Source: Natranaerobius thermophilus JW/NM-WN-LF (GTDB lineage: Bacteria; Bacillota; Natranaerobiia; Natranaerobiales; Natranaerobiaceae). From it: 64,000 nucleotides of DNA. The DNA lies in the NCBI RefSeq assembly GCF_000020005.1, contig NC_010718.1:202001-266000 (forward strand). Reading direction: 5' to 3'. A program made the position numbers and the translations under genes. Below are positions 1-64,000 of the stretch, in pieces (position 1 is the first letter of the stretch; each line of letters begins with the position of its first letter). The notes below the pieces were generated by a model. The model made no database searches, had not been told where the DNA came from, and worked only from the letters and a program-made list of their open reading frames with translations.

Positions 1-195
1 TTCTACTTCAGAACAACAGACGTAACCGGGGTTATTGAGTTACCAGAAGGAGTAGAGATGGTAATGCCTGGTGACAACGTACAGATGGAAATCAACTTGA
101 TTACGCCTATAGCTATAGAAGAAGGATTGAGATTCGCTATTCGTGAAGGTGGCAAAACAGTAGGTGCTGGTGTTGTTACTGGCATCATTGAGTAG
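1..195 (+). CDS. tuf: Elongation factor Tu, C-terminal fragment (first tuf copy)
   Basis: The window opens inside this gene, so only the last 64 codons and a TAG stop are visible; the start lies upstream. The reading frame begins at base 1 and encodes the end of EF-Tu domain 3, the beta-barrel that with domains 1 and 2 carries aminoacyl-tRNA to the ribosomal A site. Bases 1-194 are identical to 17428-17621 in the complete tuf gene; the copies diverge at the third base of the stop codon (TAG here, TAA there). It is followed by an intrinsic terminator and then the rpmG-secE-nusG unit, the usual place of a second tuf copy in Firmicutes. Confidence 0.97.
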
Positions 196-206
196 GGAGT
201 AGCATA

Positions 207-232
207 GCCAGGGCTTAGTCCCTGGCTTTTTT
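207..232 (+). terminator. Intrinsic terminator after first tuf
   Basis: A perfect 7-bp stem (GCCAGGG at 207-213, CCCTGGC at 220-226) with a 6-nt loop is followed by six T residues. It lies 11 bases after the tuf stop and separates tuf from the rpmG promoter. Confidence 0.9.
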
Positions 233-260
233 GATACATTTTTATATATAATTTAAGATG

Positions 261-289
261 TTGACATTGACTATATGTTGTGATAGATT
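261..289 (+). promoter_or_regulatory. Candidate sigma-A promoter for rpmG-secE-nusG
   Basis: TTGACA at 261-266, a 17-bp spacer and TAGATT at 284-289 form a good sigma-A-type promoter. It sits directly after the tuf terminator and about 50 bases before rpmG, with no other promoter-like match as good nearby. The -10 is one weak base from consensus. Confidence 0.55.
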
Positions 290-342
290 TTTAGAAGTGA
301 CAAATTGACTGAGACGAGTGCACAAGCGGGAGGTGCGAAAAA

Positions 343-492
343 ATGCGGGAAAAAATCACTCTTGAATGCACAGAATGCAAACAGAGGAATTACAAAAGTT
401 TTAAAAATAAACAAAACGACAGAGATAGAATTGAACTCAAGAAATATTGTAAATTTTGTAACAGACACACTTTACACAAAGAAAGTAAGTAA
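343..492 (+). CDS. rpmG: 50S ribosomal protein L33 (zinc-type)
   Basis: This 49-residue protein is too short for many ORF callers. It starts at ATG 343 after a GGGAGGTG ribosome binding site and ends with TAA at 490-492. Two CxxC pairs (CTEC near residues 9-12 and CKFC near 36-39) mark the zinc-binding form of L33, a small protein of the 50S subunit near the E site. Length and position before secE match the Firmicutes arrangement tuf/rpmG/secE/nusG. The stop is followed by a short stretch of repeated AAAGTAAGTA sequence before secE. Confidence 0.93.
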
Positions 493-597
493 CAAAGAAA
501 GTAAGTACAAAGAAAGTGCTTGACTAACTAACAATTAACAAAAGAGTATAGTAATTTGAAATTAAGTGAAAACTTCACTTTAAAAGGTGGGTAAGGT

Positions 598-789
598 ATG
601 GGCTTAATTCGCAAGGCGCTTAAATTTTTAAGAGAGACGAAGATAGAATTGAAAAAAGTCAATTGGCCTAATAGGCAACAGTTAATAACTTATACAGGCG
701 TTGTACTGATGACTGTTGCTATAGTTGGAGTTTATTTCTGGATTCTTGACACTGCCTTTATAGGTATTATCCAATTGATGATTCAATAA
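598..789 (+). CDS. secE: Preprotein translocase subunit SecE
   Basis: A 63-residue protein with the short, single-membrane-segment architecture of Gram-positive SecE. An amphipathic N-terminal helix rich in Lys, Arg and Glu contains the conserved ELKKVNWPNRQQL motif (about residues 18-30), followed by one hydrophobic segment (about 34-58). SecE clamps SecY (encoded at 26967-28226) in the membrane channel. The ATG is preceded by AAAGGTGGG. nusG follows after 44 bases, the almost universal secE-nusG pairing. Confidence 0.95.
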   Translation: MGLIRKALKFLRETKIELKKVNWPNRQQLITYTGVVLMTVAIVGVYFWILDTAFIGIIQLMIQ

Positions 790-833
790 ACTTATAACAG
801 GAGGGAAAGGATCTCGTAGATCCTCGAGGTATT

Positions 834-1358
834 ATGGAAAAACAATGGTTTGTGGTTCATACTTATTCGGGTTATGAAAACAAAGTAAAAACGAACCTGG
901 AAAAACGCGTGGCTTCTATGGGTATGGATGATAAGATCTTTCGTATTGTTGTGCCTACTGAAACGCAGATAAATATTAAAGATGGGCGTCGACAAGAGAA
1001 AGAAAAGAAGGTTTTTCCGGGATATGTGATAGTAGAAATGGTTATGGATGAAGATTCCTGGTATGTAGTGAGGAACACTCCAGGAGTCACAGGTTTCGTG
1101 GGTTCAGGAGCCAAACCTGTTCCCCTTAATGAAGATGAAGTAGCTAGTATTATGAAGCAAATGGGTTATGAAGAGCCCAAAAAAGAAGTTGATTTGGAAG
1201 CTGGCCAAGAAGTTAAAATCCTAGAAGGTCCTTTTGAGAATTTCAGTGGACAAATCGAAGAAGTATATCCGGACAAGGAAAAAGTTAAAGTCACTGTTTC
1301 CATGTTTGGGAGAGAAACTCCTGTTGAATTGGATTTTGAACAAGTTGAAAAAGTGTAA
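834..1358 (+). CDS. nusG: Transcription termination/antitermination factor NusG
   Basis: This 174-residue protein has an N-terminal NGN domain beginning EKQWFVVHTYSGYENKV, which binds the RNA polymerase clamp, and a C-terminal KOW domain (about residues 122-174). It couples polymerase to Rho or to ribosomal protein S10 and modulates pausing. Length is typical for Firmicutes. It lies in the secE-nusG-rplK-rplA string. Confidence 0.97.
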   Translation: MEKQWFVVHTYSGYENKVKTNLEKRVASMGMDDKIFRIVVPTETQINIKDGRRQEKEKKVFPGYVIVEMVMDEDSWYVVRNTPGVTGFVGSGAKPVPLNEDEVASIMKQMGYEEPKKEVDLEAGQEVKILEGPFENFSGQIEEVYPDKEKVKVTVSMFGRETPVELDFEQVEKV

Positions 1359-1433
1359 CAGTTATATGTGTATATAGTTAAGTTGACTTATTTAGAATTT
1401 TTAGTTTAAGTTTTGAAATAGGAGGTGTGGATA

Positions 1434-1859
1434 ATGGCCAAAAAAGTTGCTCAGGTTATTAAGCTTCAGATTCCAGCCGGCAAAGCAACGCCTGCTCCCC
1501 CTGTTGGCCCCGCTTTAGGCCAGCATGGTGTCAATATAATGTCATTTTGTAAAGAATTTAATGAACAAACTGCTAATCAAGAAGGCATGCTAATACCGGT
1601 GGAAATCACTGTATATGAAGACCGATCTTTTACCTTTATCACTAAAACGCCACCAGCTGCTGTATTGTTGAAAAAGGCTGCTGGGATTGACAAAGCCAGT
1701 GGTGAACCTAACAAAAATAAGGTTGCAACTGTAGGTAAAGATAAAGTGAAAGAGATTGCTGAGCTGAAGATGCAAGATATGAATGCTTCTGACTTGGACG
1801 CAGCCATGAAAATGGTTGAAGGTACTGCCAGAAGCATGGGTATTATTGTTGAAGGATAA
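1434..1859 (+). CDS. rplK: 50S ribosomal protein L11
   Basis: The 141-residue L11 binds the GTPase-associated region of 23S rRNA and is needed for factor-dependent GTPase activity and RelA activation. Conserved features are the N-terminal [20 protein letters not shown] segment with its proline-rich turn and the C-terminal rRNA-binding domain ending in GTARSMGI. The longer frame opening with GTG at 1425 is rejected because that codon lies inside the GGAGGTG ribosome binding site; ATG 1434 has correct spacing and gives the usual MAKK start. Confidence 0.97.
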
Positions 1860-1987
1860 GTAAAAGCGAGCTCATAATCTTGCGAGCTAATAATTTTGAT
1901 CATATAAAATTTTTTGATCTTTTTAATCCAAGACGAGTTTAAATATGTGGGAGGGAATTTCCCGCTAAACCACAAGGAGGTATTACA

Positions 1988-2689
1988 ATGGCAAAAGCAA
2001 AAAGCAAAAAATATTTAGAAGCACTTGAGAAAATTGACAGGGAAAAGCTTTATGACCCAGAAGAAGCCCTTGAACTTGTTAAAGAAACAGGAGTAGCCAA
2101 TTTTGATGAAACTGTGGAAGTTGCATGTAGGCTCGGTGTTAATCCTAAATACAACGATCAACAAGTAAGAGGGGCATTAGTTTTGCCTAATGGAACAGGT
2201 AAAACCGCCAAAGTAGTTGTATTTGCCAAGGGTGATAAAGCTAAAGAGGCAGAAGATGCAGGTGCAGATATAGTTGGAGCAGAAGAGTTAGTAAACAAAA
2301 TCGAAGGAGGATTCCTTGATTTTGATGTAGCTATTGCTACTCCAGACATGATGAGCATGGTAGGGAAACTAGGTCGTGTACTAGGACCTAAAGGTTTGAT
2401 GCCTAACCCCAAGGCTGGAACTGTTACCAATGATATTAGTAAAGCTGTTGAAGAAGCTAAAGCAGGTAAAGTTGAATTCCGTGTTGATAGATCAGGAAAC
2501 GTGCACGTTCCAATAGGGAAAGAGTCTTTCGAAGCAGATAAATTGAAGGAGAACTTTGATGCTTTGATGGATGCTATTTTGAAGGCACGCCCTGCGGCAG
2601 CAAAAGGACAGTATTTAAGAGGGGTGGCTGTTTCTACAACCATGGGACCCGGTATAAAAATCAATAATCAAAAAGTGACTCAGAAGTAG
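1988..2689 (+). CDS. rplA: 50S ribosomal protein L1
   Basis: A 233-residue L1, which forms the mobile L1 stalk that moves deacylated tRNA out of the E site and in many bacteria represses its own mRNA. Conserved blocks include the [20 protein letters not shown] region (about 118-137) and the NPKAGTVT segment. A CAAGGAGGT ribosome binding site precedes the ATG. The 128-nt gap after rplK contains AT-rich imperfect hairpins that could hold an L1 operator, but I could not match one with confidence. Confidence 0.97.
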
Positions 2690-2718
2690 TTGCAATTTGT
2701 ACCCCTGTGTGTTAGTAT
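2690..2718 (+). promoter_or_regulatory. Candidate sigma-A promoter for rplJ-rplL
   Basis: TTGCAA at 2690-2695, a 17-bp spacer and TAGTAT at 2713-2718 lie directly after the rplA stop codon and just before the L10 leader, which is where rplJL transcription would be expected to start. Confidence 0.5.
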
Positions 2719-2740
2719 GTCTGTGATTAAACAATAGCAT

Positions 2741-2907
2741 AAAATCCGTCTGCTAACCGTAGACAGTAGGTGCCTTTACAGGCTTAATAACCTACCGAGG
2801 TTAGAGAGCGACATGGGTGAAATGTATTCAATATTAGCTTATACTTAAGCTAAACTATGTCTATTCGCCTGTAAGGTCTCTACCTGTCTCGGTTGAGACC
2901 TTTTTTT
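2741..2907 (+). promoter_or_regulatory. L10 ribosomal protein leader (rplJL autoregulation)
   Basis: The RNA begins with CCGTCTGCTAACCGTAGAC and continues through AGTAGGTGCC, AGGCTTAATAACCTACCGAGG, and ends in a terminator hairpin. These blocks match the Firmicutes L10 leader as I know it, in which the L10(L12)4 complex binds a kink-turn-containing leader and favours termination upstream of rplJ. The terminator stem is GGTCTC (2875-2880) with GAGACC (2895-2900), then seven T residues. Its position directly before rplJ fits. Recognition is from memory; a covariance-model search would settle exact ends. Confidence 0.85.
2875..2907 (+). terminator. Attenuator terminator of the L10 leader
   Basis: GGTCTC at 2875-2880 pairs with GAGACC at 2895-2900 and is followed by TTTTTTT at 2901-2907, 29 bases before the rplJ start. 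It is the expression platform of the L10 leader. Confidence 0.85.
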
Positions 2908-2936
2908 GTTTTAAAGTAGCGTGGGAGGTGAAAACT

Positions 2937-3467
2937 TTGAAAAAGACTCGCCAGGAAAAAGAACGCATGGTTGAAGAATTAACGGAAAAGCTATCCCAGG
3001 CCGAAAGTGCTGTACTAGTTGATTATCGAGGCCTAGATGTAGCTCAAATGAATGAACTGCGAAGACAGCTAGGAGATTCAAATGTGGATTTTAAAGTTGT
3101 TAAAAACACTTTAACAAGCATTGCTGCTGAAAATGCCGGAATTGATGAAATAAATCAATACCTAGAAGGTCCAGTGGGGATAGCCTTTGGTTATGATGAC
3201 CCTGTTGTACCAGCTAAAATTCTAAATGATTTCTCTAAGGAAAATGAGGAATTAGAATTTAAAGCTGCAATTTTGGGCGAAAGTGTAGTTGGAGAAGAAA
3301 AAGTAAAGAATTTAGCCAAGCTTCCAAGCCGGGAAGAACTACTTGGAAAAGTGGCAGGCACTTTCCAAGCTCCTATCGCTGGATTTGCTGGTGCTTGTCA
3401 AGGTATTATCAGAAAGTTTGTCTATGCTGTTGATGCAGTTAGACAAGAGAAAGAGGATGCAAGCTAG
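2937..3467 (+). CDS. rplJ: 50S ribosomal protein L10
   Basis: A 176-residue L10, the stalk base protein that binds 23S rRNA with its N-terminal domain (SAVLVDYRGLDVAQMNELRR region) and L7/L12 dimers with its C-terminal helix. The TTG at 2937 is chosen because the alternative in-frame GTG at 2928 overlaps the GGGAGG ribosome binding site. Cotranscribed with rplL under the L10 leader. Confidence 0.95.
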   Translation: MKKTRQEKERMVEELTEKLSQAESAVLVDYRGLDVAQMNELRRQLGDSNVDFKVVKNTLTSIAAENAGIDEINQYLEGPVGIAFGYDDPVVPAKILNDFSKENEELEFKAAILGESVVGEEKVKNLAKLPSREELLGKVAGTFQAPIAGFAGACQGIIRKFVYAVDAVRQEKEDAS

Positions 3468-3514
3468 ATAAATCATTAACTACAAAGAACAATTATTATG
3501 AGGAGGTATAAATA

Positions 3515-3895
3515 ATGTCTAAAGTACAAGAAGTTTTGGATATTGTAAAAGAAATGAGTGTATTGGAGCTCTCAGAGCTAGTAGAAGCTATGGAAGAAGA
3601 ATTTGGAGTTAGTGCTGCAGCACCTGCTCCAGCAGCAGCTCCCGCAGCAGGCGGAGACCAAGGTGGAGCCGAGGCGGCTGAACAGACAGAATTTGATGTT
3701 GTACTAAATGACGCTGGACAGAAGAAAATCCAGGTAATCAAAGCAGTTAAAGAAGCTACTGGAATGGGACTAAAAGAAGCTAAGGCACTGGCTGACGAAT
3801 TGCCAAAAGCTGTTAAAGAGAAAGTAAGTAAAGAAGAAGCAGAAGAATTGAAAGAAAAAATCGAAGAAGCTGGTGGCGATGTAGAGATTAAGTAA
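3515..3895 (+). CDS. rplL: 50S ribosomal protein L7/L12
   Basis: The 126-residue L7/L12 has an N-terminal dimerization domain (about 1-33), an Ala/Pro-rich flexible hinge (about 36-55) and the C-terminal domain with [10 protein letters not shown] and [13 protein letters not shown] that recruits EF-Tu and EF-G. It is the last gene of its transcription unit and is followed by an intrinsic terminator, then by an insertion sequence. Confidence 0.97.
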
Positions 3896-3942
3896 CAGCC
3901 ATAGATCCATTACCATTTGGATATTATGATTGTTGGAGAGAA

Positions 3943-3981
3943 AGAGCACCTTGGCAGAATGAGCGGGGTGCTCTGTTTTTT
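3943..3981 (+). terminator. Intrinsic terminator after rplL
   Basis: AGAGCACC (3943-3950) pairs with GGTGCTCT (3967-3974), followed by GTTTTTT. The T-rich tail runs into the direct repeat that flanks the insertion sequence. Confidence 0.88.
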
Positions 3982-3993
3982 CTTTAAAAAATA
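3977..3993. repeat. Left 17-bp direct repeat flanking the ISNCY-type element
   Basis: TTTTTCTTTAAAAAATA at 3977-3993 recurs exactly at 5475-5491, directly outside the two element ends. It is best explained as an unusually long target-site duplication; an eighteenth base (T) matches too but is also the first base of the element. Confidence 0.75.
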
Positions 3994-5474
3994 TGTCAAT
4001 GTTCTTTGAAAATGTCACCTAAAAACGCATAAATTTGTTCAGAGAAAATGTCACCCCCCAGGAAGGTAGACCGAGTTTTAAACTCGGTCCCTGGTATTTA
4101 GTATAGTATCTAAAAGTTCTTGATCAGTCAGGTCGTAGTTAAGATTTGTTCTTTCACTTTGTTTTCTCCAAGGGTGATTTTCATCTGGGACTATTCTATT
4201 TTTAGGTGATTGCGTTGTTTTAACTTTTTTGGTCATTTTAGTAGTTGAAGGCTTGTCCACAATTTGAGTTTCAAACACCATATCTTTATATTTTACTTTA
4301 ACTCCAAATTTAGGATTAGATAGGACAGTAACTTTAGATTTAGGAACCAGTTGACTATTTTTATCTAAAATTTGATAGTAACTTCCTTCAAAAGAGAAAG
4401 TGGCACTGTTGTCCACAGTTCTTTTGAATTTAGAACAAAGTATATGATCAAGATTAATATCTTGATTTAAACAGGTAAAAGCCGATAGCTCATTTTCGGG
4501 CTTTAGGGCAAATCTTTTATTAAAATCAGGCAAGAAATCTTTTTGTAAAAATTCATTAGCTTTCTCCATGGTAGTTATATTGTGTAGCTTAAAAAGTGTG
4601 GGCAGTCTGCTTTGTAAAGTATCAAAAAGCCTTTCAACTCGTCCTTTTGCTTGTGGAGAGTTAGCAGGTATAATAGTGACTCCTAACTCTTCCATAGCTG
4701 CACCAAATTGAGTAGGCTTAACTTGTTTACCTGCGAGCTGTTCATCAATCGAAAGCTTGTCCGATTTAGGTGATCTAAAAATAGTGTGCTTATCGCTATA
4801 AAGACTTGCAGGAATACCATAGTTTGAAATTAACTGATGCATAATCTGAAAGTATCCCTCAAGACATTCATTTTCAACAAAAAATAATCCTAGCAAAGCT
4901 CCTGTGGCATCATCGATAGCAGCGTGTAAATCACAATCAAAGCCAGTGTCAAACCAGTCATAAGGTGAGGCGTCTATTTGTACTAAAAGTCCCATTCTGT
5001 CCTTGCGTTTGCGTCTGTGGTGACTCTTACTCTTTTTATGTTTTTTAGGACTAGAAATTCCAGCTTTACTAAGAATTCTATGAACAACTGGCCTACTGAT
5101 AGAGATTTTTTCTCGCTCGTTTAAAAGTTCTGTAAAATGAGTGAAATTTGCATTTGGGTATTTTTCTAACTTTAGAGAAATGATATGTTTTTCAGTACTT
5201 TCAGGAACAGAATGATCAGGCTTTTTACCTCGGCTTTTATGTATGACAAAACTGGGTCCTTCTAGTTGCACTCCTTTCTTCAGTCGTTTAATTTGTCGAT
5301 CACTGAGGTTCAAAGCTCGTGCTGCATCTCTAATGGTTAAGTAGCCATCAATTGTTTGATTGATAATATTTAGTTTTTTAATTTCTTCTTGGGTCATTTG
5401 ATATGTCACCTTTTTAGTCATAGTGACATTTTCACAGAACATTCTAGGGGTGACAATATCACAGAACAATTACA
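3994..5474 (-). mobile_element. Insertion sequence, ISNCY-type, 1481 bp
   Basis: The boundaries come from imperfect 26-bp terminal inverted repeats: 3994-4019 and the reverse complement of 5449-5474 share TGT, TGTTCT-TGA and TGTCACC. A second copy of the TGTTC-GAAAATGTCAC motif lies inside each end (4037-4056 on the left, about 5423-5442 on the right), so each end carries two transposase-binding-like repeats. A 17-bp direct repeat flanks both ends. The single transposase gene reads opposite to the surrounding genes. The element appears intact and recent. Confidence 0.85.
4078..5397 (-). CDS. ISNCY-type DDE transposase
   Basis: An N-terminal helix-turn-helix (TIRDAARALNLSDRQIKRLKKG) is followed by an rve-type DDE core: QIDASPYDWF (first D), SDKHTIF (second D) and GRVERLFDTLQ (E). 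The arrangement resembles ISNCY-family transposases of about 440 residues. The preferred start is ATG at 5397 (439 aa), preceded by AAGGTG and giving a family-like MTQEEIKKLN start. Longer starts at 5421 or 5469 exist, but the latter lies inside the terminal repeat. The ribosome binding site overlaps a short inverted repeat (5403-5409/5423-5429). Frame is intact. Confidence 0.88.
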   Translation of the reverse strand: MTQEEIKKLNIINQTIDGYLTIRDAARALNLSDRQIKRLKKGVQLEGPSFVIHKSRGKKPDHSVPESTEKHIISLKLEKYPNANFTHFTELLNEREKISISRPVVHRILSKAGISSPKKHKKSKSHHRRKRKDRMGLLVQIDASPYDWFDTGFDCDLHAAIDDATGALLGLFFVENECLEGYFQIMHQLISNYGIPASLYSDKHTIFRSPKSDKLSIDEQLAGKQVKPTQFGAAMEELGVTIIPANSPQAKGRVERLFDTLQSRLPTLFKLHNITTMEKANEFLQKDFLPDFNKRFALKPENELSAFTCLNQDINLDHILCSKFKRTVDNSATFSFEGSYYQILDKNSQLVPKSKVTVLSNPKFGVKVKYKDMVFETQIVDKPSTTKMTKKVKTTQSPKNRIVPDENHPWRKQSERTNLNYDLTDQELLDTILNTRDRV

Positions 5475-5491
5475 TTTTTCTTTAAAAAATA
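5475..5491. repeat. Right 17-bp direct repeat flanking the ISNCY-type element
   Basis: Second copy of TTTTTCTTTAAAAAATA, immediately outside the right terminal repeat. The rpoB promoter -35 begins one base later, so the native promoter was left intact. Confidence 0.75.
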
Positions 5492-5520
5492 TTGACTTTA
5501 TAGAGATATTATGTTAATAT
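5492..5520 (+). promoter_or_regulatory. Sigma-A promoter of rpoBC
   Basis: TTGACT at 5492-5497, a 17-bp spacer and TAATAT at 5515-5520 give a strong sigma-A-type promoter. It lies 18 bases from the insertion sequence end and would start transcription near 5527. Confidence 0.75.
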
Positions 5521-5554
5521 TTTAAGATGCTATGAGACAATCGGACTAAGTATC

Positions 5555-5597
5555 TTCTAACTTATAATTATACATCAAGTTAGAATATTTTTTTTTT
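5555..5597 (+). terminator. Intrinsic terminator/attenuator in the rpoB leader
   Basis: TTCTAACTT (5555-5563) and AAGTTAGAA (5577-5585) form a perfect 9-bp stem, followed by TA and ten T residues (5588-5597). It lies between the promoter at 5492 and the rpoB start at 5673, so rpoBC transcription from this promoter must read through it. Confidence 0.7.
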
Positions 5598-5672
5598 ACT
5601 AGGGCATAATAAATTGGATAGGTGTTGGTGTAAAATTGTTAAAAATTTGGGTGTGAGGGGTGATACGTATCT

Positions 5673-8600
5673 ATGGCTAAACCTGCATCTGAAAACCTAA
5701 GAAGAAGTTATTCAAAGCTTGATGAGGTCTTTGAATTACCTGATTTAATTGAAATTCAAAAAAGTTCTTATCAATGGTTTCTGGATGAAGGACTTAAAGA
5801 AATGTTTGATGACATATCACCGATAGAAGATTTTACCGGTGGTTTAGTTTTGGAATTTGTGGATTATTCCTTAGGAGAACCTAAATATTCTGTTGAGGAT
5901 TGTAAAGAACGAGATGTAACTTATTCAGTACCTTTAAAGGTGAAAGTAAGACTAGTGAACCAAGAGACTGGCGAGGTCAAAGAACAAGAAGTCTTTATGG
6001 GAGACTTTCCTTTAATGACTGAAAATGGGACTTTCATCATAAATGGGGCTGAGCGAGTTATAGTCAGTCAGCTAGTACGTTCTCCAGGAGTATATTTTAG
6101 TAGTGAAATTGATTCAAATGGAAACACACTATACTCGGGCACTATTATTCCTAATCGAGGTGCCTGGCTAGAATTTGAAATGAATGCCCAAAATGTTATT
6201 TCCGTTAGGGTCGACCGCACTAGGAAATTACCTGTAACAGTACTAATAAGAGCTTTAGGATATGGTACAGACGACGATATTTTCCATCTATTCGGTGAAG
6301 ATCCTAGAATAAAAGCCACACTAGAGAAGGATCATACCGATTCCTACGAGGCTGGTATTCTTGAGATCTATAAACGCTTAAGACCTGGAGAGCCTCTAAA
6401 TGTTGAAAATGCTAAGAGTCTATTTGAGTCCCTATTTTTTGACCCCAAGCGTTATGACTTAGCTAAAGTTGGGCGCCATAAGATTAATCAAAAATTAGAG
6501 TTAGGCGATCGACTTCTTGGCAAAACAGCTCGGGAAACAATCACAGATGATGAAACCGGTGAGGTAATTATAGAAGAAGGAACAGTTATTGACACTCAAG
6601 ATTTGGAAAAACTTGAGCAATCAGGCATCACTAGTATTCGTATTGGTAAAGATGATCAGGAAGACAGGGACTGTGTTGTCCTAACTAATGGTGATGTGGA
6701 TAAAAATGTAAAGAACCTGACAAGAAATGATATTGTAGCATCAATTGGATATATGCTAAACCTTTTAGATGGATTAGGCTTTGTTGATGATATTGATCAC
6801 TTGGGTAATAGGCGATTGCGTTGTGTGGGGGAATTGTTACAAAATCAATTCCGAATAGGTCTTTCTAGAATGGAAAGAGTAGTAAGAGAGAGAATGACTA
6901 TTCAAGATGTGGATTCCATCACCCCCTCAGCCCTGATAAACATTAGACCTGTAATCGCATCAATTAAAGAATTCTTTGGAAGCAGTCAGCTTTCACAATT
7001 TATGGACCAAACTAATCCTTTAGCAGAACTTACCCATAAACGAAGATTAAGTGCATTAGGTCCCGGTGGACTAAGCCGTGAAAGAGCCGGTTTTGAAGTT
7101 AGAGACGTACATCATTCACATTATGGAAGAATGTGTCCTATCGAGACTCCAGAAGGACCGAATATCGGCTTGATCAGTTCTCTGTCATCTTACGGAAAGG
7201 TTAATGAGTTTGGTTTTATTGAAACTCCATATAGAAAAGTAGATAAAGAAAATGGACTGGTCACAGAAAAGATTGAGTATTTATCTGCTCATGAAGAAGA
7301 TAAATATGTAATCGCCCAGGCAAACACTCCTTTAGATAGCGATGGTTACTTTAGTTCCGATAGAATTACTGCTCGTTATCGTCATGAAACTTTAATTACC
7401 ACTCCCGACAAAATTGATTACATGGATGTGTCTCCTCGACAGTTAGTAAGTGTTGCTACAGCACAAATACCATTTTTAGAAAACGACGATGCGAACAGGG
7501 CTTTGATGGGAAGTAACATGCAGCGTCAAGCTGTTCCGTTGCTACAAACAGAGTCACCTTTGGTGGGTACTGGAATGGAATATAGAACAGCTTATGACTC
7601 TGGAGCAGTTGTTAAAAGCCGAGCCGATGGTACAGTTGATAAGGTGCAATCTAACGAAATATGGGTTAGAAGAAATGATAATGCTAAGGGCCGTGTTGTT
7701 AACGGACGAACTGGTGAGGTTTTTGAAGGCGAAACAGGAGAGGTAAGAGCAGGTTACGATATTTATAAACTGCAGAAATTCCAACGTTCTAACCAAGGGA
7801 CTTGTATGAATCAAGTACCCATTGTTGAGGAAGGCCAACAAATCACAGAAAATCAAATACTAGCAGATGGTCCTTCTACTGACAATGGTGAAATTGCTTT
7901 AGGTCAAAATGTCCTGGTAGGCTTCATGCCATGGGAAGGTTATAATTACGAGGACGCTATTTTGATTAGCGAAAAATTAGTAAAGGACGATACCTTTACT
8001 TCCATTCATATAGAAGAATACGAAGCTGAGGCAAGAGATGCTAAATTAGGTCCTGAGGAAATTACTAGAGATATTCCCAATGTGGGTGAAGATGCTCTTA
8101 AGAACTTAGATGAGCGTGGAATAGTTCGGATTGGGGCTGAAGTCAAATCAGGAGATATACTAGTAGGTAAAGTCACTCCTAAAGGTGAAACAGAACTAAC
8201 AGCTGAGGAGCGTTTATTAAGAGCTATCTTTGGTGAGAAAGCACGAGAAGTTAGAGACACATCATTGAAAGTACCTCATGGTGAACATGGTATTGTTGTT
8301 GATGTGAAAGTGTTTAATAGAGATGATGGGGACGAGTTACCCCCAGGGGTAAATCAACTAGTTAGGGTTTATATCGCTCAAAAACGTAAAATTTCAGAAG
8401 GTGACAAAATGGCAGGGCGCCACGGAAATAAAGGTGTTATTGCCAAAATTTTACCTGAAGAAGATATGCCCTTTTTACCTGATGGAACTCCTTTAGAAAT
8501 TATTCTAAGTCCTCTAGGTGTTCCTTCAAGGATGAACTTAGGTCAGGTTCTAGAAACCCACCTAGGTTGGGCTGCCAAAGCCTTAGGATTAAAAATGGCA

Positions 8601-9197
8601 TCACCAGTTTTCGATGGAGCGGATGAAGATGAGATCCTTGAAACTCTCAAAGAAGCAGGCCTACCTGAAAACGGTAAGACTCAATTGGTTGACGGTAGGA
8701 CAGGAGAGCCCTTTGACAATGAGGTTACTGTTGGATATATCTACATGCTGAAACTAGCTCACTTAGTTGACGACAAAATTCACGCTCGTTCAACAGGTCC
8801 TTATTCACTAGTTACTCAGCAGCCTCTAGGTGGTAAGGCACAGTTTGGTGGTCAGCGTTTTGGAGAAATGGAAGTTTGGGCCCTTGAAGCTTATGGTGCT
8901 GCTTACAGTCTACAAGAATTGCTCACAGTTAAGAGTGACGATGTCGTTGGTAGAGTTAAGACATACGAATCAATTGTCAAAGGCGACAATGTTCCTGAAC
9001 CGGGAATACCTGAATCATTCAAAGTACTAATCAAAGAGTTACAGAGTTTAGGAATGGATGTCAAAGTGCTTAATGAAGAACAAGGATTAGTATCTATTAA
9101 AGATGGTGAAGGAAATGAAGAGGTTGTATCGGTAGAAGATTTGAATTTGGATTTAAAAGACGCAGACCAAGATAGTTCAAGTCAGCGTGATGAATAG
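5673..9197 (+). CDS. rpoB: DNA-directed RNA polymerase subunit beta
   Basis: This 1174-residue protein is the beta subunit of RNA polymerase, forming one pincer and much of the active-site channel with beta'. Recognisable segments are the rifampicin-pocket region ([20 protein letters not shown] and [13 protein letters not shown]), [12 protein letters not shown], the [13 protein letters not shown] block and the C-terminal [20 protein letters not shown] region. The rifampicin-pocket residues look wild type. An acidic, Ser-rich tail ends the protein. The ATG at 5673 follows GAGGGGTGAT. A 100-bp gap separates it from rpoC. Confidence 0.99.
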
Positions 9198-9297
9198 CAC
9201 AACAAACTTAAGAAAGAATTCCCTTGAAGCTTAAGCTTAGTTTGCAACTTTTCATGAATTTGTTTACCATTATTGGTAAAGAAGGGAGAGATGGCCC

Positions 9298-12200
9298 TTG
9301 ATAGATGTCAATAGTTTTAATGCCCTAAAAATTGGATTGGCATCACCTGAACAAATCAGATCATGGTCTAAAGGTGAAGTTAAAAAACCTGAGACCATAA
9401 ATTATCGAACTCTGAAGCCAGAAAAAGAAGGACTGTTTTGTGAAAAGATTTTTGGTCCCCAGAAAGATTGGGAATGCCATTGTGGAAAATACAAACGAGT
9501 TCGTTATAAAGGTATTGTTTGTGACAGGTGCGGTGTAGAAGTTACCCAGTCTAAGGTACGACGTGAAAGAATGGGACATATAGAATTGGCTGCACCTGTC
9601 AGCCACATCTGGTATTTTAAAGGCATTCCAAGTCGATTGGGACTATTGTTAAACATGTCCCCACGAGCTTTAGAAAAGGTACTGTACTTTGCATCATACG
9701 TAGTCATTGACCCAGGGGAAACTTCTCTGGCTAAAAAGCAATTATTAACTGAAACAGAATACCGGGAATATTACGATAAATTTGAAAGCCAATTCAAAAA
9801 GGGCAAAGGCTTCAAAGCCATGATGGGTGCTGAAGCCATTAAAGAGCTTTTAAAAGAACTTGATTTAGAAGCACTTACAAAAGAATTGAGAAATGACTTA
9901 AAAACTGCAAAAGGGCAAAAGAAGGTTAGGACTGTTCGTCGTTTGGAAGTTGCAGAATCCTTTAGAAAATCTGGTAATAAACCAGAATGGATGATTCTCG
10001 ATGTCATTCCAGTAATCCCTCCAGATCTTCGCCCTATGGTACAGTTGGATGGTGGACGTTTTGCAACTTCAGACCTTAACGACTTATATCGTCGGGTAAT
10101 TAACAGAAACAACCGTCTCAAAAGACTTCTGAATTTAGGGGCACCAGATATTATTGTAAGAAATGAAAAACGTATGCTCCAAGAAGCAGTTGATGCATTG
10201 ATTGATAACGGTCGTAGAGGTCGAGCTGTAACCGGGCCAGGCAACAGACCACTCAAATCTTTGAGTGACATGCTTAAAGGTAAACAAGGTAGATTCCGTC
10301 AAAACCTATTGGGTAAGCGTGTTGATTACTCTGGAAGGTCTGTTATTGTTGTTGGTCCTGAACTCAAGATATATCAATGTGGACTTCCTAAAGAAATGGC
10401 TTTAGAACTGTTTAAACCTTTTGTAATGAAAAGGCTTGTAGAAAAAGAACTATCTCATAACATTAAGAGCGCCAAAAGAATGGTTGAAAAAGTAAGGCCA
10501 GAGGTTTGGGACGTTCTAGAAGAAGTAATCAAAGAACATCCTGTTCTGTTAAATAGGGCACCCACTCTACATCGATTGGGGATCCAAGCCTTTGAACCAG
10601 TTTTAATAGAAGGTCGAGCAATTCAAATACATCCACTGGTCTGTCCTGCCTATAATGCGGACTTCGATGGTGACCAGATGGCTGTCCACTTACCGTTATC
10701 AGCTGAAGCCCAGGCTGAAGCTCGTATATTGATGTTGGCAAGTCAGAACATCTTGAATCCAAAAGATGGTAGCCCTGTGGCTACACCTACCCAAGACATG
10801 GTATTGGGTAGCTACTACTTGACTTTAGAAAACACTTCAGACTTTAAAAATGATGCCTATTTCAGCAGTCCGGCAGAAGCTGTTATGGCTTTCAGACAAA
10901 AAGATATCGACATGCAAGAGCCAATTGCTGTTGATGTTAGGAACTACGAGAAGAAGGATTTCAGCTTACCAGAAAATAACAAACCATCGGATAGTAATCT
11001 GTTAATTACTACTGTTGGAAAGATCATATTTAATGAAATATTCCCCGAAGACTTTCCTTACGTAAATGGCGAAAAGCCAGGTTTAAACGAATATGACTGG
11101 TTGAAATCAGGGGAACGAATTGAGGATAAACTTAAGCAACGCGAACCAAGAGAGGCTATTCAAAAAGGATCTCTAGGAGATTTGGTTGGCCATTGTTATC
11201 GCAAATACGGTAGTACAAAAACAGCTAGCATCCTAGATAAAATGAAGGAAGTAGGCTACTCTTATGCAACTAAAGCAGGAGTTACCATAGGAATCACTGA
11301 TGTGGCAGTACCTGAGAAAAAACATGAGATAATTTCGGATGCTGAAGGGAAAGTAGATGAGGTTGAAAAACAACATCATCGCGGTTTAATCACTCCACAA
11401 GAAAGATATACTCGGGTTATTGATATTTGGAACAACGCTAAAGACAGTGTAACTGGTGCTGTTATGGATAACCTGGATATTTTCAATCCCATCTATATGA
11501 TGGCTACCTCGGGTGCACGAGGTAACATTTCACAAATTACCCAGTTAGCTGGGATGCGGGGCTTGATGGCTGATCCTACTGGTAGAATTATTGACCTACC
11601 AATTAAAACAAACTTTAGGGAAGGATTGACAGTTCTAGAATACTTTAATTCTACCCACGGTGCCAGAAAAGGTCTAGCAGATACAGCCCTAAAAACAGCC
11701 GATTCAGGTTATTTAACCAGGCGTTTGGTTGATGTAAGTCAGGATGTCATCGTAAGAGAAGAAGATTGTGGCGAGACTGACGGAGTAGAAGTAGGAGCTA
11801 TAACCAATGGAAATGAAATTATAGAAGGTATAGGAGATAGAGTAGTCGGTCGTTTTGCAGCAGCGGACATTAGAGATCGTCAGGGCAATATGATAGTCAA
11901 TCGCAATGAATTAATAACTGAAGACGCAGCCGAGCAAATTCAAGAAGCCAAGCTAGATCAAGTTCCTATCAGGTCAGTTCTAACTTGTAAAACTAAAAAT
12001 GGAGTTTGTGTCAAATGTTATGGAAGAGACCTGGCCACTGGTGCAGTTGCCAATGTGGGAGAAGCTGTAGGAATTATTGCCGCCCAGTCAATTGGTGAAC
12101 CGGGAACTCAGTTGACAATGCGTACTTTCCATACAGGAGGAGTTGCAGGAGACGACATCACTCAAGGTCTACCAAGGATTGAAGAACTGTTTGAAGCTAG

Positions 12201-12954
12201 AAAACCAAAAGGTTTGGCAGTTATCAGTGAAATTGATGGTCGTATTACAGTTAAAACTGAGCACAATAAACGAAAAGTAATCGTAACCCCTGAAAAAGGC
12301 GAACAAAAGAGTTATAATATCCCTTATGGGGCACGGTTGAAAGTAAAGGATGGAGATGAAATCAACGCCGGAGATGAAATTACCGAAGGTTCGATTAACC
12401 CTCATGATTTATTGAAAATCAAAGGAGTCCGAGGAGTACAACTTTATATTCTTCAAGAGGTTCAAAAAGTTTATCGAATGCAGGGCGTTGATATTAGTGA
12501 TAAGCATATCGAGATTATTATCCGTCAAATGCTAAAGAAAGTAAGAATTGAAGAAGCAGGAGATACAGAATTGTTACCAGGCAGTTATGTAGACTTCTTT
12601 GATTTTGAAAAGGTTAATGAAAGAATAAAAGAAGAAGGGGGAGAGCCTGCTAAAGCTAAATCCTTACTCCTAGGAATTACTAAGGCTTCTCTCGCAACAG
12701 ACAGCTTCTTGTCTGCTGCATCTTTCCAGGAAACTACTAGGGTGTTAACCGAAGCAGCAATCAAAGGAAAAGTCGACCCATTAATTGGATTGAAAGAAAA
12801 TGTTATTATCGGTAAATTGGTACCTGCTGGTACTGGAATGCCCCATTATAGAAATATCGACCTAGCTTATAACGATGAAGAGAATGAAGCCCAAAGTGAT
12901 AAATCACAAGACGAACAAGAAATTGGAGAAATAACAGTTGACATGGGGGAATAA
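9298..12954 (+). CDS. rpoC: DNA-directed RNA polymerase subunit beta'
   Basis: A 1218-residue beta' subunit with a TTG start preceded by GAAGGGAGAG. It has the N-terminal zinc finger (CHCGKYKR followed by CDRCGVEV), the catalytic NADFDGDQM loop that holds the active-site magnesium with three aspartates, the bridge and trigger regions around [16 protein letters not shown], and a second zinc site ending VCVKCYGRD. The protein ends with a short acidic tail. Cotranscribed with rpoB. Confidence 0.99.
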
Positions 12955-13008
12955 TACTGCTAAAATACGTAAGTGTGTATTTTGGACAGCATTTAAGGAG
13001 GGGTCTCC

Positions 13009-13257
13009 ATGTCCCTCAGTAAACTAAAAAAGGCCTCCCAAACAGCTATTGGTGTAAATGAAAGTTTAAAAGCTGTAGAAGAGGGTGCGGCCAAAATGGT
13101 ATTTATAGCGCAGGACGCAGATGATCATATAGTTGAGCCCTTAAAACAAAAATGTAATGAACTGCAACTTGATATCAAATATGTAACTACCATGAAAGAG
13201 CTAGGTCAAGCAGCTGGTATTGAAGTGAATGCTACATCAGCTTGTATAATTGACTAA
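13009..13257 (+). CDS. ybxF: L7Ae-family kink-turn RNA-binding protein (YbxF-like)
   Basis: This 82-residue protein belongs to the L7Ae/L30e/Gadd45 fold. It matches the YbxF-type Firmicutes proteins encoded between rpoC and rpsL, which bind kink-turn RNAs and associate with ribosomes. The fold pattern is seen in KAVEEGAAKMVFIAQDADDH and the TTMKELGQAAGIEVNATSACI C-terminus. Its role beyond k-turn binding is not settled. AAGGAGGGG precedes the ATG. Confidence 0.9.
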   Translation: MSLSKLKKASQTAIGVNESLKAVEEGAAKMVFIAQDADDHIVEPLKQKCNELQLDIKYVTTMKELGQAAGIEVNATSACIID

Positions 13258-13265
13258 AAGGTAAA

Positions 13266-13293
13266 CTCGGGAGGGGTATATATCCCTCCCGGG
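13266..13293 (+). promoter_or_regulatory. GC-rich stem-loop between ybxF and rpsL
   Basis: CGGGAGGG (13268-13275) and CCCTCCCG (13284-13291) form a perfect 8-bp stem, extendable by two pairs, around an 8-nt AT-rich loop. No T-run follows, so it is not an ordinary terminator. It may be an mRNA processing or ribosomal-protein binding site before rpsL-rpsG. Confidence 0.5.
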
Positions 13294-13329
13294 AATTGTG
13301 TTTAGCAGATAGTAAAGGAGGTGTATTGA

Positions 13330-13698
13330 GTGCCAACAATAAACCAGTTGATTAGAAAGAAGAGAAAAAGCACTGGTAAAAAGAGAACTGCCCCGGCATT
13401 AGAAAAATGCCCTCAAAGACGAGGTGTTTGTACAAGAGTCTCTACAACAACTCCTAAAAAGCCTAACTCTGCCCTTAGGAAGATTGCTAGGGTAAGGTTA
13501 ACAAATGGTATGGAAGTTACAGCATATATACCAGGAATCGGCCATAACTTGCAAGAACACTCCGTAGTTTTAGTTCGAGGCGGAAGGGTTAAGGACTTAC
13601 CAGGTGTTAGATATCAGGTAGTAAGGGGCGCCTTGGATACTGCCGGTGTTGAAGACAGGGCACAAGGACGTTCCAAATATGGAACTAAGAAGGGTTAA
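13330..13698 (+). CDS. rpsL: 30S ribosomal protein S12
   Basis: A 122-residue S12, which sits at the decoding centre and influences accuracy and streptomycin response. The [19 protein letters not shown] block and the [20 protein letters not shown] block are conserved, with the lysines usually changed in streptomycin resistance present as wild type. The GTG start at 13330 follows AAAGGAGGTG and gives the expected MPTINQL start. Confidence 0.98.
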
Positions 13699-13778
13699 CC
13701 TAATTTGATTAGGATAGAACTGATTGTAACTTATTAGTAATGTTCCAACAAAGTGGACGCATGAAAGGAGGTAAGTTT

Positions 13779-14249
13779 ATGAGCAGGAAAGGACCAGCTC
13801 CAAAACGAGACGTAAATCCGGATCCAATTTATAATAGTAAAATGGTCACTAAATTTATAAATAAATTAATGCTCGATGGTAAAAAAGGATTGTCTCAAAG
13901 GATTTTTTATAAGGCTTTAGAACTCGTAGGAGAGCGTACTAATGAAGAACCATTGGAAGTATTTGAAACAGCAGTAAAAAATGTTATGCCGGTATTGGAA
14001 GTCAAAGCTCGCCGTGTAGGTGGTGCGACCTATCAGGTACCGGTAGAGGTTGAGCCTAATAGGAAGCAAGTGCTTGCCATTAGGTGGATAGTTAATTATG
14101 CCAGAGAAAGAGGCGAACGGGCCATGAGTGAGCGTCTGGCTGGTGAATTAATCGACGCTTACAATAACACTGGTGGTGCTATTAAAAAGAAAGAAGATAC
14201 TCATAAAATGGCTGAAGCGAACAAAGCTTTTGCTCACTACAGATGGTAA
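13779..14249 (+). CDS. rpsG: 30S ribosomal protein S7
   Basis: S7 nucleates assembly of the 30S head and contacts E-site tRNA. ATG 13779 gives 156 residues, the standard length, starting [11 protein letters not shown] and preceded by AAAGGAGGTAAG; an upstream in-frame ATG at 13740 adds an unsupported extension that contains this ribosome binding site. Conserved [14 protein letters not shown] and [14 protein letters not shown] segments are present. Confidence 0.98.
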
Positions 14250-14316
14250 AAAAGAAAAACAAGAACTAGGCTGTTAATTGCAGCTAGTTATGCAGCAATG
14301 AAAGGGGGGGTGTCAA

Positions 14317-16392
14317 ATGACAAGGAAATTTCCTTTAGAACAAACAAGAAATATTGGTATCATGGCCCATATTGATGCAGGAAAAACTACTACTACTGAA
14401 AGAATTTTGTTCTATACAGGACGTGTTCATAAACTGGGAGAAACGCATGACGGTGCTTCTACTATGGACTTTATGGATCAGGAACAGGAGCGCGGTATTA
14501 CTATCACATCTGCAGCTACGACCTGTCAATGGAGAGATACTAGGGTTAACATCATTGACACGCCAGGGCACGTGGATTTCACCGTTGAGGTGGAGCGCTC
14601 CCTGCGAGTCTTAGACGGTGCTATTGGTGTTTTTTGTGCCAAAGGAGGGGTTGAACCTCAGTCAGAAACAGTTTGGCACCAGGCTGATAGGTACCATGTA
14701 CCAAGAATTGCCTATATAAACAAAATGGATATTATGGGAGCGGACTTTTATAATGTAGTCGATATGATGAATGAGCGTCTACAGGCTAATCCAGTCCCTA
14801 TTCAACTCCCTATAGGTAAAGAGGATGACTTTCAGGGAATCGTTGACTTGATTAAAAATACAGCAGTTATTTACAAAGATGATTTAGGAACAGAGTGGGA
14901 AGAAGTCGAAATACCAGAAGACATGCAAGAGCTAGCTGAAGAATACCGTGACAAAATGTTAGAAATGGCCGCTGAATACGATGAAGAATTAATGATGAAA
15001 TACCTGGAAGGTGAAGAAATCACTTCTGAGGAAATCAGGCTAGCCCTTAGAGAGGGTTGTCTAAAAACCGAACTGACACCGGTATTGTGTGGTTCTTCTT
15101 ATAAAAACAAAGGGGTGCAAATGCTACTAAATGCAGTTATCGATTACTTGCCTGCACCAACCGATGTTCCACCAATAGAAGGTGTAGTACCGGGTAAAGA
15201 AGACGAAGAAGAAAAAGAACAGCGAGTCAGCAGTGATGACGAACCATTTAGCGCACTGGCCTTCAAAATAGTCACTGACCCGTATGTAGGAAAACTGTGC
15301 TTTTTTAGAGTTTATTCAGGAAAGATCGAAGCCGGATCTTATGTATATAATCCGGTAAAAGGTAAGAAAGAACGTGTTGGAAGAATACTACAAATGCATG
15401 CTAATCACAGAGAGGAACGAAATGTAGTCTATACAGGAGATATTGCAGCAGCAGTTGGCTTGAAAAACACATCTACTGGTGAAACTCTATGTTCACCTGA
15501 AAAGCCGATTGTCCTAGAATCCATGCAGTTCCCAGAACCTGTAATATCAGTCGCAATTGAACCTAAAACAAGAGCAGATCAAGAAAAAATGGCTACATCA
15601 TTGCAAAAACTCTCGGAAGAAGACCCGACTTTCCAAACTCATACTGATGATGAAACAGGTCAGACAATTATCAAAGGTATGGGAGAACTACACCTGGAAG
15701 TTATAGTAGATAGATTACTGAGAGAGTTTAAAGTTGAAGCAAATGTTGGTAAACCACAAGTTGCTTATAAAGAAACTATTAAAGCACCAACTAAATCCGA
15801 AGGTAAATTTATCCGCCAGTCAGGTGGCCGAGGACAATACGGACATGTACTCATTGAAATGGAACCTCTTGAAAGAGGTGCTGGATATGAATTTGAAGAT
15901 AAAATTGTTGGAGGAGTAATCCCTAAGGAATATATTCCAGCCGTTGATAATGGAATCCAAGAAGCAATGCAGAATGGTGTCTTAGCAGGTTATCCTATGG
16001 TGGATGTTAAAATAACCTTGTATGATGGCTCTTACCACGAAGTTGACTCCAATGAGTCCGCTTTTAAAATCGCAGGTTCTATGGCGTTTAAAGATGGTTC
16101 CAAAAAAGCTAGCCCTGTTATTCTAGAACCGATAATGAAAGTTGAAATAGTTGTACCGGAAGAATATATGGGTGATGTTATGGGAGACGTTAACTCCAGA
16201 AGAGGCCGCATTGAAGGAATGGAAGAGCGGTCCGGTTCTAGATTAATCAGATCTTATGTACCTCTTGCTGAAATGTTTGGTTATGCAACACAATTACGTT
16301 CAACTACACAGGGTAGAGGTACTTACACTATGGAGTTCTCCCACTATGATGAAGTACCTGACAGTATCGCAAAAGAGCTTATGGATGTCTAA
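14317..16392 (+). CDS. fusA: Elongation factor G
   Basis: This 691-residue translational GTPase drives ribosomal translocation and, with RRF, recycling. G1 is [13 protein letters not shown]2/G3 include [12 protein letters not shown] and DTPGHVDF, and G4 is NKMD. Domains II to V follow in order, ending with the C-terminal [16 protein letters not shown] segment. The length is that of a canonical fusA product rather than a shorter tetracycline-protection paralogue. A run of eight purines (GAAAGGGGGGG) precedes the ATG. tuf follows after 27 bases. Confidence 0.98.
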
Positions 16393-16419
16393 ACTTAAAA
16401 CTTGTAAGGAGGTTTTAAC

Positions 16420-17622
16420 ATGGCAAAGGAGAAGTTTGAGAGGACGAAACCGCATGTCAACATAGGTACGATAGGTCACGTAGACCACGGGAAGACAACG
16501 TTGACAGCAGCGATGACTACTTGCTTATCCACAGCAGGTGGTGCAGAAAAGATGGAATACGACAGTATTGATCGAGCGCCTGAAGAGAAAGAGAGAGGTA
16601 TTACGATCAGTACAGCTCACGTAGAATATGAATCAGATAATCGTCACTATGCTCACGTAGACTGTCCAGGACACGCAGACTATGTAAAGAACATGATCAC
16701 CGGAGCAGCTCAGATGGACGGTTCAATCATGGTAGTAAGTGCAGCAGATGGTCCAATGCCACAGACGAGAGAGCACATTTTGTTGAGTCGTCAGGTAGGG
16801 GTTCCTCATATAGTAGTATTTTTAAACAAAGCAGATATGGTAGATGACGAAGAGCTACTAGAGCTAGTAGAGATGGAAGTAAGAGACTTGTTGAACGAAT
16901 ATGACTTCCCAGGAGACGACACACCTGTAGTAACAGGTTCAGCTTTAAAAGCAATAGAGTGTGGTTGTGGAGACAGAGAGTGTGAAAACTGTGGACCGAT
17001 TTGGGAACTAGTAGATGCCATTGATGACTACATTCCAACCCCAGATCGTGATGTAGATAAGCCATTCTTGATGCCAGTAGAGGACGTATTCAGCATAACA
17101 GGTAGAGGTACAGTAGCGACAGGAAGAGTAGAGCGAGGAAATATCAATGTACAAGACGAAGTAGAAATTGTAGGTATGGCAGATCGTCCTAAGAAGACAG
17201 TAGTCACAGGGGTAGAGATGTTCAGAAAGTCAATGGACTATGGTGAAGCAGGAGACAACATTGGAGCCTTGCTACGAGGAGTTGACCGAGAAGAGATCGA
17301 AAGAGGTCAAGTTCTAGCCAAGCCAGGCAGCATCAATCCTCATACCAAGTTTAAAGCAGAGGTATATGTACTGAAGAAAGAAGAGGGAGGTCGTCATACT
17401 CCATTCTTCCAAGGATACAGACCTCAGTTCTACTTCAGAACAACAGACGTAACCGGGGTTATTGAGTTACCAGAAGGAGTAGAGATGGTAATGCCTGGTG
17501 ACAACGTACAGATGGAAATCAACTTGATTACGCCTATAGCTATAGAAGAAGGATTGAGATTCGCTATTCGTGAAGGTGGCAAAACAGTAGGTGCTGGTGT
17601 TGTTACTGGCATCATTGAGTAA
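16420..17622 (+). CDS. tuf: Elongation factor Tu (complete second copy)
   Basis: A 400-residue EF-Tu with G1 [10 protein letters not shown]3 DCPGHADYV and G4 NKAD motifs. Domain 1 carries a four-cysteine insert, [17 protein letters not shown], with Cys181, Cys183, Cys188 and Cys191, a form I know from several Clostridia-class EF-Tu proteins. The 3' end matches the first tuf copy base for base over the 194 bases that can be compared. It is the last gene of the str operon and is followed by a terminator. Confidence 0.98.
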
Positions 17623-17628
17623 CATGAC

Positions 17629-17670
17629 ATGAGGAGTTAGGCCTCAAGGGCCTATCTCTCCTCATCTTTT
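17629..17670 (+). terminator. Intrinsic terminator after second tuf
   Basis: ATGAGGAG (17629-17636) pairs with CTCCTCAT (17658-17665), with an internal GGCC/GGCC pairing (TTAGGCC and GGGCCTA), followed by CTTTTT. It separates the str operon from rpsJ. Confidence 0.75.
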
Positions 17671-17713
17671 TATGTGATATATATCGAAAAGGCTGTGCAA
17701 GGAGGGAAACTTA

Positions 17714-18025
17714 ATGGCCAATAAGCAAAAAATTCGTATCCGTCTCAAAGCTTTTGATCATATGATTTTAGATCAGTCGGCGGAAAAAATTGTAGAAACG
17801 GCTAAAAGAACTGGCGCAAATGTTAGTGGCCCGGTGCCGTTGCCTACTGATAAAAATGTCTATACTGTTATTAGGGCCCCGCATAAATTTAAAGATTCGC
17901 GCGAACAATTTGAAATGCGTACTCACAAGCGTTTAATAGACATTCTAGACCCAACATCAAAAACAGTAGACTCTTTAATGAGATTAGACTTACCGTCGGG
18001 TGTAGATATTGAAATCAAGCTGTAA
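17714..18025 (+). CDS. rpsJ: 30S ribosomal protein S10
   Basis: A 103-residue S10, first gene of the S10 cluster. It is a 30S head protein that also serves as NusB/NusG partner in antitermination. [21 protein letters not shown] and the [20 protein letters not shown] loop are conserved. AAGGAGGG precedes the ATG. Confidence 0.98.
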
Positions 18026-18064
18026 TTAGCTTGGTGAGTTTTATAAGGGAGGTGGCAATAGACA

Positions 18065-18697
18065 ATGAAAAAGGCTATCTTAGGCAAAAAAGTTGGTATG
18101 ACTCAGATTTTCTCCGAGGAAGGAGAAGTTATGCCCGTAACTGTAGTGAAAGCCGGTCCTTGTTCGGTGGTTCAAAAGAAAGTTGAAGATACCGACGGCT
18201 ATAATGCAGTACAAATTGGGTTTGAAGATAAAAAGGAAAATAAAACTAAGAAACCCGAAAAGGGACATTTTGAAAAAGCAGGAGTTAACCCTAAAAAACA
18301 CTTAACAGAATTTGAGTTAGAAAGCATGGAAAACCTGGAAGTAGGTCAAGAGCTCACGGTTGAACAGTTTGAAGTTGGTGACCAAATAGATGTAACTGGA
18401 ACCTCAAAAAGTAAAGGGTTCCAGGGTACAATTAAACGGTTCAAACACTCAACAGGACCTAAAACACACGGTTCAAGATTCTACAGAGCTCCTGGATCTC
18501 TGGGGTCAATGGATATTTCAAGAGTATTTAAAGGCCAAACCTTACCAGGACGTATGGGTGGAAATACAGTTACTGTTCAACGACTTGAAGTAGTTGATGT
18601 AGACAAGGAAAACAATCTGCTTTTAGTTAAGGGAGCCGTCCCCGGACCTAAGAAAGGGCTTTTAAAGATTGTTGATTCAGTAAAAGCCAAGTCGTAA
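18065..18697 (+). CDS. rplC: 50S ribosomal protein L3
   Basis: This 210-residue L3 is one of the first proteins to bind 23S rRNA and reaches toward the peptidyl transferase centre. It begins [16 protein letters not shown] and contains the conserved [11 protein letters not shown] and [12 protein letters not shown] segments, including the glutamine methylated in many bacteria. It lies 39 bases after rpsJ. Confidence 0.98.
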
Positions 18698-18745
18698 GCG
18701 ACAGGATAAGACTGAAAGGAATGTGCTGAGAAAGGAGGAATTGTC

Positions 18746-19369
18746 ATGCCTAAAGTGGCGTTATACAATAATGAAGGTAGCCAGGTAGGAGAAATCACTT
18801 TAGATGACTCAATTTTTGCCACAGATATCAACGAAACATTGATGCATGAGGCAGTCAATATGCACCTGGCTTCTAAGCGCAGGGGAACTGCTTCGGCAAA
18901 AACAAGAAGCGAAGTCAGAGGTGGGGGCAGAAAACCCTGGCGACAAAAAGGTACAGGTAGAGCAAGGCATGGAAGTATTAGGTCTCCAATTTGGGTTGGT
19001 GGAGGTATTTCCTTTGCACCTAAGCCTAGAGACTATTCATATAAAATGCCTAAAAAGGCTAAAAGAAAAGCTATCAAATCAGCTTTGACAACAAAGTTAA
19101 ATAACGGCGAAATTGTGATTTTAGAAGAGTTGACAATGGAAGCACCTAAAACTAAAAAGATTATTGAAATGCTAGAAAACCTTAGCATTAACCACAAAGC
19201 TATGATAGTAACAGGTGCTTCAGACTTGAATGTGTATCGCTCAACAAGAAATATTCCGGGTGTCAGCTCAGCCTTGGCTAATAACCTAAATGTGTATGAT
19301 GTTTTAAATCACGACTATCTTGTATTGACTAAAGACGCTGTATCTGTTATAGAGGAGGTGTTCTGCTAA
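18746..19369 (+). CDS. rplD: 50S ribosomal protein L4
   Basis: A 207-residue L4 whose extended loop ([20 protein letters not shown], about residues 57-76) lines the peptide exit tunnel. In Gram-negative bacteria L4 also represses the S10 operon; no such leader was recognised here. Its stop codon overlaps the rplW ATG by one base. Confidence 0.97.
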
Positions 19370-19650
19370 TGGACCCTCGGGATGTAATTATTAAACCGTG
19401 GATCACAGAACAGTCCACAGACCAAATGGAAGAGAACAAATATACTTTTGTTGTAGCTAAAGATGCTAACAAAACGCAGATAAAAGATGCTGTTCAAAAG
19501 TTATTCGGTGTTAAAGTTAAACAGGTTAATACCATGAACATGAAAGGTAAACCTAAGAGACTCGGCATTTACCAGGGTAAAACACCAAGCTGGAAAAAAG
19601 CCATTATTACTTTAACTGACGATTCCAAAGCTATTGATTTATTTGAATAA
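19369..19650 (+). CDS. rplW: 50S ribosomal protein L23
   Basis: A 93-residue L23, located at the tunnel exit where it docks signal recognition particle and trigger factor. The PWITEQST start region and the [17 protein letters not shown] segment are typical. Its ATG overlaps the rplD stop (TAATG), suggesting translational coupling. Confidence 0.97.
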
Positions 19651-19704
19651 AAATAGATTGACTTAGCTTGAGGAAAGACGCTCATGAAGAAGGAGGGAAA
19701 TAAG

Positions 19705-20535
19705 GTGTCTATAAAAAAGTTTAAACCTACTTCTCCTGGAAAACGTTATATGACGGTTGCTAGCAAGGAGGAAATAACACGCGAAGAGCCTGAAAAGTCT
19801 CTACTGGCACCATTAAAAAACAAATCAGGACGTAATAATCAAGGTCGTATTTCTACAAGACGCCAGGGTGGTAGACATAAAAGAAAATATCGTATTATCG
19901 ATTGGAAAAGAGATAAAGATGGTGTGCCTGCCAAGGTGGCATCAATTGAATACGATCCAAACAGAACTGCATATATAGCTTTATTAAACTATGTCGATGG
20001 AGAAAAGAGATATATCCTTGCACCACTTGGTATCAAACCAGGAGACAAAATTGAAAGCGGTTCTAAAGCTGAAATAAGACCAGGAAATGCTTTACCTATT
20101 AGAAATATTCCAGTTGGTACAATAGTACACAATGTAGAGCTTAAACCTGAAAAAGGTGGACAACTTGCAAGATCTGCGGGTACTTACTGTCAGATCGTAG
20201 CTAAAGAAGGCAAATATGCTCACGTCAAACTACCTTCCGAAGAAGTGAGAATGATTCACTTAGATTGCCGTGCTACCGTAGGACAGGTGGGCAATGTTGA
20301 ACATGAGAATATAGACTTGGGCAAAGCTGGTAGAGCACGTTGGCAAGGAAAAAGACCTTCTGTTAGAGGAGTTGCCATGAACGCGGTGGATCACCCCCAT
20401 GGTGGTGGTGAAGGTAAAGCCTTTGTTGGTAGAAAAACTCAATATACTCCTTGGGGCCAAAAATCAGCTGGATATAAAACCAGGCGAAAAGCCAAGAAAT
20501 CAGATAAATATATAGTGAAAAAAAGAAATCAGTAA
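19705..20535 (+). CDS. rplB: 50S ribosomal protein L2
   Basis: L2 is needed for subunit association and peptidyl transferase activity. GTG 19705 gives 276 residues beginning [16 protein letters not shown], the usual length; the upstream in-frame ATG at 19684 would place AAGGAGGG inside the coding region and is rejected. The C-terminal [19 protein letters not shown] segment contains the conserved histidine implicated in activity. Confidence 0.97.
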
Positions 20536-20574
20536 GTACTGAGTCGAGATTCTCTTGAAAGGAGGTAGTTTTCA

Positions 20575-20859
20575 GTGCCTAGATCAATTAAAAAAGGGCC
20601 TTTTGTGGACGATCACTTGCTTAAAAAAGTTAAAGAGATGAATAAAAGTAATAAAAAACAAGTTATCAAGACCTGGTCCAGAAGATCAACTATCTTGCCA
20701 GATATGATTGGCCATACCATTGCTGTACACGATGGTAGAAAACACGTGCCAGTTTTTATTACAGAGGATATGGTTGGCCATAAATTAGGTGAATTCGCTC
20801 CAACTAGGACTTTCAGAGGTCACGGAGATCATACGGAGCGTTCTACCTCGTTGAAGTAA
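20575..20859 (+). CDS. rpsS: 30S ribosomal protein S19
   Basis: A 94-residue S19 of the 30S head, contacting S13 and A-site tRNA. It starts with GTG after AAAGGAGG and contains the characteristic [18 protein letters not shown] and [14 protein letters not shown] segments. Confidence 0.98.
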
Positions 20860-20888
20860 ATTAAGGGAAGAAGGGAGGTTACGTTCAT

Positions 20889-21230
20889 ATGGAAGCTAAA
20901 GCAACCGCCAGGTATGTGAGAATATCCCCCCGCAAGGCCCGTGAAGTTATAGATATGATCAGGGGGAAAAATATAGAAGAAGCATTAGGGATTTTACAGT
21001 TGACGCCGAAAGGCGCTACTAAACCTATTGAGAAAGTAGTTAAATCAGCTCAAGCAAATGCAGAAAACAACTTTGAAATGAATCCTGACAGCTTGTATAT
21101 TTCGGAATGTTACGTTGATGAGGGACCTACCTTAAAAAGGTTTCGTCCAAGAGCTATGGGGAGAGCTACTCCTATAAATAAAAAAACGAGTCATTTGACT
21201 GTAGTTGTAAAAGAACAAAAGGAGGGATAA
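20889..21230 (+). CDS. rplV: 50S ribosomal protein L22
   Basis: A 113-residue L22 whose beta-hairpin (around [15 protein letters not shown]) lines the exit tunnel at the macrolide-sensitive constriction. The loop looks wild type. AGGGAGG precedes the ATG; rpsC begins four bases after its stop. Confidence 0.98.
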
Positions 21231-21234
21231 AAAC

Positions 21235-21924
21235 TTGGGTCAAAAAATCAATCCTATTGGTTTAAGAATTGGAGTTATAAAAGATTGGCAATCAAACTGG
21301 TATGCAGATAAGAATTATACAGAACTTGTTCATGAAGATATAAAAATCAGAGAATACATTGAAAACAAATTATTCAATGCCGATGTTAGTGCCATTCAAA
21401 TAGATCGTGCTGCTAATAGAATTAAAGTTACACTTCATACAGCCAAGCCGGGAATGGTAATCGGTAAAGGCGGTAGTGGTGTAGAGAAGTTAAGATCTGA
21501 TATTGAAAACTTAACAGGTAAAAAGGTTCACATTAACGTAATGGAAGTTAAAACACCAGAGTTGGACGCACATCTAGCTGCTAAAAGTATCGCTATTGCA
21601 TTAGAAAGGCGTGTAGCCTTTAGAAGGGCGATGAAGCAGGCTGTTGGCAGAGCAATGCGACAAGGAGCTAAAGGAATCAAAGTAATGTGTAGTGGTCGAC
21701 TTGGAGGGGCAGAAATGAGTCGGACTGAATGGTATACAGAAGGTAATGTGCCCCTACAAACGCTAAGAGCTGACATTGATTACGGCATGGTTGAAGCTAA
21801 TACTGCCTATGGACAGATTGGGGTTAAGTGCTGGATTAACAAAGGTGAAGTACTACCAGAAGTTGATGAAAATGAGGAAACCAAAGAAGAGAATAAAGAA
21901 AAAAGTGAGGAAAAGAGTGAGTAA
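21235..21924 (+). CDS. rpsC: 30S ribosomal protein S3
   Basis: A 229-residue S3 with a KH domain ([15 protein letters not shown], about residues 78-92) that lines the mRNA entry channel and contributes to helicase activity. It starts with TTG after AAAAGGAGGG. The Glu/Lys/Ser-rich tail after residue 205 is a common variable extension and is strongly acidic here. Confidence 0.97.
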
Positions 21925-21941
21925 AAAGGAGGCAGGTAACT

Positions 21942-22376
21942 ATGTTAATGCCCAAAAGGACAAAATTCCGGCGCCAAATGAGAGGACGTATGAAGGGCAA
22001 GGCAAAGGGCGGTAAAGAGATAGCTTTTGGTGAATTTGGCCTTCAGGCCCTAGAGCCAGCTTGGATTAACAGTCGACAAATTGAGGCCGCTAGAATTGCC
22101 TTGACTAGGTATATAAAACGTGGTGGAAAAGTATGGGTTAAGATTTTTCCAGATAAGCCCGTTACCCAAAAACCTGCAGAAACAAGAATGGGTGGCGGAA
22201 AAGGTTCTCCAGAGTTCTGGGCAGCTGTAGTTAAACCAGGACGGATTTTATTTGAAGTTGCTGGAGTACCTAAGGAAACAGCCAGAGAAGCGATGAGACT
22301 GGCCTCCCATAAACTTCCTATTAAAACTAAATTTGTAGAACGTGAAGAGATGGGTGGTGACGCCAATGAAAGCTAA
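21942..22376 (+). CDS. rplP: 50S ribosomal protein L16
   Basis: A 144-residue L16 that supports the A-site side of the peptidyl transferase centre. The [17 protein letters not shown] start and [19 protein letters not shown] block are conserved. Translation may begin at ATG 21942 or at ATG 21948, which gives the more usual MPKRTKF start. Its 3' end overlaps the rpmC start. Confidence 0.97.
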
Positions 22377-22563
22377 AGAAATAAGAGAAATGACTAATCG
22401 TGAATTAGAAGCCAAGCTAGATGAACTGAAAGAAGAACTATTTAATCTTAGGTTTCAAGTGGCTACAGGACAGATCGAAAATCCTATGCGTCTAAAACAG
22501 GTTAGGAAAGACATTGCCCGCGTCAAAACTATATTGAGAGAACGGGAATTGAATATTAGCTAA
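22366..22563 (+). CDS. rpmC: 50S ribosomal protein L29
   Basis: A 65-residue, two-helix L29 near the tunnel exit. ATG 22366 lies within the last codons of rplP, giving translational coupling, and follows GGTGGTGA. The longer frame from 22342 is rejected on length and family start ([10 protein letters not shown]). The [21 protein letters not shown] motif is diagnostic. Confidence 0.95.
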
Positions 22564-22592
22564 CAGTGGTCACGAGAGGAGGGATTATCCTT

Positions 22593-22850
22593 ATGGAACG
22601 AAGTAATAGAAAAGTAAGAACAGGACGAGTGGTAAGTGACAAAATGGATAAAACCAGAGTAGTACTTGTAGAAGGCAGAACTAAACATCCTCTTTACGAA
22701 AAAACTGTCAAACAGGCTAAAAAATTTAAAGCCCATGATGAAGCAAATGAAACTCGTGAAGGTGATGTAGTTAAAATTATGGAAACTCGTCCTACATCCA
22801 AAGATAAACGTTGGAGAATAGTTGATATTATCGAAAGAACTAAATTGTAA
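22593..22850 (+). CDS. rpsQ: 30S ribosomal protein S17
   Basis: An 85-residue S17, an OB-fold primary 16S rRNA-binding protein. It starts [24 protein letters not shown] 22593 follows GAGAGGAGGG, while the in-frame ATG... GTG-type start at 22566 lies before that site and is rejected. The [20 protein letters not shown] segment is characteristic. Confidence 0.96.
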
Positions 22851-22885
22851 AATGAATATTGCGCGGAGAAAGGAGGCCTAATTAG

Positions 22886-23254
22886 ATGATCCAAACAGAA
22901 TCTACCCTTCGAGTAGCCGATAACACTGGAGCACGCGAGATCCAATGCATAAAAGTTATTGGGGCAGGCCAAAAGCAATACGCCAATGTTGGCGATGTTA
23001 TAGTAGGAACTATCAAAGAAGCAACGCCAGGAGGGGTTGTTAAAAGAGGTCAGGTTGTCAGGGCTGTAATAGTTCGAACAAAACGGGGAATCAAAAGACC
23101 TGATGGTTCATATATCAGGTTCGATGAAAATGCTTGTGTTATAATTGATGAAAATAAAGATCCTCGTGGTACAAGAATATTCGGACCCGTTACACGTGAA
23201 TTGAGAGAGAAGAAATATATGAAGATTATTTCACTGGCTCCTGAAGTACTGTAG
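22886..23254 (+). CDS. rplN: 50S ribosomal protein L14
   Basis: A 122-residue L14 at the subunit interface (bridge B8), also the docking site of RsfS. It begins [19 protein letters not shown] and carries [15 protein letters not shown] near the C-terminus. A strong AAAGGAGG precedes the start. Confidence 0.98.
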
Positions 23255-23275
23255 ACGAAGGAGGTGTGACCTAGA

Positions 23276-23599
23276 ATGCCACAACAAAAACTGCATGTTA
23301 AATCAGGAGATACTGTAGTTGTTATTTCTGGAAAAGATAAAGGTAAAAGAGGAAAAGTTCTTCGAACTTTCCCATCTGAACAAAAAGTTTTGGTAGAAGG
23401 TGTGAACATGATTAATAAACACACCAGAGCAACACAGGAAAATCCTCAAGGTGGAATTGTTGAGCAGGAGGGCCCTGTTTACGCAGATAAAGTGATGGTT
23501 TATTGTTCTAAATGTCAAAAACCTGTAAGAACAGGTGCGAAAATCGATGATAAAGGTAATAAAAGTAGAATTTGTAAGAAATGCGGTGTGGAACTGTAA
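23276..23599 (+). CDS. rplX: 50S ribosomal protein L24 with C-terminal zinc ribbon
   Basis: A 107-residue L24, an assembly initiator with an N-terminal KOW motif (DTVVVISGKDKGKRGKV). The C-terminus has two cysteine pairs, CSKC (about residues 79-82) and CKKC (about 101-104), consistent with the zinc-ribbon version of L24. Confidence 0.97.
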   Translation: MPQQKLHVKSGDTVVVISGKDKGKRGKVLRTFPSEQKVLVEGVNMINKHTRATQENPQGGIVEQEGPVYADKVMVYCSKCQKPVRTGAKIDDKGNKSRICKKCGVEL

Positions 23600-23627
23600 C
23601 AGGTTTATGGAAAGGAGGGCGAGATAA

Positions 23628-24167
23628 TTGGCGCGTTTATTAGAACATTACCGTGGAGAAGTAAAACCCAAATTAAAAGATGAAATGGGTTATAAAAATA
23701 TCATGGAGGTTCCCAAACTAGAAAAAGTAGTTGTTAATATGGGAATTGGAGATGCTAAAGATAACCCTAAAATTCTTGACAACGCTGTTGAAAACCTTGA
23801 ACAAGTTACCGGGCAAAAGCCCGTTGTTACTAAAGCTAAAAGATCTATCGCAAACTTCAAAGTACGACAAGGTATGCCAGTAGGTTGTAAGGTAACTCTT
23901 AGAGGTGAGCGCATGTATCACTTCTTGGATAAACTTATTAATGTAGCATTACCTCGTGTTAGAGACTTTAAAGGTGTTTCACCCAAAGCTTTTGACGGAC
24001 GAGGGAACTACTCTCTCGGATTAAAAGAGCAAATGGTGTTTCCTGAACTAGAGTATGACGATATCGAAAGAGTTCAGGGTATGGACATCATCATTGCTAC
24101 AACCGCTGAAACTGACGAAGAAGCCAAAAAACTGTTAGAACGACTTGGCATGCCTTTTAGCGGTTAA
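23628..24167 (+). CDS. rplE: 50S ribosomal protein L5
   Basis: A 179-residue L5, which binds 5S rRNA with L18 and contacts S13 across the subunit interface. TTG start after AAAGGAGGG. Conserved segments include [29 protein letters not shown] and [17 protein letters not shown]. Confidence 0.98.
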
Positions 24168-24194
24168 ATTGAAACTGACAAAGGAGGGTGACTG

Positions 24195-24380
24195 ATGGCT
24201 AGAAAGTCTTTAATAGCGAAAGCTAAAAAGCGGCCTAAATTTAAAACACGAGCTTACAATAGATGCAAAATTTGTGGTCGTTCTCATGCTTACTTGAGGA
24301 AATTTGGCATGTGTAGAATATGCTTTAGAGAACTGGCTCATGAAGGCAAATTGCCAGGTGTAAGAAAGGCTAGTTGGTAA
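24195..24380 (+). CDS. rpsN: 30S ribosomal protein S14, zinc-type (type Z)
   Basis: The 61-residue short form of S14 with the four zinc cysteines in CKICGRSH and [10 protein letters not shown]14 is a head protein near the decoding region. The stop region overlaps the longest version of the next frame, but rpsH actually starts downstream at 24407. Confidence 0.97.
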
Positions 24381-24406
24381 AACGAGGAAGGAAGGAGGTC
24401 GAAACG

Positions 24407-24805
24407 ATGACAATGACAGATCCTATTGCAGATATGTTAACTCGCATCAGGAATGCCCAATCCGTGTATCACAAACAAGTTGAGATACCGGCTTCGAAAT
24501 TAAAAAGAGAACTTGTTGATATTTTGAAAAGAGAAGGTTATATTAACGACTTTGAATATATAGATGACAACAAACAGGGGATTTTAAGAATTGAGCTTAA
24601 GTATAGCGATAATGACGAACAGGTGATCAGTGGTTTAAAAAGAATTAGTAAACCGGGCTTAAGAGTATATGCCAAAAAAGATGAAATCCCAAGAGTCCTA
24701 GGTGGTCTGGGAATTGCCGTAGTATCTACGTCTAGTGGCCTCTTAACAGATAGAGAGGCCAGAGATCAAGGTATCGGTGGCGAAATACTTTGTTATATCT
24801 GGTAA
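24407..24805 (+). CDS. rpsH: 30S ribosomal protein S8
   Basis: A 132-residue S8, primary binder of the 16S central domain and in many bacteria the repressor of the spc operon. ATG 24407 follows GGAAGGAGG and gives the family start [17 protein letters not shown]; an upstream frame start at 24374 is rejected because it overlaps rpsN and the ribosome binding site. [20 protein letters not shown] is the conserved C-terminal block. Confidence 0.97.
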
Positions 24806-24833
24806 GAACAAGGTGGAAATGGAGGTGTAAGGA

Positions 24834-25370
24834 ATGTCCCGGATTGGTAAAAAGCCTATAGAAATACCTGATAGCGTTGATATCAGTATAAACAATAATG
24901 AAGTTACAGTAAAAGGGCCCAAGGGTGAGTTGAGCCAAGTTGTTGACCAGTCAATTATCCTAGAAGAAGAGGAAGGACAATTGTTAGTCAAAAGGCCAAC
25001 GGACAGTAACCATCATAAATCCCTTCATGGTCTATCCAGAAGTTTAATTGCCAATATGGTTGAAGGTGTAACCAATGGCTTTGAAAGACATTTGGAAATA
25101 GTCGGGGTTGGTTATCGAGCGCAGATGCAAGGGAAAAACCTTGTATTAAATGTAGGTTACTCACACCCTGTTACAATAGAACCACCTGAAGGTGTGGAGA
25201 TTGAAGTACCCAAAAACAACCAAATTATTGTAAAAGGTACTGATAAAGAAGTTGTTGGACAGGTGGCTGCAAGAATTAGAGCTGTACGCAAACCTGAACC
25301 TTATAAAGGTAAAGGTATTAAATACGCAGAGGAACAAATTATTCGTAAGGTCGGTAAAACTGGCAAATAG
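24834..25370 (+). CDS. rplF: 50S ribosomal protein L6
   Basis: A 178-residue L6 made of two repeated alpha/beta domains, located near the factor-binding site. It begins [12 protein letters not shown] and ends with [24 protein letters not shown], the standard signature. Confidence 0.98.
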
Positions 25371-25398
25371 GTCTTAAGTGAGAAAGGAGTGAAGTTGT

Positions 25399-25764
25399 AT
25401 GCCGCGTTTTGATAGAAAACAAGCACGTAAAAAACGTCATCGACGGGTAAGAAAAAAAATATATGGCACTTCTGAAAGGCCTAGACTAAATGTTTATCGA
25501 AGTGCCAAAAACATTCACGCTCAAGTGATAGATGATAATAGAGGGCATACTTTAGTGCATGCTTCTACCCTGGATCCAGAAATTAAAGATGACTATCAGG
25601 GCAAGAACAACCAAGAAGCTAGCGCTGCTGTAGGCAGGTTGATTGCAAAGAGATCTAAAGATAAAGGAATAGAAGATGTGATATTTGACAGAGGTGGATA
25701 TTTATATCACGGCAGGGTGAAAGCCTTGGCGGAAGCAGCACGTGAAGAAGGACTGAACTTTTAA
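25399..25764 (+). CDS. rplR: 50S ribosomal protein L18
   Basis: A 121-residue L18 that binds 5S rRNA with L5. A basic N-terminal tail ([16 protein letters not shown]) precedes the conserved [20 protein letters not shown] core and the [24 protein letters not shown] end. Confidence 0.98.
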
Positions 25765-25793
25765 GATAATCGACGAGAAGGAGGGAAAAGGTT

Positions 25794-26300
25794 TTGCGCA
25801 GAAAAGACTTTGACCCAAACAAACTTGATTTAAGTGAAAAAGTAGTAGAAATAAATCGTGTTACTAAAGTTGTTAAAGGTGGTCGCCGTTTTAGTTTCAG
25901 TGCCCTAGTAGTCGTTGGGGATGAAAATGGCTATGTTGGAGCCGGAAACGGTAAGGCCGTCGAAGTACCTGAAGCTATTAGAAAAGGTATTGAAGATGCT
26001 AAGAAAAACCTCATCAAAGTGCCAATGGTAGGAACTACTATACCACACGAAATTGTTGGTCGAGATGGAGGTGGCCAGGTCCTATTAAAGCCTGCTTATG
26101 AAGGTACAGGAGTTATTGCAGGTGGACCCGTTCGTGCCGTCTTAGAACAGGCTGGAATCAGAGACATTTTAACCAAGTCCTTAGGCTCCAATAATGCCAA
26201 AAGTATGGTAAATGCAACTATTGCAGGTTTAAACCAATTAAAAACTGCAGAACAAGTGGCCAGACTACGCGGTATATCTGTTAAAGACCTACAGGGTTAG
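25794..26300 (+). CDS. rpsE: 30S ribosomal protein S5
   Basis: A 168-residue S5 with an N-terminal double-stranded RNA-binding-like domain and a C-terminal domain. It shapes the mRNA entry site and decoding fidelity. TTG start after GAAGGAGGG. Conserved [15 protein letters not shown] and [21 protein letters not shown] segments are seen. Confidence 0.98.
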
Positions 26301-26312
26301 GAGGGATTTGGA

Positions 26313-26504
26313 ATGGCTGATAAAAAATTAAAAGTAACTCTGAAACGCGGTTTAATCGGAGTTTCAGATGGAAAGATAAGGACTATTAAAGCACTAGGAC
26401 TTAAAAAACGGAGTCACTCCGTTATAAAAAATGATACTCCAGAAATTCGAGGTATGATTGATAAAGTTAGCAACCTTGTTGAAGTCGAGGAATTGGAAGC
26501 TTAG
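26313..26504 (+). CDS. rpmD: 50S ribosomal protein L30
   Basis: A 63-residue L30 with the [10 protein letters not shown] start and [14 protein letters not shown] end. It begins 12 bases after rpsE, as is usual in the spc cluster. Confidence 0.97.
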
Positions 26505-26524
26505 TTTTAAGGAGGTGGGAACAG

Positions 26525-26965
26525 TTGAGATTGCATGAATTAAGACCTAAAACTAACTATAAAAAGTCACGAAAGAGAAAAGGACGTGGGATGAGTTCCG
26601 GTCTGGGAAAAACGGCAGGCCGGGGCCATAAAGGTCAAAATGCAAGAACCGGTGGTGGAGTTCGTCCAGGTTTTGAAGGTGGTCAAATGCCTTTACAAGA
26701 GCGACTGCCTAAAAGAGGTTTTACTAATGCCTTCAAAAAAGAATATGCCATCGTTAATGTAGAAACTCTTAATGATTTTGAAGAAGGAACCGAAATAACT
26801 CCTGAAGTTTTACTAGAAAGTAAAGTAATTAAAGGTGTTAAAGACGGAATAAAAGTTCTAGGCAAAGGTGAGATTGACAAAAAAATAACAGTAAAGGCCC
26901 ATAAATTTTCTAAACAAGCAAAAGAAAAAATTGAGGAAGCCGGTGGAAAGGTAGAGGTGATTTAG
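26525..26965 (+). CDS. rplO: 50S ribosomal protein L15
   Basis: A 146-residue L15, a late-assembly 50S protein with a Gly/Arg-rich N-terminal extension ([21 protein letters not shown]) that penetrates rRNA. TTG start after AAGGAGGTGG. secY begins one base after its stop, implying coupling. Confidence 0.98.
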
Positions 26966-26966
26966 G

Positions 26967-28226
26967 GTGCTTGGTACTCTCGTTAATGCATGGCGCATTA
27001 AGGACCTGAGACAAAAGTTGATTTTCACCTTGGCTATGTTGTTTGTTTTTAGATTAGGTGCTCACGTACCGGTTCCTGGAATAGATGCTACACAAATTCA
27101 ACAGCTGTTTGAAGGGCAAGATTTATTCGGGTTTTTAAATGTAATAGCTGGTGGAGCCTTGAGCCAGTTGTCAATATTTGCCATGAGTATTACCCCATAC
27201 ATCAATGCTTCAATTATCATGCAACTGTTAACTGTAGTTGTTCCAAAATTTGAGCAATGGTCCAAAGAAGGTCAAGAAGGAAAGAAAAAGTTAGCCCAGT
27301 ATACTCGTTACGGGACAGTAATAATTGCTTTTCTGCAGGCCATAGGTATGACTTTAGGTCTATTAAGGCCTGCAGTAGTAGACCCGAGCTTTACATCTTA
27401 TATGGTAATAATTCTGTCTCTTACGGCAGGAACTGCTTTTCTTATGTGGCTTGGTGAACAGATTAATGATAGAGGTATTGGAAATGGAATTTCCATCATT
27501 ATATTTGCTGGAATAGTATCCCGGATACCTCAGGTTATTACTACAATGTACGAAATGGTAAGAGTGGGAGAAATTAATATTTTACTGGTGCTAGTATTAC
27601 TAGCTATACTCTTGAGTGTAATTGTAGGAGTTGTAGCCTTACAGGAAGGTCGTAGACAGATTCCAGTACAATATGCTAAAAGAGTTGTAGGTCGAAAGAT
27701 GTACGGTGGTCAGTCAACTCACATTCCATTAAAAGTAAATCAAGCAGGGGTAATCCCGGTAATCTTTGCATCATCAATTCTGATGTTTCCGGAAACTATA
27801 GCGCAATTCATACAACACCCCATTGCTGTTAGTATAGCAAATGCGATAGGATTTGGAACACCACTGAATACAGTTCTGTATGTTGTTTTAATAGTTTTCT
27901 TCACCTACTTCTATACAGCAATCCAGTTTAACCCTCAAGATATGGCAGACAATATGAAAAAATACGGTGGTTTTATACCCGGTATCAGACCTGGTAAACC
28001 CACAGCCAAATATTTAAGTAAAATCATGGATAGAATTACTCTTGCCGGAGCTTTTGCCCTGGCGGGTATTGTTATCTTACCAATATTACTCGATGGTGTA
28101 GTAGAGATGAACATTATGTTTGGTGGAACGGCATTGATCATTATGGTAGGTGTGGCTTTGGAGACAATGAAGCAAATCGAGAGCCAGATGTTGATGAGAC
28201 ACTATCAAGGCTTTATGAAGAAGTGA
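26967..28226 (+). CDS. secY: Preprotein translocase subunit SecY
   Basis: A 419-residue integral membrane protein with about ten transmembrane segments, the protein-conducting channel of the Sec translocon together with SecE (598-789). The FRLGAHVPVPGID region, the TPYINASIIMQLL segment of the lateral gate and the C-terminal MKQIESQMLMRHYQGFMKK tail are standard. The GTG start directly follows rplO. Confidence 0.98.
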   Translation: MLGTLVNAWRIKDLRQKLIFTLAMLFVFRLGAHVPVPGIDATQIQQLFEGQDLFGFLNVIAGGALSQLSIFAMSITPYINASIIMQLLTVVVPKFEQWSKEGQEGKKKLAQYTRYGTVIIAFLQAIGMTLGLLRPAVVDPSFTSYMVIILSLTAGTAFLMWLGEQINDRGIGNGISIIIFAGIVSRIPQVITTMYEMVRVGEINILLVLVLLAILLSVIVGVVALQEGRRQIPVQYAKRVVGRKMYGGQSTHIPLKVNQAGVIPVIFASSILMFPETIAQFIQHPIAVSIANAIGFGTPLNTVLYVVLIVFFTYFYTAIQFNPQDMADNMKKYGGFIPGIRPGKPTAKYLSKIMDRITLAGAFALAGIVILPILLDGVVEMNIMFGGTALIIMVGVALETMKQIESQMLMRHYQGFMKK

Positions 28227-28245
28227 TATTTTAGGGGGGTAAGAA

Positions 28246-28890
28246 ATGCGCATAATTTTAATGGGACCTCCAGGAGCAGGAAAAGGAACACAAGCTGAAA
28301 AACTATCAAAAGAATTGGATGTACCACACATTGCAACAGGTGACATTTTTCGAAAAGCTGTATCCGAAGGAACTGAACTTGGCAAAGAAGCTAAATCTTA
28401 CATGGATGCTGGACAGTTGGTTCCTGACGATGTTGTAATAGGAATTGTTGAAGAAAGATTAAAAAAGCCGGATTGTCATGAAGGTTTTATATTAGATGGT
28501 TTCCCTCGTACAGTGACTCAGGCTGAAGCCCTTGATAAAGTGTTGAGTGACAACCCCTTGACAGCGGCAGTATATATCGATGTATCAAAGGATGAATTGA
28601 TAGATAGACTTTCAGGTCGTAGGATTTGTAGAAAATGCGGTAAAAGTTATCATATTAAGTTTAATCCTCCTCAAGTTCGGGGAGTCTGTGATGAGGACGA
28701 AGGCGAACTATATCAGAGAGACGACGATAATGAGGAAACGGCAAAAGAGCGACTGGAAGTTTATTTAGAAAATACCCAACCCCTGGTGGAGTATTACCAG
28801 GATCGAGGGATTTTAAAGAAAATTGACGGTACTAAGTCGCCTGAAGAGGTCTTCCGCGATATACTAAAGGCAGTGCAAGCAAAACAATGA
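28246..28890 (+). CDS. adk: Adenylate kinase (zinc-lid form)
   Basis: A 214-residue adenylate kinase interconverting ATP + AMP and 2 ADP. P-loop [10 protein letters not shown] is at residues 7-16. The long LID domain has Cys128, Cys131, Cys148 and Asp151, the Cys3-Asp zinc site of many Gram-positive enzymes. The ATGA overlap with map suggests coupled translation; secY-adk-map order is typical. Confidence 0.98.
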
Positions 28891-29636
28891 TTATTAAAAA
28901 AAGTAACCAAGAGCTAGAATTGATGAGAGTAGCAGGAAGAATCGTAGCAGAAACCCATCAAAAAGTTGCTGAAGCAATTACTCCAGGCATAACCACTGTA
29001 GAATTGGATAAAATAGCGGAAGACTATATAAAAAGGCAAAATGCTCATCCCTCTTTTAAAGGCTACCACGGGTTTCCGGCGAGCATATGTGCTTCAATAA
29101 ATCATGAAGTTGTGCACGGAATTCCTGCCATTAAAAAATTGCAGGAAGGAGATATCATCAGTATAGATATTGGTGCTAATTATAAAGGTTATCATGGTGA
29201 TGCAGCAAAAACTTACAAAGTGGGAGCCGTCGATGGTCAACTAGAAGAGCTCATAGACGTAACAGAGCAATCACTGTTTAAGGGTATTGAGCAGGCGGTT
29301 CCTGGCAATAGATTGAGTGATATCTCCCATGCTGTAGAAAAACATGTAAACAATCATAATTTCTATGTAGTAAAAAAATATGTAGGACACGGAATAGGTA
29401 GTGCTATGCATGAAGCACCTGAAATACCTAACTTTGGGCCTCCTGGAAAAGGACCTCGACTAAAAGCAGGGATGGTATTTGCCATCGAACCTATGGTAAA
29501 TATAGGTACTTCTGAAGTTAAAACTTTGGATGATCACTGGACGGTTATAACAGCGGATGAAAGCGCTTCGGCTCACTTTGAACATACAGTGGCCATAACT
29601 GATTCAGAACCAGAAATTTTAACAAAACTGACCTAA
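28887..29636 (+). CDS. map: Methionine aminopeptidase, type I
   Basis: This 249-residue cytosolic metallopeptidase removes initiator methionine. Metal ligands of the pita-bread fold are visible: [14 protein letters not shown] (two Asp), GHGIG (His), and the two glutamates in AIEPMVNIG and FEHTVAIT. It overlaps adk by four bases. Confidence 0.97.
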
Positions 29637-29678
29637 CAAGTGTAAGGGATCAGGGATTATTAATAGCGAGGGGACTTT

Positions 29679-29705
29679 CTCTCCAAATTGTTTAAGAAAG
29701 GAGAG
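29679..29705 (+). promoter_or_regulatory. Hairpin covering the ribosome binding site of the KOW-protein gene
   Basis: CTCTCC (29679-29684) can pair with GGAGAG (29700-29705), extendable by TT/AA with one bulge; GGAGAGG is the ribosome binding site of the TTG start at 29713. It may limit translation unless a protein or the ribosome opens it. Stability is modest. Confidence 0.35.
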
Positions 29706-29712
29706 GAATACT

Positions 29713-29994
29713 TTGCAGAAATTACAGGTGGGCCAGCTTGTGTGTTCCAATCAAGGGCGAGATGCTGGACGGCTATATATAGTAGTAGAAATATTAGATG
29801 AAGAATTTGTGAGAGTTTCCGATGGCCAAAAAAAGCCCCTATCTCGGTCTAAAAAAAAGAATATCAAGCATTTGCAGAAATATAACAAATTTATTTCAAA
29901 AGACTTAATAGCAAAGTTGACCAACAAAAAAGCTAGTGATAGGGAGTTAAGATTTGAAGTAGAAGATTTCAAAAGCCAGATTGAAGCTGAATGA
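29713..29994 (+). CDS. KOW-domain RNA-binding protein (L14e/L6e/L27e-like)
   Basis: A 93-residue protein with an N-terminal KOW-like barrel ([31 protein letters not shown]), followed by a basic helix-rich region ([16 protein letters not shown]). This family is commonly found between map and infA in Clostridia and resembles archaeal/eukaryotic L14e-type ribosomal proteins; its precise binding site is unknown. TTG start after AAAGGAGAGG, and its end overlaps the longest infA frame by four bases. Confidence 0.85.
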
Positions 29995-30029
29995 TTTCTT
30001 TAACTAAAAGGAGGGAAGAACTCAGCTAT

Positions 30030-30248
30030 ATGTCAAAAAAAGAGGCGATTGAAGTTGAAGGTACGGTGGTAGAGCCGTTACCTAATGCCATGTTTAGAGT
30101 AGAGTTGGAAAATGGGCACAAAATATTAGCCCATGTTTCAGGAAAAATTAGAATGAACTATATTAGAATTTTACCTGGCGATAAGGTGAAAGTAGAATTA
30201 TCTCCTTATGATCTTAGTCGTGGTAGAATTACGTACAGATATAAATAG
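30030..30248 (+). CDS. infA: Translation initiation factor IF-1
   Basis: A 72-residue OB-fold protein that occupies the 30S A site during initiation. ATG 30030 gives the standard start [19 protein letters not shown] after AAAGGAGGG; the longer frame from 29991 is rejected on length and the position of the ribosome binding site. The [10 protein letters not shown]-terminus is diagnostic. Confidence 0.97.
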
Positions 30249-30286
30249 TGATAGCAGACTAAAAAGAGCCAGAAGGAGGTTTAATG

Positions 30287-30400
30287 ATGAAAACCAGGCC
30301 TTCAGTAAAACCAATTTGCGAGCGTTGTAAAGTGATTAAACGAAGAGGAAAAGTTATGGTTATATGCTCTAATCCCAAACACAAACAGAAACAGGGGTAA
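30287..30400 (+). CDS. rpmJ: 50S ribosomal protein L36 (zinc-type)
   Basis: A 37-residue protein, below common ORF cutoffs: it starts with ATG 30287 and ends TAA at 30398-30400. The sequence [17 protein letters not shown] followed by [11 protein letters not shown] has the zinc ligands Cys11, Cys14, Cys27 and His32 of the C+ form. A GAAGGAGG ribosome binding site precedes two adjacent ATG codons (30284, 30287); the second gives the family start. Confidence 0.95.
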
Positions 30401-30498
30401 TAACCAAATTTAAATTTTAAAGGGATTTAGCATAGCTGAGTAAAAATTAATTTTTCTGGGTAAAATATTAGATTAGTTTAACAGGAGGTGGAAAGTTA

Positions 30499-30864
30499 AT
30501 GGCCAGAATAGCTGGAGTTGATCTGCCGAGAAACAAACGGGTTGCTATCGGCTTGACTTATATTTATGGAATCGGTCACAGCAAAGCCGAAGAAATTGTT
30601 GAACAAACCGGCGTTTCAACAGATACACGGGTAAAAGATCTAACTGAAGATGAAGTTAACAGGCTACGCAGTACGATTGATAATGATTATACTGTAGAAG
30701 GTGATCTTAGACGAGAAATTTCCATGAATATCAAAAGACTAATGGAGATAGGTTGCTATCGCGGTCTGAGACATCGACGTGGCTTGCCAGTTAGAGGACA
30801 AAGTACTAAAAACAATGCTAGGACCCGAAAAGGACCTAAGCGAACAGTTGGCGCAAAGAGATAA
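30499..30864 (+). CDS. rpsM: 30S ribosomal protein S13
   Basis: A 121-residue S13 of the 30S head, contacting L5 and P-site tRNA. The [15 protein letters not shown] start and the [19 protein letters not shown] end are diagnostic. CAGGAGGTGG precedes the ATG; a 98-nt AT-rich spacer separates it from rpmJ. Confidence 0.98.
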
Positions 30865-30941
30865 CGAAAATTAAAGACTCCCAGAATTGTTATCTTTAAT
30901 AAAAAAGAGGTTTTGCAAAAACTCTTTAAGGAGGGAAAAGA

Positions 30942-31337
30942 ATGGCTAGAAGAAAACGGGCAGCAGCTCGAAAAAAGAAAGTTAAAAAGAATATAGAGTC
31001 GGGGATTGCCACTATTAACTCAACATTTAACAACACTCTAGTTAACATCACTGATAGTGATGGCAATACCATGGCATGGTCTAGTTCAGGTGCTTGCGGA
31101 TTTAAAGGCTCCAGAAAAGGAACTCCATATGCCGCGCAAATTGCTGCTGAGACAGCTGCCAAGACAGCCATGGAAGATGGCTTAAAAGGGGTGGAAGTTC
31201 GCGTTAAAGGCCCAGGGTCAGGAAGAGAAGCTGCAATTCGTTCCTTACAGGCTGCAGGATTGGAAATTAACGCTATCAAAGATATAACTCCAATTCCTCA
31301 CAATGGATGCCGACCACCCAAAAGACGTAGAGTATAA
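30942..31337 (+). CDS. rpsK: 30S ribosomal protein S11
   Basis: A 131-residue S11 of the 30S platform near the anti-Shine-Dalgarno region. [17 protein letters not shown] and [19 protein letters not shown] are conserved blocks. The leader contains an imperfect hairpin (AAAGAG near 30904 with CTCTTT near 30921) of unknown significance. Confidence 0.98.
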
Positions 31338-31364
31338 CTTAAAATTAGGAGGTGTTTATGCGAT

Positions 31365-31994
31365 ATGGCTCGTTACCAAGGCCCTGTATGTAGGTTATGT
31401 AGGCGAGAGGGCACCAAGTTATTTTTAAAAGGCGAAAGGTGCTATACTGATAAATGTGCAATAGATAAAAAGGCTTATGCACCAGGCCAGCACGGTCCTA
31501 CTAGAAGGAGCAAACAAAGTGAATACGGTATGCAGCTGAGAGAAAAGCAAAAAGCTCGTCGAATTTATGGAGTCCTTGAAAATCAATTTAGAAGATATTT
31601 CAGGGAAGCAGATAGGAAAAAAGGTATTACCGGACAAACTTTGTTAAGACTATTAGAAACCAGGTTAGATAATGTTGTTTATCGAATGGGTTTTGCAGCT
31701 AGTAGAGCGGAAGCAAGACAGTTTGTAAACCATGGTCATATTATGGTCAATGGCAAAAGAGTTAATGTAGCTTCTTATGAAGTTAAACCTGGTGATGAGG
31801 TAGTTGTTAGGGAAAAAAGTCGAGATATTCCAAGAGTACAAGAGCTAAAAGAGCTTGCTGAAGGTTATCGTGTGCCTGAATGGTTAGAGGCAGATCATGA
31901 AAACTTTACTGGTCGAGTAGTAAGGTATCCAGAACGAGAAGAAATAGACGTACCTGTGGAAGAGCATCTAATTGTTGAGCTTTATTCCCGTTAA
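31365..31994 (+). CDS. rpsD: 30S ribosomal protein S4 (zinc-type)
   Basis: A 209-residue S4, a primary 16S rRNA binder with an S4 domain at about residues 98-160. The N-terminus has four cysteines (CRLCRREG and GERCYTDKC) of the zinc-containing form. Its alpha-operon position is upstream of rpoA. ATG 31365 is at correct distance from AGGAGGTG. Confidence 0.98.
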
Positions 31995-32042
31995 TAAACC
32001 CTCAACTGGATAGTTGTAGTTTCAAACAAAGGAGGGTTAACT

Positions 32043-32990
32043 TTGATTGAAATAGAAAAACCTCAGATCGAATGTCATGAGATGAATGAAGAGAGCACTT
32101 ACGGAAAATTTGTGATAGAACCCTTAGAAAGAGGTTATGGCACAACACTAGGGAATTCATTGAGACGGATTTTATTATCCTCCCTACCTGGAGCTGCCGT
32201 TACTTCTGTTAAAATAGATGGTGTTCTACATGAATTTTCTTCAATCCCAGGAGTTGTGGAAGATACTACGGAAATTGTGTTAAATTTGAAAAGACTGGCA
32301 TTGAAAATTCACTCTGATGAAAATCAGGTGTTAACCTTAGAAAAAGAGGGTAAAGGTCCTGTGACTGCAGGTGATATTCAAGCCGGTTCCGATGTAGATG
32401 TAATTAATCCTGAACTTCATATAGCCACACTTTCTGAAGACACTAGACTTTATATGGAAATAACAGCTAAAAATGGAAGAGGATATGTGAGAGCAGAGAG
32501 AAACAAAGAACCAGAACAGCCTATTGGGTTGATTCCGGTGGATTCTGTGTTCACACCTGTAACTAAAGCCAACTTCTATGTAGATGATACAAGAGTGGGT
32601 CAAGTAACAGACTATGACCGTCTAACCTTAGAAGTTTGGACTGATGGAAGTTTAAAACCTGATGAAGCTGTTAGTATGTCAGCCAAGATAATGCAGGAAC
32701 ACTTAGACTTGTTTATTAATCTGACAGAAAAAGCTACTGATATGGAAGTTATGGTTGAAAAAGAAGAGGACAACAAAGAGAAAATCATGGAACTCAGTAT
32801 AGACGAACTCGATTTATCTGTCAGGTCATATAACTGTCTAAAACGAGCGGGCATCAATACTATAGGAGAACTGACACAAAAAACGCCCGAAGATATGATG
32901 AAAGTAAGGAATCTGGGTAAAAAATCACTAGAAGAAGTTAAGAATAAATTGACGGAGCTAGGCCTGTCATTGAAGGACTCTAAAGAGTAA
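32043..32990 (+). CDS. rpoA: DNA-directed RNA polymerase subunit alpha
   Basis: A 315-residue alpha subunit. The N-terminal domain (about 1-230) dimerizes and nucleates assembly with beta and beta' ([20 protein letters not shown]). An acidic linker (about 232-248) leads to the C-terminal DNA- and activator-binding domain with [20 protein letters not shown] and [18 protein letters not shown] start after AAAGGAGGG. Confidence 0.98.
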
Positions 32991-33003
32991 AGGAGGGGAG
33001 AAG

Positions 33004-33345
33004 ATGTCTTACAAAAAGCTAAAAAGAAATAAAGACCAGAGAAAAGCCCTCTTAAAAAACCTGACAACTGCTTTTCTGAGGGACGAAAAAATCGAAACTA
33101 CTGAAGCAAAAGCTAAAGAAGTCAGCAGGCTAGCAGAAAAAATGATTACACTTGCTAAGAAGAATACCCTGGCGTCTCGTAGGCAAGCACTCTCATATCT
33201 AACTGATGAAGATGTGGTAACAAAGTTATTTGAAAATATTGGTCCTAAGTTCCAAGAACGCCAGGGAGGCTATACGAGAGTTTTAAAAAAAGGGCCGCGC
33301 CAGGGTGATGGTGCTCCCATGGCTATACTGGAACTCGTTGAATAA
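33004..33345 (+). CDS. rplQ: 50S ribosomal protein L17
   Basis: A 113-residue L17, last gene of the alpha cluster. The N-terminal [20 protein letters not shown] helix region and the C-terminal [14 protein letters not shown] are typical. A terminator follows. Confidence 0.97.
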
Positions 33346-33366
33346 TACTGTTGGTATAACAATTGG

Positions 33367-33415
33367 GGACAAGAAGTGGTAGGCCCTTAGGTGGGCCATC
33401 TTCCTGTCCTTTTTT
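33367..33415 (+). terminator. Intrinsic terminator after rplQ
   Basis: A long interrupted stem (GGACA and TGTCC, GAAG and CTTC, GGCCC and GGGCC around TTAGGT) is followed by a run of six T residues. It ends the S10-spc-alpha string and separates it from the ECF transporter genes. Confidence 0.8.
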
Positions 33416-33444
33416 ATGTGTTCCTCCAAAGGGGAGGGGATTAA

Positions 33445-34293
33445 ATGGAGAAAAAGGAAAAGGCCAAGCAACTTATAGAATTACAAAATGTCAAATTTAG
33501 TTATAGCCAGGATGATGATCCAGGCCAAGAAGCTTTAAAAGATATATCTCTAGGCATTTCTAGAGGAGAGTTTTTGGCTGTGATTGGAAAAAACGGTTCG
33601 GGTAAATCAACCCTGGCTAAACTATTGAATGGTTTGCTATTACCATCACAGGGACGCGTGTTGGTTGATAATTTGGATACAAGCATATCAGACCAAATTT
33701 GGCATATTAGACAAAAAGCCGGTATGGTCTTCCAAAACCCCGATAATCAAATAGTAGCTACAACAGTTGAAGAAGATGTTGCCTTCGGCTTAGAAAACTT
33801 AGGTGTCTCACCAGATTTGATGAAGGCTCGAATTGCAGAAGCACTCAAAATAGTAGGCATGGAGCAGTATCGTGATTATCCCCCACACTTATTGAGCGGT
33901 GGTCAGAAGCAAAGAGTAGCCATATCAGGAATCATTGCCATGCGTCCAGAAGTTCTAATTTTAGATGAACCTACAGCAATGCTAGATCCTAGAGGAAGAA
34001 ATGAAGTAGTAAAGACAGTTTTAAAATTAAATCAGGAAGAAAAAATTACTGTTGTTTATGTAACTCACTTTATGGAAGAAGTTGTAAAAGCAGATAGAGT
34101 GATTATTATGGATGAAGGGCAAATTAAGTACACAGGTACTCCTGAAGAGATTTTCAGTTTAGTCGATGAATTAAAAGAAACAGGACTTGAAGCCCCACAA
34201 ATTGTAGAACTTTGCCATGAACTGCGCAAAGAAGGGGTAGAAATCCCTAATAACGTTTTGACAGTGGAATCGCTGGTGAGGATGCTATGTTGA
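33445..34293 (+). CDS. ecfA1: ECF transporter ATPase EcfA1
   Basis: A 282-residue ABC ATPase of the shared energizing module for energy-coupling-factor vitamin/cofactor transporters. Walker A is GKNGSGKST (about residues 50-58), the Q-loop is FQNPDNQ, the signature LLSGGQKQR and Walker B VLILDEPT. It overlaps ecfA2 by seven bases. No substrate-binding S component is encoded nearby, consistent with the module serving several unlinked S components. Confidence 0.95.
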   Translation: MEKKEKAKQLIELQNVKFSYSQDDDPGQEALKDISLGISRGEFLAVIGKNGSGKSTLAKLLNGLLLPSQGRVLVDNLDTSISDQIWHIRQKAGMVFQNPDNQIVATTVEEDVAFGLENLGVSPDLMKARIAEALKIVGMEQYRDYPPHLLSGGQKQRVAISGIIAMRPEVLILDEPTAMLDPRGRNEVVKTVLKLNQEEKITVVYVTHFMEEVVKADRVIIMDEGQIKYTGTPEEIFSLVDELKETGLEAPQIVELCHELRKEGVEIPNNVLTVESLVRMLC

Positions 34294-35159
34294 TAAAAAC
34301 TGACAATTTAAGCTATGTTTATTCGCCAGGAACACCCATGGAACAAAAAGCCCTTCATGATATAAATTTGACCATTGAAAAAGGTGAATTTACTGGAATA
34401 ATTGGTCACACAGGTAGTGGGAAGTCTACCTTAATCCAGCATTTTAATGCTCTACTTTATCCAACTGCAGGTCGTGTTCTTATTGATGGTATAGATACCG
34501 CACAAAACAAAAATAAATTGAAAGATATCAGACAAAAAGTTGGCCTAGTTTTTCAATATCCTGAACATCAATTATTTGAAGAAACAGTTGCAGAAGACAT
34601 AGCTTTTGGTCCCAAAAATCTAAATCTATCAGAACAAGAAGTAGAAGAGCGAATTAAAAGTGCAATGGAGACTGTTGCTTTACCTTATGAAGAATTTAAG
34701 GACCGCTCTCCCTTTGAACTCAGCGGAGGACAAATGCGCAGGGTAGCTATTGCTGGCGTATTAGCCATGAGACCAGAAGTATTGATTATGGATGAACCAA
34801 CGGCAGGCCTTGACCCTCAAGGACGCAGAGCGATACTTGACCAAATTAGGTCTTTTCATAAAGAACTAGGTCTAACAATCATTTTAGTTACCCATAGTAT
34901 GGAAGATGTAGCACGCCTGGCTGAACGATTAATCGTAATGCATCAAGGTAAGATCCATCTTGATAATTCACCAGGTGAAATATTCATGAAGGCAGATACT
35001 TTAGAAAGTTTGGGACTAGGAGTGCCTGAAGTTACTAGTTTAATGCAAACGTTACAAAAACAAGGTTACAAAGTTCCGGCAGACGTATTTACTCTAGAAA
35101 GGGCTAAACAGGAACTGCTGCCTTTGCTGCAAAGAAAGTGGGATGATGGCGATGTTTAA
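34287..35159 (+). CDS. ecfA2: ECF transporter ATPase EcfA2
   Basis: A 290-residue ABC ATPase, the second member of the ECF pair, with GHTGSGKST, FQYPEHQLFEETVAEDIAFG, ELSGGQMRR and LIMDEPTAGLDP. It forms a heterodimer with EcfA1 at the cytoplasmic face of EcfT. The end overlaps ecfT by 17 bases. Confidence 0.95.
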   Translation: MLIKTDNLSYVYSPGTPMEQKALHDINLTIEKGEFTGIIGHTGSGKSTLIQHFNALLYPTAGRVLIDGIDTAQNKNKLKDIRQKVGLVFQYPEHQLFEETVAEDIAFGPKNLNLSEQEVEERIKSAMETVALPYEEFKDRSPFELSGGQMRRVAIAGVLAMRPEVLIMDEPTAGLDPQGRRAILDQIRSFHKELGLTIILVTHSMEDVARLAERLIVMHQGKIHLDNSPGEIFMKADTLESLGLGVPEVTSLMQTLQKQGYKVPADVFTLERAKQELLPLLQRKWDDGDV

Positions 35160-35949
35160 AGGAGTAACTATTGGCCAATATCTTCCAGGAGAGTCCTTGT
35201 TACACAAATTGGATCCCAGGGTCAAAATAATCCTGATCATCTTTTTTATTGCTGGTTTATTTTTAGTAAATACCTTTGTGGGATATGGTGTAATGGGTGC
35301 ATTCGTGCTGACAACAATTTTTGGTAATGGTTTGCCCATTAAGCTGATTTTGAAAGGACTTAGACCAATATTTTTCATCATTACATTTACCTTTATTCTG
35401 CACTCTTTAATGACTACGGGCGGGGATGTTTTATTTAGTATAGCTTTTCTAACAGTCGAAAGTGAAGGTGTTTATACTGGAGCTTTTATGGCTGTGAGAC
35501 TAGTACTTTTAGTTTTAACCACGTCGCTACTGACATTAACTACATCTCCAATAGCTTTGACAGATGCCATTGAGCACCTATTATCACCATTTAAAAAAAT
35601 CGGGGTACCGGCTCATGAACTCGCCATGATGATGACTATTGCATTGAGATTTATCCCCACTTTGATGGAAGAAACAGATAAAATAATGAAAGCACAAAAA
35701 GCTCGGGGCGCTGATTTTGAATCGGGTAGTCTATGGGATAGGGCCAAAAATCTAGTCCCATTACTAGTTCCTTTATTTATTAGTGCTTTTAAAAGGGCGG
35801 ATGAACTGGCACTAGCCATGGAATCACGTTGTTACCGTGGAGGAGAAGGTAGAACCAGGTTTAAGCAATTACAGACGCAAATTAGAGATTATTTCGCCAT
35901 AATTATCCTGGTAACTTTAATGGCCTTTATTCTGTATTCAGGAATTTGA
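35143..35949 (+). CDS. ecfT: ECF transporter transmembrane protein EcfT
   Basis: A 268-residue membrane protein with about five to six hydrophobic segments and the two cytoplasmic coupling motifs KARGAD (about residue 185) and ESRCYRG (about residue 228), whose Ala-Arg-Gly type sequences dock into the ATPases. Start may be 35143, 35146 or 35152. The ecfA1-ecfA2-ecfT-truA order after rplQ is common in Firmicutes. Confidence 0.95.
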   Translation: MMAMFKGVTIGQYLPGESLLHKLDPRVKIILIIFFIAGLFLVNTFVGYGVMGAFVLTTIFGNGLPIKLILKGLRPIFFIITFTFILHSLMTTGGDVLFSIAFLTVESEGVYTGAFMAVRLVLLVLTTSLLTLTTSPIALTDAIEHLLSPFKKIGVPAHELAMMMTIALRFIPTLMEETDKIMKAQKARGADFESGSLWDRAKNLVPLLVPLFISAFKRADELALAMESRCYRGGEGRTRFKQLQTQIRDYFAIIILVTLMAFILYSGI

Positions 35950-35961
35950 TGGGGTGATTCA

Positions 35962-36723
35962 GTGGACAACATTAAGCTTACAATTGCCTATGATGGGTCA
36001 AATTATCATGGATATCAATTACAAGAAAATGCAGTTACTGTTCAAGAAAAGCTAGAAAAGGCCTTAAATACAGTTTATTATCCATATAAAATAACCCCTT
36101 ACAGTGCTTCGAGAACTGATTCGGGAGTACATGCAAAAGGACAGGTAGCCAATTTCTTCGCTCCTAAACAGATCCCAATTCACAAAATTCCTTTAGCTTT
36201 AAATACTAACTTACCCAATGACATTGCTATTATTAATGCTGAGGTAGTGGGTTCTAATTTTCGAGCTCGTAGAGATGCTATCAAAAAAGAATATCGTTAT
36301 TATGTTTACCATGCACCTTATATGGACCCTTTTTGGAGAAATTATGCTTTACATTATCGGGAACAAAATTTGGATTACACAAAACTTCAACAGGCGGCAA
36401 ATGACTTTATAGGGAAGCATGATTTTTCCCCCTTTAGAGCTATTCAAGGATCAAACCCATCGATTGACCCTGTGAAAGAAATTTATGAATTTGATATCGA
36501 TGTAAATGCCGGGGAAGATGGTAATTTGATAATTTTTAAAGTAATCGGAAATGCCTTTTTATATAAAATGGTGAGAATACTAGTAGGTACTTTACTACAA
36601 ATTGGTAATGGAAAACTAGAGATCAATGCAGTCAAAAAGGCACTCCAGACGGGAGACCGTTTGTTTGTAGGGCCAACTGCCAGTCCTCAGGGACTGGTAT
36701 TACAGCAAATTTGGTATCCTTGA
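35962..36723 (+). CDS. truA: tRNA pseudouridine(38-40) synthase
   Basis: A 253-residue TruA that isomerizes uridines 38-40 in the tRNA anticodon arm. The catalytic aspartate lies in [11 protein letters not shown] (about residue 55). GTG start after GGGGTGAT. A 108-nt spacer to rplM may hold a leader RNA. Confidence 0.97.
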
Positions 36724-36739
36724 CATTGTAAGCTGGTTT

Positions 36740-36815
36740 GTAATAAAATACATGCATGGATTTATGTGTATAAGCCCCGGAAATACATGATTTAAGGATT
36801 TGAGATTTTTATATG
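36740..36815 (+). promoter_or_regulatory. Possible L13 leader before rplM
   Basis: The segment around TTATGTGTATAAGCCCCGG and GAAATACATG can fold into a short stem (TGTAT/ATACA) with a conserved-looking GCCCCGGAAA loop, in the place where Firmicutes often have an L13 autoregulatory leader. I cannot confirm the family from memory. Confidence 0.3.
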
Positions 36816-36831
36816 AGGAGGGAAAAAGACA

Positions 36832-37263
36832 ATGCGTACCACATATATGGCTAAACCTCACGAAGTCGAAAGAAAATGGTATACTATAGACGCTACTAAC
36901 AAGCCTTTGGGGAGACTAGCCAGTGAAATAGCTGAAATTTTACGCGGTAAGCACAAACCGACCTTTACTCCCCACGTAGATACAGGGGATTACGTGATTG
37001 TATTGAATGCTGAAAAGGTACTGTTAACTGGTAAAAAACGAACTCAAAAGCATCATTACCGTCACTCTGGTTATCCAGGGGGACTGAAAGCGATAAATTA
37101 TGAAACCCTGTTAAACACCAAACCCGAAAAAGCTATTGAGCTTGCTGTAAAAGGTATGCTTCCTAAGAATCGATTAGGAAGAAAAATGATTAAGAAATTA
37201 AAAGTTTACGCAGGGGATGAACATCCTCATCAGGCACAGCAGCCTGAACCTTGGGAAGGGTAA
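36832..37263 (+). CDS. rplM: 50S ribosomal protein L13
   Basis: A 143-residue L13, an early 50S assembly protein. It begins [20 protein letters not shown] and has [20 protein letters not shown] and [12 protein letters not shown]. Paired with rpsI, as in nearly all bacteria. Confidence 0.98.
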
Positions 37264-37328
37264 ATTAAACTTACTTTAAAAATAACGAGCTTGTTCTATT
37301 TAAGAAAAAGCTTACAGAAGGGAGGCTA

Positions 37329-37727
37329 ATGGCAGTGGCTAAAGTACAATACTTTGGTACCGGGAGACGAAAAACTTCCGTGGCAAGAGTGAGATTAGTG
37401 CCTGGGAACGGGAAAATTGTAGTTAACAATAAAGCGATGGACGATTATTTTGGACTGGAAACTCTAAAAGCAATAATTAAGCAGCCTCTTCAGACCGTAG
37501 AAATGGAAGATAAATTTGATGTACTTGTCAATGTTCGCGGTGGTGGACATTCAGGCCAAGCTGAAGCTATCAGACATGGAATTGCAAGGGCATTAGTTAA
37601 AGCTGACGGAGAATTACGTCCGGTACTGAAAAAAGAAGGCTATCTAACAAGAGATCCTCGAATGAAGGAGAGGAAGAAATACGGACTTAGAAAAGCCCGT
37701 AGAGCGCCTCAATTCTCCAAGAGGTAA
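37329..37727 (+). CDS. rpsI: 30S ribosomal protein S9
   Basis: A 132-residue S9 whose basic C-terminal tail ([10 protein letters not shown]) reaches the P-site tRNA anticodon. The [14 protein letters not shown] start region is conserved. It is followed by a bidirectional terminator shared with the convergent chrA genes. Confidence 0.98.
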
Positions 37728-37763
37728 CTCCTTGCCATATATTTATGTCATATATATAATAAT

Positions 37764-37793
37764 AAAACCTCCAAATTCTTTGGAGGTTTTATT
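37764..37793. terminator. Bidirectional terminator between rpsI and chrA
   Basis: A perfect 12-bp stem (AAAACCTCCAAA and TTTGGAGGTTTT, 37764-37790) with a TTC loop is flanked by A-rich and T-rich tails, so it can end rpsI transcripts on the plus strand and chrA transcripts on the minus strand. Confidence 0.9.
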
Positions 37794-37827
37794 TATTGAT
37801 TCAGTTTTCTTTATTGGATATCTATCC

Positions 37828-38346
37828 TTAATATAGTATTAGTCCTAAAACTCCCGAAACTAGGATCATTAATATTGGATGGGGTTGTTTAACTATCATG
37901 ATAATTAAAACAAGAACTGCTATAAATAAACCTTTCAGATCTACCACAGCCGATTGCGCAATTACGATTCCGGCAGATAGAATAAGACCTATTACTGCTG
38001 GTCTGACTCCTGCAAAAAAATTTTTTATCTGCACTTTGTGATAGTATTTTTGTAAGAATTTAGCCGATATAAGTATTAAAATAATCGAAGGGGTGATAAC
38101 ACCCAATGTAGAAACAACAGCTCCCCAAAAACCAGCTACTTGAAAACCTACAAAGGTAGCCGAATTAATTGCAATAGGTCCTGGAGTCATTTCAGCAATG
38201 GCGATAACATCCAGAAATACAGTTTCCGAAAGCCACCCTTTAGTATTAATGATCTCTTCCCTAATCAGGGGAATCATCACATAGCCTCCACCAAAGCTGA
38301 ATAATCCAATTTTAACAAAAGTTATAAAAAGATCTAAGAGAAGCAT
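37828..38346 (-). CDS. chrA: Chromate transporter family protein, half-size (second subunit)
   Basis: A 172-residue membrane protein with about five to six hydrophobic segments and the CHR motif FVKIGLFSFGGGYVMIPLI near the N-terminus plus AIAEMTPGPIAINSATFVG. Half-length CHR proteins occur as adjacent pairs that together make the equivalent of a full ChrA. Activity toward chromate is known for some family members only. It overlaps the upstream half by one base. Confidence 0.9.
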   Translation of the reverse strand: MLLLDLFITFVKIGLFSFGGGYVMIPLIREEIINTKGWLSETVFLDVIAIAEMTPGPIAINSATFVGFQVAGFWGAVVSTLGVITPSIILILISAKFLQKYYHKVQIKNFFAGVRPAVIGLILSAGIVIAQSAVVDLKGLFIAVLVLIIMIVKQPHPILMILVSGVLGLILY

Positions 38347-38900
38347 TAACTCTCTCCTTTACGATATACTAGTACCCCTATCAATCCAAATGATAAAATT
38401 AATATAATTGGATGCACTCCAAGTAAAGCTAAACCAAGGGCTAAAATAAAGATGGGAATAGCAACTTTATTTTTTGCTAACAGTGGTTTCCCAATTTTAT
38501 ATACAGCTGCAATTATTAATCCTACAACACCTGGCCGAATTCCTTGAAAAACCCTTTCGACTACATGATGGTCTTGCCATCTAAACAAAAAACTTACTAT
38601 TGTTAAGATGATCAAAAAAGAAGGTAATATTACTCCTAGAAGTGAAGAAATAGCACCTTTATATCCTCTGATATTATAACCGATATAGATTGCTGTATTA
38701 ACAGCCAGAGCTCCAGGTATAGACTGAGTAATCGCTATAGTGTTTAAAAATTCTTGTTCATCAAGCCATGAATTTTTTTCAACAATTTCTCTTTTGATTA
38801 AAGGGAGCATAGCATAACCTCCACCAAAGGTGAAAGCACCCAAACGAAAAAAAACTAAAAATAATTTTAAATATATGTTATTAACAGAGAAAGGTATCAT
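38346..38900 (-). CDS. chrA: Chromate transporter family protein, half-size (first subunit)
   Basis: A 184-residue partner with the same CHR signature, LGAFTFGGGYAMLPLIKREIV and TQSIPGALAVNTAIYIGYN. ATG 38900 is preferred because the 15-nt longer GTG start at 38915 sits in the likely ribosome binding region. It is transcribed before the other half and away from cwlD. The real substrate cannot be told from sequence. Confidence 0.88.
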   Translation of the reverse strand: MIPFSVNNIYLKLFLVFFRLGAFTFGGGYAMLPLIKREIVEKNSWLDEQEFLNTIAITQSIPGALAVNTAIYIGYNIRGYKGAISSLLGVILPSFLIILTIVSFLFRWQDHHVVERVFQGIRPGVVGLIIAAVYKIGKPLLAKNKVAIPIFILALGLALLGVHPIILILSFGLIGVLVYRKGES

Positions 38901-38931
38901 ATAGATTAACACCACTCTTCAGATCTACGTT

Positions 38932-38973
38932 AAATTGAATCATTGCATTTAAAAATTGAGTCATTGCATCTAA
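38932..38973. repeat. Tandem 21-bp direct repeat in the chrA-cwlD intergenic region
   Basis: Two adjacent copies (38932-38952 and 38953-38973) share 19 of 21 bases, consensus AAATTGARTCATTGCATYTAA. The exact two-helical-turn period and the position between divergent genes suggest an operator. Confidence 0.6.
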
Positions 38974-39042
38974 CTGATACAAGTTATTAAAAAACAAATA
39001 TTTACCTTATCAGTATAAGATAAAAACAACTAATTCACAAGT

Positions 39043-39071
39043 AAACAGTAATATCAATAAACAGTGATATC
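39043..39071. repeat. 16-bp period direct repeat before cwlD
   Basis: AAACAGTAATATC (39043-39055) and AAACAGTGATATC (39059-39071) differ at one base. They lie 42-70 bases before the cwlD start. Confidence 0.45.
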
Positions 39072-39112
39072 TCCTCCGGCTGTACATATATATAAGCTAG
39101 GGGGACTAAGAT

Positions 39113-39916
39113 TTGATTCTTATAATGGATAAGAATAAACTTGTCAAATATGTGAAATATTCAGCTATAATTTGTTTGTTAATATTAACGGCGATAATTG
39201 GATTTAAATTTCTGAACTCCAGAACAGAAGTTCAACATGGTAAGGAAATTAATATATCTACTGATGACTATACCGAACCCTTTGAAACTATCGAAAATGT
39301 AGAATTACCTTTACAGGGATTAGTGATTGGAGTGGATCCCGGCCATGGAAGCTATGATCCGGGTTTTTTTACTGAGGGAGTGAGAGAAAGTGATATTGTC
39401 CTGGATATTTCATTAAAATTAAGAAGGCTCTTAGAACAAGGCGGAGCAGAAGTTGTTATGACTAGGGAAACTGATGAATTAATGGTGGAAAATGATAATG
39501 GAACCCAAAGAGAAGAACTTAGAAAAAGGTCTAAATTATTTTTAAACCAGGATGTAGATTTATATGTAAGTATTCATGGTAATACTGTAGCTAGTCCTAT
39601 TTGGAGGGGAGCGCAAACTTTTTTCTATCCAGAAGAAACAGAAGAAGCAGAAGAAAACGATAATAAATGTAAAAATTTTAATTTGGCTATTTGCATTCAA
39701 GATGAACTGCAGCGTGTATTAGCCAATACAGACAGACCTGTACGAATAGGTAACTATTACATTTTGCGAGAATTATCAAAACCGGGAGTCTTGGTAGAAG
39801 TTGGATTCTTATCTAACCCCCACGAGAGGAAATTACTCCAGGATGAAGAATACCAGGAGTTGATTGCCTGGTCCATATATCTCGGTATTATTAAATATCA
39901 TCATACAGATATGTAA
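39113..39916 (+). CDS. cwlD: N-acetylmuramoyl-L-alanine amidase, CwlD-like
   Basis: A 267-residue amidase_3 protein. An N-terminal signal anchor (about residues 15-32) precedes a zinc-dependent domain with DPGHGSYDPGF (His), the GVRESDIVLDISL glutamate, SIHGN (His) and LVEVGFLSNPHE (catalytic Glu). CwlD removes peptide side chains from muramic acid during muramic-lactam formation in spore cortex, and its position after rpsI matches Bacillus. TTG 39113 has proper spacing from GGGGG; ATG 39125 is too far. This suggests a spore former. Confidence 0.88.
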   Translation: MILIMDKNKLVKYVKYSAIICLLILTAIIGFKFLNSRTEVQHGKEINISTDDYTEPFETIENVELPLQGLVIGVDPGHGSYDPGFFTEGVRESDIVLDISLKLRRLLEQGGAEVVMTRETDELMVENDNGTQREELRKRSKLFLNQDVDLYVSIHGNTVASPIWRGAQTFFYPEETEEAEENDNKCKNFNLAICIQDELQRVLANTDRPVRIGNYYILRELSKPGVLVEVGFLSNPHERKLLQDEEYQELIAWSIYLGIIKYHHTDM

Positions 39917-39953
39917 GGGCTGTACCCAACAACTAGGGTACAGCCCAATTTTT
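39917..39953 (+). terminator. Intrinsic terminator after cwlD
   Basis: A perfect 11-bp stem, GGGCTGTACCC (39917-39927) and GGGTACAGCCC (39936-39946), is followed by AATTTTT. Confidence 0.88.
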
Positions 39954-39989
39954 AAGTAATATTTTGTTACTCACAATTTTTATCACATC

Positions 39990-41297
39990 TTAAAAATCTT
40001 TTAATATATCCTCAAGAGTTGGTATTCCCATTTCCTGAAGTTCATATCTAATTCTGACAGCTGGTCTTTCTATATTTGCAACCCTGCGAAGATCAATAGG
40101 AGTTCCTAAGATTACAGTATCACATTCAGTTTTATTGATAGTATCCTCAAGTTCTTTCATTTGTTCGCGTCCGTAACCCATAGCAGGTAATAAATTACCT
40201 AGGTGAGTATAGGTTTCAAATGTCTCTTTTATACTACCAACAGCGAAAGGTCGTGGATCAACAATTTCTTTAGCTCCGAATTTTTGAGCAGCTAGGGTAC
40301 CGGCTCCGTAAGTCATTTCTCCGTGGGTCAAAGTAGGTCCATCTTCAACGACAAGTACTCGCTTATCTTTAATTTGATCAATATCACTAGGGAATACAGG
40401 GGATACTCCTTCAACTACTGTGGCATTGGGTGCTAATTTTTCAATATTATGTCTTACTTCCTGTACTCCTTCATTGGAGGCAGAATCTATTTTGTTAACA
40501 ATAGCTACATCAGCCATCCTTAGATTTGATTCTCCGGGATAATATTTTAGTTCATGCCCGGGTCTATGAGGATCTACCAATACCATGTGTAAATCTGGCT
40601 TGTAAAATGGTATATCGTTATTTCCACCATCCCAAATGATTACGTCAGCTTCTTTTTCAGCTTCTTTTAATATTTTTTCGTAATCAACGCCTGCATAAAC
40701 AATTATTCCACGATCGATGTGAGGTTCATATTCTTCTCTCTCTTCTATAGTGCATTCGTGTTTGTCTAGATCATCATAATCAGCAAAGCGCTGGCAAGTT
40801 TGCTTGGCCAGGTCTCCATAGGGCATTGGATGTCTGATTACCACCACTTGTTTACCTTTTTCTCTCAATAGATCACAGACTCTGCGAGTAGTTTGACTTT
40901 TGCCAATTCCAGTTCTGACAGCACAAATAGAAATTACGGGTTTTTCCGATTCTAGCATTGTAGTATTAGGTCCCATTAATTTGAAATCGGCACCCGCTGA
41001 ATTAACCTCTGAAGCTTTGTTCATTACGTATTCATGAGGTACATCACTATAGGAGAATACTACCTCATCAATATTGTGCTTAGATATTAGATTGGTTAGT
41101 TCTTCTTCGGCATAGATATCAATTCCATTTGGATATTTGTCTCCTGCTAATTCAGGGGGATATTTTCTGCCTTCTATATTTGGAATTTGAGTTGCTGTCA
41201 TGGCTACTACTTCGTAATCATCATTGTCGCGAAAATACACATTGTAATTGTGGAAATCTCGTCCAGCTGCTCCCATGATCAAAACTTTTTTAGTCAA
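39990..41297 (-). CDS. Cyclic 2,3-diphosphoglycerate synthetase-like P-loop protein
   Basis: A 435-residue protein. An N-terminal Rossmann-like domain begins TKKVLIMGAAGRDFHNYN, and a P-loop NTPase domain has Walker A AVRTGIGKSQTTR (about residues 126-138) and WDGGNNDIPFYKPDL. The overall pattern matches the family of Methanothermus cyclic 2,3-diphosphoglycerate synthetase, which closes 2,3-DPG with ATP. In methanogens cDPG is a thermoprotectant; bacterial homologues are mostly untested. TTG start follows AAAGGAGGA with 8-nt spacing. Encoded alone, opposite to cwlD. Confidence 0.8.
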   Translation of the reverse strand: MTKKVLIMGAAGRDFHNYNVYFRDNDDYEVVAMTATQIPNIEGRKYPPELAGDKYPNGIDIYAEEELTNLISKHNIDEVVFSYSDVPHEYVMNKASEVNSAGADFKLMGPNTTMLESEKPVISICAVRTGIGKSQTTRRVCDLLREKGKQVVVIRHPMPYGDLAKQTCQRFADYDDLDKHECTIEEREEYEPHIDRGIIVYAGVDYEKILKEAEKEADVIIWDGGNNDIPFYKPDLHMVLVDPHRPGHELKYYPGESNLRMADVAIVNKIDSASNEGVQEVRHNIEKLAPNATVVEGVSPVFPSDIDQIKDKRVLVVEDGPTLTHGEMTYGAGTLAAQKFGAKEIVDPRPFAVGSIKETFETYTHLGNLLPAMGYGREQMKELEDTINKTECDTVILGTPIDLRRVANIERPAVRIRYELQEMGIPTLEDILKDF

Positions 41298-41673
41298 AAC
41301 ACATCCTCCTTTTTTTTTAGGATTCCATAGTGTTAATAAAAATACTCCTATACTTATATTATATCTTAGAAAAAAATTTCCTGCTAAATAACCAATAAAA
41401 GTTAAAAAATTCTCAAAATAATTAATAATTAAAAATAAGAACTATTTCATCTAATGACAATAGTTTACTGATATCCCCAACAGGAATTAGTGTCTTCGAT
41501 ATAGAACTAATTAAATCGGAGTTCTATAGCAAAGTGCAAATTTTTTCACTATGATTTTTGATTTGTATATTTCAAATTTTTGAATCATCATTAAATTAAT
41601 ATTTTAAAACAGTGATTTAAAAAACAAATTAAGGAGCATTCCTGTAATGAATTAAAATGAAGATTGATAAAAA
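41298..41673. other. AT-rich intergenic region with promoter-like and inverted-repeat sequences
   Basis: No gene is visible here. On the minus strand TATAAT (41363-41358) is a likely -10 for the cDPG synthetase gene, with only a weak -35. A perfect 9-bp inverted repeat, TATAGAACT/AGTTCTATA (41500-41508 and 41520-41528), has no T-run. The left edge of the IS110-type element probably lies near 41640-41674 but cannot be placed. Confidence 0.5.
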
Positions 41674-41749
41674 AAGTACCTCCTGCTAATATACGAGGTG
41701 TCGCTACACCTAGAAATGACGACCCTTAATTTAAGCAGAGGAGGTACTT
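41674..41749 (+). promoter_or_regulatory. Ribosome-binding-site hairpin in the IS110 leader
   Basis: AAGTACCTCC plus TGCT (41674-41687) pairs with AGCA, a two-base bulge, and GGAGGTACTT (41734-41749), covering the transposase ribosome binding site. A perfect inner hairpin AGGTGT/ACACCT (41696-41701 and 41706-41711) with loop CGCT lies within. The ATG is at 41753. Confidence 0.75.
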
Positions 41750-41752
41750 ACC

Positions 41753-43036
41753 ATGAAGTATACCCAAAATGAGAGAATTAATCAAGTAAAAGAGTCAAGT
41801 TTGATTATCGGAGTAGACATTGCAAAAGCAGAACACGTAGCAAGAGCTCAGGATTTTCGGGGTGTGGAGTTTTCGAAACCAATCACCTTTGAAAACACCA
41901 GGAAAGGTTTTAAGAAGTTTTTAAGTTGGCTAGAGGTAATCAAACAAGAACAAGCAAAAGAAGAAGTCTTAGTAGGTATGGAACCTACTGGCCAATACTG
42001 GCTGACTCTAGCTCAATTTTTAAAGCAAACAGGTATCCAAACTATTTTAGTAAATCCAAATCACGTAAAAAAGAGCAAAGAACTAGACGACAACTCACCA
42101 ACTAAAAATGATATTAAAGATGCAAAAGTGATAGCACAGTTAGTAAAAGATGGCCGTTACTCAGTACCCAATATCCCTACAGGAATATATGCAGAACTAC
42201 GGAATGGGATGAATTTGCGAGATCGGCTAACAGATGACTTAAGGCGTGTAAAAGGTAGGATAGACAATTGGTTAGATCGTTACTTCCCAGAATTCAGCAC
42301 AGTGTTTAAGAACTGGGATGGAAAAGCAGCACTATTAACCCTAAAAAATTTCCCTTTACCAAAAGAAATATTAGGTCATAGTGAAGAAGAGATAGTAAGT
42401 TGCTGGAAACGAGAAGTGAATCGAGCAGTAGGTAAAAAAAGAGCAAGAAAGCTGAAAGAAGCAGCCAAGAATAGTACTGGTATAACAGAAGGCGAAATAA
42501 TGGCAAGACAAGAATTGAAAACCCTATTGTCGCAGTATGACGCTTTAATAGAAGAGTTAGAACAAGTACTTGTTCAGATAGAAAATATTTTAAAAGAAAT
42601 TCCAGGAGCAGAAGAAATGATGAGTATTCCTGGAGTAGGGATGGTAACAGTGGCAGGATTTTTGGCTGAAGTGGGTGATCTTTCTAATTATCAACATCCA
42701 AATCAAATTAAGAAGCTGGCAGGCTTAAATCTAAAAGAGAACAGTTCAGGTAAGCACAAAGGTGAAACCAAGATAACCAAACGAGGTCGACCTCGTTTGA
42801 GAGGACTCTTATATCGCTGCGTGATTCCATTAGTAGCCAAGAATCCTGAATTTAAGTTATTACACGATTATTATACCACAAGGCCAGAAAATCCCTTAAA
42901 AAAGAAACAATCGCTTGTAGCATTAGCGTGTAGATTGATCAGAGTTTTGTTTGCCCTAGGTACCAAAAAGACACCTTATAATGGCAGGATGATGTTAAAG
43001 AACAGTTCATTAAATTTATTGCAGGATGCTGCATAA
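41753..43036 (+). CDS. IS110-family DEDD transposase
   Basis: A 427-residue transposase. The N-terminal RuvC-like DEDD domain shows GVDIAKAEHVA (D), GMEPTGQYW (E) and KNDIKDAKVIAQL (D, D). The C-terminal Transposase_20 domain shows SIPGVGMVTVAGFLAEVGDL and LAGLNLKENSSGKHKGETKI with the conserved catalytic serine region. The frame is intact, so the element may be active. The ribosome binding site is buried in a leader hairpin. Confidence 0.92.
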   Translation: MKYTQNERINQVKESSLIIGVDIAKAEHVARAQDFRGVEFSKPITFENTRKGFKKFLSWLEVIKQEQAKEEVLVGMEPTGQYWLTLAQFLKQTGIQTILVNPNHVKKSKELDDNSPTKNDIKDAKVIAQLVKDGRYSVPNIPTGIYAELRNGMNLRDRLTDDLRRVKGRIDNWLDRYFPEFSTVFKNWDGKAALLTLKNFPLPKEILGHSEEEIVSCWKREVNRAVGKKRARKLKEAAKNSTGITEGEIMARQELKTLLSQYDALIEELEQVLVQIENILKEIPGAEEMMSIPGVGMVTVAGFLAEVGDLSNYQHPNQIKKLAGLNLKENSSGKHKGETKITKRGRPRLRGLLYRCVIPLVAKNPEFKLLHDYYTTRPENPLKKKQSLVALACRLIRVLFALGTKKTPYNGRMMLKNSSLNLLQDAA

Positions 43037-43049
43037 GCAGCCAAATTGG

Positions 43050-43275
43050 AGTCTTAAGAATTTATACTACATCCACAAAAGGAGCACGGAGAAGCCAGTC
43101 ATAATAATCCATTCGGGCATTGACCCTGCTAAGGAGCAAAACTGGCCTCCACCCTTGGCTAGGTAGAACGAAGGAATTTATAAGGGCCATAATGGACCCA
43201 GTGAGATATGGGAGGTAAAACCACCAAGGAACAAGTGGAGATCCATTAAATGTGCCACCATATTTTGCCAGGAAC
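43050..43275 (+). ncRNA. Candidate IS110/IS1111-type guide (bridge) RNA region
   Basis: This gene-free stretch after the transposase holds several G-rich and complementary pieces (for example CTGGCCTCCACCC near 43141 and GGGAGGTAAAACCACC near 43210) suggesting folded RNA. IS1111-like elements carry their target/donor-pairing RNA in this position. Assignment rests on position and composition only. Confidence 0.4.
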
Positions 43276-43306
43276 AACCCTTATTTAAAGGCACTCCTGT
43301 TTTACA

Positions 43307-43329
43307 AAAATTTCATTATATGAAATTTT
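43307..43329. repeat. 10-bp inverted repeat upstream of arginase
   Basis: AAAATTTCAT and ATGAAATTTT are perfect inverted arms with a 3-nt loop (TAT). No T-run follows. It may be an operator for the arginase operon or part of the insertion sequence border. Confidence 0.45.
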
Positions 43330-43423
43330 CTTCCTAGTCCTTAAAATGGATGGTAGTGAAATCTTGAGAATGAGTGAGTATATTGAAGAAATAATTAATT
43401 TATAGAGGGAGGATGATCTACCA

Positions 43424-44317
43424 ATGAATACATCAATAATTGGAGTTCCTATGGATTTAGGAGCCAACCGTAGAGGAGTAGATATGGGTCCAAGTGCAAT
43501 CAGGTATGCTGATTTAAGAGCAAAACTAGAGGAAATTGGAATTGATGCCAAAGATAAAGGTAATATTTCTGTTCCTCTGCCTGAAATAGACAGCATGGAA
43601 GCAGAGGAAATTAAGTATCCCAAACAAATTGAAGCTGTTACAAATTCCCTAGCACTGCAAGTTTCAAAAGAAGCAAGCCAAAATAGAATTCCTATTATAC
43701 TTGGCGGTGATCATAGTATAGCAATTGGTAGTATTGCAGGTATGAAACAAGCCGTTGGAGAGCTGGGTGTATTATGGTTTGATGCTCATGCTGATTTAAA
43801 TACATTTGAAACAAGTCCTTCAGGGAATATTCATGGCATGCCCTTAGCCTTTTCTTTAGGTTATGGAAACAGCAACTTGGTTAACTGTCTGGAAAAAGGT
43901 CAGAAAATAAAACCTGAAAATACAGTATTAATTGGGACTAGATCTATAGATGAACCGGAAAAAGAACTAATTGAAAAATCTGGTGTGACTGTATTTACCA
44001 TGTACGATTTGGATAAAATGGGAATGAACCGTGTAATGGAGGAAGCATTGTCAATTGTCACTTCCAATACTGATGGAGTTCACGTGAGTTTAGACATGGA
44101 TGCACTTGACCCGGTAGAAGCGCCAGGAGTAGGTACCCCTGTCCGAGGTGGAATTAATTACCGGGAGGTGCATTTAGCCATGGAGCTGATAGCAGAGGCA
44201 CAATGTATAAACTCCATGGAAGTAGTAGAAGTTAATCCTATTTTAGACAGTGTCAACCGGACCGGTGATTTGGCTGTAGAGTTAGTAGCTTCGGCTTTAG
44301 GTGAACGTGTATTATAA
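43424..44317 (+). CDS. rocF: Arginase
   Basis: A 297-residue ureohydrolase. The N-terminal GVPMDLGANRRGVDMGPSAI is typical of Bacillus-type arginase rather than agmatinase. The Mn-binding motifs are GGDHSIAIG, DAHADLNT and SLDMDALDP. It hydrolyses arginine to ornithine and urea. It is followed 38 bases later by the AmmeMemoRadiSam genes on the same strand, which suggests co-transcription. Agmatinase or a related amidinohydrolase remains possible. Confidence 0.88.
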   Translation: MNTSIIGVPMDLGANRRGVDMGPSAIRYADLRAKLEEIGIDAKDKGNISVPLPEIDSMEAEEIKYPKQIEAVTNSLALQVSKEASQNRIPIILGGDHSIAIGSIAGMKQAVGELGVLWFDAHADLNTFETSPSGNIHGMPLAFSLGYGNSNLVNCLEKGQKIKPENTVLIGTRSIDEPEKELIEKSGVTVFTMYDLDKMGMNRVMEEALSIVTSNTDGVHVSLDMDALDPVEAPGVGTPVRGGINYREVHLAMELIAEAQCINSMEVVEVNPILDSVNRTGDLAVELVASALGERVL

Positions 44318-44355
44318 AGTTGTGTTTATTAACTAATTTTGTAGGAGGGAATTAT

Positions 44356-45162
44356 ATGTTAAAGTGGGCAATTTTTTCTCCTCACCCTCCCCTATTAATT
44401 CCTGAAATAGGTAAACAAATGCTAAGTCAAGTCGAAAAGACTAAAAATAGTTTAGAACAAGTTTTTGCTAAGGTTCATAATGTAGATACTATTATTGTAA
44501 TAACCCCCCACGGTTTTGCAAGTGAAAATGCCATAACATGCTATCAGACCGATATGTTGAACGGGGCTTTAACAGATTTCAGTGGGGGGTGCCCTGTCAT
44601 TGAGTTGACTGTAGATCAAGACTTAAATGAAATGATTAACCAAACTGCTGATAACCAAAATATAGACGTAAATTGGATCACTAAAAATAGCTTAAAATTC
44701 AGTGAAGAACTACTAGATCATGGTAGCTATGTACCTTTGTATTACGCTCTTAAAAACTTGACTTCAACCCCAAGAATAGTAGTTATAAATCCTGGATTTG
44801 TAACCATTGATGCACTGTGGCAGTTTGGTGAAGCTTTACAGTCCCAATTGGCAGATACTAAAAAAGATATCGGTTTAATTATCAGCGGGGATCTTTCCCA
44901 TCGATTAACTCAGGGAGCTCCTGCTGGCTACCATCCAGAAGCGTATAAATTCGATCAGGAAATAAAAGATATAATCGAGCAAGGCCCATTATCACGATTG
45001 AAAAAGCTTTCTTCACAACTGCTTAGTACAGCAGGAGAATGTGGCTATCGTCCTTTGATCTTGGGTAGCGGGATGTTAGATAATCTAAATTTAAGCGACA
45101 AACAAGTTTTATCTTATGAAGGCCCCTTTGGGGTAGGATATTTGGTTGCTAGATTATTTTAA
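44356..45162 (+). CDS. amrB: AmmeMemoRadiSam system protein B (Memo/LigB-like)
   Basis: A 268-residue protein of the class III extradiol-dioxygenase-like fold. It starts MLKWAIFSPHPPLLIPEIGK and contains VITPHG and SGDLSHRLTQGAP blocks with potential metal-binding histidines. ATG 44356 follows GTAGGAGGGA; an upstream start at 44320 is rejected. The family is defined by its linkage to AMMECR1-type and radical SAM genes, both of which follow. Chemistry is not established. Confidence 0.85.
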   Translation: MLKWAIFSPHPPLLIPEIGKQMLSQVEKTKNSLEQVFAKVHNVDTIIVITPHGFASENAITCYQTDMLNGALTDFSGGCPVIELTVDQDLNEMINQTADNQNIDVNWITKNSLKFSEELLDHGSYVPLYYALKNLTSTPRIVVINPGFVTIDALWQFGEALQSQLADTKKDIGLIISGDLSHRLTQGAPAGYHPEAYKFDQEIKDIIEQGPLSRLKKLSSQLLSTAGECGYRPLILGSGMLDNLNLSDKQVLSYEGPFGVGYLVARLF

Positions 45163-45182
45163 AACGAGGAGGTATGAAGCCA

Positions 45183-45725
45183 GTGAGTTCCAATAAAGAA
45201 AGCCAATTGGCCCTTTATCTTGCCAGGGAAGGGTTAAAACATTATCTAAGGTATGAAAAATATTTGGAACCTCCAGAGGAGATGCCTCCCCTCTTTTATA
45301 CAAAAAGAGGCACTTTCGTGTCACTAAAAGAAAAAGATGATAATCTCAGGGGATGTATTGGTACTTTAGAAGCTACACAAAACAACTTAGCCCAGGAGAT
45401 AATTCAAAATGCTGTAAGTGCCGGTGTAAGGGATCCTAGATTTCCCCCTGTAAAATTAACAGAATTGGATGATATAAAGGTTTCCGTTGACATAATCTCT
45501 CCCTTGGAAAAAGTTTCAGGGTTAGATCAGCTAGATCCTAGTAAATATGGTTTGGTTGTTGAAAAAGGTTATCGAAGGGGTGTGCTATTACCGGATCTTG
45601 AGGGAATAAATACTCCTAAAGAACAATTAGCCATCTCAGCCCAAAAAGCTGGACTATCACCAAGTGATTCAAATTTAACACTTTACAGGTTTGAGGTGAC
45701 TAGATTTCATGAAACTGCCTCATAA
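45183..45725 (+). CDS. amrA: AmmeMemoRadiSam system protein A (AMMECR1 domain)
   Basis: A 180-residue AMMECR1-domain protein with the diagnostic LRGCIGTLEA motif (about residues 56-65) and DPRFPPVKLTELDDIKVSVD. The GTG at 45183 has a 10-nt spacing from AGGAGG; ATG 45174 would be only one base away from it. Its end overlaps the radical SAM gene by 17 bases. The biochemical role of this domain is unknown. Confidence 0.85.
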   Translation: MSSNKESQLALYLAREGLKHYLRYEKYLEPPEEMPPLFYTKRGTFVSLKEKDDNLRGCIGTLEATQNNLAQEIIQNAVSAGVRDPRFPPVKLTELDDIKVSVDIISPLEKVSGLDQLDPSKYGLVVEKGYRRGVLLPDLEGINTPKEQLAISAQKAGLSPSDSNLTLYRFEVTRFHETAS

Positions 45726-46785
45726 TCTGTTTCGAGATAAAAAGGGTGAATTTGTAAATTGTCATCTTTGTTTTCGTCGGTGCTTGTTAAAAGAAGGTGA
45801 GTTAGGATTTTGTGGCAATCGCAAAGCTGTAAAAAACCTTCAGGGGGAGCTACAGCCTGTCTTTAGAACAGTTAAGCGTATTGAAGCTCTAAATATAGAT
45901 CCGATCGAAAAGAAACCCTTATATCATTTCTATCCTGGAAAAAATGTAATTTCCCTTGGATTAAGAGGATGCAATATGAAATGCTTTTATTGTCAAAATT
46001 ACCAGTTGTCTCAGGATAAAAACTTTGATTTTAAAGAGGTCGGAGAGATTAAAAAAGACTTGGAGATTGAGAAAGAGGAAAATCCTCCCCTAGTAGAACA
46101 GACAAAATCCCTGTTAAAAGAATCCGGAGAAAAACAGAGCAGTGGTGCCATTGGAGTAGCATTTACTTATTCCGAACCAATAACTTGGTTCGAATTTCTT
46201 TATCCTGTTGCTAAAAACACAAAAAAAGAAGGATTTGTAAATGTATTAGTAAGTAATGGTATGGTGACAGAAGAAGTGAGATCAGAACTGTCCCCTCTCC
46301 TTGATGGTGCTAATATTGATGTTAAATCATTTTCTGAAGAAAATTATCGCCATTTAGGAGGTTCTTTAACAGCTGTAAAATCAACTGTAGAAGACCTACA
46401 TGCTAGTGGTATTCACGTCGAATTGACATATTTAATTGTACCCGAATTTAATGACAAAGACCAAGAAATAAAAAGTTTTTTAAAGTGGGTTTCTGAAGTT
46501 AGCCCTGATATTCCGGTACACTTTAGTAGATATTTTCCTAGTTATCAAGCTCAAGCATCTCCTACTCCCGTAGAAAAAATGATTGAAGTTTACAATATAG
46601 CTAAGCAATATATAAATTATGTGTATTTAGGAAACTTGGGTCAGGAAAAGTATCAATCTACTTATTGTCCTGAATGTGAAGGGGTTGTAATCCGGCGAAG
46701 CGTTTTTGCTGTTTCTAATAAACTGAAAGGCGACGAATGTCCTTATTGTCAGTATAAAATTGCTGGATGTTTTATTTACTATTAA
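45709..46785 (+). CDS. amrS: AmmeMemoRadiSam system radical SAM enzyme
   Basis: A 358-residue radical SAM protein. N-terminal cysteines 18, 21, 25 and 35 (CHLCFRRC and GFCGNR) precede the Fe-S/SAM motif CNMKCFYC (Cys88, Cys92, Cys95). A GAIGVAFTYSEPITWFEF segment and a C-terminal zinc-ribbon-like pair (CPEC and CPYC) follow. This layout is the one of the AmmeMemoRadiSam radical SAM family and resembles pyruvate-formate-lyase-activating enzymes. Translationally coupled to amrA by overlap. Confidence 0.88.
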   Translation: MKLPHNLFRDKKGEFVNCHLCFRRCLLKEGELGFCGNRKAVKNLQGELQPVFRTVKRIEALNIDPIEKKPLYHFYPGKNVISLGLRGCNMKCFYCQNYQLSQDKNFDFKEVGEIKKDLEIEKEENPPLVEQTKSLLKESGEKQSSGAIGVAFTYSEPITWFEFLYPVAKNTKKEGFVNVLVSNGMVTEEVRSELSPLLDGANIDVKSFSEENYRHLGGSLTAVKSTVEDLHASGIHVELTYLIVPEFNDKDQEIKSFLKWVSEVSPDIPVHFSRYFPSYQAQASPTPVEKMIEVYNIAKQYINYVYLGNLGQEKYQSTYCPECEGVVIRRSVFAVSNKLKGDECPYCQYKIAGCFIYY

Positions 46786-46941
46786 CTCTAGATATTTAAA
46801 AGGTTTTTTAAGGAATATGTCGAATACTTTGTGAGTAATTATGTAAAACAGATAGATTTAGGATAAAAATCTTGTATTTTAGAATCAAAGCGTAATCAAG
46901 TAGAATGTGCATATCACCGGAAAGAATGGAGTGGCTATCTC

Positions 46942-47760
46942 ATGTGGGAGGGGCTTACAAATTTATTTGCTCAAATTACCTTTATAGATATTTTTGATAT
47001 TTCCCTAGTTGCTTTCTTATTTTATAGATTAACTCTATTAATCAGAGGAACTAGGGCTATTCAACTGTTAAAAGGTCTATTTGTATTATTAATAGCTATG
47101 GTTCTCAGTGATCGAATGCAACTTACTACCATCAATTTTTTATTAGAACAAGCCATGACAGTAGGTATTGTTGCCATACCTATCGTATTTCAGCCTGAAT
47201 TGAGAAGAGCTTTAGAACAATTAGGACGAGGAAAGTTCTTTGGAGACGGTTTGTTTTCAGGAGATGAAGACAGAACTCAGGCTATCAAAGAACTTAAAAA
47301 AGCTGCTAAAGTATTACAGACCCGAAAAATTGGAGCTTTAATAGTGATTGAAAGAAAAACAGGACTTTCAGATATTACAGAAACAGGTATACAAATAAAT
47401 GGCAAAATCAGTGCAGAGCTTATAATCAATGTCTTTATGCCATTAAGTCCTTTGCACGATGGTGCCCTGGTGCTTAGAGAAAATCATGTAAAAGCCGCTG
47501 GTTGTTATTTGCCTTTAACAGAAAAACCAGACTTAAGTAAAGAGTTAGGAACCCGACATAGAGCAGCTATAGGTATCACAGAGAATTCTGATGCCATTAG
47601 TTTGATCATAAGTGAAGAAACGGGCGCTATTTCCCTGGCGGAAGGTGGAAAATTAACGCGTTATTTAGATGAAGACGAACTGGAAAGTTTATTGATCAAG
47701 TTGTGGGGAGGTCATGAACACCAATCTAAGAGCTTTTGGCAATGGAGGTTAGGAAATTGA
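46942..47760 (+). CDS. cdaA: Diadenylate cyclase CdaA
   Basis: A 272-residue membrane enzyme making c-di-AMP from two ATP. Three N-terminal hydrophobic segments (about residues 12-32, 40-57 and 62-85) precede the DAC domain with the DGA motif in PLHDGALV (173-175) and the RHR motif in GTRHRAAIG (205-207). c-di-AMP controls potassium and osmolyte homeostasis and wall integrity. It is followed by cdaR and glmM, the conserved Firmicutes trio. Confidence 0.96.
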   Translation: MWEGLTNLFAQITFIDIFDISLVAFLFYRLTLLIRGTRAIQLLKGLFVLLIAMVLSDRMQLTTINFLLEQAMTVGIVAIPIVFQPELRRALEQLGRGKFFGDGLFSGDEDRTQAIKELKKAAKVLQTRKIGALIVIERKTGLSDITETGIQINGKISAELIINVFMPLSPLHDGALVLRENHVKAAGCYLPLTEKPDLSKELGTRHRAAIGITENSDAISLIISEETGAISLAEGGKLTRYLDEDELESLLIKLWGGHEHQSKSFWQWRLGN

Positions 47761-49004
47761 AACAATTATTTTCACAGAACGGGCTTTTGAAGTTATTATC
47801 AATTGCTCTAGCTTTATTGTTATGGATGTTTGTAAGCACCGATGCCGATGATATGGCCACCAGGGAAATTAGTAGAAGATATGATGGTATCCAGCCTTCA
47901 GTTCGCAATCAGGATCCTGATTTGATCTTAGTAGGTGATCCCCAGACAGTATCAGCGTCATTGAGAGGTACTCGCACCATGTTGAACCGAGTTGAAAAAG
48001 ATGAACTGGTGTTTTATGTTGATTTGGAGGGTTTGGAAGCGGGTACGCACCGAGTCCCGGTATCTTCCAGTGTGCCTCAATTTGATGTAACTGATATTCA
48101 ACCATCGGAAGTTGAAATTACTCTTGATGAACGAATAGAGGAAACCTTTGCAGTCGACCATGATGTCATTGGAACACCTGATGAAGGGTTGCAAGCACTG
48201 GAGCCTGAAATTAATCCTTCAACTGTAACTATTTCTGGAGCCAAAACATATATTGAACAGGTTGAAAGGGTTGTGGCACGAGTTGATATTACAGGAACTG
48301 TAGACTACTTGGAAAAGGGCATTGTAGTTGATATTTATGATGAAAACGGTGAAATCATGGAAGAACTAGAAGTTAGTCCAGGTATGGTGGAAGTTAAAAT
48401 CCCCATGAACTATCCTGAAAAAGAAGTCCCTGTAGAAGTCGATATTGAGGATAATTTACCGGAATTCTATTTGGAATCAGTGGAAATTTCTCCAGAACAA
48501 GTTGAAGTTGGTGGATGGGAAAGTGTTATTAATGAACTTGAATATATTAAAACAGAGACGATTGGTTTAGATCGTTTCCTAGAGGAAGAAACAGTGGTAG
48601 CTTCACTGGAACGTCCCGAAGGTATAAAGGAAATTTCAGATCAAAATGTGATAGTAGAGGGACAAATTTCACAAACACAAGAGGAAAGCTTTGAAATCCC
48701 TGTTGATTTACCAGAGGAATTAGCGAATGAACTAGCAAATAGCCAATGGGAAATTGAGCCCGAAATTATTACAGTTTCTGTGGCTGGTGAACCAGAAGAT
48801 ATGACCGCTCTAGATAAAAATGATATTGAAGTCTATTTAACAATGGACGATGTGCCAGAAGAGGATCTAGAGACAGTTGAGGAATCAGAGGCAGTTGAGG
48901 AACTAGTAGAAGAATTGGATGTAGAAGTGCAGTTACAAAACGATAATTTAAGACTAGTAAAAGTAGATCCGTTAAAAGTCAACCTAATTAAGGGTGAAGA
49001 ATAA
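47757..49004 (+). CDS. cdaR: CdaR, YbbR-domain regulator of CdaA
   Basis: A 415-residue protein with one N-terminal membrane anchor (about residues 10-26) and an extracytoplasmic part of repeated YbbR domains (recognised by recurring PSEVEITLDE-like and PSTVTISGAKTYIEQV segments, four in all). TTG 47757 overlaps the cdaA stop (TTGA) and lies 8 nt after GGAGG. CdaR binds and modulates CdaA. The protein is very acidic (Glu/Asp-rich). Confidence 0.9.
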   Translation: MKQLFSQNGLLKLLSIALALLLWMFVSTDADDMATREISRRYDGIQPSVRNQDPDLILVGDPQTVSASLRGTRTMLNRVEKDELVFYVDLEGLEAGTHRVPVSSSVPQFDVTDIQPSEVEITLDERIEETFAVDHDVIGTPDEGLQALEPEINPSTVTISGAKTYIEQVERVVARVDITGTVDYLEKGIVVDIYDENGEIMEELEVSPGMVEVKIPMNYPEKEVPVEVDIEDNLPEFYLESVEISPEQVEVGGWESVINELEYIKTETIGLDRFLEEETVVASLERPEGIKEISDQNVIVEGQISQTQEESFEIPVDLPEELANELANSQWEIEPEIITVSVAGEPEDMTALDKNDIEVYLTMDDVPEEDLETVEESEAVEELVEELDVEVQLQNDNLRLVKVDPLKVNLIKGEE

Positions 49005-49101
49005 AATATAATGACAAATATTTTTTGGTACAAAAAATCTATGGGTTTTAACTGATTTTTAACTTGTGAGAACTGATTTACTACGAAAGGGAGTGAAACT
49101 G

Positions 49102-50430
49102 ATGCCAAAATTGTTTGGTACAGATGGAGTAAGAGGAGTAGCTAATGAAGACTTAACCCCAGAGCTTTGCTTAAAAATTGGTAGAGCAGCAGGGGAATAT
49201 TTAAAATCATACGGAGACACTGTCTTGGTTGGAAGAGACACTAGATTATCAGGCACTATGTTGGAAGCTGCCCTTTCAGCAGGTTTAGCTTCAGTAGGTT
49301 TAAAAGTAGAGCGCCTTGGGATAGTTACAACTCCTGCAGTTGCATTTTTAGCTAGTAGAGAAGATGTAGCCGGAGGTGCTATGATTTCGGCTTCTCATAA
49401 CCCTGTTCCTGATAACGGAGTTAAGTTTTTTGATAATAAGGGATATAAGCTCGCTGAAAGTCACGAAGAGCAGATTGAAAATTATTTAGAAAAGGAATTA
49501 TCACGACCTACAGGTACTGATATAGGAAAAGTTTTACCCGAAAACAACAAACTAATTGAAAATTATATCCAAGAATTAATTGACAAATATCCACTGGATT
49601 TGAGTAATTATAAAATTGTCCTGGATTGTGCTTACGGAGCCACTTATCAGATAGCACCACGTCTATTTAAAAAACTTGGTGCCGAGATAATACCTTTACA
49701 TGCAGAAAATAGAGGAGAAAAAATCAATGTGGAATGTGGCTCTACTAATCCAGAACTGACTTCTCGAACAGTAGTGGAAGAAGGAGCAGATTTAGGGTTC
49801 TCCTTCGATGGTGACGGTGATAGAATTATTGCCCTAGATGAAGAGGGGAACCAGGTCAATGGTGACAAAATCATGGCTATTCTTGCCAAAGATATGAAAA
49901 GTCGTGGAGAATTAAAGAATGATAAATTAATTGCCACTGTTATGAGTAATCTTGGCTTAAAATTAGCTTTAAAAGAATTAGGTATAGCATTGGAAGAGAC
50001 CAAGGTTGGTGACCGCAATGTCCTTAACCGAATGAGGGAGCAGGACTGTGTTTTAGGTGGAGAACAATCAGGACATATAATTAATCTCCAAGATAACACA
50101 ACCGGTGATGGTGTCTTGACTGGCCTGAAATTGATGAAGGTCTTAATTGACACTGGTCAATCTTTAAAGCAATTGGCTTCAATAATGGAAGAACTTCCTC
50201 AATTACTAGTAAATGTAAAAGTTTCAAACAAGGATTCTGCTATTAATTCACAGAAAGTTCAAGAAGAAAAATCTAAAGTGGAAAAGCAACTAGGCAGTAA
50301 AGGCCGAGTACTAATTCGTCCTTCAGGAACAGAACCAGTGATTAGAGTCATGGTTGAAGGTGAAAACAGAGAGACTTTACATGAGGTGGCTAATCACTTA
50401 ACTCAGGTGATTAAAAAAGCAGCTGAATAG
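49102..50430 (+). CDS. glmM: Phosphoglucosamine mutase
   Basis: A 442-residue enzyme converting glucosamine-6-phosphate to glucosamine-1-phosphate for UDP-GlcNAc synthesis. It starts MPKLFGTDGVRG; the phosphorylated serine is Ser98 in MISASHNP, the magnesium loop is SFDGDGDR, and the phosphate-binding loop is RPSGTEPVIRV. ATG 49102 is preferred over a frame start at 49066. In other Firmicutes GlmM also binds and inhibits CdaA. Confidence 0.96.
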   Translation: MPKLFGTDGVRGVANEDLTPELCLKIGRAAGEYLKSYGDTVLVGRDTRLSGTMLEAALSAGLASVGLKVERLGIVTTPAVAFLASREDVAGGAMISASHNPVPDNGVKFFDNKGYKLAESHEEQIENYLEKELSRPTGTDIGKVLPENNKLIENYIQELIDKYPLDLSNYKIVLDCAYGATYQIAPRLFKKLGAEIIPLHAENRGEKINVECGSTNPELTSRTVVEEGADLGFSFDGDGDRIIALDEEGNQVNGDKIMAILAKDMKSRGELKNDKLIATVMSNLGLKLALKELGIALEETKVGDRNVLNRMREQDCVLGGEQSGHIINLQDNTTGDGVLTGLKLMKVLIDTGQSLKQLASIMEELPQLLVNVKVSNKDSAINSQKVQEEKSKVEKQLGSKGRVLIRPSGTEPVIRVMVEGENRETLHEVANHLTQVIKKAAE

Positions 50431-50435
50431 AGGAA

Positions 50436-50443
50436 ATAGTAAC
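50436..50443. repeat. Left 8-bp target duplication of the IS6-type element
   Basis: ATAGTAAC at 50436-50443 recurs at 51670-51677. An 8-bp duplication is the normal length for IS6-family insertions. Confidence 0.85.
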
Positions 50444-50507
50444 GAGTCTGTTAAGTTGTTATGAAAAATAAGCTCATTTGCTCGCAAGATTTCAAAAGAT
50501 TTGGCAG

Positions 50508-51569
50508 TCAAGCGGCATTATTACTATGTAAAAGCCAAAAAGTCCTATTACGATTAGAGTAATTAATCCCAGCAACTTGAGCAGGAGTAGACTGATTCAA
50601 AACATTGCTTGTCCTAACAAAGTTAAAAGCAAACACAAATACCGCAATCAACTTGTTGGCTGACTGGAAAGAAGCAAATCCTCTGCGTTGCTTAACCCAG
50701 CTTTTGAAAATCTGAAAAAAAGATTCAATTAAGTTATTAGAGATATCATCTTGAAAAGACTCGACTCTGATGTGATTAGAGTTTGGAAACAGAACTTTAA
50801 TTGGAGCATTGTAAGCCCAGTATCTATCTGTAACGATACTATGAGGCTGTCCAAAATGTTTCTTAGCATAGTTCAGCACTTTAAAAGCAGCCTGGCTATC
50901 TCTGTAAGGAGATAGATGAAATGCAAGCACAAATCTAGTTTCAGCATCAATAACAGTCCAGGCGTAGAATCTTTTGCCTTTAATTTTAATTACAGTTTCG
51001 TCGACATGCCACTCATCAGAAGAGTCAAGATCTATTGGCTTTAGATATCTAGAGATATAAAGAAACAGAGGAGCAAACTTTTTAGTCCAGTCAGCAATAG
51101 TAACATGAGATACTTTAATTCCTTCACAATCAATAAGGAACTGTGAGACACCTCTAGTAGAGCTACCATTGATAAAGTACAGGTAAAGAGCTCGAATAAC
51201 AGTATGAAGAGAATGTCTCATGTTAGAGAAGTCTACTTTGCCGTCAATATCAAGTTGCGAAGGTTCAGGAATACTTTGAGGTTTAGGGACATAGAAAGAA
51301 TGATTACAGCTTTTGTCCCAACACCTCAAATTAGAATAAAATTCATAGTCGTGATGTAAAAATGTAGCTTTACCGCATTTAGGGCAAGAGGGATATTTAC
51401 GAGGTTTATTAGGACCTCTTTTATCCCCGCCTTTAGAAAGTGTCTTAGGTGCAAACTGACTAAAACATTCTTGACATTGATACTTTTGATGACCATGATT
51501 ATCAAAACCAAACCTATAAAACTTGTCAGAGCAGTTATTATTGCATCTAGGGCATACAACTTTAGTCAT
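50508..51569 (-). CDS. IS6-type DDE transposase with N-terminal zinc ribbons
   Basis: A 353-residue transposase. The N-terminus has several CxxC pairs (CPRCNNNC, CQEC, CPKC and a CWDKSC) in two zinc-ribbon-like modules. The DDE core includes EWHVDETVIKIKGKRFYAW (first D), SIVTDRYWAYN (second D) and NNLIESFFQIFKSWVKQRRG (E) as in IS6/IS240-like enzymes. The reading frame is intact. Ribosome binding site GGAG is buried in a long leader hairpin. Confidence 0.87.
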   Translation of the reverse strand: MTKVVCPRCNNNCSDKFYRFGFDNHGHQKYQCQECFSQFAPKTLSKGGDKRGPNKPRKYPSCPKCGKATFLHHDYEFYSNLRCWDKSCNHSFYVPKPQSIPEPSQLDIDGKVDFSNMRHSLHTVIRALYLYFINGSSTRGVSQFLIDCEGIKVSHVTIADWTKKFAPLFLYISRYLKPIDLDSSDEWHVDETVIKIKGKRFYAWTVIDAETRFVLAFHLSPYRDSQAAFKVLNYAKKHFGQPHSIVTDRYWAYNAPIKVLFPNSNHIRVESFQDDISNNLIESFFQIFKSWVKQRRGFASFQSANKLIAVFVFAFNFVRTSNVLNQSTPAQVAGINYSNRNRTFWLLHSNNAA

Positions 51570-51571
51570 GG

Positions 51572-51642
51572 ATCAGTCTCCTTTCTCCCGGAGGGTTTTG
51601 ATTTCTGTCTAAAACTATCTTAACTCCGGGACGGAGACTGAT
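51572..51642 (-). promoter_or_regulatory. Ribosome-binding-site hairpin in the IS6 transposase leader
   Basis: On the minus strand, ATCAGTCTCC (51642-51633) pairs with GGAGACTGAT (51581-51572), which contains the GGAG ribosome binding site, and inside it TCCCGGAG pairs with CTCCGGGA (51631-51624 with 51593-51586). Together this gives 18 pairs around a loop of about 30 nt directly before the ATG. Confidence 0.75.
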
Positions 51643-51669
51643 TCAAATATCATATAACTTAACAGAACT

Positions 51670-51677
51670 ATAGTAAC
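51670..51677. repeat. Right 8-bp target duplication of the IS6-type element
   Basis: Second copy of ATAGTAAC, immediately outside the right end. Confidence 0.85.
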
Positions 51678-51695
51678 TTTAAGGAGGTGATGTCT

Positions 51696-51716
51696 ATGAA
51701 AAATTCTGTTCAGTAA
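51696..51716 (+). CDS. Possible six-codon leader ORF before the glmS ribozyme
   Basis: ATG AAA AAT TCT GTT CAG TAA follows an excellent AAGGAGGTGAT ribosome binding site at 51681-51691. It lies between the IS6 element and the ribozyme. Whether it is translated, or is a residue of an older gene arrangement, cannot be told. Confidence 0.3.
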   Translation: MKNSVQ

Positions 51717-51775
51717 ACTTGGGTCAGTAAAAACAACAAAAGTTTTTATTTTTAATGTTCTTTACTGACTTAAAA

Positions 51776-51945
51776 GCGCCAGGGCACTTTTCTCTTGCCA
51801 TATTCGATATAAAGAGAAAAGTGTTGACGAGGTGGAGGTTAATCGAGTAATCGGCGGATGCCTCCCGGTGCCATCACCACCGTTAAAGGCACATAATAAA
51901 ACCGGGAAGCGATTCCCGGGACAAAAAGTGCCGGGTGATGAAAAC
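51776..51945 (+). ncRNA. glmS ribozyme (GlcN6P-activated self-cleaving riboswitch)
   Basis: The RNA starts at GCGCCAGGGC, with the expected cleavage site between A51775 and G51776. The core elements TTGACGAGGTGGAGGTTA, ATCGGCGGATGCCTCCC, the P4-type hairpin CCGGGAAGCGATTCCCGG and GTGCCGGGTGATG follow in the usual order. It ends about 50 bases before glmS. Glucosamine-6-phosphate acts as a cofactor for cleavage, after which the downstream mRNA is degraded, giving feedback on GlmS. Confidence 0.95.
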
Positions 51946-51995
51946 TTAATAATTGAATATAGCTTATTAACGGTAGAAATGGAGGGAACAGATAT

Positions 51996-53819
51996 ATGTG
52001 TGGTATTGTTGGATATATTGGTGATAAACTTGCAATAGATGAACTTATCAAAGGGTTAAAGAAACTTGAATATAGAGGTTATGATTCCGCTGGTGTGGCA
52101 ATTGTGGAAAAAGATGACCTCAAGACCATTAAAACTAAAGGTCGTCTAACGGACCTTGAAGAACGAATAGATACTCAATTTACATCTACTGAAGGGATTG
52201 GTCACACACGGTGGGCTACTCATGGAAAACCATCAGAAGACAATTCCCATCCCCACAGTGATTGTTTTGGAAATATAGCAGTTGTTCACAATGGGATAAT
52301 TGAGAACTTTCAACATTTGAAGGCAGAGCTACAAAATAAGGGACACAAGTTCACATCCCAGACAGATACAGAAGTGATTGCCCACCTACTGGAAGAATAT
52401 TATCAGGATGATCTGCTTGAATGTGTCTTTAAGGTGATCGAGAGATTGGAAGGTTCTTATGCTCTAGCTATTATGCACAAAAATGAACCTGGTAAAATTA
52501 TCTGTGCTAGAAAGGATAGCCCTTTGATCGTGGGGCAAGGTGAGGGAGAAAATGTAGTAGCTTCTGATATACCAGCAATTTTGGACTATACAAGGGAAGC
52601 TCTAATCTTAGATGATGGAGAAGTAGCCCTGGTAGAAAAAGATAATATAACTCTATACAATAGTGATAAAAAAGAAATTGAAAAAGAACCTTTACAGATA
52701 AATTGGGATGCAGAAGAAGCCGAAAAAGGTGGTTATGACCACTTTATGTTGAAAGAAATTCATGAACAACCCAAAGCTGTCAGAGAAACTATCAGGGGCC
52801 GTATCAAAGATGGTCAAGTTAATTTTGAAGAACTTAAATACTTAAATTACGATAAGATCAGTCAGCTAAATAGTGTTAAAATAGTAGCTTGTGGCACAGC
52901 CTATCATGCTGGCTTGGTAGGTAAAACTATGATAGAAAGCCTGGCAAATATACCTGTAGAGGTGGATATAGCCTCGGAGTTTAGATACCGTGATCCTTTA
53001 ATTAAAAATGACGATTTAGTAATTGTTATCAGTCAATCGGGAGAAACTGCCGATACCCTGGCGGCTCTAAGGGAGTCTCAGAAACGAGGAGCCAAAGTAT
53101 TAGCCATTACTAATGTAGTGGGAAGCTCAGTCTCTAGAGAAGCTGACGAAGTAATTTATACTTGGGCCGGTCCTGAAATTGCTGTGGCTTCAACAAAAGC
53201 TTATGTAACTCAGCTAGTGGTCTTTTCTTTATTAAGTATTTATTTTGCCCAGGCCAAAGCAACCATAGAAGAAGAACGCCAGAAAAAACTTGTTCAAGCT
53301 CTATCTAACTTATCCCAGTATATAGAAGCGATCTTCAAAGAGGAACAGCAGATTGAAGAAACTGCAAGGAGCATTTCTAAACAAGAAAATGTCTTTTTCA
53401 TTGGAAGAGCACTGGACTGGGCAGTGGCAGAAGAAGGTGCCCTTAAACTAAAAGAAATTTCTTATATTCATGCTGAAGCATATGCTGCAGGGGAATTAAA
53501 GCACGGAACTCTTGCTTTAATTGTGGATGATGTTCCAGTAATATCTTTAGTTACCCAGCCTCACGTTTATGATAAAATGCTATCCAATCTTCAGGAAGTC
53601 AAAGCTCGAGGAGGAAATTGCATTGCCGTAGCTTTTGAAAATGACCGTGAAATTGAAAATGAAGTGAATCATGTTTTAAGAATACCGGAAATCGATCCTC
53701 TATTTAGCCCAATTATTAGCGTTGTACCATTGCAGTTGTTGTCTTATTATGCTGCAGTTGCTCGAGGTACAGATGTAGATAAACCAAGAAACCTGGCTAA
53801 AAGTGTGACAGTAGAATAA
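51996..53819 (+). CDS. glmS: Glutamine--fructose-6-phosphate aminotransferase (isomerizing)
   Basis: This 607-residue enzyme makes glucosamine-6-phosphate. The N-terminal glutaminase domain starts MCGIVGYIG with nucleophile Cys2; two SIS sugar-isomerase domains follow (VACGTAYHAGL and ISQSGETADTLAALR; FFIGRALDWAVAEEGALKLKE). The C-terminus VARGTDVDKPRNLAKSVTVE is the conserved protein end whose codons serve as the TnsD target. A Tn7-like element lies 22 bases after the stop. Confidence 0.98.
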   Translation: MCGIVGYIGDKLAIDELIKGLKKLEYRGYDSAGVAIVEKDDLKTIKTKGRLTDLEERIDTQFTSTEGIGHTRWATHGKPSEDNSHPHSDCFGNIAVVHNGIIENFQHLKAELQNKGHKFTSQTDTEVIAHLLEEYYQDDLLECVFKVIERLEGSYALAIMHKNEPGKIICARKDSPLIVGQGEGENVVASDIPAILDYTREALILDDGEVALVEKDNITLYNSDKKEIEKEPLQINWDAEEAEKGGYDHFMLKEIHEQPKAVRETIRGRIKDGQVNFEELKYLNYDKISQLNSVKIVACGTAYHAGLVGKTMIESLANIPVEVDIASEFRYRDPLIKNDDLVIVISQSGETADTLAALRESQKRGAKVLAITNVVGSSVSREADEVIYTWAGPEIAVASTKAYVTQLVVFSLLSIYFAQAKATIEEERQKKLVQALSNLSQYIEAIFKEEQQIEETARSISKQENVFFIGRALDWAVAEEGALKLKEISYIHAEAYAAGELKHGTLALIVDDVPVISLVTQPHVYDKMLSNLQEVKARGGNCIAVAFENDREIENEVNHVLRIPEIDPLFSPIISVVPLQLLSYYAAVARGTDVDKPRNLAKSVTVE

Positions 53820-53853
53820 AACTAAGTAGTAGTGTTGGCGTTGTTGTTGCATT

Positions 53854-53931
53854 AAAACTAAGTTTGAACATTTAAAAGAAAGTCTGAACACCAAAAAGAA
53901 AATTAGAACATTTTAAAAGAAAGATTGTACA
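53854..53931 (+). repeat. Four TnsB-binding-like repeats in the transposon right end
   Basis: 17-bp repeats at 53854-53870, 53874-53890, 53894-53910 and 53915-53931 share the consensus AAAAGAAAGTYTGAACA with a 20-21 bp period. Four closely packed sites is the layout of the Tn7 right end. Confidence 0.85.
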
Positions 53932-53955
53932 GATATCACCTCTTTAGGATATAAT
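53925..53955 (+). promoter_or_regulatory. Candidate tnsA promoter overlapping the fourth repeat
   Basis: TTGTAC (53925-53930) lies within the fourth TnsB-like repeat and TATAAT (53950-53955) is a perfect -10, with a long 19-bp spacer. The overlap suggests repression by TnsB. The -10 sits in the loop of the inverted repeat described next. Confidence 0.55.
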
Positions 53956-53978
53956 AGTTCTAAAGAGGTGATTTTTTT
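53935..53978 (+). terminator. 13-bp inverted repeat plus T-run at the start of tnsA
   Basis: ATCACCTCTTTAG (53935-53947) and CTAAAGAGGTGAT (53960-53972) are perfect arms with a 12-nt loop, followed by T residues to 53978. It can terminate read-through from glmS. The right arm also holds the tnsA ribosome binding site (AGAGGTG). Confidence 0.75.
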
Positions 53979-54807
53979 GTCAAACCGTGTAAGGTATCCA
54001 AATAAAGTTGATACATACCATGAAATACCTCGTAGAGAAAAATATAAACCATTTATTGCTATTCGGAACGTCCCCTCCCTTGGGAGATCCTCACGCATTC
54101 TTGGCATAAAAACCAATCGACAACATGAATTTCTTTCCGACCTAGAAAGAAACTACTACCATATTCTTGAATTCTCCGACCATGTAATTGATATTAGGGA
54201 GCAGTTTCCTCTACAGCTAGAAAGAACATTACTTATTGCCGATGAACTTGGTGTAAAGCATCCAATTCACCCTAAAACTAAGGATCCTGTCCATATTACA
54301 TCAGATTTTAATATAACAATTAAAGAAGATAAAAAAGCAAAAGATTTGGTTCGTACTATAAAAAGAAAAGACGATTTGTTGGATAAAAGAACTATAGAAA
54401 AATTTGAAATTGAAAAGAGATATTGGGACGTTCTTAATATTGACTGGGGTATAGTTACGGAAAAAGAAATCGACAAAACATTAGCTCTAAATATTGCAGA
54501 TGTTATGCATTATTACAGTTTTGATAGTTTAGAATTTTATCAAATTATTGGTGAAGAAGAAGTGAAAAGCCTCATTGTGACTTTTATTCAAAGACTCATT
54601 GATACTGATAAAACTGTTAGAGAGGTGAGTACTGTTTTTGAAAGAGACTTTCAGTTAGGTAAGGGAGTCGGGATAACCTTATTTAAGCATCTTATAGCTA
54701 GGAAATATATAAAAGTAGATCTTTTTGAACCGTTAAATTTGGACAGGCCTCATCTAAGAGTTGACTTAACTAATAAGAGCAAGGTTTTGGGGGAGGACGT
54801 ATCATGA
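53977..54807 (+). CDS. tnsA: TnsA, Tn7-like transposase endonuclease subunit
   Basis: A 276-residue protein from TTG 53977, placed 8 nt after AGAGGTG (an upstream GTG at 53968 overlaps that site). The restriction-endonuclease-like active site is visible as Glu57 in SDLERNYYHIL, Asp110 in ITSDFNI and Lys129 in VRTIKRK, matching Tn7 TnsA Glu63, Asp114 and Lys132. TnsA cuts the 5' ends so that the element moves by cut-and-paste. Its end overlaps tnsB (ATGA). Confidence 0.93.
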   Translation: MSNRVRYPNKVDTYHEIPRREKYKPFIAIRNVPSLGRSSRILGIKTNRQHEFLSDLERNYYHILEFSDHVIDIREQFPLQLERTLLIADELGVKHPIHPKTKDPVHITSDFNITIKEDKKAKDLVRTIKRKDDLLDKRTIEKFEIEKRYWDVLNIDWGIVTEKEIDKTLALNIADVMHYYSFDSLEFYQIIGEEEVKSLIVTFIQRLIDTDKTVREVSTVFERDFQLGKGVGITLFKHLIARKYIKVDLFEPLNLDRPHLRVDLTNKSKVLGEDVS

Positions 54808-56957
54808 TATTTGTTAATGCGGTTTATCAGTTTGTAGATAAGAATGAAAGAATTCGCATTATTTATGTATCTACAGAAGAGGAATTATGTGCATATGTTT
54901 ATATTGAAAAGGAGTTATCAGTACCAATTATTGAAGAGGTATCAGTAGTTAAAGAAGAGATTGATTCAGATAACTTGATAGAGATAACTGACCCGTACTC
55001 TGTTTTGATTGAAGAGGATAATCTAACTGAAACCCAAATAAATAAAAGAGAAGAAAGATGGGCTATTATTGAACAATACTGGGAGCCCCAGAAAGAAAAA
55101 TTATTAAATAAGTCCACACGTATGAAAAAGTTTAAGGAAATTTCGCAGTTACATAATATTTCGTTGATGAGAGTCAGGCGTATGTTTAGCCAATTTTGGC
55201 AGAGAGGGATGACTCCAAATGCATGTTTACCCGATTATAAAAATTCTGGCGCACCAGGGAGAGAAAAGAACTTTATAAAAAAGACTGGTAGGCCGAGAAA
55301 TATAACAAATAAGGAATTTTCTTTAGGGATAAATGTGGATGATAAAGTCAAAAAACAGTTTGAGGTTTCAATTAATAAATACTATAGGACAAAACAAAAG
55401 AAATCTTTGCGTGAAGTGTATTCACAAATGCTAGAGGATTTTTATTCGGTAACAATTAAAGAACAAGGAGAAACTAAAAGAATTCTGCGGGATCCGTCAA
55501 ATGTCCCTACATACGAGCAGTTTTATTACTGGTTTAAAAAGGCTGAAAATCCTGGTGTTGATTTTGTAAAGCGAGAGGGACAAAAGGATTACGAACTTAC
55601 TAAAAGACCAATAACAGGAACCACGAAACAGGAGGCACCAGGCCCGGGTTTTAGATTTCAAATTGATGCAACACCTTCAGATATATATATTGTTAGTGAG
55701 ACAGATAGGAGTAAAGTTGTAGGGAGAGCAACTATTTATGCTATAGTTGATGTATTCAGCAGAATGATTACTGGTATATATGTCGGTTTAGAAACAAACT
55801 CCTGGAATGGTGCAATGATGTCATTGGACTCAATGGTAGCCAATAAATCTGAATTGTGTGCTGATTATGGAGTGCCACTGGATGAAGAACTATGGCCTAG
55901 CTCTCATCTACCTGAAGCCATTATTGCTGATAGAGGAGAAATGTTAGGGCATGGAGTTGAAAACCTTATAAACAATTTTAAAGTAGCAGTTGAAAATACT
56001 TCTCCATACAGGGCTGATTTAAAGCCTATTGTAGAGCGTTTGTTTAGGACTATTAATGAAAAAATTAAAGGATTTCTTCCTGGGGCAGTCATGAAGGACA
56101 CTAGAAAAAGAGGAGACCCTGACTACCGATTAGATGCAAAGTTAACTTTAAAAGAAATTAGGAGAATAATTTTATTGTCGGTAATAGATCATAATTGGAG
56201 TCCTATTGAACACTATCAACTTTCTCCTGAAATGGTAAAAGATAATGTCCGACCTATTCCCTTAGAACTGTGGAATTGGGGAATAGAAAACCAGAAAGGT
56301 TGTTTAAGGAAGGTTGATCGATTAGATTTTCGCCTTGGCATTTTACCACGGGCTAAAGCTACTTTTTCAAGAGGGACAGTAACCTTTCATAAACTGAAAT
56401 ATGGCGCTTCAGAGCTACTAGAGAACTATAATCATATGAAGCTAACAGATACAAAGGTGGATATAGTTTATGACCCAAGAAAAATTGATAATATATACAT
56501 GATTAGAAATGATTCAAAACCTATTTTATTGAACTTGCTTGATCAAAGTAGAGGCTTTGCTGGCCTATCTTTAGAAGAAGTTATTGAAATTAACAAAAAA
56601 GCTTCAACACTAAAAAAATCTGCTGATGATGAACGATTAAAAAATAGGATCACGCTGAATCAAGAGATTAATACAATTGCTAAAAAAGCAACTAAAAAAA
56701 CAAATGAGGAATCAAATATTTCAACTTCAAAATCGAAGAGGTTAAAAGACATTAATAAAAATAGATCTGAAGAAAAGGCCATTCAAAAGAAGGAAGAGAC
56801 ATTGATACAAAGAGAAGAAAACGAGGACCCAGCAGAAATTGTTTCTATAGAAGAGGAATTAAAAGAACCAAATAATGGCAGTGAAGGGTCAAAATCAGGT
56901 AATAGTGAAGTTTATGACTTAATAAGGAGGCGTAGGGATGAGCGTAGAAAAAAATAG
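54804..56957 (+). CDS. tnsB: TnsB, Tn7-like DDE transposase
   Basis: A 717-residue transposase. An N-terminal DNA-binding part with helix-turn-helix modules precedes the rve-fold core: Asp288 in RFQIDATPSD, Asp376 in IIADRGEM and Glu411 in PIVERLFRT, close to the spacing in Tn7 TnsB. A long basic/acidic C-terminal tail (after about residue 610) likely contacts TnsC. It recognises the terminal repeats and joins the 3' ends. Confidence 0.95.
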   Translation: MIFVNAVYQFVDKNERIRIIYVSTEEELCAYVYIEKELSVPIIEEVSVVKEEIDSDNLIEITDPYSVLIEEDNLTETQINKREERWAIIEQYWEPQKEKLLNKSTRMKKFKEISQLHNISLMRVRRMFSQFWQRGMTPNACLPDYKNSGAPGREKNFIKKTGRPRNITNKEFSLGINVDDKVKKQFEVSINKYYRTKQKKSLREVYSQMLEDFYSVTIKEQGETKRILRDPSNVPTYEQFYYWFKKAENPGVDFVKREGQKDYELTKRPITGTTKQEAPGPGFRFQIDATPSDIYIVSETDRSKVVGRATIYAIVDVFSRMITGIYVGLETNSWNGAMMSLDSMVANKSELCADYGVPLDEELWPSSHLPEAIIADRGEMLGHGVENLINNFKVAVENTSPYRADLKPIVERLFRTINEKIKGFLPGAVMKDTRKRGDPDYRLDAKLTLKEIRRIILLSVIDHNWSPIEHYQLSPEMVKDNVRPIPLELWNWGIENQKGCLRKVDRLDFRLGILPRAKATFSRGTVTFHKLKYGASELLENYNHMKLTDTKVDIVYDPRKIDNIYMIRNDSKPILLNLLDQSRGFAGLSLEEVIEINKKASTLKKSADDERLKNRITLNQEINTIAKKATKKTNEESNISTSKSKRLKDINKNRSEEKAIQKKEETLIQREENEDPAEIVSIEEELKEPNNGSEGSKSGNSEVYDLIRRRRDERRKK

Positions 56958-58626
56958 GACAGTTGATGTTTTTGAGTATAAAACAGCACATTATACGCCT
57001 CAGAAGATAAAAGATTATGCGGGGAACCCACTAATTGAAGCACTACCACCTATTCTTGAAACCGATGAAGAAGTTATAGATATGTTATATAGTTTACCTT
57101 CAATTGATGATCATGAAAGAAATTTGTCGCCGTTATTAAAAACTCATGTAATAAAAAGAGTTAAGCGTTTTATTCAACCTCTACCTATTCACATTAACCT
57201 AGAGTCGAAAATTTCAGTATTAATAAGACAGTCTTACTTATCAAGAAATCCCTTAACACCTGAATACAAGAAGCGCATTAAATTGTTACATACTCTAAAA
57301 AAAGAGGAAGAAATAACTCCCGATGAAGTTGAAAGCCATTATCGTTCTTATAGTTCTACAGCTGAATGCCTTTTTATTAATGGAGTATCTGGCATGGGTA
57401 AAACTACTGCTGTTAACAGAATATTGGAACAGTACCCACAGATAATCAAGCACACTGAATATAAAGGGCAGAAGATAACAACTACACAAATAGTTTGGCT
57501 TAAAATTGATAGTCCTTATGATGGTAGCTTTATGACTTTATGTAGAAATATATTTCAGGAGATCGATAAGTTATTAGGAACCAGGTGGATGGAAAAGTAT
57601 GGATACTTTACAAGATCTACTTCAACGATGGTCATGTACCTAACTACTTTGTTAGCCAACTATAATGTAGGGTTATTAGTGATTGATGAGATTCAAAATA
57701 TTTATAGAGCAAAAAAGAATGATCCTATGGAGATGTTAGACTATTTTGTTACGTTAACTAATGTGATTTCTGTTCCAATACTGATTATCGGTACAAATCG
57801 TGCGAGAAACTTGTTTCAGGATAATTTCCGACTTGCTAGAAGAGTACAATCTGACGGGTATATAGAAATTGCAAATCTCAAAAAAGATAGTCCCGACTGG
57901 GAAATTTTTATAGAATCTTTATGGGAATTTAATGTGTTAGAAAACCAGGGTCCTCTTACGGATGAATTAAATGATACTTTTTATGAATTATGTCAGGGTG
58001 TAATAGCTGTTGCAGTGATGTTACTAATGTTTTCCCAAAACAGGGCAATAAGTGAGGGCAAAAAGTCACTAACAACTGATATTATTAAGAAGACTTATAA
58101 AGAAGATTTGCAATTAATAAGACCAATGATTGAAGCGTTACGGTCTGGAGACCCATTTGAGATAGCGAAATTTGATGATATTACAATAGATGAGGAGAAA
58201 ATTCTAAGCAACTATCATAAAGATATTGCTATGACTGAAAGTGTACAAGCGGCTATACGTCAGAAAAAAGATAAGATAGAATCTACCCGGGAAAGTATAA
58301 ATGAGAAACTGTTTTTTGAGTTCAGTGCTTCAGGTTTTTTTAATGATATTAAACAAGAAGTGATGAAAAAAATAATTAACAAGGTTGTAGAAAGCTCAGA
58401 TGTCGCTACTGAATATGAGGATTTAAAAGAGCTAGTAATGGAGCTTTTACAGAAAGAAAAAAGAAAGGTTAAGAAAAAACCTCGAAGAAAGAATATCAAT
58501 CCTGATAATGTCACTTTGATCTCATTATATGATAGTGCAATAGATAAAAGCCAACATCCCTATGATGCTTTTAAGAGGGAAAAGTTAATAAAAGATCCAC
58601 TAGATGAATTTCTGAGGGTGGATTAA
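56938..58626 (+). CDS. tnsC: TnsC, AAA+ ATPase regulator of transposition
   Basis: A 562-residue AAA+ protein with Walker A GVSGMGKTT (about residues 149-157) and Walker B VGLLVIDEIQNIY. TnsC links the target selectors TnsD or TnsE to the TnsAB transposase and is responsible for target immunity. It overlaps tnsB by 20 bases and starts after AGGAGG. The C-terminal extension is rich in Lys and Arg. Confidence 0.95.
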   Translation: MSVEKNRTVDVFEYKTAHYTPQKIKDYAGNPLIEALPPILETDEEVIDMLYSLPSIDDHERNLSPLLKTHVIKRVKRFIQPLPIHINLESKISVLIRQSYLSRNPLTPEYKKRIKLLHTLKKEEEITPDEVESHYRSYSSTAECLFINGVSGMGKTTAVNRILEQYPQIIKHTEYKGQKITTTQIVWLKIDSPYDGSFMTLCRNIFQEIDKLLGTRWMEKYGYFTRSTSTMVMYLTTLLANYNVGLLVIDEIQNIYRAKKNDPMEMLDYFVTLTNVISVPILIIGTNRARNLFQDNFRLARRVQSDGYIEIANLKKDSPDWEIFIESLWEFNVLENQGPLTDELNDTFYELCQGVIAVAVMLLMFSQNRAISEGKKSLTTDIIKKTYKEDLQLIRPMIEALRSGDPFEIAKFDDITIDEEKILSNYHKDIAMTESVQAAIRQKKDKIESTRESINEKLFFEFSASGFFNDIKQEVMKKIINKVVESSDVATEYEDLKELVMELLQKEKRKVKKKPRRKNINPDNVTLISLYDSAIDKSQHPYDAFKREKLIKDPLDEFLRVD

Positions 58627-58630
58627 CAGT

Positions 58631-60523
58631 ATGCTTACTTTTTTTACTGACCCCTATAAAGATGAACTACTTTATTCTGCTTTTGCTAGATATCATTTTT
58701 TGTCTGGAAATATTGATTTAAAGGATACTTTACGAGAATTATTTGGAAAAGATTCTGTTATACCAAATTTTGAACTAGGAAGTAACCTTAATGTACTTTG
58801 CCAGAAAATTGGTACTCATTATAACGCTATGGAATTAATTAAGAAACATACAGTATTCCCATATTATAGTCCATTCCTTCCCGAACAAAGAAAACAGGAG
58901 ATAATAAATAATATTTGCACTTCTGATGCAGTCGGTATATTCAACAAAATTGGAATTATAGCAGGAAGCATATCTGGTAAAGAAGGGATCTGGTATTGTC
59001 CTGACTGTGCAGGTAATGATTTAAAAGAGTTTGGTGAAGTTTATATACATCGTGAACATCAACTCCAAGGTATTTGGTTGTGTCCTCATCATGATTGTTT
59101 TTTGTTAAGGTATCCATTTGATAAAACTAATACGAGTAGGATTGAATATATAAAATTAAATGACGATCTTATGCTTAAAGATTGTAATAGAGCTGAAGAT
59201 ACTGATTTACACAGTAAGCATAAGCTTGTATCCAAGGCTGCATACTTTCTTTTGAATAATGATCTGTCTGAAGCTAACAAGGATACCATTTTAAAAAGAT
59301 ACAAGAGCTTATTATTTGATAGAGATTTAGCTAACACAAACTTGAGAGTGAGGCAGAAGGATTTACATAACAGCCTTGTGGGGTACTTTGGTGAGCACTT
59401 TTTAAATGTTCTTCAGTCTTTACCGGATGAAAATGACGAGTATAACTGGCTTCGTGTAGCCACTAGAAATGTTAAAAGAACAGTTCCTCCTTTGAGGCAT
59501 ATTTTATTAATCACTTTCCTAACAGACGGTCACATAGAGAGATTTTTTGATGATATTAAAGTTGAAAACAAACCTTTTGGGGGTGGCCCCTGGCCTTGCC
59601 TTAACACTGCTTCAAACCATTACAAGAAAAATGTAATTAACGAAGTTACAGTAGCAGCTGATTATAAAACTAGAAAACCTGTAGGTACTTTTGAATGTTC
59701 TTGTGGTTTCACTTATTCTAGAAGAGGGCCGGATAAATCAAATAGTGATAAATACAGAATTGGTCGGATTAAAAATTTTGGTCCTATTTGGGAAGGACGA
59801 TTAAGATATTTATTAGAGCAGGGAAGTTTAAGCCAGAATGCTATAGCTAAAGAGCTCAATTGCGCTTCAGGGACAGTAAAAAAATACAAGCAAAAGCTTT
59901 TTTCTGAGGGTCGTAGTACCTCTAAAAGTAACGATATAATGAAGAAAACTAAAAGTTACGGTAGAAATTTGCTTGAAAAGTATAAAGGGTTAATTGAAAA
60001 TTGTGTCTGTAGTAAAAAACTTTCTAGGACAGAGATACGCACTCAGTTTAGTAAAGAATATACATATCTTTACCGTCATGACAGAGATTGGTTGTTTGCT
60101 ACTATGCCTCCTGCCAAAAAACCGGTGGCTATACCTAATAATAGAGTGAATTGGCAAGAAAGAGATGAAAAATTATTAGAAGCTTATAAAAAGGCATATT
60201 CTAAGCTCCTTAACTTGGACGAACCAATAAGAATTACTAAAACAAGACTTGGAAGAGAAACAGGCACATTAAGTTTGATTCAAAATAATTCCAACAAATT
60301 GCCTTTATCTACTGCATATTTAGAGTCAATATCTGAAACCAAACAAGCCTTTCAGATACGTAGATGTACAAATATTATTGAAAATAAAATTAAAGAAGGT
60401 TTGCCTGTTAGACTTTGGGAAATGCAAAGAGAAGCAGGTTTAAATAAAGAAGATTTTAAGAAGCTCAAACCAGAATTAGAAAGGATTATTGATAGTATAA
60501 AGGGGGCCATTAGAAGTGAGTAA
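58631..60523 (+). CDS. tnsD: TnsD/TniQ target-site selector for attTn7
   Basis: A 630-residue TniQ-family protein. The N-terminal domain begins LTFFTDPYKDELLYSAFARY, and a CCCH zinc finger is formed by Cys123, Cys126, Cys151 and His154 (WYCPDC and WLCPHH). The rest contains helix-turn-helix-like segments (SQNAIAKELNCASGTVKKYK). TnsD recognises the conserved glmS 3' end, and the element is in fact located there. Size fits TnsD rather than short TniQ of CRISPR-associated elements. Confidence 0.94.
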   Translation: MLTFFTDPYKDELLYSAFARYHFLSGNIDLKDTLRELFGKDSVIPNFELGSNLNVLCQKIGTHYNAMELIKKHTVFPYYSPFLPEQRKQEIINNICTSDAVGIFNKIGIIAGSISGKEGIWYCPDCAGNDLKEFGEVYIHREHQLQGIWLCPHHDCFLLRYPFDKTNTSRIEYIKLNDDLMLKDCNRAEDTDLHSKHKLVSKAAYFLLNNDLSEANKDTILKRYKSLLFDRDLANTNLRVRQKDLHNSLVGYFGEHFLNVLQSLPDENDEYNWLRVATRNVKRTVPPLRHILLITFLTDGHIERFFDDIKVENKPFGGGPWPCLNTASNHYKKNVINEVTVAADYKTRKPVGTFECSCGFTYSRRGPDKSNSDKYRIGRIKNFGPIWEGRLRYLLEQGSLSQNAIAKELNCASGTVKKYKQKLFSEGRSTSKSNDIMKKTKSYGRNLLEKYKGLIENCVCSKKLSRTEIRTQFSKEYTYLYRHDRDWLFATMPPAKKPVAIPNNRVNWQERDEKLLEAYKKAYSKLLNLDEPIRITKTRLGRETGTLSLIQNNSNKLPLSTAYLESISETKQAFQIRRCTNIIENKIKEGLPVRLWEMQREAGLNKEDFKKLKPELERIIDSIKGAIRSE

Positions 60524-62039
60524 ACCAAGAATAAGAACTAAGGATTGGCCCTTTGCTAAGAATGTGAAAGCGCGGCTCATGAGAATTAGTAAACCGTATA
60601 AAAAGGAGAATAGGTGGTATATCGATGCTTTATTTTATTCCCATAAAACTAAAAGAGTAAGATTAGATATAGCAAGACTATTGAGACTTCACCTCGGGGG
60701 TACATACAAAGATGGTGAGTTCATAGGATTTGAATCAGCCATTGAAATGGATATTTCCATACCTAATTCAGTAATTAAAAATAGAAAAATCACCCCATTT
60801 CTAAACAAGGATAAATATAATAAAGAATTTGATTACTATACATTTGGAATTCCCTATAAGGATCATTTCATTGTTATTCCAATAATAGAGCTTGTGCGCG
60901 CTGTACTATTGCCTGATACCTTTTGGATGAATCAAGTAACACAACTGGATGCACTAGATACTTCTTTTGTTAGCTCTATGAGTTCTGAGGTTTTACAAGT
61001 TCAGTTTGATCCGAGTATTAATGTATCCTACGTAAAGCTAAATGAAAAAATCAATCATCTGGCTTGGATAATGACTAACTCAAATATCTTTAATATGATA
61101 GCTGAATTATATAATAATGTTAGTAATGGACAAGGTTTCTTATTTGATTTTGGATTCACATCTTTAAATATGCAAGTGATGGCAGAACAGGTTGGTAATA
61201 AAATTTTTGTGAAGCAAATTAAATCTTTTAGAGGTAAGAAAATAAAAACTCAAAAAATTGAGGTTAGTCATCCAAAGCTATATAAGAATTCCCCTTCAAA
61301 TGAAACCAGAGATCAATATCATAAAACTATTAAAATAAGCGGGGATGATAAGGTTTTGGATGCTAGTAAAGATGGAAGTTATAAAGATCAAGATATTGTC
61401 GACGAAAATATCTCAAAATCCGAATACACCAATTATGTAAAAATTACTAGAAACAAAATTCCAAAAAAGAGTAAAAAGCCAATAGAGACAGTTGAAACAG
61501 CTAAACTATATAAAGAAGATAGTAATTCCAGGACAACTTCGGATTTAGGCGGTAAAGAAGTTGTACCGCAGTTGGAGTTTCTAAATAACTTTCAGTTCTT
61601 AAATATCAATGATTTTGATGAAATTAACCAAGTATTAGATTTAATTAACGAAAGGGGTAATGTTGTAAGCGTTCAAAGACTTGTCGGAAAGTTAAAAGAT
61701 CATTGGAGTTACGGATCATTTTGTGATTTAAAAGATGGTAAAAAAGAAAGAAGATATTTGCTTGGTAAAATAACTTTAAGTAACGGGACAGAGGCAGTCC
61801 TTATAGAGATCGAAAGAGAGGATCGAGCTTTAACAACATTAATGTTGGTGTCAGAAAAAACAGCTAACTGGAATAAAATATGCCACGTTGTGCTTAAAGG
61901 TCTTGTTAAGAACTCAGGCTCTTGGTCAGCAGAGGTTATAAATAAAATTAAAACAACTTATGGAATTAGAGAACACAGATTTAAGCATACAAGGACGGAT
62001 ATTCATAAAAAGGAGAAGAGGATTTTTTCTTTTATCTGA
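60516..62039 (+). CDS. tnsE: TnsE-like target selector
   Basis: A 507-residue protein overlapping tnsD by eight bases, GTG start after AAAGGGGG. In Tn7 the fifth gene, tnsE (about 540 residues), directs insertion into replicating DNA and mobile plasmids through the sliding clamp. I assign it from position, size and order and a general resemblance of the N-terminal (RLMRISKPYKKENRWYIDALFY) and C-terminal (GSWSAEVINKIKTTYGIREHRF) parts. No detailed active-site signature can be read. Confidence 0.82.
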   Translation: MSKPRIRTKDWPFAKNVKARLMRISKPYKKENRWYIDALFYSHKTKRVRLDIARLLRLHLGGTYKDGEFIGFESAIEMDISIPNSVIKNRKITPFLNKDKYNKEFDYYTFGIPYKDHFIVIPIIELVRAVLLPDTFWMNQVTQLDALDTSFVSSMSSEVLQVQFDPSINVSYVKLNEKINHLAWIMTNSNIFNMIAELYNNVSNGQGFLFDFGFTSLNMQVMAEQVGNKIFVKQIKSFRGKKIKTQKIEVSHPKLYKNSPSNETRDQYHKTIKISGDDKVLDASKDGSYKDQDIVDENISKSEYTNYVKITRNKIPKKSKKPIETVETAKLYKEDSNSRTTSDLGGKEVVPQLEFLNNFQFLNINDFDEINQVLDLINERGNVVSVQRLVGKLKDHWSYGSFCDLKDGKKERRYLLGKITLSNGTEAVLIEIEREDRALTTLMLVSEKTANWNKICHVVLKGLVKNSGSWSAEVINKIKTTYGIREHRFKHTRTDIHKKEKRIFSFI

Positions 62040-62295
62040 TAATAATCTACATATAACTGGAGGGATACTTGATTAGATAAATTAAGATCTAGTTAATAGC
62101 CATATCTTGGTTTATGGTACTATCGTTGCAAACTAGGCTAATTCTTTCTGGCCACTGCTATGAGTTTATAACCGTTTTTTTAATAGCTATTAAAAAAAAA
62201 AGAAGATAGAAGATTTTTAACAGTTTAGTTAAAGAACACCAATAAATGTTGCTTGAATTTGGTAAGTATAGCTATGGAAAGTTAGTACAGAACTC
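62040..62295. other. Gene-free AT-rich stretch after tnsE
   Basis: No gene is visible. It contains a perfect 24-bp palindrome (62175-62198, TTTTTTTAATAG and CTATTAAAAAAA) that may act as a weak bidirectional terminator. No inverted copies of the right-end repeats are present, so the left end of the transposon is not here. Confidence 0.6.
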
Positions 62296-62324
62296 TTGTC
62301 AATAATCTAATTGAATGGTATTAT
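62296..62324 (+). promoter_or_regulatory. Promoter of the riboswitch-histidine kinase unit
   Basis: TTGTCA (62296-62301), a 17-bp spacer and TATTAT (62319-62324), with a predicted start near 62331, 24 bases before the riboswitch. Confidence 0.65.
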
Positions 62325-62354
62325 AGTTCTTAATCAAATTTAAATTAAATAAAT

Positions 62355-62493
62355 ACGCTTAATCCCATTGTAAAGGAGCGGGGGAACCAACTTTGCAACT
62401 TGTTGTAGTACACAGTAAGTTGCTTGGGGTGAATCCTATATTTTAGGTAGGGCTACTCTTCGGCCCGAATCCGACAGCTAACCTCGTAAGCGT
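62355..62493 (+). promoter_or_regulatory. c-di-AMP riboswitch (ydaO/yuaA type)
   Basis: The P1 strands ACGCTTA (62355) and TAAGCGT (62487-62493) enclose the conserved blocks AGCGGGGGAACCA, TTGGGGTGAATCCT, GTAGGGCTACTCTTCGGCCC and GAATCCGACAGCTAACCTCG. This matches the ydaO/yuaA class that binds two c-di-AMP and usually turns transcription off. A terminator follows 26 bases later. Confidence 0.93.
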
Positions 62494-62518
62494 TTGAAGG
62501 GGCTTACTATGTTATAAA

Positions 62519-62548
62519 AACCATAGGGAGTTACCCCTATGGTTTTTT
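62519..62548 (+). terminator. Terminator of the c-di-AMP riboswitch
   Basis: AACCATAGGG (62519-62528) and CCCTATGGTT (62535-62544) form a 10-bp stem with a T-run to 62548, just before the histidine kinase gene. Confidence 0.88.
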
Positions 62549-62589
62549 AATGGAATTATTAATAACTCATACAAAAAGAAGGTGTCATT

Positions 62590-64000
62590 ATGTTAAGAAG
62601 TATTAGAATAAAAATTTTAGGTGTTATAGCTTTGTTGCTGATAGTATTAGCTATTAACTCCTCGTGGGCAGTGAATAACTTTCAAATGTTAGATGATTCA
62701 ATTGAAGCTATAATGCAGGCAAATTATAGAAGTGTGGATGCTGCTCAAAATATGATTGTAGCATTAGAAAGACAAGACAGTGCAATTTTAACCTATCTTT
62801 TCGAGGAAGATGAAGATATATCTCAAACTTTTAGGGAACATGAACGAGAGTTTATGAAATGGTTTACACTAGCTGATGATAATATTACTGAAGTTGATGA
62901 ACCTGAAATTATAGAAAATATTGATAATAGTTACGCTGAATTTGCCCTAGAATTTAATAAATTACAGAACATCCAAGTTGAAGAGGGAACTGATGCAGCA
63001 AGACAACATTATTATGATCAAGTATTCCCAAAGTTTGAAGACGCAAAAGACTTTACTAGAAGACTTTTAGAGCTAAATCAAAATAAAATGTTAGAATTAC
63101 AAGGTCAAGCTGAAACAAGGGCGAGTAATGCAACTAAAACAACTGCAATAATTTCAATATTAACTGTTGTAACTGGAACAGTGCTAGCACTTTATATAAG
63201 TGGTAAAATTACACGTCCAATACGAGATTTGACAAAGAAAATGGAGAAAGTTTCTCAAGGAGACTACCAACAACAATTGGATATTCAGGGCAACGATGAA
63301 ATAGTAAAGTTAGCAGATTCTTTTAACACCATGGCAAAACAACTTAATGAGTATACTAAAATGAATGTATCTAAACTAAAAAGAGAAAAACAAAAGGCGG
63401 AAGCAATAGTCCAAAGCATCGGTGATGGAATAATTGTTACGAACGAAGATAATAAAATTATACTTGTAAATAAAGCAGCAGAAGATGTATTTGACATTAG
63501 AGAAAAAGAAGTTATAGATACACACTTCTTAGAAGCATTAAACAATCAAGAAATCTTTGATTTAATCAAGAAAAGTAAAGATGAGTCACAATTATACTAT
63601 AAAAGCTATACAGATATTTCTATGATAAAAGATGGAGATACAAACTACTATAGGATAATTGTGAACCCAATAAAAGCCAAAGATAGTAAAACTATGGGTG
63701 TAATAACTTTAATACAAGATATTACCAAACTAAAGAAAGTTGACGAATTAAAATCTCAGTTTGTTTCAACTGTGTCTCATGAGTTTAGAACACCTTTGAC
63801 ATCAATTAATATGTCTATAGGTTTACTACTTGATAAAATTCCTGGTGACATAAATGATGATCAAAAAGAACTCTTGCAGGTAATACAGGAAGACAGTGAG
63901 CGTTTGAACCGTTTAGTCAATGAATTGCTAGATTTATCTAGGATAGAGTCAGGAAAAATGCAAATGGATTTTGATTATTACGATATTAAAAATATCATAC
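62590..64000 (+). CDS. Sensor histidine kinase (4HB/HAMP/PAS/HisKA), 3' end outside the window
   Basis: At least 470 codons from ATG 62590, running past the window edge. An N-terminal membrane segment (about residues 7-28) is followed by an extracellular four-helix-bundle region (30-175), a second membrane segment (about 182-200), a HAMP domain (ITRPIRDLTKKMEKVSQGDY), a PAS domain (AIVQSIGDGIIVTNEDNKI) and the HisKA phosphoacceptor FVSTVSHEFRTPLTSI, whose His is the phosphorylation site. The ATP-binding domain lies beyond the end. Preceded by a c-di-AMP riboswitch. The signal and partner regulator are not visible. Confidence 0.9.
   Translation, partial: MLRSIRIKILGVIALLLIVLAINSSWAVNNFQMLDDSIEAIMQANYRSVDAAQNMIVALERQDSAILTYLFEEDEDISQTFREHEREFMKWFTLADDNITEVDEPEIIENIDNSYAEFALEFNKLQNIQVEEGTDAARQHYYDQVFPKFEDAKDFTRRLLELNQNKMLELQGQAETRASNATKTTAIISILTVVTGTVLALYISGKITRPIRDLTKKMEKVSQGDYQQQLDIQGNDEIVKLADSFNTMAKQLNEYTKMNVSKLKREKQKAEAIVQSIGDGIIVTNEDNKIILVNKAAEDVFDIREKEVIDTHFLEALNNQEIFDLIKKSKDESQLYYKSYTDISMIKDGDTNYYRIIVNPIKAKDSKTMGVITLIQDITKLKKVDELKSQFVSTVSHEFRTPLTSINMSIGLLLDKIPGDINDDQKELLQVIQEDSERLNRLVNELLDLSRIESGKMQMDFDYYDIKNII

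Follow-up and report, generated by a model that had tools for sequence, protein, structure and literature searches.

The question raised by this locus is whether an arginase gene lying immediately upstream of the AmmeMemoRadiSam (AMRS) genes is a guide to the chemistry of that set, to which our literature search found no reaction assigned. Few uncharacterized enzyme sets are as widespread in anaerobes and archaea as the AMRS trio, and the disease-linked human relatives of two of its members lack an agreed function. In the window (i.e. the whole 64,000 nt stretch of Natranaerobius thermophilus DNA that was analysed) the four genes lie head to tail on the + strand, as originally predicted; the open reading frames and family scores agree on this. 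The first encodes an arginase of the RocF type (43424..44317, 297 amino acids; TIGR01229 329 bits, cut-off 228). After a gap of 38 nt comes the Memo/LigB-fold protein, AMRS protein B (44356..45162; PF02900 116 bits, cut-off 26; TIGR04336 26.1 bits, marginal against a cut-off of 26), for which ORF calling places the ATG start after TAGGAGGG. A further 11 nt separate it from the AMMECR1-domain protein, AMRS protein A (45174..45725; PF01871 165 bits; TIGR04335 140 bits, cut-off 99), and the latter gene overlaps by 17 nt that of the AMRS radical SAM enzyme (45709..46785; TIGR04337 247 bits, cut-off 220). These spacings match the gaps of about 40 nt or less and the single 17-base overlap that had been claimed. 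All four genes are intact, and in the profile search each exceeds its curated family cut-off (Memo barely); the three AMRS families are contiguous. No terminator-like site was seen in the + strand intergenic gaps of the set.

The arginase has all of its metal motifs (GGDHS, DAHAD, SLDMD and VEVNP), and the nearest solved structures are arginases, e.g. 6nbk with E = 4e-101. Judged by these features it is canonical and should convert arginine to ornithine and urea. The structure model of the Memo protein (pLDDT 95.9) is closest in fold to TK2203 (5hee), to extradiol dioxygenases and to human MEMO1 (7kq8). Residues H10, H52 and C229 (numbered from the ATG at 44356) are invariant across 32 aligned Memo proteins, and the predicted metal site is His-His-Cys, by contrast with the His-His-Glu of LigB. 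The AMMECR1-domain protein carries the LRGCIG motif at residues 58-63, where conservation is ~99%, and its gene is present in a single copy in the genome.

The radical SAM motif CxxxCxxC is formed by C88, C92 and C95. It is preceded by N-terminal cysteines C18, C21, C25 and C35 (CxxCxxxC...C) and followed by a C-terminal ribbon of C320, C323, C344 and C347; all 11 cysteines are invariant in an alignment of 13 set-associated proteins. The N-terminal cysteines and the zinc ribbon had been taken as a special pointer to the role of this protein. They are however present in every aligned AMRS radical SAM protein, and being family-wide they do not set this one apart. The closest solved fold is that of the pyruvate formate-lyase activating enzyme (3cb8, TM 0.74 by target), one of the glycyl-radical activases. 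By contrast with these the protein has the added N- and C-terminal cysteine sets, it scores well below the activase models (52.2 bits for TIGR02493, cut-off 231.75; 64 bits for YjjW, cut-off 250), and no glycyl radical enzyme gene was found near its own. On the tree it sits on a divergent branch together with same-order genomes and Halanaerobiales. Two further radical SAM copies in the genome (C2:955356 and C2:2255396) score better and were considered as the genuine AMRS enzyme; they were rejected, since neither is adjoined by AMMECR1 or Memo and the sole AMMECR1 of the genome is that of the present set. The set shares with the AMRS system elsewhere its adjacent components, the invariant cysteines, the LRGCIG motif and the Memo metal residues. 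It differs in that Memo and AMMECR1, which are fused in most relatives, are encoded by separate genes, in the divergence of its radical SAM branch, and in a Memo that barely exceeds the model.

The interval 43424-46785 was put forward as the unit. It does contain the four genes, but cdaA (46942-47760, +) begins just 156 nt downstream of the radical SAM gene, so that the conserved block is larger. Behind cdaA come cdaR/ybbR (47736-49004, +) and glmM (49096-50430, +), the three being assigned jointly by TIGR00159, PF07949 and TIGR01455; the same order follows AMRS in the sister genomes L065 and L071 and in about ten other loci. Upstream lies an N-acetylmuramoyl-L-alanine amidase gene of the cwlD type (39113..39916, +; the relative at L065:11594-12424 matches PF01520 with 156 bits). 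This is the customary upstream neighbour of AMRS in the phylum, being near it in 50 of 81 loci. It is followed on the - strand (39990..41297) by a gene whose product we take to be like cyclic-2,3-diphosphoglycerate synthetase; a search of Pfam and NCBIfam profiles gave no match. Relatives of this protein, found in L152, L157, L165 and L169, adjoin AMRS-arcC/argF clusters in other genomes. An IS110 element (41630..43412, +; transposase NF033542 243 bits, ends set from the identical copies L315 and L316) has inserted between these two genes and the arginase, and its right end falls within the Shine-Dalgarno site of the arginase gene.

A survey of gene neighbourhoods had been named as the test, and the idea would fail if the arginase linkage proved unique to this genome. 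Of 399 genomes surveyed in the phylum Bacillota, 34 have the radical SAM gene together with a true arginase; the arginase immediately precedes the set in 19 of them. Counted over all 64 genomes with an arginase, the gene directly precedes Memo(-AMMECR1) in 21, and in two of these 21 only Memo-AMMECR1 was detected. The tandem occurs in seven families (f1, f22, f40, f80, f92, f93 and f108), which rules out a peculiarity of this one genome. A smaller count for the phylum placed the arginase and radical SAM genes within 15 kb in half of the genomes carrying both (7/14), against a rough expectation by chance of 0.4% per genome. The linkage is therefore far above chance. The gap from arginase to Memo is typically -20 to +25 nt (about 10 nt, with many overlaps). 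There is variation close to home, with a gap of 193 nt in the nearest relative L065 and no arginase at the locus of the same-order L071. The original prediction had also allowed for agmatinase. Agmatinase-like paralogues occur in 75 genomes, and none is linked to AMRS; a general linkage of ureohydrolases to the set was therefore rejected. A literature search, not extending to the two most relevant papers (Haft and Basu 2011; Burroughs et al. 2019), found no description of the link between arginase and AMRS.

Other genes that handle ornithine are coupled as tightly. The median gap from orr (ornithine racemase) to Memo is 3 nt, those from the radical SAM gene to argF (ornithine carbamoyltransferase) are -13, 13 and 85 nt, and those to arcC (carbamate kinase) are 4-39 nt. 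In the relative L309 a complete operon for oxidative, Stickland-type ornithine degradation runs ord-ortA-ortB-oraE-or4-orr and ends in the arginase-AMRS tandem, in the order arginase, Memo/AMMECR1, radical SAM (orr, OraE, Or-4, OrtB, ArcC and ArgF were identified by NCBIfam). Only ornithine-catabolic genes and one M29 peptidase family are coupled to AMRS at operon distance, often overlapping, and ornithine is the metabolite common to the coupled genes. By contrast with L309, the window keeps arginase and AMRS only. No orr, oraSE or ortAB gene was found between about 30 and 56 kb, and the ornithine genes lie elsewhere on the chromosome: OraE (1379 bits) at C2:1238118 and an Orr-like gene at C2:1273096, so that ornithine can probably be fermented.

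The remaining neighbours are looser (cwlD 250, cdaA 335, argC 797 and rpsI 879 nt). Although 43 of 90 genomes have the arginine biosynthesis genes argCJBD in the vicinity of AMRS, the median distance is 797 nt; because of this spacing, and because argJ lies by rpsI equally often without AMRS (5/23, against 23/86 with it), we treat these genes as gene order and not as functional partners. Much of the wider linkage, to arginine-biosynthesis genes, cwlD and cdaA, is an old gene order around rplM-rpsI, kept without AMRS. Could the arginase be part of the same inheritance? On this view arginase, orr, the arginine genes and AMRS would be neighbours only because all of them sit in a long-standing gene block of Bacillota (rplM-rpsI-cwlD ... 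cdaA-cdaR-glmM-glmS), and would share no task. We consider this rather unlikely. Orr and arginase do share a chromosomal island in genomes that lack AMRS, with orr close to either cdaA or rpsI in 5 of 9 of these (6 of 23 with AMRS) and arginase lying behind rpsI/cwlD in f86 and f103 and ahead of cdaA in f81, f88, f98 and f136. The triad of G052, a genome of the same order, holds its usual place although the arginase is missing. However, AMRS has the ornithine-catabolic genes at operon distance, whereas hundreds of nt separate it from the neighbours that do reflect gene order. Moreover the adjacency recurs on the trees, switching at least four times on that of the radical SAM protein and at least five times on that of arginase, and the f92 tandem lies outside the old block. 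Its surroundings are unrelated (L271), so that the tandem travels as a unit.

What can be read from the sequences is thus a canonical arginase, one complete AMRS triad, a tandem recurring in seven families and an equally tight coupling of ornithine genes. We consider it somewhat probable (roughly 55%) that this is a real arginase-AMRS operon, what remains, in reduced form, of an island conserved in Bacillota for breaking down arginine and ornithine anaerobically, with AMRS acting at the ornithine node. The neighbours had been expected to hint at ornithine, urea, a polyamine or a guanidino compound as substrate. They do point to a substrate, and ornithine fits best, since orr, argF, arcC and the ornithine-fermentation genes are as tightly linked whereas the agmatinase-like paralogues, which form urea and putrescine, never are. 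We infer that in these anaerobes AMRS serves the ornithine node and not urea or polyamines. This narrows the search for the AMRS substrate, and singles out lineages in which knockout of AMRS should give a phenotype and a change in metabolites.

AMRS is nevertheless not an obligate part of the pathway, as many of the genomes that carry it have neither arginase nor orr, and no ornithine or arginine neighbours were seen outside Bacillota among 80 named loci across phyla. That absence, together with a gene order that persists without AMRS, qualifies its reading as a dedicated arginine/ornithine enzyme. The set might instead perform general housekeeping in anaerobes, its place in ornithine operons being a regulatory convenience. 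Modification of nucleotide bases or isoprenoids, which Burroughs and co-workers reportedly proposed for Memo clades, would be an example. The AMRS radical SAM protein exceeds its cut-off in 285 of the 399 genomes, the set occurs in archaea, Bacteroidota, Zixibacteria and others without fixed neighbours, and a published analysis places AMMECR1 with the marker families that most strongly indicate anaerobes (mSystems 2026, PMC13386939). Such a role would not predict coupling at operon distance to orr, arginase, argF and arcC, and we regard it as a tentative alternative, about as doubtful as shared gene order.

The fold of the radical SAM protein and the conserved motifs suggest, more weakly, that this protein could activate or modify the other two members of the set. 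The leading candidates for such a target would be the LRGCIG loop, invariant in AMMECR1, and the metal centre of Memo with its two histidines and one cysteine. The activated Memo-AMMECR1 unit might then carry out a metal-dependent, oxygen-independent step on ornithine, on a side product of ornithine or on an enzyme of the pathway. A different modification would be RiPP-like, the arginase turning arginine into ornithine within a peptide on which the radical SAM enzyme also acts. Peptide arginases are found with other RiPP maturases (PMC10028609), and pyruvate formate-lyase activase, whose fold is near that of the radical SAM protein, was solved with a peptide substrate. We think this very improbable: the arginase is a canonical RocF for free arginine, the partners are met again in an operon for ornithine fermentation, and a search for a precursor gene found no + strand ORF of 80 amino acids or more in the operon beyond the four genes.

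We more speculatively suggest, as a doubtful extension, that AMRS is a radical-SAM-dependent system of the anaerobic ornithine node and that human MEMO1 and AMMECR1 descend from enzymes of such chemistry. We know of no gene for a radical SAM partner in animals. Human AMMECR1 has the same fold as the AMMECR1-domain protein here. Human MEMO1 likewise shares the fold of Memo, at ~13-15% identity over the structural match, and the two histidines and the cysteine of the Memo site correspond by fold and order to its H49, H81 and C244.

The original prediction placed an arginase gene directly upstream of the AmmeMemoRadiSam set (AMRS), and all four genes are present, intact and head to tail on the forward strand at 43424-46785. 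Each scores above its curated cut-off: arginase (43424-44317), Memo/LigB (44356-45162), AMMECR1 (45174-45725) and the radical SAM gene (45709-46785). The margin of Memo over the AmmeMemoRadiSam model cut-off is only 0.1 bit; its Pfam LigB score is comfortable, and its predicted structure (pLDDT 95.9) resembles TK2203, extradiol dioxygenases and human MEMO1. No terminator-like sites were found on the forward strand between the four genes. On the 5′ side of arginase lie rplM-rpsI, a cwlD-like amidase gene, an opposite-strand cyclic-DPG-synthetase-like (cDPGS-like) gene and a copy of IS110, while cdaA-cdaR-glmM begins 156 nt downstream of the radical SAM gene. The genome has one AMMECR1 gene and two more TIGR04337 radical SAM genes, both stand-alone without Memo or AMMECR1 (contig C2, 955356 and 2255396; loci L063 and L064), one of which encodes an N-terminal twin-arginine-like leader (MERRKFLSKTGKILGL).

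The linkage to arginase recurs. Neighbourhoods were surveyed in two rounds within the same phylum, of 150 and then 399 genomes. In the first, arginase and AMRS lie within 15 kb in 7 of the 14 genomes that have both. The specificity control is clear-cut: none of the agmatinase-like paralogues in 75 AMRS-bearing genomes lies within 15 kb of AMRS (hit coordinates transcribed by hand for both counts). True arginase was found in 64 of the 399 genomes, and the neighbourhoods of most of these were read. It is immediately 5′ of Memo or a Memo-AMMECR1 fusion in 21 genomes of seven families (f1, f22, f40, f80, f92, f93 and f108). Genomes with arginase were partly sampled via arginase itself. The adjacency fraction uses only those in which the radical SAM gene was also found; there it is 19 of 34, the radical SAM gene being cut by a contig end in one of the 19. 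Linkage by chance alone would be expected at roughly 0.4% per genome; tail probabilities ignore relatedness and serve for orientation only. Adjacency requires at least four state changes on the radical SAM tree and at least five on the arginase tree, which on such quick trees means several separate gains or losses rather than a precise count. In one genome (G177, locus L266) arginase is followed by a Memo-AMMECR1 fusion and the AMRS radical SAM gene was not found; this is possibly a radical-SAM-free variant.

The obvious alternative is that arginine and ornithine genes adjoin AMRS through the inherited order of the old Bacillota block around rplM-rpsI-cwlD and cdaA-cdaR-glmM-glmS, and not through function. 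On hand-transcribed coordinates, argJ is near rpsI in 5/23 genomes without AMRS and 23/86 with it, and the ornithine racemase gene orr has cdaA or rpsI nearby in 5/9 without and 6/23 with. Several families include cases of arginase 5′ of cdaA or 3′ of rpsI/cwlD with no AMRS. Since AMRS-free genomes keep these positions, the block is an old home of arginine and ornithine genes, and proximity alone proves little. However, the spacing to AMRS is on the scale of an operon: the median gap from orr to Memo is 3 nt, arginase to Memo is mostly -20 to +25, radical SAM to argF (ornithine carbamoyltransferase) is -13, 13 and 85, and radical SAM to arcC (carbamate kinase) is 4-39 nt. Block neighbours are further off (cwlD 250, cdaA 335, argC 797 and rpsI 879 nt), though cwlD, at that median, is within 60 nt in seven loci. 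Genes at the loci were called as simple ORFs, so a misplaced start codon could shift any single gap. Moreover, in family f92 the arginase-AMRS tandem has no block genes inside ~7 kb. Yet operon genes pack tightly anyway, so tight packing indicates operon membership and not a reaction. The linkage, proposed as a hint to a substrate among ornithine, urea, a polyamine or a modified guanidino group, is narrowed to ornithine, with part of the proximity attributable to gene order.

Unsupervised clustering of AMRS neighbours returned cwlD, rplM, rpsI, argC, argJ, argD, argB, an M29-type peptidase, cdaA, an Orr-like racemase and arginase. The racemase scores ~430 bits against NF040742, under the strict cut-off of 480, yet this is its best family by far. 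Identities were checked for OraE, Or-4, OrtB, ArcC, ArgF, ArgJ, the ArgC-type dehydrogenase, amidase and M29. Locus L309 carries on a single strand rplM-rpsI-cwlD-ord-ortA-ortB-oraE-or4-orr-arginase-[Memo-AMMECR1]-radical SAM (ornithine pathway names as in PMC8803604; ord and ortA assigned from position and sequence start, the remainder from homology), and in L152 and L157 orr and arcC are on either side of AMRS. The ornithine genes filling the slots 5′ and 3′ of the trio therefore vary between lineages. The M29-type peptidase is a second recurrent tight partner, and the commonest on the 3′ side, within 60 nt in eight loci; its gene is immediately 3′ of the radical SAM gene, with some overlaps, in L091, L100-L102, L107, L115, L120 and L124.

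Among 80 named loci from many phyla, no arginase, orr, argF or arcC was found beside AMRS outside Bacillota, which marks the ornithine association as a trait of Bacillota. Many archaeal and other loci have a radical SAM gene with no obvious partner. The ornithine association may show the substrate area, or just the setting in which these bacteria depend most on the trio.

The arginase motifs are complete. Memo retains H10, H52 and C229 (residue 1 being the ATG at 44356), the counterparts of the two histidines and one cysteine with which MEMO1 binds iron or copper (eLife 2024, PMC11081632). LRGCIG and DPRF of AMMECR1 are conserved almost without exception; three groups of cysteines are invariant in the radical SAM protein, which among solved structures is closest to pyruvate formate-lyase activating enzyme. 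No argJ was found in this genome, so arginase is a likely source of ornithine, which would be fermented by OraE and the Orr-like enzyme encoded elsewhere. We propose with modest confidence that AMRS is an oxygen-independent accessory of the ornithine node and that its radical SAM protein would activate or modify the Memo-AMMECR1 unit; candidates for the final target are ornithine itself, a side product and an enzyme of the pathway. AMMECR1 serves as a strong marker of anaerobes (mSystems 2026, PMC13386939) and is listed as a top unknown in a review of archaeal dark matter, and 'Memo-Ammecr1 systems' are named in passing in an eLife 2020 paper. The literature searched yielded no paper on the function of the trio in bacteria and no earlier description of the arginase association, although two key papers lay beyond its reach and absence is not proved.

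Several features of the surroundings may be noted. AMRS is immediately 5′ of the diadenylate cyclase block cdaA-cdaR-glmM (46942-50430 here) in about a dozen Bacillota loci, including L065, L071, L172, L180, L198 and L203. A transposase-like ORF (50508-51569, reverse strand) parts glmM from a glmS ribozyme (51764-51942; RF00234, 112 bits) 5′ of glmS. The cDPGS-like protein (39990-41297, reverse strand; 435 aa, 'MGAAGRDFHN') has no Pfam or NCBIfam match. It has close relatives next to the AMRS-arcC/argF clusters of L152, L157, L165 and L169 and is therefore a probable member of the same arginine/ornithine island.

IS110 is present in this genome as five full copies and one partial, 98-100% identical (41630-43412; L315, L316, L317, L319 and L320). 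Left flanks end in AAGGAG, the right ends are GAGGGAGG in all five seen, and in most cases a start codon lies 5-12 nt past the right end. The element seems to target Shine-Dalgarno sites, and with this right end and spacing the gene on its 3′ side regains a ribosome-binding site. The copy at 41630-43412 ends right before the arginase ATG with the same Shine-Dalgarno pattern.
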